Positions 1 to 35,186 of a stretch of 35,186 nucleotides of DNA are shown here, one piece after another; within the stretch, counting starts at the first letter, position 1; each line of letters starts with the position of its first letter. Source of the stretch: Candidatus Kuenenia stuttgartensis (GTDB taxonomy: Bacteria; Planctomycetota; Planctomycetia; Pirellulales; UBA1268); NCBI GenBank assembly GCA_945897435.1, contig CAMDFJ010000013.1, positions 1 through 35,186 of the forward strand, read 5' to 3'. Made by a program: the position numbers and the translations under genes. Under the pieces are notes generated by a model, which saw only the letters and a program-made list of their open reading frames with translations, had not been told where the DNA came from and did not search any database.

Positions 1-57
1 CGGCGGAGCCGGCCAAGGAAAATTCGGCACGATGCCGAGATTTTCCGTGAAGCAGCC
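1..57 (+). repeat. Two-hairpin repeat, copy A
   Basis: This copy has the full architecture seen again at 74-132 and 28498-28549. A short hairpin with a GGA loop lies at 1-12 (its first base is cut by the window edge). It is followed by the linker CCAAG (13-17), then a long hairpin: 18-23 pairs with 40-45 and 24-29 with 33-38, with loop CGA and a single bulged G at 39. The tail CGTGAAGCAGCC occupies 46-57. It lies beyond the 3' end of mgtE. Function is unknown. Confidence 0.7.
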
Positions 58-73
58 AGCCGGGTTAGCAACA

Positions 74-132
74 GCGACCGGAGGTCGCCAAGCAAAACCG
101 GACACTATGTCCGGGTTTTGCGTGAAGCAGCC
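74..132 (+). repeat. Two-hairpin repeat, copy B
   Basis: Second copy, 16 bases after copy A. The first hairpin is 74-79 paired with 83-88 around a GGA loop. The linker CCAAG is at 88-92. The second hairpin pairs 93-97 with 116-120 and 98-104 with 108-114, with loop CTA and a bulged G at 115. The tail CGTGAAGCAGCC (121-132) is identical to that of copy A. The stems differ in sequence from copies A and C but stay fully paired, which suggests selection on structure. Confidence 0.75.
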
Positions 133-136
133 GCGC

Positions 137-161
137 CAGGCTGAAGCCTGTCCCACATCGG
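137..161 (+). repeat. Short palindromic repeat, copy 1
   Basis: CAGGC and GCCTG pair around a TGAA loop, and TCCCACATCGG follows. All 25 bases recur exactly at 21695-21719. A variant with a TCAA loop is at 28432-28457. It lies between the two-hairpin copies and the end of mgtE, in a spacer with no gene. Confidence 0.75.
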
Positions 162-208
162 GCAGCACGTGGATGGCCTTCCGCGATCACCCGGGAGCGG
201 AGGCCTTG

Positions 209-1549
209 TCACTCGAGGACGAGCACGGCGATCGCGGTGTAGAGCACGATCCCGACGATGTCGACGATCGACGACACGAACGGATTGCTCATCAGGGCCG
301 GGTCGAGCCCGAGCGAGCGGAAGAGCAGCGGCAGGCCGGAGCCGACGAGCGTGCCGAGAATCACCACGCTGAGGATCGTGAACGGGATGACGAGCGCGTC
401 GATCGGCGAGGGGGCGTAGACGAGTCCCAGCAGGTAGCCGGGCACGGCGAGCAGTGCGCCGAGCAGCAGTCCGAGGGCGAACTCCCGTTTCAGGATCCGC
501 GGCCAGTCGGAGAGTTTGCAGTCGCCCGTCGAGAGGGCCGTGATCACGAGCGTCGCCGACTGATTGCCGGAGTTGCCGCCACTGGCGATCACGAGCGGGA
601 TGAAGGCCACGAGCCAGGGGTGTGAGATCGGCGAGCGGGCCAGCACCATCGCGGTCACGGCGGCCGTGCCGAACAGGATCGTGAGCCAGACACCACGCTT
701 CCAGGTCATCGAAACGATCGCGGCGTCGAGGTAGCTCTCGCCCAGCGGCGAGACGGCGGCGATCCGCTGGGCGTCATCGGTGGCATCCTGACGCACGGCG
801 TCGAGGACGTCGTCGTGGGTGATGATGCCCACGAGCCGGTCGCGGTCGTCGACGACCGGGATGGCGATGAAGTCGAAGCGGGCCAGTTTCTGGACCACCT
901 CCTCCCGCGGTTCGTCGAGCCGGACGCGGATCACGTCCCGCTGCATGATGTCGGAAACCAGGGCCGTCGGCCTGGCCAGGATCAGGTCGCGGAGCGAGAC
1001 GAAGCCGAGCAGTTTGCGGTCGGCGTCGAGCACGTAGATGTAGTAGATCGACTCGCTGTCTGGTGCCTGCGACCGCAGCCGGGTGACCGCCTCGCCGGCC
1101 GTGATGTCGGCGGGCAGCGAGGCATATTCGGTCGTCATCAGGCCGCCGGCTGAATCCTCCGGGCAGGAGAGGAGCATGCGGATGTCGTGACGCTCGGCCT
1201 TGGCGACCAGCGGCAGGATCTCCTCGACGAAATCCGGGTCGAGTTCCCGCAGCAGGTCGTCGCGGTTGTCGGCGGCCATCCACTCGATGAGCGGCCCGAG
1301 GTGCTGCCGGTCGGCCGCCATCACCAGCTCGACCTGCCGCGGCATCGGGTAGTAGGGAAAGATCTCCGCCTGCCGCTCGACTGGCACCGCATCGAGCATC
1401 TGCCAGAGTTCCCGGTCGTCGAGTCCCTCGGAAAACTCCGCCACCGTGGCCGGGTGCAGTTCCGCCGCAACTTCCCGCAGGCCGGCAGCGTCGCCCTCGG
1501 CGAGCATCACGCGGAGTTCCGGGAGCAGGATCGGATTGGCAACGACCAT
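209..1549 (-). CDS. mgtE: Magnesium transporter MgtE
   Basis: A 446-residue MgtE-family Mg2+ channel of the inner membrane, of normal length. The N-terminal half is the cytosolic superhelical MgtE_N domain (about residues 10-125). Next comes a pair of CBS domains (about 130-255), which in this family sense internal Mg2+ and close the pore. The C-terminal part (about 275-446) holds about five membrane helices. It includes the family sequence ASGGNSGNQSATLVITALSTG-like segment and the last-helix segment SNPFVSSIVDIVG, whose Asp corresponds to the pore Asp. The ATG at 1549 starts exactly at the family N-terminus; the open frame continues upstream without homology. It is divergent from the cytochrome gene at 1637. 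No Mg2+ riboswitch was recognised in the 87-base gap. Confidence 0.95.
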   Translation of the reverse strand: MVVANPILLPELRVMLAEGDAAGLREVAAELHPATVAEFSEGLDDRELWQMLDAVPVERQAEIFPYYPMPRQVELVMAADRQHLGPLIEWMAADNRDDLLRELDPDFVEEILPLVAKAERHDIRMLLSCPEDSAGGLMTTEYASLPADITAGEAVTRLRSQAPDSESIYYIYVLDADRKLLGFVSLRDLILARPTALVSDIMQRDVIRVRLDEPREEVVQKLARFDFIAIPVVDDRDRLVGIITHDDVLDAVRQDATDDAQRIAAVSPLGESYLDAAIVSMTWKRGVWLTILFGTAAVTAMVLARSPISHPWLVAFIPLVIASGGNSGNQSATLVITALSTGDCKLSDWPRILKREFALGLLLGALLAVPGYLLGLVYAPSPIDALVIPFTILSVVILGTLVGSGLPLLFRSLGLDPALMSNPFVSSIVDIVGIVLYTAIAVLVLE

Positions 1550-1576
1550 GAGGGCAGACGGCTGTGGGGAGGGGCC

Positions 1577-1582
1577 TATACT
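1577..1582 (+). promoter_or_regulatory. Candidate -10 box for the cytochrome gene
   Basis: CTATACT in the divergent mgtE/cytochrome spacer contains TATACT, a 5 of 6 match to the sigma-70 -10 box, 54 bases before the cytochrome ATG. The same CTATACT precedes the ABC transporter at 7771-7777. I see no convincing -35 box. Confidence 0.35.
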
Positions 1583-1636
1583 GCGGGAGCATCTGCTGCC
1601 GCGCACGGGCCAAAGGCGGGATTCCGCCAGTATGAC

Positions 1637-3094
1637 ATGAATGCATCCCGAATCGAACCCAGGTCGGGCCCTCGTCGCCGAATCGATCGGCCTCGCTCGG
1701 CCACCGCAGCCCGCGGCCGAGGCCGGCCGCTCCGGGACGCGGTCATCGGGCTGGCGGTCCTGGTCTGCCTGATATCGGGGTCGGTCTTCGGGAATGGAAT
1801 CGAGGAGCAGATCGAGCGTGGCCGGCAGCTGCTCCTGACGAAGCCCTATCTGCCGGCCGATTTCGACCAGCAGGTATTCGACGATCTCTGGACGACCTGG
1901 CCAGAGCCGCTCCGAAGCCGGGCGGAGGGGGCCGAAGTCGCCGAACGTCGGCGGATGGCGATGGAGCGATACGGCCTGACTCCCCATCCCGACGACCCCT
2001 CCCGCTCGATGCAGTATGTCGTCGGCCCCGATGGCAGCTGGACGATGAGCTGTCTGGCCTGCCATCAGGGACAGGTCGAGGGCCGGGTGATTCCCGGTCT
2101 GGCCAATTCCAACTACGCCCTGGAGACGCTCACCGAGGAGGTCCGCCTGGTGAAGGTCCGGCAGCGGAAGCCGTTCGGCCACATGGACATGGGATCGCTG
2201 CTGCTGCCGCTGGGCACGACCGTCGGCACGACCAACGCCGTGATCTTCGGCGTCGCCCTGATGCGGCATCGCGACCGCGACCTGAACATCGTCCAGCGGC
2301 CGCCGCGGTTCGATCTCGTGCACCACGACATGGACGCCCCCGCCTGGTGGCACTACCGAACGAGGCAGGGGCTCTACGCCGACGGCTTCGCCCCCAAGAG
2401 TCACCGGATGCTGATGCAGTTCCTGCTCGTGAAGGAGAACGGACCGGAGAAGTTTGCCGCCTGGGAGGACGACTTCCGCGACATCGATGCCTGGATCTCG
2501 TCGCTTCGGCCGCCGCCCTGGCCCGGACCGGTCGATGCGAGGCTGGCGGAGAAGGGCCGAGGCCTGTTCGCCTCCCACTGCGCCGGCTGCCACGGCAGTT
2601 ACGGCCAGGATCGCGTCTACCCCGAAAAGGTCGTTCCGATCGACGAGATCGGCACCGATCGGGTCCGCTTCGATTCGCTCACCGCCAAGGAGCGGAAGGA
2701 TCTCAATGGCAGCTGGTTTGGGCACCACGGCCGCGATGCCGGGCGGCTCGCGGACCGTGTCTCGCCCGACGGCTATGTGGCACCGCCGCTCGACGGGATC
2801 TGGGCCAGCGCTCCCTACCTCCACAACGGCTCCGTGCCGACCCTCTGGCACCTGCTCCGTCCGGCCGAGCGGCCGGCTGTCTGGCGGAGATCGCCGACGG
2901 GCTACGACCGTGTCCGCGTCGGCCTCGAGGTCGAGGCCCTCGAATCGCTTCCGACCGGGAAGCTGACGACCGCCGAGCGTCGGACCTTCTTCGATACCGG
3001 CAGGCCCGGCAAGTCGGCGTCCGGACACGATTTTCCCGACGCGCTCGACGAGGATCAGAAGGCGGCGGTGCTCGAATATCTGAAGACGCTCTAG
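1637..3094 (+). CDS. Di-heme c-type cytochrome (RoxA/peroxidase-like)
   Basis: A 485-residue exported cytochrome. A basic N-terminus followed by a hydrophobic stretch (about residues 34-52) looks like a long signal peptide or membrane anchor. Two heme-binding CXXCH sites are visible: CLACH at 139-143 and CAGCH at 315-319. Near the C-terminus APYLHNGSVPTLWHLL is the segment typical of di-heme cytochrome c peroxidases and RoxA-like proteins. It is expected to be a periplasmic electron-transfer or peroxidase-type enzyme; the substrate cannot be told. The ATG at 1637 was chosen because the 450 bases of open frame before it are the antisense of mgtE. It appears to be a single-gene unit, with thiC 117 bases downstream. 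Confidence 0.82.
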   Translation: MNASRIEPRSGPRRRIDRPRSATAARGRGRPLRDAVIGLAVLVCLISGSVFGNGIEEQIERGRQLLLTKPYLPADFDQQVFDDLWTTWPEPLRSRAEGAEVAERRRMAMERYGLTPHPDDPSRSMQYVVGPDGSWTMSCLACHQGQVEGRVIPGLANSNYALETLTEEVRLVKVRQRKPFGHMDMGSLLLPLGTTVGTTNAVIFGVALMRHRDRDLNIVQRPPRFDLVHHDMDAPAWWHYRTRQGLYADGFAPKSHRMLMQFLLVKENGPEKFAAWEDDFRDIDAWISSLRPPPWPGPVDARLAEKGRGLFASHCAGCHGSYGQDRVYPEKVVPIDEIGTDRVRFDSLTAKERKDLNGSWFGHHGRDAGRLADRVSPDGYVAPPLDGIWASAPYLHNGSVPTLWHLLRPAERPAVWRRSPTGYDRVRVGLEVEALESLPTGKLTTAERRTFFDTGRPGKSASGHDFPDALDEDQKAAVLEYLKTL

Positions 3095-3104
3095 AGGTCT
3101 CAGT

Positions 3105-3128
3105 GGGATAGGTCATCCCCGACCTTTT
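3105..3128 (+). terminator. Weak hairpin with T-run after the cytochrome gene
   Basis: AGGTC (3110-3114) pairs with GACCT (3121-3125) and is followed by a T-run (3125-3128 is TTTT), a weak intrinsic terminator. An alternative hairpin, GGGAT (3105-3109) with ATCCC (3115-3119), uses the same bases and excludes it. It lies between two same-strand genes. Confidence 0.3.
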
Positions 3129-3178
3129 CCCGGATCGGACACCTGCCTCCACCCACCCTGTCCGATCTGCTACCGTAG

Positions 3179-4549
<1,371 letters not shown>

Positions 4550-4552
4550 GCC

Positions 4553-5176
4553 TCAGAGGGCCTTGGCCCGAAGGTCGCGAAACTCGACCTTCATCACGAG
4601 GCCGGGGTGGATCTGGAGACCGATCGGGGCCGGCTCGCGGTACTTCTCGCTCGTGTACTGCGACACCTTCTGGCCGTTGAGCCAGACGGTGAACGTGTCT
4701 CCCTTGGCTTCGAGGCGGATCCGATTCCACTCGCCGGGCCTGAGCAGTTCGGCGGCCTTCGGGGCCTGGGCCTCTTCCGGATACTTCCCGTTGTAGAAGG
4801 AGCAGGTCATGTCCTTCTTGAGGCTCCGCGAGACGCCGATCTGCACCTGCAGTTCGGGCTTCCGCACCATGATGCCGCTGTCGATCTCACCGCTGAACCG
4901 CACCTCACCCTCGATGACCAGATCGCCGTAGGGCTTTTCCGTGTAGAGCATCGAGCCCTTCTTCTCGGCGTCGTTCTCACCCACGATCGCCCCATCGACC
5001 ACCTTCCAATAGGGCCCGCCCACGACCTTCCAGCCGGCGAGGTCGCTGCCGTTGAAGATTGCCGGCAGGTCGGCCGAGGGGGGGATCTCACCCAGGGCAC
5101 GGGTGCCCCAGAGGGTCGCCATGACAAGCATGCAAAAAAGTCGGGCCGCGACGGCGAGGACGGAGAAGCGATTCAT
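4553..5176 (-). CDS. Secreted DUF1080 (3-keto-disaccharide hydrolase-like) protein
   Basis: A 207-residue protein with an N-terminal signal peptide (hydrophobic about 8-28, cleavage near ALG-E). It continues as a single DUF1080 domain: LPAIFNGSDLAGWKVVGG, then EGEVRFSGEIDSGIMVR, GEWNRIRLEAKGDTFTVWLNG and IGLQIHPG, a concanavalin-like beta-sandwich order. The family is greatly expanded in planctomycetes and is linked to extracytoplasmic sugar breakdown; some members hydrolyse 3-keto-disaccharides. The start ATG overlaps the stop of the ABA4-like gene by 4 bases (5173-5176), so the two are probably cotranscribed with cysS. The substrate is not known. Confidence 0.88.
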   Translation of the reverse strand: MNRFSVLAVAARLFCMLVMATLWGTRALGEIPPSADLPAIFNGSDLAGWKVVGGPYWKVVDGAIVGENDAEKKGSMLYTEKPYGDLVIEGEVRFSGEIDSGIMVRKPELQVQIGVSRSLKKDMTCSFYNGKYPEEAQAPKAAELLRPGEWNRIRLEAKGDTFTVWLNGQKVSQYTSEKYREPAPIGLQIHPGLVMKVEFRDLRAKAL

Positions 5177-5637
5177 GAGATTGGCCTTTCTTCTGCGAGG
5201 AACCTGCGGCGGAGGATGCCCCGGATCAGGAGGTGGAGGAGAAACCCCACCGGCCCGGCCAGGAAGGTGAGTATGAGAGCGAGCGTGCGGAGCGGCCAGG
5301 GAATCCCGAGTCGCACGGCATCGCGGGCGATCCAGGCCCCCACCACCATGTCGAACACCAGATAGTGGGTCCAGGCGGCGGCAAAGACCCAGTCGTCGGC
5401 GAAGGCCGACCGCAGGCCGGCGAGCGTCGTCAGGTCCCCCGGCGGCGGCCCGCCGCTCGCGAGCTTCCAGCCGATCACGGCCGCGTAGCAGGCCGCGAGC
5501 AGCCCCGGCACGAGGATCGGGCAGAGCAGGTGCGACACGAACCGGCGGGCAGGAAAGGCCACGAGCCCGATCCAGGCCAGAAGTGCGACCGTGTTCGTGA
5601 CCTCGAAGAACCGCTGGGGATTGAGGAGCCCGTTCAC
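5173..5637 (-). CDS. ABA4-like (DUF4281) membrane protein
   Basis: A 154-residue integral membrane protein with about four hydrophobic helices. The middle carries the family hallmark: LAGLRSAFADDWVFAAAWTHYL followed by FDMVVGAWIARDA, and the last helix has LTFLAGPVGFLLHLLIR. Plant ABA4 takes part in neoxanthin formation; the role of bacterial members is not established. The GTG start at 5637 overlaps the cysS stop (5634-5636), and the end overlaps the DUF1080 start. This gives a tightly coupled run cysS, ABA4-like, DUF1080. It has no obvious functional tie to cysteinyl-tRNA synthesis. Confidence 0.85.
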   Translation of the reverse strand: MNGLLNPQRFFEVTNTVALLAWIGLVAFPARRFVSHLLCPILVPGLLAACYAAVIGWKLASGGPPPGDLTTLAGLRSAFADDWVFAAAWTHYLVFDMVVGAWIARDAVRLGIPWPLRTLALILTFLAGPVGFLLHLLIRGILRRRFLAEERPIS

Positions 5638-7223
5638 TTCCTGCTCCAGCCCGTTCCGTCGGGCCGGTCCTCCAGCACGATGCCCGCCTCGGTGAGCTTG
5701 TTTCGCACCAGGTCGGCCGTGGCAAAGTCCTTCGTCTTGCGGGCGTTGGCCCGGATCTCGATGACGAGTTCCATCAGTTTTCCGACGAGGGCCTCGTCGG
5801 CTCCGCCGGCCTTTGCCCGCGGTGGCTCGAGGAACAGGCCGAGCACGCCGGTCAGTTCCCTGAGCACGAGCATCATCGCCTCGAGCGTCGCCAGTTCGGC
5901 GGCGGGCTTCTTCGATTCCAGCGAATGCTGGTCGATGAACTTATTCACGACGCGGACGAAGTCGAACAGGCTGGCGATCGCGATCGCGGTGTTGAAGTCG
6001 TCGTCCATCGCGGCCAGAAACTTTTCCCGCAGCGACCTCACCTCTTCGCCCGCCCTGTCCACGGCCGCATCGCCCTCGCGGCGGCTGCGGCAGGGCAGGG
6101 GATGGAACGCATTGCCGGTCACCCGCTCGAACCGGGTGAAGAGCCGCTCGAAGGCCTCCATCGCCCGGGCACTCTCGCCGAGCGGTTCCTCACCGAAGTG
6201 GATCGGACTGCGGTAGTGGGTCGAGAGCAGGAGCATGCGGATCGCCTCCGGCTGGTGCCGGGCGAGAAGGTTCTTGAACGGCTCGGCGCCGGTCGATTTC
6301 GAGATCTTGGTGGCTGCCTGGGCCGCCGCCTCGTCGATGCCGTCGCCAGAGCCGCGCGGCCGGCCGCCCACCTTGCCCGCCGCGCCGGCCGCCTGCATCA
6401 GGCCGTTGTGCATCCAGAACGTGGCCATCGGGCAGTCGTGCAGCGATTCGCTCTGGGCGATCTCGTTTTCATGATGCGGAAAGACGAGATCAAGGCCGCC
6501 GCCATGGATGTCGAAGTGGGGCCCGAGGATCGCCTTGCTCATCGCCGAGCACTCGATGTGCCAGCCCGGTCGGCCCGGACCCCAGGGGCTGTCCCAGGCC
6601 GGCTCACCCGGCTTCGCCTTCTTCCAGAGCGCGAAGTCGGCCGCCGACCGCTTCCGCTCGGCCGTCGAGCCGCCCTCGCCCTGCGTCTGCTCGACGGAGC
6701 GGTTGGTGAGCTTGCCGTAGTCGGCGTCTTTCGTGACGTCGAAGTAGACGTCGCCGTCGCTGGCGTAGGCGCAGCCCTTGGCGATCAGCCCCTCGATGAA
6801 TGCGATGATCGTGCCGATGTGGTCGGTCGCCTTCGGCATCTCGTCGATGCCCGCCACGCCGAGGGTCGCCAGATTCTCCAGGTAGTCGGCCGTCATCTCC
6901 TCGGCGAGTTTCGCCATCGTGGTGCCGCGAAGGGCGCTCTCGGCGATGATCTTGTCGTCGACGTCGGTGATGTTGACCACCCAGGTCACCTTCCAGCCCG
7001 AATAGACGAGGTGACGCTTGACGGTGTCGAAGATCACCGGGCCGACCATATGGCCGATGTGGCTCGGCTTGTAGACCGTCGGCCCGCAGAGATACATCCC
7101 CACCTCGCCCGGCTTCACGGTGACGAGCGGAGTCTTCTTCTTGGTGAGCGTGCTGTAGACCTCGATCGCGGGCAGCCTGTCGGAGGCCTCGGCCGTCGTC
7201 GGTTTGGTCTGGGTCGTCGCCAT
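5634..7223 (-). CDS. cysS: Cysteinyl-tRNA synthetase
   Basis: Class I synthetase that charges tRNA-Cys. At 529 residues it is longer than E. coli CysS (461). Visible: the zinc and active-site segment YLCGPTVY with Cys46, HIGH as HIGH at 55-58, ITDVDDKII, WHIECSAMS, the HGGGLDLVFPHHENE zinc ligands, and KISKS at 306-310 in place of KMSKS. An unusual insert of about 25 Gly/Ala-rich residues lies between the HNGLMQ segment and KISKS. The N-terminus carries about 18 extra residues. It lies 40 bases downstream of ispF on the same strand and overlaps the ABA4-like gene at its 3' end. Confidence 0.96.
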   Translation of the reverse strand: MATTQTKPTTAEASDRLPAIEVYSTLTKKKTPLVTVKPGEVGMYLCGPTVYKPSHIGHMVGPVIFDTVKRHLVYSGWKVTWVVNITDVDDKIIAESALRGTTMAKLAEEMTADYLENLATLGVAGIDEMPKATDHIGTIIAFIEGLIAKGCAYASDGDVYFDVTKDADYGKLTNRSVEQTQGEGGSTAERKRSAADFALWKKAKPGEPAWDSPWGPGRPGWHIECSAMSKAILGPHFDIHGGGLDLVFPHHENEIAQSESLHDCPMATFWMHNGLMQAAGAAGKVGGRPRGSGDGIDEAAAQAATKISKSTGAEPFKNLLARHQPEAIRMLLLSTHYRSPIHFGEEPLGESARAMEAFERLFTRFERVTGNAFHPLPCRSRREGDAAVDRAGEEVRSLREKFLAAMDDDFNTAIAIASLFDFVRVVNKFIDQHSLESKKPAAELATLEAMMLVLRELTGVLGLFLEPPRAKAGGADEALVGKLMELVIEIRANARKTKDFATADLVRNKLTEAGIVLEDRPDGTGWSRK

Positions 7224-7239
7224 GGGCCATTCGTCTCCA

Positions 7240-7263
7240 GGGGTGCGTTTTGGGGTGCGTTTT
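7240..7263. repeat. Perfect 12-bp tandem duplication
   Basis: GGGGTGCGTTTT occurs twice back to back (7240-7251, 7252-7263). It fills most of the 40-base gap between the ispF stop and the cysS start. It is probably a replication-slippage product. Confidence 0.8.
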
Positions 7264-7740
7264 TCAGTTGCGTTCGATCAGGACCACGCATTCGGCTGCG
7301 ATCGCCTGCTCGCTGCCGATCGGGCCGACGCCCTCGCCCGTCTTGGCCTTGAGCCAGACGGCTTCGATGCCCAGGTCGAGGATGGCGGCGATCCGCTCCC
7401 GCATCCGCTCCCGATGCGGCAGGATTTTGGGCCGCTGGGCGAAAATCACGCAATCCAGGTTCACGATCCGCCAGCCCGCGGCGGCCAGGCGGTCGGCTGC
7501 GGCCGCCAGCATCCCGGCCGAATCCCGCCCCTTGTTGGCCGGATCGGTGTCGGGAAACATCTCGCCGATGTCGCCGAGCGCCGCGGCGCCGAGCACCGCG
7601 TCGGTGATCGCATGCAGGAGCACGTCGGCATCGCTGTGACCGAGCGCCTGCCTGTCGTGCGGGATCGTGATGCCCCCGAGCACGAGGCCATCGCCGGGGC
7701 CGAGCCGGTGGGTGTCGTGTCCGAGGCCGATCCGATGCAT
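7264..7740 (-). CDS. ispF: 2-C-methyl-D-erythritol 2,4-cyclodiphosphate synthase
   Basis: MEP-pathway enzyme that forms the cyclic diphosphate intermediate of isoprenoid synthesis. The 158 residues match the usual length. Family segments in order: RIGLGHDTHRL with metal ligands Asp9 and His11, LGGITIP, LGHSDADVLLHAITDA with the third metal His, GDIGEMFPDTDP, and the C-terminal KAKTGEGVGPIGSEQAIAAECVVLI. It is divergent from the ABC transporter with only 43 bases between the starts. cysS follows on the same strand. Confidence 0.96.
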   Translation of the reverse strand: MHRIGLGHDTHRLGPGDGLVLGGITIPHDRQALGHSDADVLLHAITDAVLGAAALGDIGEMFPDTDPANKGRDSAGMLAAAADRLAAAGWRIVNLDCVIFAQRPKILPHRERMRERIAAILDLGIEAVWLKAKTGEGVGPIGSEQAIAAECVVLIERN

Positions 7741-7771
7741 GCCAACTCCCGTGGAAGTCAGTGTTTTCCCC

Positions 7772-7777
7772 TATACT
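7772..7777 (+). promoter_or_regulatory. Candidate -10 box; likely leaderless ABC transporter mRNA
   Basis: TATACT lies only 6 bases before the ATG at 7784. If it is the -10 box, transcription begins at or next to the A of the start codon, giving a leaderless mRNA. There is no Shine-Dalgarno site, which agrees with this. A -35 box is not clear. Confidence 0.4.
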
Positions 7778-7783
7778 CGCCAC

Positions 7784-8803
7784 ATGCACAACACCAGTGC
7801 CGGCCCCGCCCCGGTGATCGACGTCGACGGCCTGGCCAAGGAGTATCGCGTCTACGACAAGCCCGAGGGGCTGCTGGCGAGTGTCCGGGGGCTGTTTCAT
7901 CGGCCGAGCCGGGTGGTGGGGGCGGTCAAGGACCTGAGCCTCTCGATCGGCCGCGGCGAATTCGTCGCCCTGCTCGGTCCCAACGGCGCGGGCAAGACGA
8001 CGTTTCTGAAACTCCTCTCCGGCATCATCACCCCGACCCGGGGCACGGCCCGGGTGCTCGGGCACGTTCCCTGGGAGCGGGCCGACGACTTCCGCCGCCG
8101 GTTCGCCCTGGTGATGGGGCAGCGGAACCAGCTCTGGTGGGACCTGCCGGCCGCCGAGAGTTTCCGGCTCCACAAGGAGATCTACCGGATCGATCCTGCC
8201 CGATTCGAGCGGACCCGCGACGAGCTGGTCGACCTGCTCGGCGTGCGACAGCTCATCCTCCAGCCGGTTCGCGATCTGTCGCTCGGAGAGCGGATGAAGC
8301 TGGAACTGGTGGCTGCCCTGCTCCACGAACCGGAGGTGCTGTTCCTCGACGAGCCGACGATCGGGCTCGACGTCGTCGCCCAGCACGCCCTTCACGGCTT
8401 CCTCTCCCACATCCAGGCCGAGCGGCAGATGACGATCCTGCTCACGACCCACTACATGAAGGACGTGGCGGCACTCTGCCGGCGGGCGGTCGTGATCACC
8501 GGCGGCAGCATTCTCTACGACGGCTCGCTGGAGCAGATCGTCGACCGGTTCACAAGCCACAAGATCGTGACGCTCGACCTCGAGGAGACGCCATCGCAGG
8601 AGCGGCTCGATCGGCTCGGCTTTCCCTATACGGTCAGCGGCCCGCAGGTGACACTGCGGATCGACAGGCAGCGGATCGCCGACGCGCTGCCCGAGATCCT
8701 CCGCGGCCAGTCCGTGCGGGACGTGTCGGTGGAGGATGTGCCGCTGGAGGAGATCGTGGCCGAGCTCTTTCGGGCGGGCGCCGCCGGAGGAACTTCCTCG
8801 TGA
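7784..8803 (+). CDS. ABC transporter ATP-binding protein (COG4586 type)
   Basis: A 339-residue ATPase subunit of an ABC-2-type exporter. Walker A is GPNGAGKT at 65-72. The Q-loop region reads VMGQRNQLWWDLP, the signature is LSLGERMK instead of LSGGQ, and Walker B is VLFLDEPTIGLD, followed by the LTTHYMKD switch. The VMGQRNQLWWDLP and LSLGERMK segments are typical of the COG4586 group, which always pairs with two small permeases. That is the case here: the stop overlaps the GTG of the next gene (8800-8803). The roughly 100-residue C-terminal extension is typical of the group. The substrate is unknown. Confidence 0.92.
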   Translation: MHNTSAGPAPVIDVDGLAKEYRVYDKPEGLLASVRGLFHRPSRVVGAVKDLSLSIGRGEFVALLGPNGAGKTTFLKLLSGIITPTRGTARVLGHVPWERADDFRRRFALVMGQRNQLWWDLPAAESFRLHKEIYRIDPARFERTRDELVDLLGVRQLILQPVRDLSLGERMKLELVAALLHEPEVLFLDEPTIGLDVVAQHALHGFLSHIQAERQMTILLTTHYMKDVAALCRRAVVITGGSILYDGSLEQIVDRFTSHKIVTLDLEETPSQERLDRLGFPYTVSGPQVTLRIDRQRIADALPEILRGQSVRDVSVEDVPLEEIVAELFRAGAAGGTSS

Positions 8804-9669
8804 GCAGTCTTGCGGATCGTCCGGTTCGCCCCTTCGCTGGCCTCTGGACCTGGTGGACGATGCTCTCGATCTCCCTCGAGGAACGGCTCGCCTACCGGGG
8901 TGACTTCGTCCTCGGGACGCTGCTGCGATTTCTGCCGATCGTGACCCAGGTCTTCCTCTGGACGGCCGTCTTCTCCGCGACCAACCGCGGCGACATTGCC
9001 GGCTATTCGCGAAATGACATCGTCGCCTACTACCTGCTGACGATGGTCACCCGGGCCTTCTCCAGCATGCCGGGGCTGGCCAGCGGCATCGCCCGGAGCG
9101 TTCGCGACGGCTCGATCAAAAAGTATCTCGTCCAGCCGGTCGACTACATCTCGTTCCTGCTCGCGGCACGGGTGGCCCACAAGCTCGTCTACTACGCCGT
9201 TGCGGTGCTCCCCTTCGCCGCCGTGTTCTACGCCTGTCGCGGATTCTTTCCCCCGCTTCCCGACGCGGTCACGCTGGCCGCCTTCGCGGTCTCGCTCCTA
9301 CTCTCCTTTCTGCTCGGCTTCTTCATGGAGGCGACGCTCGGCATGCTCGGCTTCTGGATGCTCGAGGTCTCGAGCATCGTCTTCGCCTACATGCTTCTGC
9401 AGTACCTGCTTTCGGGCCACATGTTTCCGCTCGACATGCTGGCCGACGTCGCCACCGGCATCCCCGGCACGAGCCTGGCGGATCTCGTCCGCTGGCTGCC
9501 CTTCGAATACACCGCCTACTTTCCGGCGGCCGTCTGGCTGGGGAAAATCCGCGGCCCCGATCTGGGGCGGGCGCTGCTGATCGAGGCCGCCTGGGTGGTG
9601 GTGATGGCGGCTGCCTGTCGGGTCGCCTGGTTGAGGGGAACCCGGCGGTACAGCGGGTTCGGAGGCTGA
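8800..9669 (+). CDS. ABC-2 type permease, first subunit
   Basis: A 289-residue membrane protein with about six hydrophobic helices. The GTG start at 8800 overlaps the ATPase stop by 4 bases. The N-terminal SISLEERLAYRGDFVLGTLLRFLPIVTQVFLW-like region and the GSIKKYLVQPVDYI segment are typical of the ABC2_membrane_6 (PF06182/DUF990) permeases that go with COG4586 ATPases. The likely job is to form the export pore with the next gene product. The open frame upstream belongs to the shadow of the ATPase gene and was not used. Confidence 0.88.
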   Translation: MSSLADRPVRPFAGLWTWWTMLSISLEERLAYRGDFVLGTLLRFLPIVTQVFLWTAVFSATNRGDIAGYSRNDIVAYYLLTMVTRAFSSMPGLASGIARSVRDGSIKKYLVQPVDYISFLLAARVAHKLVYYAVAVLPFAAVFYACRGFFPPLPDAVTLAAFAVSLLLSFLLGFFMEATLGMLGFWMLEVSSIVFAYMLLQYLLSGHMFPLDMLADVATGIPGTSLADLVRWLPFEYTAYFPAAVWLGKIRGPDLGRALLIEAAWVVVMAAACRVAWLRGTRRYSGFGG

Positions 9670-9670
9670 C

Positions 9671-10489
9671 GTGAAGAGATACCTGAGCATCTTCATGACG
9701 TTCGCCCAGGCCTGCCTCGTCCGCGACATGACCTTCCGGGCGAACTTCCTGCTCGAGTGCCTGACGAGCATCGGCTGGATGTCGATGAACCTCGCCTTCT
9801 ACCTGCTCGTCTTCCAGTTCACGCCCGAGATCGGCAGGGATACAGGCTGGACCCGGGAGCCGTTCTTCGCCTTCGTGGCGACGGGCCTGATCATCAACTC
9901 GATCGTGCAGGCCCTCTTCATGCCGAGCGCCGAGGAACTGACGGAGATGGTGCGGACAGGCGGTCTCGACGGCGTCCTCGTGCAGCCCCTCGATGCCCAG
10001 TTTCTGCTCTCGATGCACCGCGTCGATTTTTCCGCCTTCGCCAACGGGTTCGTCGGAGTCGGCCTGCTCGCCTGGGCCTGCGGCAGGATGGAGCACTCGC
10101 CTCCGGTCGTGGCCTGGCTTCTCTATCCGCTCCTGATCCTCTGCGGCGTGGCGATCCTCTACAGTCTCGTGATCATGCTCGCCGCCGCCACGATCCTGCT
10201 CGGCCGCAACCAGAGCCTCTACGACTTCTGGTTTTACCTGACCAACTTTTCCCGCTACCCGGCCGAGATCTACGATGGCCCCTGGGGTGGGCCGCTCCGC
10301 GCCCTCTGCACGTTCGTGATCCCGATCCTGCTCGTGGTCAACGTGCCTGCCAGGGTGATCGCCCTGCCGCTCACCGCCTCGGGCTGGTGGCCGGTTGCCG
10401 GGGCGGTCGTGGCCGCCGCCGCATCGCTCGCCGCCTCGCGGCTGGTCTTCCAGACGGCCCTGGCAAAGTATCGCTCGGCCTCGAGTTGA
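9671..10489 (+). CDS. ABC-2 type permease, second subunit
   Basis: A 272-residue membrane protein with about six helices, starting with GTG one base after the preceding stop. It has the same architecture as its neighbour: a short cytosolic start, then RDMTFRANFLLECLTSIGW, and the cytosolic segment RTGGLDGVLVQPLDAQF, which parallels the GSIKKYLVQPVDY segment of the first permease. The pair probably forms a heterodimeric exporter with the ATPase. The three genes form a complete transporter operon; the next gene starts 34 bases later behind its own candidate -10 box. Confidence 0.88.
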   Translation: MKRYLSIFMTFAQACLVRDMTFRANFLLECLTSIGWMSMNLAFYLLVFQFTPEIGRDTGWTREPFFAFVATGLIINSIVQALFMPSAEELTEMVRTGGLDGVLVQPLDAQFLLSMHRVDFSAFANGFVGVGLLAWACGRMEHSPPVVAWLLYPLLILCGVAILYSLVIMLAAATILLGRNQSLYDFWFYLTNFSRYPAEIYDGPWGGPLRALCTFVIPILLVVNVPARVIALPLTASGWWPVAGAVVAAAASLAASRLVFQTALAKYRSASS

Positions 10490-10498
10490 GGCCGAGGC

Positions 10499-10504
10499 TA
10501 TAGT
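10499..10504 (+). promoter_or_regulatory. Candidate -10 box before the TIM-barrel/EboC-like genes
   Basis: GGCTATAGT contains TATAGT (5 of 6 to TATAAT), 19 bases before the ATG at 10524 and just after the transporter stop. A GGAG at 10514-10517 can serve as ribosome binding site. No clear -35 box. Confidence 0.35.
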
Positions 10505-10523
10505 TTCAATCTTGGAGAAGCCC

Positions 10524-11390
10524 ATGCCGCTGCGACTCGCGTTCAGCTCCAATGCCTATCTCGACGTGCCTGTCGAGTCTGCGATCGAGAGAATTGCCGC
10601 CGCCGGCTACCGCGGCATCGAACTGCTGGCCGACGTGCCCCATGCCTGGCCTGCCGGCCTGCTCGGAGTCCAGAAGCAGGCGATCCGGGCCGCCCTCGAC
10701 CGGCACGGCCTGATGATCTCCAACATCAACGCCTTCATGATGAACGCCGTCGCCGATCCGCGGCAGCCCTACTGGCATCCAGGCTGGACCGACCCCGACC
10801 GCCACTACCGGGCCATCCGCCGCGAACACACGAAGCGGGCACTGAGGCTCGCGGCCGACCTCGGCGCACACTCGATCTCGACCGAGCCGGGTGGGGAACT
10901 GGCACCCGGCCAGAGCCGGGAGGAGGCGACCGCCATCTTCTACGACGAGATCATGCCCTGCCTCGACGTGGCGGCCGACTGTGGTGTGACGCTGCTCATC
11001 GAGCCGGAGCCCGGACTGCTGATCGAGCGATTCGGGCAGTACCTCGAATTCGCCGAGCGGGTGAACCATCCCGCGCTCGGCCTCAACTTCGACGTCGGTC
11101 ATGCCTACTGCGTGGGCGAGGATCCGGCCGAGTGGGTGCCGCGGATGAAGGCACACACGCGGCACTACCATGTCGAAGACATCGCGGCGACCCGGGTTCA
11201 TCACCATCTCGTGCCCGGTGAGGGGGCGATCGACTTCGATGCCGTGCTGCAGGCAATCGCAGAGCACAGCCCGGGGCTCTGGGTGACCGTCGAACTCTAC
11301 CCCTATCGCGACCGGCCCGACGAGGCCGCGGTCGCGGCCCGAACCCACCTGCTTGCGTCGGCTTCGCGGGCGGGCCTCGAGGTCGGGTGA
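10524..11390 (+). CDS. Xylose-isomerase-like TIM-barrel protein (sugar phosphate isomerase/epimerase family)
   Basis: A 288-residue member of the AP endonuclease 2/xylose isomerase-like TIM-barrel family. Likely metal ligands sit at barrel-strand ends: EPEPGLLIE, LNFDVGHAYC, HYHVEDI and the last strand WVTVELYP. This order is typical of sugar epimerases and isomerases of the IolE/Hyi type, but family members have many substrates and I cannot name one. It lies 3 bases before the EboC-like gene, and a second barrel of the same family follows that gene. The three are probably one operon acting on one pathway. Confidence 0.87.
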   Translation: MPLRLAFSSNAYLDVPVESAIERIAAAGYRGIELLADVPHAWPAGLLGVQKQAIRAALDRHGLMISNINAFMMNAVADPRQPYWHPGWTDPDRHYRAIRREHTKRALRLAADLGAHSISTEPGGELAPGQSREEATAIFYDEIMPCLDVAADCGVTLLIEPEPGLLIERFGQYLEFAERVNHPALGLNFDVGHAYCVGEDPAEWVPRMKAHTRHYHVEDIAATRVHHHLVPGEGAIDFDAVLQAIAEHSPGLWVTVELYPYRDRPDEAAVAARTHLLASASRAGLEVG

Positions 11391-11393
11391 CCG

Positions 11394-12326
11394 ATGAGGA
11401 CGCTGCTCGGGTGGTTGCGGCTGCTGCGGATCCCGAACCATGCCACGGCGGCGGCCGACGTGCTGGCCGGTGGCCTGGTCGTCTCCCAGCCGCGGGTCGT
11501 CGACTGGCCGCCTGCCGCCATCCTCTGGGCGCTGGCGGCGGGCATCGCCTTCTACGCCGCCGGGATGGTGCTCAACGACGTGTTCGACCTCGAACTCGAC
11601 CGCAGGGAACGGCCCGAGCGGCCTCTTCCGTCGGGCGCGATCGACGTTCGGCTGGCGGCCGCGGTCGGCCAGGGGCTGCTCGCCGTCGCAGGCGTCTGCA
11701 GCTGTCTGGCGGCGTTCGTCTCCGGCCATCCCGCGGTGGCGCTCGTCGGGGCTCTGCTCACCGCTGCGGTCTGGATCTACGACCGGCATGCGAAATCGAC
11801 CCCGTTCGGGCCGGCCGTGATGGGCTCATGCCGGTCGCTCAACTGGCTGCTCGGAATGACTGCGGCCGGCGGCCCGTCGCAGCCGTACCACTGGCTGCTG
11901 CCGATCGGGATGGGGCTCTATGTGGCCGGCGTGACGCTCTTCGCCCGGAACGAGGCGGATCGGAGCAGGGGACGCATGCTCGTCGCCGCGACGCTCGTGA
12001 TCGCTGCCGGGCTTGCCATCGCCGCGGCGCAGACCTGGCTGATGGCCGCCGCGGGGAGCGGCGCGACCTGGCTCCGGGAGGGGCGGCTGACGTCATGGTT
12101 TGCCCTCTGGGGCATGCTCTCAGCCTCGATTCTCGGCCGAAATCTCCTCGCGGCCCTCGATCCGTCGCCGTTCCGCGTGCAGGCCGCCGTGGGCAACTGC
12201 ATCATGTCGATCATCACGCTCGACGCCGTCCTCGTACTGGCCGCCTGCGGTGAGTCCTGGGCCGTCGTCGTGCTGTCCCTGCTCGTGCCGTTCGTCATCG
12301 GCCGGCAGCTGGTGCCGCCCACCTGA
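11394..12326 (+). CDS. eboC: UbiA-superfamily protein, EboC-like
   Basis: A 310-residue membrane protein of the UbiA prenyltransferase superfamily with about eight or nine helices. RLLRIPNHATAAADVLAGGL opens the protein. The first Asp motif is NDVFDLELD at 61-69, followed by RRERPERPLPSG. The second loop reads YDRHAKSTPFGPAVMGSCR and SLNWLLGM. These match what I recall of EboC, a part of the ebo cluster linked to metabolite transfer to the periplasm (for example scytonemin precursors in cyanobacteria). The other usual ebo genes (eboA, eboB, eboD, eboF) are not in the window. The assignment is family-level; the prenyl acceptor, if any, is unknown. Confidence 0.75.
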   Translation: MRTLLGWLRLLRIPNHATAAADVLAGGLVVSQPRVVDWPPAAILWALAAGIAFYAAGMVLNDVFDLELDRRERPERPLPSGAIDVRLAAAVGQGLLAVAGVCSCLAAFVSGHPAVALVGALLTAAVWIYDRHAKSTPFGPAVMGSCRSLNWLLGMTAAGGPSQPYHWLLPIGMGLYVAGVTLFARNEADRSRGRMLVAATLVIAAGLAIAAAQTWLMAAAGSGATWLREGRLTSWFALWGMLSASILGRNLLAALDPSPFRVQAAVGNCIMSIITLDAVLVLAACGESWAVVVLSLLVPFVIGRQLVPPT

Positions 12327-12351
12327 TTCTGGTCGCCTCCGGGAACGCAGC

Positions 12352-13194
12352 ATGCGGCTGGGTTACAGCACCAACAGCATCTCCGACATCGATCCGATCG
12401 AGGCCCTGCCGGCGCTCGAGGAGATGGGATACGGGTCGCTGGCCATCACGCTCGATCACAGCCTGCTGAACCCGTTCGATGTGTCGCTGTCAGCTGACAT
12501 CGAACGCTGGCGGACGGCGCTTGCCGCCTGCGGGATGGCCTCTGTCGTCGAGACGGGCGCCAGGCACCTGCTCGACCCGCGGCTGAAGCACGAGCCGACG
12601 CTCGTTTCCGCCGCGGCCGAGGATCGGCTTCGGCGGGTCGATTTTCTGCGGCGGGCCATCGACGTCGCAGTCGAACTGGGGGCGACAAGTGTCTCGCTCT
12701 GGTCGGGCCTGGTCCGCGACTCGGCCGACGAGGAAACGCTCTGGCGGCGGCTCGCCGGCGGCCTCGCTCCCGTGCTCGAGCATGCCCGCAGCCGGGGCAT
12801 CCGCCTGGGATTCGAGCCCGAGCCGGGGATGTTCATCGACACGATCGCCCGCTACAGGCTGCTCTGCGAGCGGCTGGCAGGCGGGCCAGAGCCCGACCTG
12901 ACGATCGACCTCGGCCACATGGAGTGCATGGGGGAGTGGCCGGTCCGCGACCATCTGCAGGCCGTCGCCGGACGGATCGTCAACGTCCACCTCGACGACA
13001 TGCTCGCCTGCCGCCACGAGCATCTCCCGCTCGGCCAGGGGGACGTCGACCTGGCCGCCATGCTCCGACTGCTCGCGGAGATCGGCTATCAGGGCGGAGT
13101 CCATGTCGAACTGCCAAGGCAGTCGCATGCCTGGCGAACGACAGCCGTCGAGTCGGCGGCCTCGGTCGGCCGGGCCCTCGGTCAGATCGCGTAG
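12352..13194 (+). CDS. Second xylose-isomerase-like TIM-barrel protein
   Basis: A 280-residue TIM barrel of the same broad family as the gene at 10524, but clearly a different branch. It opens with MRLGYSTNSISDIDPIEALP. Candidate metal ligands are LGFEPEPGMFID, LTIDLGHMEC, VNVHLDDM and the terminal HVELPRQSH. The lengthened segment ARHLLDPRLKHEPTL between strands 2 and 3 is absent from its neighbour. It starts 25 bases after the EboC-like gene, so the three are probably cotranscribed. Its 3' end overlaps the convergent beta-propeller gene by 13 bases. The reaction is not known. Confidence 0.85.
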   Translation: MRLGYSTNSISDIDPIEALPALEEMGYGSLAITLDHSLLNPFDVSLSADIERWRTALAACGMASVVETGARHLLDPRLKHEPTLVSAAAEDRLRRVDFLRRAIDVAVELGATSVSLWSGLVRDSADEETLWRRLAGGLAPVLEHARSRGIRLGFEPEPGMFIDTIARYRLLCERLAGGPEPDLTIDLGHMECMGEWPVRDHLQAVAGRIVNVHLDDMLACRHEHLPLGQGDVDLAAMLRLLAEIGYQGGVHVELPRQSHAWRTTAVESAASVGRALGQIA

Positions 13195-15599
13195 ACGATC
13201 GTGCCCGGATCCTCGGAGTAGGCAGGCTGCAGTTCCACGCTGCCCCGCGGGAGGAGCCCGCTGGGAACACGTTCCACCGCCTGCAGGTCGCGATCGGCGA
13301 TCGAATGGATCACGCTTCCGATCCGGGTCGTCCGCAGCAGCGGCGAGTCGTGATCGATTCTGCCCAGTTCAGCGATGCCCGTCGCATCGATCTGGAGGAC
13401 ATAGGCTGTGTATTCGTTGACCCAGGGAGTGAAGCCGAATTCATCCGGGGTTTCCGTCGTCGCCGGGCGGCTGCCGCTCACGGGCAGGACGACCAGGCCG
13501 AGCTCCGGGAAGAAGCCGAGGGCATGGTGGTTCCATTCGGCCTCCGACCAGCTCCAACTGTTCTCAGGCTGGTCAATCAGGATCGTGTCGACCTCCGTCG
13601 GAGCCGCTGGATCGCGGACGTCGAACAGCGACACCTTGAGGCCGAGGGTGCGTCCGGTGTCGGGATCCGCATCCCGGCCGATGCCGAGCAGATAGCCTTC
13701 CCCGACGGGTTGGAGATACCGGGAGAATCCCGGAACCTTCAACTCGCCCGCCACTCGCGGGGCCGTCGGGACCGAGAGGTCGATCGTGTAGAGCGGATCG
13801 ACCTGCAGGAACGTGACCATGTAGGCGGTGTCGCCCACGAACCGGGCCGACATGATCGATTCGCCGGGAGCGATGTCTGTGACCTTTCCGATCAGGTTCA
13901 GGGTGTCTCCCTGGGTGGCGAGAACGTACACCGCATTCGATCGGGAGATCTGCCAGGGGAGCGGTTCGATCGTCTCCTGATTGCCAGTGATATCGATCGG
14001 TGCCATGGCCGGAGTCGCGTCGGTCACCGTGACGGCCACCCGCAACTCCTCGCCGTCGGTGTCGGCCGAGAACTGATTGAGCAGCTGGCCCGAGAAGCTC
14101 CCCGACGAGACGAGCCGCGGCGCTGCGGCCGTGATCGTGAACCGCTGCACGTCGGTGCGGTCGCCCGACATCGATCGCCAACGCGGGCTGAAGAGATAAA
14201 GATCGTTGGCGTTCATGTGGATCGTGGTCGTGTAGCCGCCGATCGCGGATGCCGCTCCGCCGATCGCCGGACGGGCTGTGCCGGTGTCGATCGTCAGGAT
14301 CGAGGTCAGATTGGCCTCGTCGCCGCTCGCCGGCAGGAGCACGTCCTTCGGCAGCGAGACGAGCCCCGATGTCACCCGCTGCCGTCCTGCGGCATCCCGG
14401 GTCGTGGTCGTCCAGCTCGGCAGCATCCGGTCGAATGACGAGCGGCGGATCATGCGGACGAGCGCCGCGTCGGAGACGGGCCCGTCCGCGACCGCGATCC
14501 GGCCGTCCTGCGGCATGCCGAGCGCCCGGGGAAAGCCCCAGTAGCCCTCGAGCAGGTCGTTCTGAACGACGAGTGTCAGCCTGCCATCGACCATTCGCGA
14601 ATCGGTGTAGCTCCCGTCGACGGCCGTGCTCGACACGATCCGCGGCGAGGCCGGATCGGCCACATCGTAGACGGTCGCCTGCACCCGGCCGCCGCCACGA
14701 TGCCGCAGCAGCGGCATGCCGGCCTGGTTGAGCGGGGCCGGATCCCAGACGCTCGAAAGCACCGTGAGACGGCCGCCATGGAGATATTCGGCGATCGGCC
14801 AGCCGTCGACCGTGGTTCGCGACACGACTTCCGGCGTATCCGGGGAGTTTGCGTCGACGATCAGCAATTCGTTGCGGGAAAGGATATAGAGGTGGCGGCC
14901 GTCGTTCTCGATCAGATCCCCCTCGTCGACGCCCGCGATCTGGGTGTTGGTCTGGGACGCATCGGCGGCCGCTCCGGCGCCGCCCGACGCAGCCACGCCA
15001 CTGGTCGCAGCCATGGCGTCGGTGGTTCCGGCCAGAGGGAAGATGCGGCCGTCGACGGCGATCCCATCGACCCAGCCCCCGAATTCGGAGCGGGCCTGGG
15101 CAGCCCGCGTCATGTAGTCGCGGAATGCCTGGGCCGATCCCAGCTTCCGCAGCCTGTCGGCCCTGACGGCATTGGCGACCCGATCGATGCCCCCACTCGA
15201 TTCGAAGGCGTTCCTGCCGGCACCGCCGTCGAGCTGATTCCTACCGGCGCCGCCGCGGAGCAGATCGTCGCCCCTGCCGCCCTTGATCTGCGTTGGAATC
15301 GTGATCGGGCCGTTGTCCTGATTGACCAGAATCTCATCATCGCCGGAACGGCCGTCGATCCGGATCTGCCGGATCGAGTTGATGCTGCGGGAGCTGGTGA
15401 CCGTGCCGTTTTCGACGATCTCAAGCTGGCCCGAGTCGTCGACGGCGCGGCGGATCTCGATGACATCGTCCGCGGCCGTGCCCTGGATCGAGAGAACGCC
15501 GCGGGAGACCGTTGCGGAAAGCATCCGCCGGCATTCGAGCGGCTCGAGGCCGATCCGGGGCTGAGTATGGTTTCGACCGGTTCGACGCTGGAGCGGCAT
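13182..15599 (-). CDS. Exported beta-propeller protein with planctomycete N-terminal tag and RTX-like repeats
   Basis: An 805-residue protein in three parts. Residues 18-29 read LEPLECRRMLSA, a form of the LEPR-XLL/LExLExRxLLSA tag found at the N-terminus of exported planctomycete proteins. Residues about 30-135 contain a short run of calcium-binding-type Gly/Asp repeats (GGRGDDLLRGGAGRNQLDGG). From about residue 220 onwards is a C-terminal beta-propeller domain (PF09826 type), recognised by TQIAGVDEGDLIENDGRHLY. It is probably anchored at or released from the cell surface. The ATG at 15599 puts the tag near the N-terminus; the longer open frame upstream has no such logic. It overlaps the convergent TIM-barrel gene. 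Confidence 0.83.
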   Translation of the reverse strand: MPLQRRTGRNHTQPRIGLEPLECRRMLSATVSRGVLSIQGTAADDVIEIRRAVDDSGQLEIVENGTVTSSRSINSIRQIRIDGRSGDDEILVNQDNGPITIPTQIKGGRGDDLLRGGAGRNQLDGGAGRNAFESSGGIDRVANAVRADRLRKLGSAQAFRDYMTRAAQARSEFGGWVDGIAVDGRIFPLAGTTDAMAATSGVAASGGAGAAADASQTNTQIAGVDEGDLIENDGRHLYILSRNELLIVDANSPDTPEVVSRTTVDGWPIAEYLHGGRLTVLSSVWDPAPLNQAGMPLLRHRGGGRVQATVYDVADPASPRIVSSTAVDGSYTDSRMVDGRLTLVVQNDLLEGYWGFPRALGMPQDGRIAVADGPVSDAALVRMIRRSSFDRMLPSWTTTTRDAAGRQRVTSGLVSLPKDVLLPASGDEANLTSILTIDTGTARPAIGGAASAIGGYTTTIHMNANDLYLFSPRWRSMSGDRTDVQRFTITAAAPRLVSSGSFSGQLLNQFSADTDGEELRVAVTVTDATPAMAPIDITGNQETIEPLPWQISRSNAVYVLATQGDTLNLIGKVTDIAPGESIMSARFVGDTAYMVTFLQVDPLYTIDLSVPTAPRVAGELKVPGFSRYLQPVGEGYLLGIGRDADPDTGRTLGLKVSLFDVRDPAAPTEVDTILIDQPENSWSWSEAEWNHHALGFFPELGLVVLPVSGSRPATTETPDEFGFTPWVNEYTAYVLQIDATGIAELGRIDHDSPLLRTTRIGSVIHSIADRDLQAVERVPSGLLPRGSVELQPAYSEDPGTIVYAI

Positions 15600-15745
15600 G
15601 GGAATGGACCTCGCGGGCGCTGGGATCGATCGGGGCGACACGTCGGGCAACGGCCGGGTGAGCCTCTTCCCCCGAAGGGTAGGGCTCGGCCTGCGGCTGC
15701 CGCAAGAGAAACGGGGAGGCCCGGGCGGAATGCGTCGTCGGGTCG

Positions 15746-16825
15746 CTATGACCGCTGGTCGGTTTCTGCCGAGTCGCCCGCGACCTCGACGCCATGTTTG
15801 GCCTCGGGGAACATCAGCGATGCGGCCACGCTCGTGCCGATCAGTCCCACGATCACGAGCAGCGAGACGGCTGGGTGAACCAGATGGCCCTTGGCGTGGG
15901 CATCCCAGCCGCCCAGAGACGCGATCCACTCGTTGTGCTTGGCGGCCTCGGCGATCATCTTCGTGCCAACGAAGATCAGCACGGCGGAGAGACCGTAGTT
16001 GAGAAATCGGAACATGTCCATCACGCCGGCGAGCAGGAAATAGAGCGCCCGCAGGCCGAGGATCGCGAACACGTTGGATGTGAAGGCGATGAATCGCATG
16101 TAGTGGGTGCCAGGTGTGACCACGCCGAGGATGGCCGGAACGCTGTCCACGGCGAAGAGCACGTCGGTGCTCTCGATGATCAGCAGCACGAGGAACAACG
16201 GCGTGGCCATCAGCCGTCCCTGCTCGCGGACGAAGAACCTGTCGCCGGCAGGCTGCGAGGAGACCGGGATCAGTCTGCGGATCGTCCGGACCAGAAATCC
16301 GTCGCCCGGCTCATGATCGTCCTGTCCGAAGGCCAGTTTGAGACCGGTGTAGACGAGGAACGCGCCAAACACCCAGAGCACCCAGGTGTACCGTTCGACG
16401 AGCTCGGCCCCCAGAAGGACGAAGGTGAGCCGCATCAGAACGGCCCCGAGAATGCCCCAGAAGAGCACCCGATACTGGTATTTCAGCGGCACTTTGAAAT
16501 AGCCAAACACAACCGCGAAGACGAACACGTTGTCCATCGAGAGCGACCATTCGACGAGATATCCCGTCAGAAACTCGATCGCCGCCTTGCCCCCCAGCCA
16601 CCACCAGACCAGCCCGTTGAAGCTGAGCGCCAGGGCCGACCAGAAGCAGGTCCAGAATCCGCTCTCCCGCAGCGACGGTTCCTTGGCGTGCTTGTGGAAG
16701 ACCGTCAGATCGAGCGTCAGCATGACGATGACGAAGACCGCGAACGCTGCCCAGTGGATCGAGTGGATCGTCGCATCAGCTGCCGGCGGAATCATGCCGA
16801 GAAGGTGTGGAAACCAGGCGTGCAC
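15746..16825 (-). CDS. TerC/Alx-family membrane protein
   Basis: A 359-residue integral membrane protein with about nine helices. Family segments: WSLSMDNVFVFAVVFGYFKVP, YRVLFWGILGAVLMR, GAFLVYTGLKL and LLIIESTDVLFAVDSVPAILGV, the last two carrying the membrane-buried acidic residues. Alx/TerC proteins are associated with Mn2+ export, alkaline pH or tellurite response. The GTG at 16825 gives the longest product; an ATG at 16795 (MIPPAADAT) is an equally possible start, since neither has a good ribosome site. I did not recognise a yybP-ykoY (Mn2+) riboswitch in the 82 bases upstream. Confidence 0.9.
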   Translation of the reverse strand: MHAWFPHLLGMIPPAADATIHSIHWAAFAVFVIVMLTLDLTVFHKHAKEPSLRESGFWTCFWSALALSFNGLVWWWLGGKAAIEFLTGYLVEWSLSMDNVFVFAVVFGYFKVPLKYQYRVLFWGILGAVLMRLTFVLLGAELVERYTWVLWVFGAFLVYTGLKLAFGQDDHEPGDGFLVRTIRRLIPVSSQPAGDRFFVREQGRLMATPLFLVLLIIESTDVLFAVDSVPAILGVVTPGTHYMRFIAFTSNVFAILGLRALYFLLAGVMDMFRFLNYGLSAVLIFVGTKMIAEAAKHNEWIASLGGWDAHAKGHLVHPAVSLLVIVGLIGTSVAASLMFPEAKHGVEVAGDSAETDQRS

Positions 16826-16907
16826 GGGAAACCTGCGGAGGAAGGGGATGACGCGGGAATTGTAGCAGGCGGGGCGTGGAACGCGGGAACTGCCGCGGTC
16901 GGGAAGA

Positions 16908-17369
16908 TCAGGTCGGGGATCTGCCGGCGGACCGTCTGTCCGGCATGCCGACGGCGGTCACAAAACTGGCTGTCATCGCCGCGAAGACATGGGAAATGCG
17001 GCCCCAGTCACGGTCCTCCGCCTGGCAGATGAGGAGATAGATCGCCGACCGCGTGGCAAGCGTGCGGACCTGCGCCGTGTTGGTGAGGTCGAGGCAGTAA
17101 AAGTTGAGATCGAACCCGGAGAGCTCCTGCCCGGCGACGCTTTCCGCGGCCTGCTCGCTGTCGAGGTCCCGATACTCGCTCCGCATCTGCTCGACCACCG
17201 CCAGCGAGAGGGTTTTCGGATCGCCGCCGGGGGCATGGCCGCTGACAGACCAGAAACCTCCGTCCGGCGAATAGACGGTCACTGCGGCCAGGTCGCCCGA
17301 CGAGTCGTCGATATCGATCGTCCAGTTTTCCGGATAGTCGAAGGCCAGTCCGAATCGCTCGAATCGCAT
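16908..17369 (-). CDS. Small soluble protein of unknown function
   Basis: A 153-residue protein with no signal peptide or membrane helix. The start MRFERFGLAFDYPENWTID (ATG at 17369) and the alternating strand pattern, ending in a helix (WGRISHVFAAMTASF), resemble the PsbP/Mog1/DUF1795 fold. In those proteins the phrase 'YP.NW' also opens the domain. This is a fold-level guess only. The open frame extends upstream to 17447, but those residues look like noncoding sequence. It is divergent from flhA, whose start is 152 bases away, and lies 82 bases upstream of the TerC gene on the same strand. Confidence 0.7.
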   Translation of the reverse strand: MRFERFGLAFDYPENWTIDIDDSSGDLAAVTVYSPDGGFWSVSGHAPGGDPKTLSLAVVEQMRSEYRDLDSEQAAESVAGQELSGFDLNFYCLDLTNTAQVRTLATRSAIYLLICQAEDRDWGRISHVFAAMTASFVTAVGMPDRRSAGRSPT

Positions 17370-17521
17370 GAGGCTGTTCCTGACGTGTCCGGCAGGCAAG
17401 GGACCTGCAGGAATCGGAGGATTGTAGCCATTTCCTCCTGCCGCCAACGGTCTGGACCGGCCGCAGGCCGACCGCTATCGTCCGCCCCACGTTCCGTCAG
17501 ATCCTCGTTCCGGAAGCATCC

Positions 17522-19444
17522 ATGCCTCAGTCGGTCAGGGCCAGCGGGTCGCCAGCCCGCGGTGTGTCAGCCCATCTGCTCGACTACCTCGTCCCGGGCG
17601 CCATTCTCGTGGCCCTGCTCGTGGTCCTTGCGCCGGTGCCGGCCCCGATCGTCGATCTGCTTTTGGCCGCGAACCTGACCGTGTCGGTGCTCGCCCTGCT
17701 GGCCTCGCTGGCCGCGCGGACACCGCTCGAAATGAGCATCTTTCCGACCTTTCTGCTCGGCGCGACCCTGATCCGTCTGGTGCTCAATGTCTCGACGACC
17801 AGGCTCGTCCTCTCGCGGGCCGCCATCGACGGCGCCTCCGCCGCGGGCGAGGTGGTCGAGGCGTTCGCGGCATTCGTGTCGGCCAACAACCTCGTCGTCG
17901 GGGCGGTCATCTTTGCGATCATCTCCGTGGTGCAGTTCGTGGTCATCACGGCCGGTGCCACCCGTACCAGTGAGGTGGCGGCACGGTTTGCGCTCGACGG
18001 CCTGCCGGGCCGGCAGATGGCGATCGACGCCGATCTCGGCGCCGGGACGATCGATCGGGATCAGGCCCGTGCCCTGCGGCTCGAACTGCAGCGTCAGGCC
18101 GATTTCTTCGCCGGCATGGACGGTGCCAGTCGGTTTGTCCGCGGTGAGGCCGTTGCCAGCGTGATCATCACAATGGTCAACCTGTTCGGCGGACTGGCGA
18201 TCGGAGTCCTCCAGAACGGCATGTCGCCGGCCAAGGCGATCGATGTCTATTCGCGGCTGACGATCGGTGACGGTCTGGTGACCGCCGTGCCCTCGCTCCT
18301 GATCGCCGTGGCGACGGGATTGCTCATTTCCAGGTCGAGCCAGTCGGTCGATCTCTCGGCCGAACTGGGGCGTCAGTTCACGGCGCGGCCTCATGTGCTC
18401 CTGATCACAGCGGTGTTTCTCGGTGTCCTCTCCCTGACAGGCATGCCGTTCATCCCGCTGGCCGTGATGTCGGCGGCGGCCCTGGCCGGAGCCTGGACGA
18501 TGCGAAATCGACCGACTCCGGACCAATCCCCGAAGGCCGGCGGTGCCGTCGCTCCGGAACGGCTCGGCGACCTGATCACCGACGACCGGATCGTCGTCCA
18601 TCTCGGCCGCGGACTGCTCCGCCTCGTCGCCTCGGCGGAGTCACCGCTGCTGGGCCGCGTCCAGTCGCTGCGGTCGGAGATTGCCGCCGATCTTGGCATC
18701 GTGGTGCCGAGCATCGCCTTCCGCGACGACCTCTCGCTGCCCGAACGAGGCTATCGCGTCACGATCGCCGCGGAAACGGTCGACGAGAGCGAGGTGGCAA
18801 GGGAACGGGCCAAGGGCTCCGACGTCGATCAGATCCTGCGGGCTGTCGAGGTGGCGGCTCGCAGGCGGGCCGACGTCCTGCTCACGCGGGATGGCACGTC
18901 CCGGCTGATCGAATCGTTGCGGGCCGCCCAGCCGGCCCTGGTGGCCCAGGTCGTGCCCGATCTGCTTCCAATTTCCAAGATTCATCGCACGCTCCAGTGC
19001 CTCCTCCAGGACGGCGTTCCGGTTCGCCCGCTGGCCGATCTGCTCGAGCGGATGGCCGATCATGCCGCAGACGGTTCCGATCCGGCGACGCTCGCCGAAT
19101 CTGTCCGACGGGGGATGATTCGGAGCATCTGCAGAAGATTGCGTGATGCCAACGGGGCCCTGGTGATCGTTCGAATTTCAGACGATGCAGCCATGGCCCT
19201 GCTCGAGGCGGGGGGCCGGGGAGCGAAGGTCGGTGCCGAAATCCGCCGGGCCTGCAGGCCGCGACTCGAGCGGGGAGAAACGCCGCTTCTGGTGGTGGCA
19301 GCAGACGTCCGCCGTCGGGTTCGCGATGCGGTTTCCCGACAGTTGCCCGACCTGCGGGTCCTTGCCGCCGAAGAATTGGCTCTCGAGGACGGGGTGGAGG
19401 TGTTTGCGACGATCGGCGCCGCGGAGCTGGCACGGGCGGCCTGA
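17522..19444 (+). CDS. flhA: Flagellar biosynthesis protein FlhA
   Basis: Export-gate protein of the flagellar type III secretion apparatus. It is 640 residues, somewhat shorter than the usual 690. The N-terminal half has about eight membrane helices. Visible family segments are TPLEMSIFPTFLLGATLIRLVLNVSTTR, VQFVVITAGATRTSEVAARFALDGLPGRQMAIDADL and FFAGMDGASRFVRGEAVAS. These include the cytosolic FHIPEP-region Asp (IDADL) important for proton use. The C-terminal cytosolic domain begins about residue 345. flhB, flhF and flhG are not adjacent; the next gene is the flagellar-type sigma factor 181 bases downstream. The start ATG lacks a clear ribosome site. Confidence 0.95.
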   Translation: MPQSVRASGSPARGVSAHLLDYLVPGAILVALLVVLAPVPAPIVDLLLAANLTVSVLALLASLAARTPLEMSIFPTFLLGATLIRLVLNVSTTRLVLSRAAIDGASAAGEVVEAFAAFVSANNLVVGAVIFAIISVVQFVVITAGATRTSEVAARFALDGLPGRQMAIDADLGAGTIDRDQARALRLELQRQADFFAGMDGASRFVRGEAVASVIITMVNLFGGLAIGVLQNGMSPAKAIDVYSRLTIGDGLVTAVPSLLIAVATGLLISRSSQSVDLSAELGRQFTARPHVLLITAVFLGVLSLTGMPFIPLAVMSAAALAGAWTMRNRPTPDQSPKAGGAVAPERLGDLITDDRIVVHLGRGLLRLVASAESPLLGRVQSLRSEIAADLGIVVPSIAFRDDLSLPERGYRVTIAAETVDESEVARERAKGSDVDQILRAVEVAARRRADVLLTRDGTSRLIESLRAAQPALVAQVVPDLLPISKIHRTLQCLLQDGVPVRPLADLLERMADHAADGSDPATLAESVRRGMIRSICRRLRDANGALVIVRISDDAAMALLEAGGRGAKVGAEIRRACRPRLERGETPLLVVAADVRRRVRDAVSRQLPDLRVLAAEELALEDGVEVFATIGAAELARAA

Positions 19445-19613
19445 CTGCCCGATCAGGAACAGGATCACGGAAAGATGATTCCCGGTGGCGGGTGAGGTTT
19501 GTGAAAAGGTTTTCTGAAACGACAGGGTGCGCGGGCGCCCGAAAAAAGATTCAAGACCCGGCCGGTGCCAGGACGATGTCCCAAGGCTCGGCGGTGATGT
19601 GTGTGGCCCTTTC

Positions 19614-19620
19614 AAGGAGG
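19614..19620 (+). promoter_or_regulatory. Strong ribosome binding site deciding the sigma-factor start
   Basis: AAGGAGG ends 5 bases before the GTG at 19626. It is one of the few textbook Shine-Dalgarno sites in the window. It selects this GTG over the upstream ATG at 19527, whose extra residues resemble no sigma factor. Confidence 0.8.
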
Positions 19621-19625
19621 ATCGC

Positions 19626-20408
19626 GTGGCGTATCAACCCTCTGCCGACGAAGTGCAGGAAATCTGGAAGCAGTTCAAGGCGGACCAATCCAACGAGGAT
19701 TTGAGGAACCGGCTGATCGAGGTCTATCTGCCGCTCGTGAAATACAACGGCGAAAGGATCTGGTCGCGGCTTCCGGAGGGGGTCGAACTCGACGATCTGA
19801 CGTCGGCCGGCACCTTCGGCCTGATGGATGCGATCGATGCCTTCGACATGTCACGCGGGGTCAAGTTTGAGACCTACTGCGTGCCGCGAATCCGCGGGGC
19901 AATGCTCGATGAGCTGCGGACGATGGACTGGGTGCCGCGGCTGGTGCGGTCCAAGGCCAGCAAGCTCAACGAGGCTGTGAAGACGCTCGAGGCGAAGTAT
20001 GGCCGGGCGCCCTCCGATGACGAGGTCGCCGAGCACATGCAGCTATCCCGGGAAGACTTCGAAAAACTGCTGATCGAAGCCAACGCCGCCAGCCTCGTCA
20101 GCCTCAACAAGAAGTGGTGCGAGACCGACAGTTCGAAGGACGTCCGCGAGATCGACATCCTCGAGGACAAGAAGGGTGAAGACCCCACCCGTCGGATTCA
20201 GAAGGCCGACCTGATGCGACTGGTGACAAAGGGGCTCAATCGCAACGAGCGGCTGATCATCATCCTCTATTACTACGAGGAACTCACGATGAAGGAGATC
20301 GGGGCCACGCTCGACCTCTCTGAAAGCCGTGTCAGCCAGATGCACAGCGCGATCGTGGAGCGACTCCAGAACCAGCTCGAGCGGCGCCGCCCGGAATTCG
20401 CCATGTAA
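19626..20408 (+). CDS. fliA: FliA/WhiG-type RNA polymerase sigma factor (sigma-28)
   Basis: A 260-residue group 3 sigma factor. Region 2 carries YLPLVKYNGERIWSRLPEGVELDDLTSAGTFGLMDAIDAFD-like sequence and FETYCVPRIRGAMLDELRTMDWVPR, diagnostic for the FliA/SigD/WhiG group. Region 3 is about residues 110-165. Region 4 ends with LTMKEIGATLDLSESRVSQMHSAIVERL, the -35-binding helix-turn-helix. It starts with GTG at 19626 behind a perfect ribosome site. The neighbours flhA upstream and a FlgM-like protein downstream support a late-flagellar role. Confidence 0.93.
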   Translation: MAYQPSADEVQEIWKQFKADQSNEDLRNRLIEVYLPLVKYNGERIWSRLPEGVELDDLTSAGTFGLMDAIDAFDMSRGVKFETYCVPRIRGAMLDELRTMDWVPRLVRSKASKLNEAVKTLEAKYGRAPSDDEVAEHMQLSREDFEKLLIEANAASLVSLNKKWCETDSSKDVREIDILEDKKGEDPTRRIQKADLMRLVTKGLNRNERLIIILYYYEELTMKEIGATLDLSESRVSQMHSAIVERLQNQLERRRPEFAM

Positions 20409-20735
20409 ATTGCGGGACCTGCGGCCGACTGGGCGGGATGGGGCGGCCTGGTGGTGTCACAATGGTCAAAACAGGAAGCCAAAAATTTCGTTGAAGTTCC
20501 GGATGGCCGGATGCCGATGATAAGAAATCTGTCGCGGCGACATGACCGGATGAGGCTGGCCATGAGCTGTCGGGCGACTGGTGTCGCCGGAACGCGGAAG
20601 CGCGGCAACAATTGGATCGAACACAGACTGCAGGCGACATCCGCAAGAACCAAACGAACCCTTCGGCATTCGGCTCCGTAGGAGTCGGCGTGAGCGGGGG
20701 ACGGATTCGCATCGGGGTCTGAAAGGAGTGCAAGT
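20409..20735 (+). promoter_or_regulatory. 327-base gap before flgM with a possible sigma-28 promoter
   Basis: No credible gene here. GCCGATGA at 20513-20520 matches 7 of 8 bases of the sigma-28 -10 box GCCGATAA. TGAAGTTC at 20492-20499 matches 6 of 8 of TAAAGTTT, but the spacing is two bases longer than the E. coli ideal. If real, the sigma factor would drive its own anti-sigma factor from about 200 bases upstream. A strong ribosome site, AAAGGAG (20722-20728), precedes the flgM ATG. The rest shows nothing I recognise. Confidence 0.3.
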
Positions 20736-21017
20736 ATGAACATCTTCGGAGTCTTTTCGACACACGGCGCCCAGGCGCTCGGCGGGGTCAAGGGTGTGGA
20801 GTCGGCCAAGGCAGCCCAGGCGGCCGCCCAGCAGGGCATCGCCGAGGTGCACGATTCCGTCACGCTGTCGGTCGACGCGGTGCGTGCCGCCGATTCGGCG
20901 TCCGACATCCGCTTCGATCGGGTCAATGCGATCCGGGCCGCAATCGCGGACGGTTCGTACGAGACGCCCGAGAAGTTGGATCTGGCCCTCGACCGCCTGC
21001 TCGATCGGCTCGGCTGA
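20736..21017 (+). CDS. flgM: FlgM-like anti-sigma-28 factor
   Basis: A 93-residue protein, close to the 97 residues of Salmonella FlgM. The N-terminal half is low in hydrophobic content and probably disordered. The C-terminal half has the sigma-binding pattern: DSVTLSVDAVRAAD, then IRFDRVNAIRAAIADGSYETPEKLDLALDRLL, matching the 'R..RV..IR.AI..G.Y' signature of FlgM. FlgM holds sigma-28 inactive until it is exported through the completed hook-basal body. Its position after the FliA-type gene, in a block that starts with flhA, makes this reading strong. A strong terminator follows 48 bases after the stop. Confidence 0.85.
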   Translation: MNIFGVFSTHGAQALGGVKGVESAKAAQAAAQQGIAEVHDSVTLSVDAVRAADSASDIRFDRVNAIRAAIADGSYETPEKLDLALDRLLDRLG

Positions 21018-21065
21018 CCGAGAGCCTGCCCGAACTGATTTTCCGGGCCTGAAGAAACTCTTCAT

Positions 21066-21103
21066 CGCGGCCTGACCTGACCGGTCAGGCCGCGTGTTTT
21101 TTT
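21066..21103 (+). terminator. Strong intrinsic terminator after flgM
   Basis: A perfect 12-bp GC-rich stem (21066-21077 with 21083-21094) closes a 5-base loop and is followed by seven T (21097-21103). It ends the flagellar block and insulates the Fur-family gene. Confidence 0.93.
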
Positions 21104-21130
21104 GGGGCTTCGGGATCGTGAGGCTAGAAT
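21102..21130 (+). promoter_or_regulatory. Candidate promoter of the Fur-family gene
   Basis: GGCTAGAAT contains TAGAAT at 21125-21130 (5 of 6 to TATAAT), with TTGGGG at 21102-21107 at a 17-base spacing as a weak -35 box. The -35 begins inside the T-run of the terminator. Start of translation is 37 bases after the -10 box. Confidence 0.35.
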
Positions 21131-21167
21131 GGTTTCGATAATCCCGCGGCTGCGAGGAATGACAGCG

Positions 21168-21674
21168 ATGTCGCTGGCGCCCGACTTTTCGCTCGGTTCG
21201 GTCGACGTGGCCCTGACGCCATCGGCGAGGTTCGAGGAGTTTCTTCAGGCCCGCGGTAAGAGGATCACCCGCCAGCGACGGATGATCGTCGAGCACGTCT
21301 GCGGTCGCCACGAACACTTCGACGCGGAGCAGTTGCTGGCTGAACTGCGACAGACGCCCGAGGGGGCCGCGGCGAGCCGCCCCACCGTCTATCGCACCCT
21401 CGGCGAGATGGTCGATGCCGGCCTGCTCAGGAAGATGGTGCTCGGAGGCAGGGCGGTCTACGAGCACGACTACGGCTATCCACAGCACGATCACCTCTAC
21501 TGCACCTCCTGCCAGAAGCTGATCGAGTTTTCCAGCGAGGATTTGATCCGGATGCGGGATGCCGTCGCGGCCAGCCATCAGTTTCGGGCCCAAGGGCACC
21601 GACTGATCATCAGCGGCATCTGCCTCGACTGCCGCAGCGGCCGCAGCAAGTCCCGCCATCAGGACAGGGTCTGA
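21168..21674 (+). CDS. Fur-family metal-dependent transcriptional regulator
   Basis: A 168-residue regulator. The N-terminal winged helix contains RFEEFLQARGKRITRQRRMIVEHVC and ASRPTVYRTLGEMVDAGLLRKM, the recognition helix. The C-terminal dimerisation domain has the metal segment HDHLYCTSCQKLIEF with a CXXC, and a second CLDC pair near the end, together forming a structural Zn site. It may sense Fe2+ (Fur) or peroxide/Mn2+ (PerR); the sequence does not settle which. The ATG at 21168 has GAGGAA 8 bases before it; ATGs at 21129 and 21159 are in frame but less well placed. It converges on purB. Confidence 0.9.
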   Translation: MSLAPDFSLGSVDVALTPSARFEEFLQARGKRITRQRRMIVEHVCGRHEHFDAEQLLAELRQTPEGAAASRPTVYRTLGEMVDAGLLRKMVLGGRAVYEHDYGYPQHDHLYCTSCQKLIEFSSEDLIRMRDAVAASHQFRAQGHRLIISGICLDCRSGRSKSRHQDRV

Positions 21675-21692
21675 GGGCGTCAGCGATGCTTT

Positions 21693-21719
21693 GACAGGCT
21701 GAAGCCTGTCCCACATCGG
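21693..21719 (+). repeat. Short palindromic repeat, copy 2
   Basis: GACAGGC and GCCTGTC form a perfect 7-bp stem around TGAA (21693-21710). Bases 21695-21719 are identical to 137-161. It lies between the convergent Fur-family and purB genes. Confidence 0.78.
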
Positions 21720-21763
21720 ACAGGGATGCGAAGGGGTCGGCGAATGCTCGAGGAGCGTTCGGA

Positions 21764-21830
21764 CAAAAGTCTTCGAGGGCCACAACGACAAGACTTTTGC
21801 CGCCCCGAAGCCGGGTGTGGCTGCTTCATG
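21764..21830 (-). repeat. Degenerate two-hairpin repeat, copy D
   Basis: Read on the minus strand, CATGAAGCAGCC (21830-21819) matches 11 of 12 bases of the tail of copies A and B. After it come a 4-bp hairpin CCCG-GCTT-CGGG and a perfect 10-bp stem, 21799-21790 with 21773-21764, around a 16-base loop. Order and CAAAA-type stem base agree with the A-to-B junction, but the CCAAG linker is missing. It lies in the same convergent gap as palindrome copy 2. Confidence 0.45.
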
Positions 21831-21851
21831 CACACACGCGGCGATGGGCCG

Positions 21852-23318
21852 TCAGACCTTGAGTGCCGACTCGGCGGCTCGGGTGGGATGGGCCTGAAGG
21901 GCCTCGTGGACGGGGCCGGCGAGGAACTCCTCCACCTGGGCCGAGGCCCGACCGGCCAGGCCGTGAACGTCCATCGCCTGCTTCAGGTCGATGCCCGCGA
22001 AGAGCGGGTCGGCCGCCAGCCGCTCGACGAGGTCGTTCGGCCTCCCCTCCCGCATTCCCGCGGTGGCGGCATGGCTGTGGGTGCGGATGGCCTCGTGCAG
22101 CGTCTGTCGATCACCCCCCGCTGTCGTGCCCGCCATCAGGATCCGCTCGCTGGCGAGGAAGGGGAGGTGGGCGTCGAGGTTTCGCCGGATGCCGCCGGGG
22201 AGCACGACGAGGCCGCCGGCGATATTCGTGTAGAGCACGAGCTGGGCATCGGTGGCGAGAAACGCCTGCGGCAGCACGAGCCGGCGCGGGGCGGAGTCGT
22301 CGAGCGTTCGTTCGAACCACTGCACAGCCGCGGTCTGCCCGGCGGTGGCGGCGAGCCCCATCACGAATCGCGCCAGCCCGCACATCCGCTCGGCCCGCAT
22401 CGGGTTTCGCTTGTAGGGCATCGCGGAAGATCCGACCTGATCCTGCTCGAACGGCTCCTCGAGTTCGCCCGAGGCGGCGCTGAGCCGCAGGTCGTTGCCG
22501 GCCTTGTGTGTCGATTCCGAGACGCCTGCCAGGGTGGCGACCACCTGGGAATCGATCTTGCGGGTGTAGGTCTGGCCGCTGACGTCGTAAGAGGCGTCGA
22601 ATCCAAGCTTACGAGACACGAGCGAGTCGAGCGCCCGAACCTTGGCATGGTCGCCGGCGAAGAGTTCGAGGAAGCTCGCCTGGGTGCCCGTCGTGCCCTT
22701 GACGCCGCGGGCCCGCAGCAGTCTTCGGCGATGGAGCACTTCGTCGAGATCGATGAGCAGGTCGTGGATCCAGAGGCAGATCCGCTTGCCGATCGTCGTC
22801 GGCTGGGCCGGCTGCAGGTGCGTCAGTCCGAGGCAGACGATGTCGCGGGTGGCCATCGCCTTGGCTGCGAGCCGCTCGATGACGGTCGCAAGCCGGCTGG
22901 CGATCAGATCGAGCGACTCCCGCATCATCACCAGATCCGTGTTGTCCGTGACGTAGGCGCTCGTCGCCCCGAGATGCAGGATCGGCCGGGCCGTCGGGCA
23001 GGCGTCGCCGAAGGTGTGGAGATGGGCAAACACGTCGTGACGCATCTTCTTCTCGTATTCGGCCGCCTTGGCGAAATCGATCGGCTCGAGATGGGCCCGC
23101 ATCTCCGCGAGCTGTGTCGGCGAGATCGGCAGGCCCAGTTCGGCCTCGGCTTCGGCGAGTGCCAGCCAGGCCTGTCGCCAGAGGCGATAACGATGGTTGT
23201 CGCTCCAGAGCCGGGTCATCTCGGCTGAGGCATATCGGGTGGCGAGGGGATTGTCCCAGACGTCCCTGGGGCTTGTTCGAGGCTCCAGATCGGGGACTGG
23301 ATTCAGGCCTTGATTCAC
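21852..23318 (-). CDS. purB: Adenylosuccinate lyase
   Basis: Purine-synthesis lyase that releases fumarate from adenylosuccinate and SAICAR. It is 488 residues. The fumarate-lyase signature is SSAMPYKRNPMRAER, followed by VQWFERTLDDSAPRR; LGATSAYVTDNTDL and THLQPAQPTTIGKR supply other active-site parts. Length and these segments resemble the eukaryotic ADSL branch (484 residues in human) more than the roughly 430- to 456-residue forms common in bacteria. The GTG start overlaps the holA stop (23315-23318), so translation is probably coupled. The 3' end faces the Fur-family gene. Confidence 0.95.
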   Translation of the reverse strand: MNQGLNPVPDLEPRTSPRDVWDNPLATRYASAEMTRLWSDNHRYRLWRQAWLALAEAEAELGLPISPTQLAEMRAHLEPIDFAKAAEYEKKMRHDVFAHLHTFGDACPTARPILHLGATSAYVTDNTDLVMMRESLDLIASRLATVIERLAAKAMATRDIVCLGLTHLQPAQPTTIGKRICLWIHDLLIDLDEVLHRRRLLRARGVKGTTGTQASFLELFAGDHAKVRALDSLVSRKLGFDASYDVSGQTYTRKIDSQVVATLAGVSESTHKAGNDLRLSAASGELEEPFEQDQVGSSAMPYKRNPMRAERMCGLARFVMGLAATAGQTAAVQWFERTLDDSAPRRLVLPQAFLATDAQLVLYTNIAGGLVVLPGGIRRNLDAHLPFLASERILMAGTTAGGDRQTLHEAIRTHSHAATAGMREGRPNDLVERLAADPLFAGIDLKQAMDVHGLAGRASAQVEEFLAGPVHEALQAHPTRAAESALKV

Positions 23319-24457
23319 GACTGGGCTCCTGGTTTGCCGCCTCGCGGTGGGTCGCTCCGGCCGGGCCTGCGGTCGCCCGGCTCCCGAGCTATCTTGCAGA
23401 ACAGCCGCTCAAGGGCCAGCCTCGCGCGCAGTCCCCGTGAAGCATCGCTCTTCAGGCTGCGGTCGAGATCCAGCAGCCAGACCGGCAGTTGGCGGGCTCG
23501 CCGAGGCCCCAGTTGGAGAAGCGACTCCCGCGCCTGTGCCATTGCCTTGGGCCAGGTGGCGACCCCCGCCTCCTTCAGCGCCTCGTCCACATTTGCAGGT
23601 CTGCCCGCCTCTGACGGCAGGGCGAGCAGGCGAGCGGCCGATGAGAGCTTTCGCAGGACGGCAGCGGCCTGGGCTCCGATCCCGATCGGGCTCTCGCCGC
23701 CATCAAGGAGTTCGGCGAGTTGGGCGACGGCGGTGCGGGCGTCGCCTGTCGCAGCACTGTCGATCATGCCCCAGGCGGTTCGTTCCTGCGGGCTGCCGGC
23801 GAGATCGTCGATGGCCTCGGGCGGAATGACGGCCTTCTTTCCGCCGGCAGGCAGGGCTGCGGCGAGTCGGGCCAGGGCCTGATCCGCCTGCCCCAGATTT
23901 CCGGCCACCCGTTCCAGCAGCCGTTCGGCGGTGGCGACGGCGACCTGCACTCCGTGGCGGGCCTGGGCCCAGTGTCGAATCCAGCCGGCGAGGTCGTGCC
24001 GCTGCGGCACGGAGGTGTCGATCACAAGGCCGTGCTTGGCCACCGCCTTCGCCAGCCGGGTGGTCGCCGGCAGCGACTTGACTTCGAGGATCACGAGGCC
24101 GCGGCCGCGTCTTTCGGCTGCGGCGATCGTTTCAAGCGTGGTCCGCGCCTGCGAGACAAATTGGTCGGCATTGCGGACGACCGCCGCTCGGGTCGCTCCA
24201 GCGAACAGCGGCACGGTGGCAGCCTCGTCGAACACATCCCTCGGGTCGGGCTGCTCGTTGCCGTCAAACTCCCGCCAGGCCCATGCCCGATCGGCCTCGT
24301 CGGGGCAGAGCCGCTCCCGGAGCATCACGAGCATCTGCTGTGCCAGGAACGGCTCGTCGCCGGCAAGCACCACCATCGAGGCGTTTCCGGGCGACCATTC
24401 GTCGGCCCGCTTGAGAATCTCGAGGGCACTGCTGGACTCAGCCATCGGCGGGCTCAT
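23315..24457 (-). CDS. holA: DNA polymerase III delta subunit
   Basis: A 380-residue HolA-type clamp-loader subunit that opens the sliding clamp. The N-terminal domain shows MVVLAGDEPFLAQQMLVMLRERL, the degenerate AAA+ start where delta has LYGEE-like sequence and no Walker A. It then has VPLFAGATRAAVVRNAD and GRGLVILEVKSLPATTRLAKAV. The middle has GNLGQADQALARLAAAL, typical of delta domain II, and the C-terminal part is helical with LARRLLLQL-type sequence. Divergent at sequence level, as delta subunits are. The upstream ATG at 24457 is used; one at 24445 is possible. It overlaps purB downstream. Confidence 0.85.
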   Translation of the reverse strand: MSPPMAESSSALEILKRADEWSPGNASMVVLAGDEPFLAQQMLVMLRERLCPDEADRAWAWREFDGNEQPDPRDVFDEAATVPLFAGATRAAVVRNADQFVSQARTTLETIAAAERRGRGLVILEVKSLPATTRLAKAVAKHGLVIDTSVPQRHDLAGWIRHWAQARHGVQVAVATAERLLERVAGNLGQADQALARLAAALPAGGKKAVIPPEAIDDLAGSPQERTAWGMIDSAATGDARTAVAQLAELLDGGESPIGIGAQAAAVLRKLSSAARLLALPSEAGRPANVDEALKEAGVATWPKAMAQARESLLQLGPRRARQLPVWLLDLDRSLKSDASRGLRARLALERLFCKIAREPGDRRPGRSDPPRGGKPGAQS

Positions 24458-24611
24458 GATCTGAGGGAGCGACTTGCGGCGGGAACGGACCGGGGAAGCC
24501 GCGAGGCCAAGATCGGCATTGCCCTGCGACGCCGGATTCTATTCTGCCGCGAAGCCTGCGGCCCATGGCCGTGGCCCAAAGCCGGTGAACGCGGCCCGGC
24601 CAGAGTTTGAA

Positions 24612-24633
24612 GGCTGCTTCAGGGCTGCTTCAG
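24612..24633 (-). repeat. 11-bp tandem repeat resembling the two-hairpin tail
   Basis: On the plus strand GGCTGCTTCAG occurs twice in a row (24612-24622, 24623-24633). On the minus strand each unit reads CTGAAGCAGCC, which shares TGAAGCAGCC with the tail of the two-hairpin repeat. The stop codon of the secreted-protein gene lies inside it. No hairpins of the family follow. Confidence 0.5.
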
Positions 24634-26438
24634 GGTCTGGCTGAGGTGGGCGCGACCCGCACTCCGCCGAGTTTGCCGACCACCCTCGGGGCGGCAACCA
24701 CGACCGCCTGAGGGGTCGTGACGCTGCCCAGATTGCCGGCCGCATCGGAAGCCTCGATGCGGACAAAAACCCGGGCTGGCACGCCTCGTGGCGGCTGCCA
24801 GAGATGCTCACCGCTGTTTTCCAGCGACTCGGCGATCGTCGTCCAGGGACCGGCCGGGTTTTGCGAGAACGAGAGCTTCGTGCTGCGGGGCACGAGCAGC
24901 TGATCCCGGACGGTGTAGCGGATCAGAACAGCCCCGTTGCGATCCTGTGGACGACTGATTTCGATCAGCTCCGGCAGTGGCAGTTCGTCGTCGATGCCGA
25001 CCCAGCAATCGGGCTTTTCGCCGCTCGCTGGACCGCCGCCGGTATCGGCCACATCCGGCACGACCTCGAGCCGAAAGCCATACAGGCCCGCAGCCGGCAG
25101 TGCGACAGTGATCGGACTTGTCGTGTCGTTGTCGACCGCGGTCCTCTGCCATGTGACTCCGCCGTCGCGCGTGGACCAGAGTTCCACCCGCATCGGGCCG
25201 CCACCGGCCGCCTCGCCCGGAAAGTCGTAGTCCCATTCAAACCGCCTTGCCGCCACCAACTGCAGGGGACGGCCGCGGTATTCGAGCGGCTGACCGGCGA
25301 CCGTCTGCGGGGAAGGGGCATCCATCAGGGGTGATGATGGCAGGGGCGAAGATGCACCGCCTGGAAGCCTCAGCGCATCCTGGGTGGCAGGCGGCATGGT
25401 CGAGGCATGGCTGACGAGGCTTCCGGAGGGTGCGTCGGATCGATTGATGAGCACGCTGCGGTTGCCGGTGCCGGCGTTGGCCGCATCGCCCGGCCAGGAT
25501 GCCGCGGGTTCGGCGGACCATCCGGGAATCGTTGGACTGCCGGCCACCGTCGATGCCGTTGGTTGCGACGGCAAAGGCGGGGTTGCGTCGGGAATCGAAG
25601 GCGTGTCCTCCGAGGCCAGGCCTGGCACCCCGAGTTCCCGGGCGAGGGTGTTTTGATCAACCTGCGGGTCGGTTGGTTCGAGGGAATACTGCCGAACCGT
25701 TTTGTTGCCCGAGGAATCGGCGATCGCGATTCGAACCGTGATCGCCTCCACCTGCTCTCCCGCCCACCAGATCTCCTCGCCCACGAGGTGGGCCGGTGAT
25801 TCGCGGGAGAGGATGCCGACGGCTGCGATCTTCTTCCAGGCCGGATCATTCTTGGAGCGGTATTCGAAGATCAGCGAATCGAGCCGCAGTGAATCGTCGA
25901 CCGCGGCATAGCGGCAGACGATCTCGCCATCCTTGCCCTTCCAGCACCGGGCTGCGATCCTCGGGCCTGCGGCATCGACGAGCACCCGCAGGTCGGGGCC
26001 TGCGCCGCCCCGCATCCGGCCTTTGGAATCGACCGCCCGCAAACGAAACCAGTATTCGCCATCCGGCCCGGCCCTGTAACTGAAACTGCCGGCTGTCGGG
26101 GCCGCCTCGCCCGCCGGTTCCCAGGTCGCACCCAGATCCTTCGACACGCTGAGGAGAATCCGTTCCGCCTTGGAGTCTGGTGTCTGCGGCTTCGGGATGT
26201 TGAACGGGATCGAAAACACCTGCTGCTTCGTCCGCACCAGATCGGGGAGGCCATGCCCACCGGGAGCCCCTGAATCAGCCTCGCCGGCTGCAGAGACCAG
26301 GCACGTCGACAGCACGATCACGACCGCCGCCAGCATTCCCCCGAAGGCACCCCAAGGACCGGACGGGCGACGCCAGGCGGCCATTCGCCTGCCGGCGAGC
26401 GACGAGAGGAGATCTTTCGAGGTGAGAGAACAAACCAT
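24630..26438 (-). CDS. Exported protein with Ig-like/fibronectin-like segments, function unknown
   Basis: A 602-residue protein. A basic start and hydrophobic stretch at about residues 34-52, ending LVSAAGEA, form a signal peptide. About residues 70-260 and 400-600 contain repeated beta-sandwich phrases: ILLSVSKDLGATWEPAGE, YWFRLRAVDSKGRMRGG, ELWSTRDGGVTWQRTAV and KLSFSQNPAGPWTTIAESL. The middle, about 285-400, is Pro/Ser/Ala-rich and probably a flexible linker. This is an extracellular or periplasmic structural or binding protein; I do not recognise a catalytic domain. The ATG at 26438 was preferred over the GTG at 26513. It is divergent from the small gene before clpX. Confidence 0.75.
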   Translation of the reverse strand: MVCSLTSKDLLSSLAGRRMAAWRRPSGPWGAFGGMLAAVVIVLSTCLVSAAGEADSGAPGGHGLPDLVRTKQQVFSIPFNIPKPQTPDSKAERILLSVSKDLGATWEPAGEAAPTAGSFSYRAGPDGEYWFRLRAVDSKGRMRGGAGPDLRVLVDAAGPRIAARCWKGKDGEIVCRYAAVDDSLRLDSLIFEYRSKNDPAWKKIAAVGILSRESPAHLVGEEIWWAGEQVEAITVRIAIADSSGNKTVRQYSLEPTDPQVDQNTLARELGVPGLASEDTPSIPDATPPLPSQPTASTVAGSPTIPGWSAEPAASWPGDAANAGTGNRSVLINRSDAPSGSLVSHASTMPPATQDALRLPGGASSPLPSSPLMDAPSPQTVAGQPLEYRGRPLQLVAARRFEWDYDFPGEAAGGGPMRVELWSTRDGGVTWQRTAVDNDTTSPITVALPAAGLYGFRLEVVPDVADTGGGPASGEKPDCWVGIDDELPLPELIEISRPQDRNGAVLIRYTVRDQLLVPRSTKLSFSQNPAGPWTTIAESLENSGEHLWQPPRGVPARVFVRIEASDAAGNLGSVTTPQAVVVAAPRVVGKLGGVRVAPTSARP

Positions 26439-26737
26439 ATGCGGTTGAATCGACCGGTTCGTCCGGATGATTCCGGTTTGAGGGCCGCTGTCAGCAAGAC
26501 GTACCGGATTCACGCAGGCAGCCCAGACCTCCGATCAGACGCAGGTTCGCGGTTGTGAAGCCAGCGGCCGCGCCGATGAGGCGTTGCGGCGAGACAGGCA
26601 GGGCAGTCTGGGGGATTTTTCTGGACCCTGACCGGGGGTGACTGCAATAATTCCCGGATCAGCGCCGAGGATGGCGGATGCCAGGGATTCCCCGGTCGGT
26701 TCCGGGCACGGCTCCAGCTCGTCAGCGGAGGTCCGAC
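26439..26737 (+). promoter_or_regulatory. 299-base divergent gap with a possible promoter toward clpX
   Basis: TGCAATAAT at 26643-26651 fits an extended -10 box (TG, one base, AATAAT), with TGGACC at 26622-26627 as a weak -35 box at an 18-base spacing. It would serve the small membrane protein and clpX. GGAGG (26727-26731) precedes the next start. Nothing else is recognised. Confidence 0.3.
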
Positions 26738-27064
26738 GTGTCATCGTTCCTGTTCAGTGCGATAGTTCTGGCGGCCTTCGTGGCGACCGGCATCGCTGTA
26801 ATTGTCAAAATCCGGTCGCATTACCGCGACGCCGATGCGGATCGTGGCGATTTGGGGAGAGGCCAGTGGGAAAACGCCCTTGTGGGCTACAAAAATCTCC
26901 GCGACAAGGGTGTGCTGAGCGACGAGGAATACCGAAAAATAAGAACGCTCGTCGAACCGCTCGCCGATTCTGTACCAAGCCATGCCCCTGCCAACGGGGG
27001 TGGCCATCCAGAAATTCATTCGCCCATACAGACCCGCTCCCACAATCCTCCACCGCAACGCTGA
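26738..27064 (+). CDS. Small membrane-anchored protein with SHOCT-like motif
   Basis: A 108-residue protein starting with GTG at 26738, behind GGAGG. A single membrane helix occupies about residues 3-24, followed by a charged soluble part. The segment YKNLRDKGVLSDEEYRKIRTLV resembles the short SHOCT-type motif ('L..G.LTEEEF...K..LL') often found at protein ends in oligomerising or anchoring modules. The last 35 residues are Pro/His-rich and probably disordered. It sits 39 bases upstream of clpX and is probably cotranscribed with it. No function can be given. Confidence 0.7.
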   Translation: MSSFLFSAIVLAAFVATGIAVIVKIRSHYRDADADRGDLGRGQWENALVGYKNLRDKGVLSDEEYRKIRTLVEPLADSVPSHAPANGGGHPEIHSPIQTRSHNPPPQR

Positions 27065-27103
27065 CCGCGAACGCCGGCGTCCGGAGAAAGGCACCCAAAA
27101 GAC

Positions 27104-28393
27104 ATGCCATCAGGGAAAGACGTCAATAACCTCGGACGCCGGAGCGCCGGTGGCACCACCAAGAAGAACGCCTTCTGTTCGTTCTGCCGCAAGAGCTACC
27201 GCGACGTGGGGCCGCTCGTCGAGGGGCCTGGGGACGTCTACATCTGCGGCGAGTGCATCGAACTTTGCCAGTCGATCCTCGATCAGGAGAAGCGGCGGCG
27301 GGGCACCAGCAAGCAGTTGTTCGCCTCGATTCCCTCCCCCCGCGAGATCGTCGCCCATCTCGACGAATACGTGATCGGGCAGGAGCATGCCAAGCGGGTA
27401 CTGGCCGTCGCCGTCCACAGCCACTACAAGCGACTGACACTCGGCAGCGAGGGATCGGATGTCGAGGTGGAGAAGTCGAACATCCTCCTGCTCGGCCCGA
27501 CGGGCTGCGGTAAAACGCTCCTCGCCCGCACCCTGGCCAAGGTGTTGAACGTGCCGTTCGCCATCGGCGACGCCACCACCCTCACCGAGGCGGGCTACGT
27601 CGGCGAGGATGTCGAGAACCTTCTCTTGAAACTGCTCAACGCGGCCGACTTCGACATCGAGGCGGCCCAGAGGGGCGTGCTCTACATCGACGAGATCGAC
27701 AAGATCGGCAAGACGAGCCAGAACGTCTCGATCACCCGTGACGTTTCCGGAGAGGGCGTGCAGCAGGCGCTCCTGAAGATGCTCGAGGGCACCGTGGCAA
27801 ACGTGCCGCCGCAGGGAGGCCGGAAGCATCCGGAGCAGCAGTACATCCAGATCGACACCTCGAACATCCTCTTCATCTGCGGCGGGACATTCGTCGGTAT
27901 CGACAAGATCATCGGCAAGCGACTGGGCAAGAAGACGATCGGCTTCGGGCAGCCGAGTGGCCACAAGGGGGATGCGACCCTCGGAGAGCTGCTTCCGCAG
28001 GTCGACTCCGACGACATCCTCGAATTTGGCCTGATCCCTGAACTCGTGGGCCGACTCCCGGTGATCTCGTCGCTCAAGCCGCTCGACGAGAAGGCGCTGG
28101 TGAAGGTCCTCAAGGATCCGAAGAACGCCCTCGTGAAGCAGTATCAAAAACTGTTCAGCATGGAGAGCTGCCAGTTGGAGTTCACCGAAGAGGCGCTCTC
28201 CTCCATCGCCCGCAAGGCGATGCGAAAGGAGACCGGGGCCCGAGGCCTACGGTCGATCATCGAGGACGTGATGCTCGACGTGATGTTCGACCTGCCCGAC
28301 CATTCGGGCAGTTCCTACGTGATCACCGAGCGGAACGTGGACGCCAGCGAACCGGTCGTCCCGATCCGGGAAGCCCGTCACAAGAGTGCCTGA
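27104..28393 (+). CDS. clpX: ATP-dependent Clp protease ATP-binding subunit ClpX
   Basis: AAA+ unfoldase that feeds substrates to ClpP, 429 residues. The N-terminal zinc-binding domain has CSFC (25-28) and CGEC (48-51). The AAA+ core has Walker A GPTGCGKT (131-138), the [13 protein letters not shown] pore-1 loop, Walker [11 protein letters not shown], and sensor segments around [11 protein letters not shown] and [12 protein letters not shown]. The RKH/pore-region and sensor-2 helix appear as GGRKHP and [11 protein letters not shown]. clpP is not in the window. It follows the small membrane-protein gene and ends in a spacer filled with repeats, facing the suf genes. Confidence 0.97.
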
Positions 28394-28431
28394 CCGGCCG
28401 CTTCGCCGTGCGTGCTCGGGTCCCTGCCCTG

Positions 28432-28457
28432 GTGGAACAGGCTCAAGCCTGTCCCAC
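28432..28457 (+). repeat. Short palindromic repeat, copy 3
   Basis: GTGG-A-ACAGGC pairs with GCCTGT-C-CCAC around a TCAA loop, a 10-bp stem with one A-C mismatch. Related to 137-161 and 21693-21719 (same CAGGC/GCCTG core and TCCCAC), with an extended stem. It lies 38 bases after the clpX stop. Confidence 0.72.
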
Positions 28458-28471
28458 TTCAGACGGCGCCA

Positions 28472-28484
28472 GGCCCGGAGGGCC
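28472..28484 (+). repeat. Extra GGA-loop hairpin
   Basis: GGCCC and GGGCC pair around GGA. This is the same plan as the first hairpin of the two-hairpin repeat, and it lies 13 bases before copy C. It may be the remnant of another copy. Confidence 0.45.
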
Positions 28485-28497
28485 GGGTCAGAACCAG

Positions 28498-28549
28498 CCG
28501 GCGGAGCCGGCCAAGCAAACAACGGCAGGATGCCGTGTGTTTGCGTGAA
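28498..28549 (+). repeat. Two-hairpin repeat, copy C
   Basis: CCGGC-GGA-GCCGG (28498-28510), linker CCAAG (28511-28515), then a 12-bp hairpin: 28516-28521 with 28538-28543 and 28522-28527 with 28531-28536. Its loop is GGA, with a bulged G at 28537. CGTGAA (28544-28549) ends it, without the GCAGCC seen in A and B. It stops one base before the stop codon of the Rieske-SufT gene, between convergent clpX and suf. Confidence 0.75.
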
Positions 28550-28550
28550 C

Positions 28551-29345
28551 CTAGAAAATCCCCAGTTGGTCCCGGGCGGCCTCGGTCATCCGATCGGGCG
28601 TCCAGGGTGGGTCCATCACGATCCTGACCTCGACGGCCGCCACATCGGCATGGCTGCCGACGACTCGCTTCGTGTCGCCGATGAGTTGCGGGCCGGCGGG
28701 GCAGGCAGGGCTTGTCATCGTCATGTCGATCGAGACATGCTGCCTGCCCGTCGCCTCGGCGGAAGCCGCGATTGTGACCCCGTAGATCAGTCCCAGATCG
28801 ACGATGTTGACAAACAGTTCAGGATCCTTGACCTGTTTGAGCATTTCCCGAATGCCATCCTCGGAGAGCGGCAGTGCCGAGATCGGGTCTGGAGTCGGCG
28901 AGGTGGGAGTTGCCGTCGGGGTCGAAGCCGTGTCCGCCAGCGGGTTTTGGGAAGCACCGGACGGGGCAGCCGGAACAGTGCCGATGGTGTGGGCCGCAGG
29001 GCCGAGCGGAGCGGACTCGTTCCGCAGGCGGACCCAGACGCCGCCGTCCTCGATCTTGACCTCGTGCGACCGCGTGGCCCGGACGGCGGGCATCGAGAGC
29101 GCGGCCCCGGTGCGGATGTCAAACTTCGCGCCATGCCTGGGGCAGGCGATCTTGTGGTCGATCAGTTCACCATCCACGAGCGGGCCGCCATCGTGGGTGC
29201 AGACGTCGTCGATGGCATGAAACTGCCCCCCGACATGGAACAGCGCGATCATCTCACCGTCGACGTCCACCAGCGTCTTGCCCGGGTCGGCAATCTCGCC
29301 AATGTCGGCGACCCGATGAAACGAATTCGACTCTTGAAAATTCAT
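28551..29345 (-). CDS. Fusion of Rieske [2Fe-2S] ferredoxin and MIP18/SufT domain
   Basis: A 264-residue two-domain protein. Residues 1-108 are a Rieske ferredoxin of the NirD type with CTH at 49-51 and CPRH at 68-71, giving the two Cys and two His of a [2Fe-2S] site. A Pro/Thr/Ala-rich linker spans about 110-158. Residues 160-264 are a MIP18/DUF59 domain: REMLKQVKDPELFVNIVDLGLIYGV, TMTSPACPAGPQL with Cys215, and VRIVMDPPWTPDRMTEAARDQLG, as in SufT. SufT helps mature iron-sulfur proteins. As the last gene of the suf run, 8 bases after sufD, the fusion probably couples electron supply or cluster sensing to cluster transfer; that part is inference. Confidence 0.88.
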   Translation of the reverse strand: MNFQESNSFHRVADIGEIADPGKTLVDVDGEMIALFHVGGQFHAIDDVCTHDGGPLVDGELIDHKIACPRHGAKFDIRTGAALSMPAVRATRSHEVKIEDGGVWVRLRNESAPLGPAAHTIGTVPAAPSGASQNPLADTASTPTATPTSPTPDPISALPLSEDGIREMLKQVKDPELFVNIVDLGLIYGVTIAASAEATGRQHVSIDMTMTSPACPAGPQLIGDTKRVVGSHADVAAVEVRIVMDPPWTPDRMTEAARDQLGIF

Positions 29346-29353
29346 GGGCTGAC

Positions 29354-30748
29354 TCACGAGATCCGTCTGATGCGACTGCCGATTGCCCGGGCGAGCGCCT
29401 CGCGGACCGAGGCGATCGTGATTCGGTCGAAGACCTGCTGGAAAAAGCCGGCGACGACGAGCCTCGCAGCCTCGTCCGCGGAGAGCCCGCGGGCCTGGGC
29501 GTAGAAGATCTGTTCGGCATCGACCCGGCCGCTGGTGGCGCCGTGGGTGCAGCGGACATCGTCGGCCTCGATCTCCAGTCCGGGGATCGAGTCGGCCCGC
29601 GAATGCTCCGAGAGCATCAGGTTGTCGTTCCGCTGGTAGCCGTCGGTCTTCTGGGCGGCCTTGTCGACCTTGATCATGCCCCGCCAGACGAGCCTCGATC
29701 GATCCTGCAGGGCTCCCTTGTAGAGCAGGTCGCTCTTGCAGGAGGGGGCCTCGTGGTGCTGAAGCGTGTTGTAGACGAGATGCTGCCGGCCCTCGGTGAA
29801 CATCACGCCGTTGACCTGGGCGTTGGCATGCCTCCCCACGAGGGCCACGTCCTGGGCGACCTGTGAGAGACGGCTGCCGAGGGCTCCGAGCGTCCACTGC
29901 AGACGGCCGTTCTCCTGCACGACCGCCTTCTGGCGTGCGAAATGCCAGACGCCGCTGTTCCAGTTTTGGAGATTGACCATCCGCAGCAGGGCGGCCTTGC
30001 CGACAACGATCTCGGTTCCGCCGCAGTGGAATCCGCCGGCCGAGCCTGCCGCTCCCCCACCAGCCGTCTCCGTGAGCAGCGTCGCCTCCGCACCCTCGCC
30101 AAGCACAACCAGCACGTGCGAGGTGTCGACCCCACCATCGCTGATCGCGGCGCTGACATGAAGGGGGGCTGCGATCTTCACCCCCGCCGGCACGTAGAGC
30201 AGGGCGCTCGCCCGATGGAAGGCTCCGTGCAGCGAGGAGAACCAGTCGCGCTGGGAGTCGATCACGGAAAACCAGTGCGGTTCGATCAGGCTGCCATGTT
30301 CGGCGAGCAGGCGATCGGCGGAGCCGAAGAGAACTCCCTGCCTGGCGATCTCGGGGTCGAGTTCCTCGCGGACGACATGCCCGTCGAGCGAGGAGAACCG
30401 GCCGGCGATCGCCGCATCCGGCTGGCCGCCGTTCGGGTCGTCGAAGAACGAGTCGGGAGACGGGCCGCCCGGACTGCTTTCCGGGGCGAGCAATCCCTGG
30501 GGAATGTCCTGGGATCGGGCGGCCGCCGGTCGCAGTCCCCAGGCCTTGGGCTTGAACAGCCGGAGGTCGGTCCGCATCCAGTTTTCGTCGCGACGATCGG
30601 GCAGGGCGAGGTTTGAGAAGGCCTCGAAGGCGGCCCGTCGGCGTTCCAAGGCCCATGCGGGCATGGAGAGCGATCCGAGCAGATGTTCGAAGGCTTCCCG
30701 GTCGAAGGCAGGCATCTGCTGGGGGGGCGCGGTCGCTGCTGTTGTCAT
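29354..30748 (-). CDS. sufD: Fe-S cluster assembly protein SufD
   Basis: A 464-residue SufD, partner of SufB and SufC in the scaffold complex that builds [Fe-S] clusters in the cytosol. The core beta-helix shows LLYVPAGVKIAAPLHVS and VLVVLGEGAEATLLTE. The C-terminal helical part that binds SufC reads EIEADDVRCTHGATSGRVDAEQIFYAQARGLSADEAARLVV, the SufD hallmark. The N-terminus is the usual helical region with RRDENWMRTDLRLF. The ATG at 30748 was chosen over an in-frame TTG at 30781. It lies 43 bases after sufB. Confidence 0.95.
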   Translation of the reverse strand: MTTAATAPPQQMPAFDREAFEHLLGSLSMPAWALERRRAAFEAFSNLALPDRRDENWMRTDLRLFKPKAWGLRPAAARSQDIPQGLLAPESSPGGPSPDSFFDDPNGGQPDAAIAGRFSSLDGHVVREELDPEIARQGVLFGSADRLLAEHGSLIEPHWFSVIDSQRDWFSSLHGAFHRASALLYVPAGVKIAAPLHVSAAISDGGVDTSHVLVVLGEGAEATLLTETAGGGAAGSAGGFHCGGTEIVVGKAALLRMVNLQNWNSGVWHFARQKAVVQENGRLQWTLGALGSRLSQVAQDVALVGRHANAQVNGVMFTEGRQHLVYNTLQHHEAPSCKSDLLYKGALQDRSRLVWRGMIKVDKAAQKTDGYQRNDNLMLSEHSRADSIPGLEIEADDVRCTHGATSGRVDAEQIFYAQARGLSADEAARLVVAGFFQQVFDRITIASVREALARAIGSRIRRIS

Positions 30749-30791
30749 GGATGTTTCGGAGGAGGGGCGGTCGCCAGTCAAAGACCGTTGC

Positions 30792-32204
30792 TCAGCCGAC
30801 CGATCCCTCCATCTGGAGTTCGATCAGTCGGTTCATCTCAACGGCGTATTCCATCGGCAGTTCCTTGACGAGCGGCTCGATGAATCCGCCGACGATCATG
30901 GTGCTGGCCTCCGCCTCCGAGAGGCCGCGGCTCATCAGGTAGAAGAGCTGCTCCTCGCCGATCTTCGAAACGCTCGCCTCGTGTCCGATCGAAACGTCCT
31001 GCTCCTCGATCTCGATGTATGGGTAGGTGTCGCTCCGGCTCCGGTCATCCAGAATCAACGCATCACAGACCACGCTCGAGCGGCTCTTCTTCGCCCCCGG
31101 TTCGACCTTGACCAGGCCGCGATAACTGGCCCGGCCGCCATTCTTCGAGATGCTCTTGGAGACGATCCGGCCGAACGTGTTCGGCGCGGCATGCACGAGT
31201 TTGGCTCCCGCATCCTGATGCTGGCCGGCCGAAGCGAATGCGATCGAGAGAATCTCGCCGCGTGCACCAGGTTCCATCATGTAGACGGCCGGATACTTCA
31301 TCGTCAGACGGCTGCCGAGGTTGCCGTCGATCCATTCCATCATCGCCCCTTCGTAGGCCATGGCCCGCTTGGTGACGAGGTTGTAAATATTGTTGGCCCA
31401 GTTCTGAATCGTCGTGTAGCGGCAGCGGCCATGCTTCTTGACCACGATCTCGACGACGGCCGAGTGCAGGCTTTCGGTGGAATACATCGGGGCGGTGCAG
31501 CCCTCGACGTAATGCACCTGGGCCCCCTCGTCGACCACGATCAGCGTTCGCTCGAACTGCCCCATGCTCTCGGCGTTGATGCGGAAGTAGGCCTGAAGGG
31601 GGAATTCGATCTTGACCCCCTTGGGCACGTAGATGAACGACCCGCCCGACCAGACAGCCGAGTTGAGAGCTGCAAATTTGTTGTCGGTCGGGGGAATGAT
31701 CTTGCCAAAGTATTCCCGCAGCAGGTCGGGATGCTCACGGACGGCGGTGTCGGTGTCGGTGAAGATGACGCCCTTCTTGGCGAGATCCTCCTGGAGCGAG
31801 CCGTAGACCACCTCGCTCTCAAACTGGGCCTTCACGCCGGCGAGAAACTTCCGTTCCGCCTCGGGAATGCCGAGTCGGTCGAACGTCTGCTTGATGGCGT
31901 CGGGCACCTCTTCCCAGGTCTTGCCCTGCTGCTCGGCCGGCTTGAGGTAGTAGAAGATGTCCTGAAAGTCGACGCCGATCCGGCCTCCCCAACTGGGCAT
32001 CGGCTTGGAGTGGAAGATCTCCAGCGACTTGAGCCGGAAGTCCCGCATCCAGGCGGGCTCCCGCTTCATCTCCGAGATCTGCAGCACGATCTCTGCGTCG
32101 AGACCCCTGCGGGCCTTGAACACGGCCGGAGATTCGGTGCGGAAGTCGTACTTGTTGATCTCGCCGAGGGCGAGCGTGGCGGAATCGTCGATGCCGGTGG
32201 CCAT
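30792..32204 (-). CDS. sufB: Fe-S cluster assembly protein SufB
   Basis: A 470-residue SufB, the scaffold subunit that receives sulfide and builds the cluster. Segments in order: [15 protein letters not shown] near residue 70, [63 protein letters not shown] with a conserved Cys, and the C-terminal [22 protein letters not shown]. That last segment carries the Cys that corresponds to the essential E. coli Cys405. It finishes with [30 protein letters not shown], which contacts SufC. It sits between sufC (47-base gap) and sufD (43-base gap). Confidence 0.97.
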
Positions 32205-32251
32205 GGTGTCTGTTCCTTTGAAGTTGTCGGGAAAGCGGGTGAGCCGCAGTA

Positions 32252-33115
32252 TCAGGCCGGAGTCGCCTCGCTCCGGGAATCCTCCATCGCCTTCTCGGCG
32301 GCCGCAGCCTCCGGATAGGCGGCACGGATCCGTTCGTATCCCTTCTTGTGGAGTTCGATGGCGAGTTCCGGACCGCCGGACTCGACGATCCTGCCGCCGA
32401 GCATGACATGAGTCTTGAGCGGGATGTTGTGTTCGAGCAGCTGCTCGTGGTGGGTGATGATCAGGATTCCCATCTCGCCGCTGCCGGCCCCGCCACCGCT
32501 GCCGATCTTGGCGATGCTCTGGCTGGCGAGTCGGACGGCGTCGGCGTCGAGGCCGCTGTCGGTCTCGTCGAGGATCGCGAACGCTGGCCGCAGCATGGCG
32601 AGCTGGAGGATCTCGGTCCGCTTCATCTCACCACCCGAGAAGCCGTCGTTGACGTACCGCCGGGCAAATTCCGGATCCATCGAGAGTTCGGCCATCTTGT
32701 TTTTGAGTTCGCCGCGAAACTCCCGCATCGGCATCAGTTCGTGACCCTCCTTGCGATCCGGATTGCGGACGTTGGTCACGGCATGCCTGAGAAAGTCGGC
32801 CACGCGGACGCCGGGGATCGACATCGGCCTTTGAAACGCCAGAAAGATCCCGGCCCGGGCCCGCTGGTCCGGTTCCATTCCGAGCACGTCATGCCGGACG
32901 CCCGCCGAATCGACAAGCTCGATCGTGCCGGCAGTGACCTCATAGGAGGGGTGCCCCATGATCGCGTAGCCGAGCGTGCTCTTGCCGGAGCCGTTTGGGC
33001 CCATCAGGGCGTGCACCTCGCCACGGCCGAGTTCGAGGTCGACGCCCTTGAGGATTTCCTGGCCGTCAACCGAGACGTGGAGTCCGTTGACGATCAGTTT
33101 TTCTGCCGCAGCCAT
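32252..33115 (-). CDS. sufC: Fe-S cluster assembly ATPase SufC
   Basis: A 287-residue ABC-type ATPase that drives conformational change of SufB-SufD. Walker A is GPNGSGKS (39-46), the Q-loop is [12 protein letters not shown], the signature is FSGGEMKR, Walker B is [11 protein letters not shown] and the switch His is in ITHHEQLL. A Gly/Ser-rich insert ([14 protein letters not shown]) extends the loop before the last strand, and a short Ala/Glu-rich tail follows. Gene order here is C, B, D, not the more common B, C, D. sufS and sufU are not in the window. Confidence 0.96.
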
Positions 33116-33197
33116 TGGTCGTTGCCGATCTGAGAGCGATGCTCTGGAGTTTGGGGGTGTTGGAAACGGAACTGGCGATTCGTCACCTGTCCGGGGT

Positions 33198-33821
33198 TCA
33201 GGCCTGTACCTTCTGATGATCGAACACCAGGCTCCCGTCGGCGACCGGCGAGGTCACATAGCCCGAGTGGTGGGGAACCGGCAGTTCATCCTCGATCTTG
33301 CCGATCCCGCCCGCCTGCTTCGCGATCCGCTGGCCGAGGATCTTGTCCTGAATTCGCATCAGCCCCTCGAGCAGGCTTTCGGGCCGCGGCGGACATCCGG
33401 GGACGTAGACGTCGACGGGCACCACGAGATCGACACCCTTGACCACGTGATAACCCCACTTGAAGTACGGTCCGCCGCCGGTCGTGCAGGCACCCATCGC
33501 GATCACGTACTTCGGGTCGGGCATCAGGTTGTAGAGGCGGCGCACGCGGCTGGCCATCTTGTAGGTCACCGTGCCCGCCACGATCATCAGGTCGGCCTGC
33601 CGCGGCGTGGCCCGGAAGGCGCCGGCACCGAAGCGATCCATGTCGTAGCGGCTCGCGCCGGCAGCCATCATTTCAATGGCGCAGCAGGCAAGGCCGAAGG
33701 TCATCGGCCAGATGCTCGACTGTCGGGCCCAGTTGATCGCCTGCTCGACCGTGGTGAGGACGAGGTTTTCCTCGAACCGTCCTTCGATCCAGGGCTTGGT
33801 CGGGGTGAGGGGCTGGGTCAT
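33198..33821 (-). CDS. nuoB: NADH-quinone oxidoreductase subunit B
   Basis: A 207-residue NuoB, the complex I subunit that carries cluster N2 next to the quinone site. All four cluster ligands are present: Cys46-Cys47 in [11 protein letters not shown], Cys112 in GACTTGG and Cys143 in [30 protein letters not shown] opens the core, and [17 protein letters not shown]-type sequence closes it. The ATG at 33821 was used; upstream residues in the frame look noncoding. No other nuo gene lies in the window. It sits 161 bases after the SufR-like gene and 82 bases before sufC on the same strand, so it may be read together with the suf genes. Confidence 0.94.
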
Positions 33822-33957
33822 GGGTGGCTCCAGAATCTGTTGGGGAGGTTCGTGGGGATGATCAGGGATTGGAAGTCGGAAAATGGCTGGTCGGTGACCG
33901 TCGATTCGGCCGTATCGCGATGGCCACGGCAAGAAAACCGCACCACTGTCGATGCAT

Positions 33958-33971
33958 CAACAGAACTGTTT
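33958..33971. promoter_or_regulatory. Candidate SufR operator upstream of nuoB-suf
   Basis: CAAC-AGAACT-GTTT matches 7 of 8 defined bases of the cyanobacterial SufR site CAAC-N6-GTTG. It contains the inverted repeat AACAG-AA-CTGTT (33959-33970). It lies between the end of the SufR-like gene and nuoB, where a suf promoter would be expected. Confidence 0.4.
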
Positions 33972-33982
33972 TCAAAAGGCTT

Positions 33983-34717
33983 TCAAGGGGCCTGGGACTT
34001 GGGAGGGGCGGACTGGGGAGGGGCTGAGGCCGGAAGATCGGGTCGAGGATCGCAGCCGCCGACGACGGTGAACTGGCAACAGGTTGCTCCATCGAGCCGA
34101 CATTCCGTGAGTTGCACCGTGCTGCCGACGAGTTGCTGGAGCATTTCCCGCTCGGTCGCGCAGATGCCGCGGTCCTGCTCGGCCAGTTCGGGATACGGGC
34201 ATGAATATGTGGTGAGCACCGGCAGATGGCCGGAGCCGGGAATCGCCTTCACAGAACAGGAAAGCCGCCGCTCCCGGAACATCCCCGCGACGCTCTCGAG
34301 TTTCTCGGCCGGACTCTCGCCGGTCAGTCGGCCGCGGTAGACGTCGGCCAGAGCGGCGCCGACCCGGCTGAAAAGCCCGCGTCTGACCGAGGGATCCTTG
34401 ATCTGGCGTATTTCCTGCCAGAGGACGAGTGACAGATCCTGGAAATTGTCGCCCCCGGTCCGGCGGCCCTTGTCGGTAAGGCTGTAGGCATGCGCCGGTC
34501 GGCCTCGACCAGCCGTCCCGCCGGCAGGAATGCGGGTTTCCCTGGCAACGTGCCCTGACCGCATCAATCGCTCGAGCCGTTGCCGAACCGCAGTCGCAGT
34601 CACGCCCATCGCGCCGGCCATTGTGCCGATCCCGCAGGGGCCCTCCACCCGCAGCAGATCAAGCAGGGCGGCGTCGGAATCGCGGGCGTCGGATGGTGGT
34701 GTCAAATCATTGGCCAT
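33983..34717 (-). CDS. sufR: SufR-like iron-sulfur-sensing transcriptional regulator
   Basis: A 244-residue regulator. The N-terminal winged helix (about residues 16-70) reads ALLDLLRVEGPCGIGTMAGAMGVTATAVRQRLERLM, followed by GRPAHAYSLTDKGRR. The C-terminal half carries the cysteine set of SufR: Cys173 in YSCPYPEL, Cys186 in DRGICATERE (CX12C), Cys206, and Cys213/214 in GATCCQF. These probably bind a [4Fe-4S] cluster. In cyanobacteria SufR represses suf when cluster supply is enough. Its place just upstream of nuoB-sufCBD and its own candidate promoter support this role. The Pro/Ala-rich last 20 residues are extra. Confidence 0.87.
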   Translation of the reverse strand: MANDLTPPSDARDSDAALLDLLRVEGPCGIGTMAGAMGVTATAVRQRLERLMRSGHVARETRIPAGGTAGRGRPAHAYSLTDKGRRTGGDNFQDLSLVLWQEIRQIKDPSVRRGLFSRVGAALADVYRGRLTGESPAEKLESVAGMFRERRLSCSVKAIPGSGHLPVLTTYSCPYPELAEQDRGICATEREMLQQLVGSTVQLTECRLDGATCCQFTVVGGCDPRPDLPASAPPQSAPPKSQAP

Positions 34718-34725
34718 ACACCAGT

Positions 34726-34753
34726 TCTATAGCCGGCCAGGCATTATTTACAA
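34726..34753 (-). promoter_or_regulatory. Candidate promoter of the SufR-like gene
   Basis: On the minus strand TTGTAA (34753-34748) and TATAGA (34731-34726) are 16 bases apart, each 4 of 6 to consensus. The start codon lies 8 bases past the -10 box, so the mRNA would be nearly leaderless. Imperfect inverted repeat ATTATT/AATAAT (34743-34748, 34765-34770) flanks the -35 box and overlaps the dus stop. Confidence 0.35.
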
Positions 34754-35186
34754 GTCGCGCTGCGAATAATCTGGGCCGCGACCCGGAAAGCTGGTTTTCA
34801 TGACGTCGAGAAACTCAGCCTGCGAGAGCACCTTCGACACCCGGCCGCGGAAATCCCGGGCACCCGGCAGTCCCTGGGCGTAGGAGCAGGCGAATTTCCG
34901 CATCAGCATCGTGCCCCGGTCGGGCCCGAATCTGCGGCAGACGAGGTCGTAGTGGTGCAGCACGAGCTCGTACTGCTCTGGCAATGAGGGGTCGGCAGGT
35001 TTCGGTTCGCCGCGGAGCAACGCCCTGGTCTGGGCGAAGATCCAGGGCTTGGCAAGGCACTCCCGCGCGATCATCACGCCGTCGAGCCCATGATCGTGGA
35101 GCCGGGCGACGGCGGTTTCGGCCGAGTCGATGTCGCCGTTGCCGACGACCGGCATCCGCGACACCGCCCGCTTCACTGCCGCGATC
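34748..35186 (-). CDS. dus: tRNA-dihydrouridine synthase, C-terminal part (cut by window edge)
   Basis: The last 145 or so residues of a Dus-family flavoprotein that reduces uridine in tRNA. The open frame continues beyond the right edge, so there is no start here. Recognisable: VSRMPVVGNGDIDSAETAVARL, the FMN-binding end of the barrel, then GLDGVMIARECLAKPWIF. A helical C-terminal domain follows, with GPDRGTMLMRKFACSYAQGLPGARDFR. Which Dus subfamily it is cannot be fixed from this part. It ends 30 bases before the SufR-like gene on the same strand; dus and fis/ntr partners are not visible. Confidence 0.9.
   Translation of the reverse strand, partial: IAAVKRAVSRMPVVGNGDIDSAETAVARLHDHGLDGVMIARECLAKPWIFAQTRALLRGEPKPADPSLPEQYELVLHHYDLVCRRFGPDRGTMLMRKFACSYAQGLPGARDFRGRVSKVLSQAEFLDVMKTSFPGRGPDYSQRDL

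Follow-up and report, generated by a model that had tools for sequence, protein, structure and literature searches.

REP repeats are believed to rely on Y1 enzymes whose genes their own genome carries. Among the described systems that come closest to the one reported here are the REP/BIME/REPIN repeats of the GTAG super-family with their TnpA-REP (RAYT) enzymes (Di Nocera 2013, PMC3733652; Quentin 2018, PMC6006769). The CGTC REP super-family, on the other hand, consists of single stems of 8-9 bp with loops of 4-5 nt and an unpaired CGTC tag, and has also been described as orphan, i.e., as being without dedicated transposase (PMC3733652). Class-3 TnpA-Y1 enzymes display the motifs NHVH, W[TA] and Y....Q (Quentin 2018, PMC6006769), and the corresponding systems, which include planctomycetes among their hosts, carry a CnGA foot 5' of the structure (PMC6006769).

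Here, a structured repeat is described from the window, meaning the whole stretch of 35,186 nt of DNA that was analysed. It is best read as a genuine repeat of the REP-like type that belongs to one planctomycete family and, hence, as a variant of the known REP kind. With REP/BIME/REPIN it shares short, covarying and bulged hairpins, high copy number, an intergenic or 3'-end location, clustering, genome-specific sequences and presumed movement in trans, and it likewise forms imperfect palindromes that lie between genes in many copies and whose stem changes are compensatory. Unlike those repeats, however, it comprises three hairpins per unit, forms head-to-tail arrays and keeps a spacing of +1 nt to stop codons, while a paired, mismatched CAAG/CGTG takes the place of the unpaired GT[AG]G foot and no Y1 gene was found in its genome. 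Since the alignments (A1, A3 and A4) show no unpaired GT[AG]G preceding the hairpin foot on its 5' side, and since no Y1 gene flanked by the repeat was detected in its own genome (whose assembly is not complete and frequently breaks at the repeat), the element has not been filed as a RAYT-type REP. CGTC repeats are similar in being high-copy palindromes without dedicated transposase, but the 12-bp bulged stem, the 3-nt loop and the paired CGTG of the element differ from them in stem, loop and tag, which speaks against membership. Atypical high-copy structures, planctomycete hosts and the presence of the enzyme in some family members recall the class-3 TnpA-Y1 systems, whereas the enzyme distribution does not match that of the element and class-3 genes are flanked by other repeats, even where the element lies nearby (relatives G002 and G014); it was therefore not assigned to the class-3 repeats either. 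Finally, IS200/IS605 ends come to mind in that the hairpins have on either side a short conserved flank similar to a cleavage or target motif, yet the element has neither a transposase nor paired left and right ends enclosing a gene.

Architecture of the repeat unit

The original prediction was that of a two-hairpin repeat in three copies (A, B and C; Table 1), and both sequence inspection and folding against shuffles establish these copies as real and structured. Single-strand folding yielded z values of -4.0, -5.8 and -6.1 relative to dinucleotide shuffles and reproduced the hairpins described, including the 12-bp stem with a 3-base loop and one bulged G. The copies form strong hairpins on either strand. 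Only after extraction of all copies with their flanks was a larger unit recognised. The complete unit measures 83 nt and contains three hairpins, with the additional one, H2 (GGCCC-GGA-GGGCC), located upstream of the two predicted. A short spacer separates H2 from H3 (GCGACC-GGA-GGTCGC or GCCGGC-GGA-GCCGGC), which is directly adjoined by H4. The latter combines the 12-bp stem, 3-nt loop and bulged G with a foot, CAAG/CGTG, in which C-G and A-T pairs are followed by an A.G mismatch and a G-C pair, and then AA. What had been taken for a linker (CCAAG) and a tail (CGTGAA) is hence not free, being mainly the two sides of this conserved paired foot.

Copy C has an intact H2 and copy B only part of one; copy A is truncated before it, as the window starts with base 1 of contig C13. 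Copies A and B form a head-to-tail pair (75 bp). The convergent neighbour of copy C (28551-30656) encodes Rieske and Fe-S assembly/SufT-like domains according to domain searches. The motif CCAAG-N25..35-CGTGAA occurs four times in the window compared to 0.11 expected occurrences, one of the four (at 2394) being a chance match in coding sequence, and genome-wide 80 matches face 9 for the reversed control.

Table 1 Coordinates of the repeat copies and associated features in the window
Feature	Position	Strand	Remarks
Copy A	1..51	+	Model match 33-83, 62.9 bits, 5' end cut
H3 of copy A	1-13	+	5' cut
H4 of copy A	14-49	+	With foot CAAG/CGTG, then AA
Copy B	54..126	+	75.5 bits
H2 of copy B	~54-69	+	Partial
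H3 of copy B	74-88	+	
H4 of copy B	89-124	+	With foot, then AA
H1 repeat	137..165	+	Beyond copy B; matches CAGGCTGAAGCCTGTCCCACATCGGGCAG
H1 repeat	21695..21723	+	Alone, without element; matches CAGGCTGAAGCCTGTCCCACATCGGGCAG
H1 repeat	28438..28466	+	Directly before copy C; matches CAGGCTGAAGCCTGTCCCACATCGGGCAG
Copy C	28467..28549	+	Complete 83-nt unit, 105.3 bits
H2 of copy C	28472-28484	+	
H3 of copy C	28497-28511	+	
H4 of copy C	28512-28547	+	With foot
AA of copy C	28548-28549	+	
TAG stop of convergent gene	28551..28553	-	CTA on + strand; 1 nt beyond CGTGAA end of copy C

Covariation and the level at which the structure acts

Among 28 distinct copies of the own genome, 14 of 26 pairs are changed on both sides and 96.4% of the cells are paired. 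Stem changes do not break pairing as often as they keep it. The claim that every pair is kept comes close, with two qualifications: about 3.5% of the cells are unpaired, and recombinant copies exist (C17:29303, C49) in which an arm of one stem type is joined to an arm of another. The covariation score amounts to 0.348, compared to at most 0.070 for slid controls, in which the pairing partners were moved by 1-3 columns. For the relatives (91 matches from other genomes), 18 pairs changed on both sides, 96.6% paired cells and a score of 0.429 versus at most 0.079 for slid controls were obtained, values which lean towards structure because this alignment had been made with the model as template.

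In an RNA under selection, G.U but not A.C would be acceptable on the RNA's own strand. Departures of the G.T and the A.C kind are about equally frequent (22/18 and 20/19), so that the structure looks DNA-level or two-stranded rather than confined to one RNA strand, a small-number test that is supportive, not decisive. A structured RNA as primary identity, another option of the original prediction, finds no support in these counts, there being no G-U excess over A-C on either strand, nor in Rfam, where no family was matched at gathering score. The same observations bear on the reading of the repeat as a structured 3'-UTR RNA signal (a stabiliser, processing site or terminator) selected at gene ends. 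While hairpins that are strong on either strand would suit such a signal, the equal G.U and A.C departures without strand preference, the missing Rfam family and the head-to-tail arrays speak against it, and together with the positional evidence given below they render it unlikely.

As separate observations, three loci (L023, L035 and L036) carry recombinant hairpins whose 5' and 3' arms stem from different types and are unpaired. The same group of loci includes a very divergent GC-rich copy (C50:14783) in which the foot and the stop codon at +1 are kept.

Distribution and genome-specific stem types

The covariance-model search proposed with the original prediction did recover further copies, 103 in the own 3.0-Mb genome (G000). 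Within the genus, 5/5 other genomes also have copies, as do 10/19 further genomes of the family (15/24 in all). With the same model, the element was found in 0/15 genomes that belong to other families within the order, and under stricter filters a 199-genome sample of the class gave no match outside the family. Among the genomes covered by these searches, the element is thus restricted to one planctomycete family. A pattern scan of a genome collection added at least four real records, all of them planctomycete metagenome assemblies, most of the listed matches being chance. No published description of the element was found in the literature searched.

In the own genome, 19 H4 types can be distinguished, none of which was seen in any of eight relatives as far as these were sampled, and three types account for 48 of 68 own copies. 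Genome-specific stem types of which few dominate indicate spread within genomes.

Genomic location and junction rule

With genes called by a simple procedure based on open frames and GC3, 56 of 57 copies proved to be intergenic. The neighbouring gene on the side of the CGTGAA end is oriented with its 3' end towards the element in 40 of 52 cases. An antisense stop with an open frame behind it is located exactly +1 nt from the CGTGAA end in 14/64 copies of the own genome and, independently, in 11/62 of the relatives, whereas no such stop occurs at 0, 2, 3 or 4 nt in either set. The base preceding the +1 stop is C in 23 of 25 cases. Counted without reference to genes, YAG is found at +3..+5 in 50 of 126 copies against a background of about four per offset, i.e., about thirteen times as often. 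The right junction hence has the consensus CGTGAA-NNYAG, and the left end also begins with YAG. From these junction statistics we infer that the junction represents a motif for targeting or cleavage that reads CTR on the opposite strand.

That the copies are intergenic, frequently come closely behind a stop and prefer one orientation would also suit a 3'-UTR signal. Such a signal, however, need not sit exactly +1 after a C-TRR stop, as an insertion target does. Moreover, five relatives are without the element at the orthologous end of the gene neighbouring copy C, two of them keeping an H1-like repeat (see below) alone at this site. Terminator-like matches at copy C are short and weak as well: in a loose scan one 6-bp partial hairpin on the minus strand passes, while the full stem of copy C is not followed by a T-run and full hairpins elsewhere generally are not either. 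On grounds of parsimony, insertion at site C in the own lineage would be the simplest reading, with deletion elsewhere as the alternative.

Local copying and the H1 repeat

Head-to-tail arrays are common, and their tandem units exhibit shared spacers and partial deletions. At three loci (L049, L311 and L262), spacer and element were duplicated in tandem and one copy was later deleted or decayed, the second copy being reduced to its two ends at L049 and to remnants at L311 and L262. Direct repeats of 20-55 nt flanking the element were considered as target-site duplications and rejected, because most are better explained by such tandem duplication of spacer plus element. In view of the tandem units with shared spacers, their partial deletions and the common recombinant hairpins, it could be argued that the repeat has multiplied by replication slippage, repeat recombination and gene conversion only, with no mobility at all. 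Yet many isolated copies occupy unrelated intergenic sites and share a fixed junction sequence, which requires dispersal in addition to local copying and makes this explanation highly improbable.

A separate hairpin repeat, H1 (CAGGCTGAAGCCTGTCCCACATCGGGCAG), often stands beside the unit, giving rise to a 122-bp tandem period. H1 is independent of the element, since the genome contains 148 copies of it (one mismatch allowed) and one of them stands alone in the window. In relatives, H1 analogues with other stems are found, e.g. ACAGAGCTGGAGCTCTGTCGCTACG in G004. In another planctomycete assembly (L140:543-750), copies of the element and of a terminator-like hairpin (CCCCGGCTCCCGCCGGGGCTTTTTGT) take turns along a tandem array, which could terminate transcription there.

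A proposed model for movement in trans

Among the options of the original prediction, a REP/MITE-like element mobilised in trans is the best supported: about 100 copies are scattered between genes and cluster in tandem, stem types are specific to each genome, the junction context is fixed, and an orthologous site lacks the element. The mobilising enzyme that this option implies was not found. The repeat is probably a REP-like non-autonomous mobile DNA element of a planctomycete family that is cut in trans, most likely by an enzyme of the HUH type. A single-stranded state, e.g. on the lagging strand, would expose the hairpins to an endonuclease acting in trans, for which the HUH type suggests itself by analogy with REP/TnpA-REP and IS200/IS605. 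This enzyme would cut beside YAG (CTR on the other strand) and join copies at new CTR sites. Surviving copies would pile up 1 nt after stops because C-TRR is a stop preceded by C and because selection removes insertions in coding sequence. Local tandem copies may result from slippage or recombination at the hairpins, and an effect on mRNA 3' ends, if any, would be secondary. That the REP-like family is moved by a non-Y1 enzyme, with the target one base after stops sparing coding sequence, appears possible, if somewhat doubtful.

The family puts the rule that REP repeats need Y1 to the test, since its copies, often near-identical, number about 100 while a Y1 enzyme could be detected neither in this genome nor in most of the genus. 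The fixed +1 stop spacing offers a concrete and checkable target rule for repeats that avoid harm to genes, and with the junction motif and covariance model, further genomes can readily be searched for the family.

Candidate mobilising enzymes

In the own genome, neither the Pfam profile Y1_Tnp nor a class-3 profile detected a Y1 transposase or class-3 TnpA-Y1, respectively, and no reverse transcriptase was found. A retro-element route was rejected on this ground and because reverse transcriptase genes do not track the element. Two genes for IS91-type Y2_Tnp are present in the own genome; as mobilisers they were discarded, being absent in the element-rich genomes G002, G005 and G013, with no element near the genes examined. 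Across relatives, copy number tracks none of the HUH genes tested. In G002, a gene lying between two copies was considered as cargo and dismissed, since, judged from its translation alone, it reads as an ScpB-like host gene. The assembly has a completeness of 96% and frequently breaks at the element, with 16 sites within 300 nt of a contig end compared to an estimated ~4/103 expected, so that a repeat-flanked transposase gene may have escaped detection. This caveat is eased in part by the five sister genomes of the genus, only two of which show Y1 matches, one of these being a truncated fragment.

Class-2 Y1 genes of relatives were likewise rejected as mobilisers, since none of those examined is flanked by the element and their distribution does not track it. 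Several are flanked by short inverted repeats of their own (GGTGCCAGGCACC type). Three such genes (L098, L100 and L091), which lie between short inverted repeats (GGTGCCAGCCACC / GGTGCCAGGCACC type), resemble the TIR-flanked transposases of Di Nocera (2013).

Class-3-like TnpA-Y1 genes occur in five genomes of the family, and their alignment resembles the published motifs (PMC6006769). A repeat moved by these proteins would accord with an element copy ~90 bp from a class-3 gene in G002 and ~200 bp in G014. Nevertheless, the genes are nested in different palindromic repeats of their own, G015 has the gene and no element, and six genomes (G000, G001, G003-G005 and G013) contain 28-104 copies and no class-3 gene. 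As, in addition, the published CnGA foot lies 5' of the structure while the CGGA of the element is in a loop, mobilisation by class-3 proteins is considered very unlikely. Together with their palindromic repeats, the class-3-like genes possibly represent a new REPtron set for planctomycetes. Five of them (L092, L094, L095, L096 and L102) display the motif FFLTWTTYGSWLPGD...HVHVVVSA...RWWT...YV.ECQDKPR.
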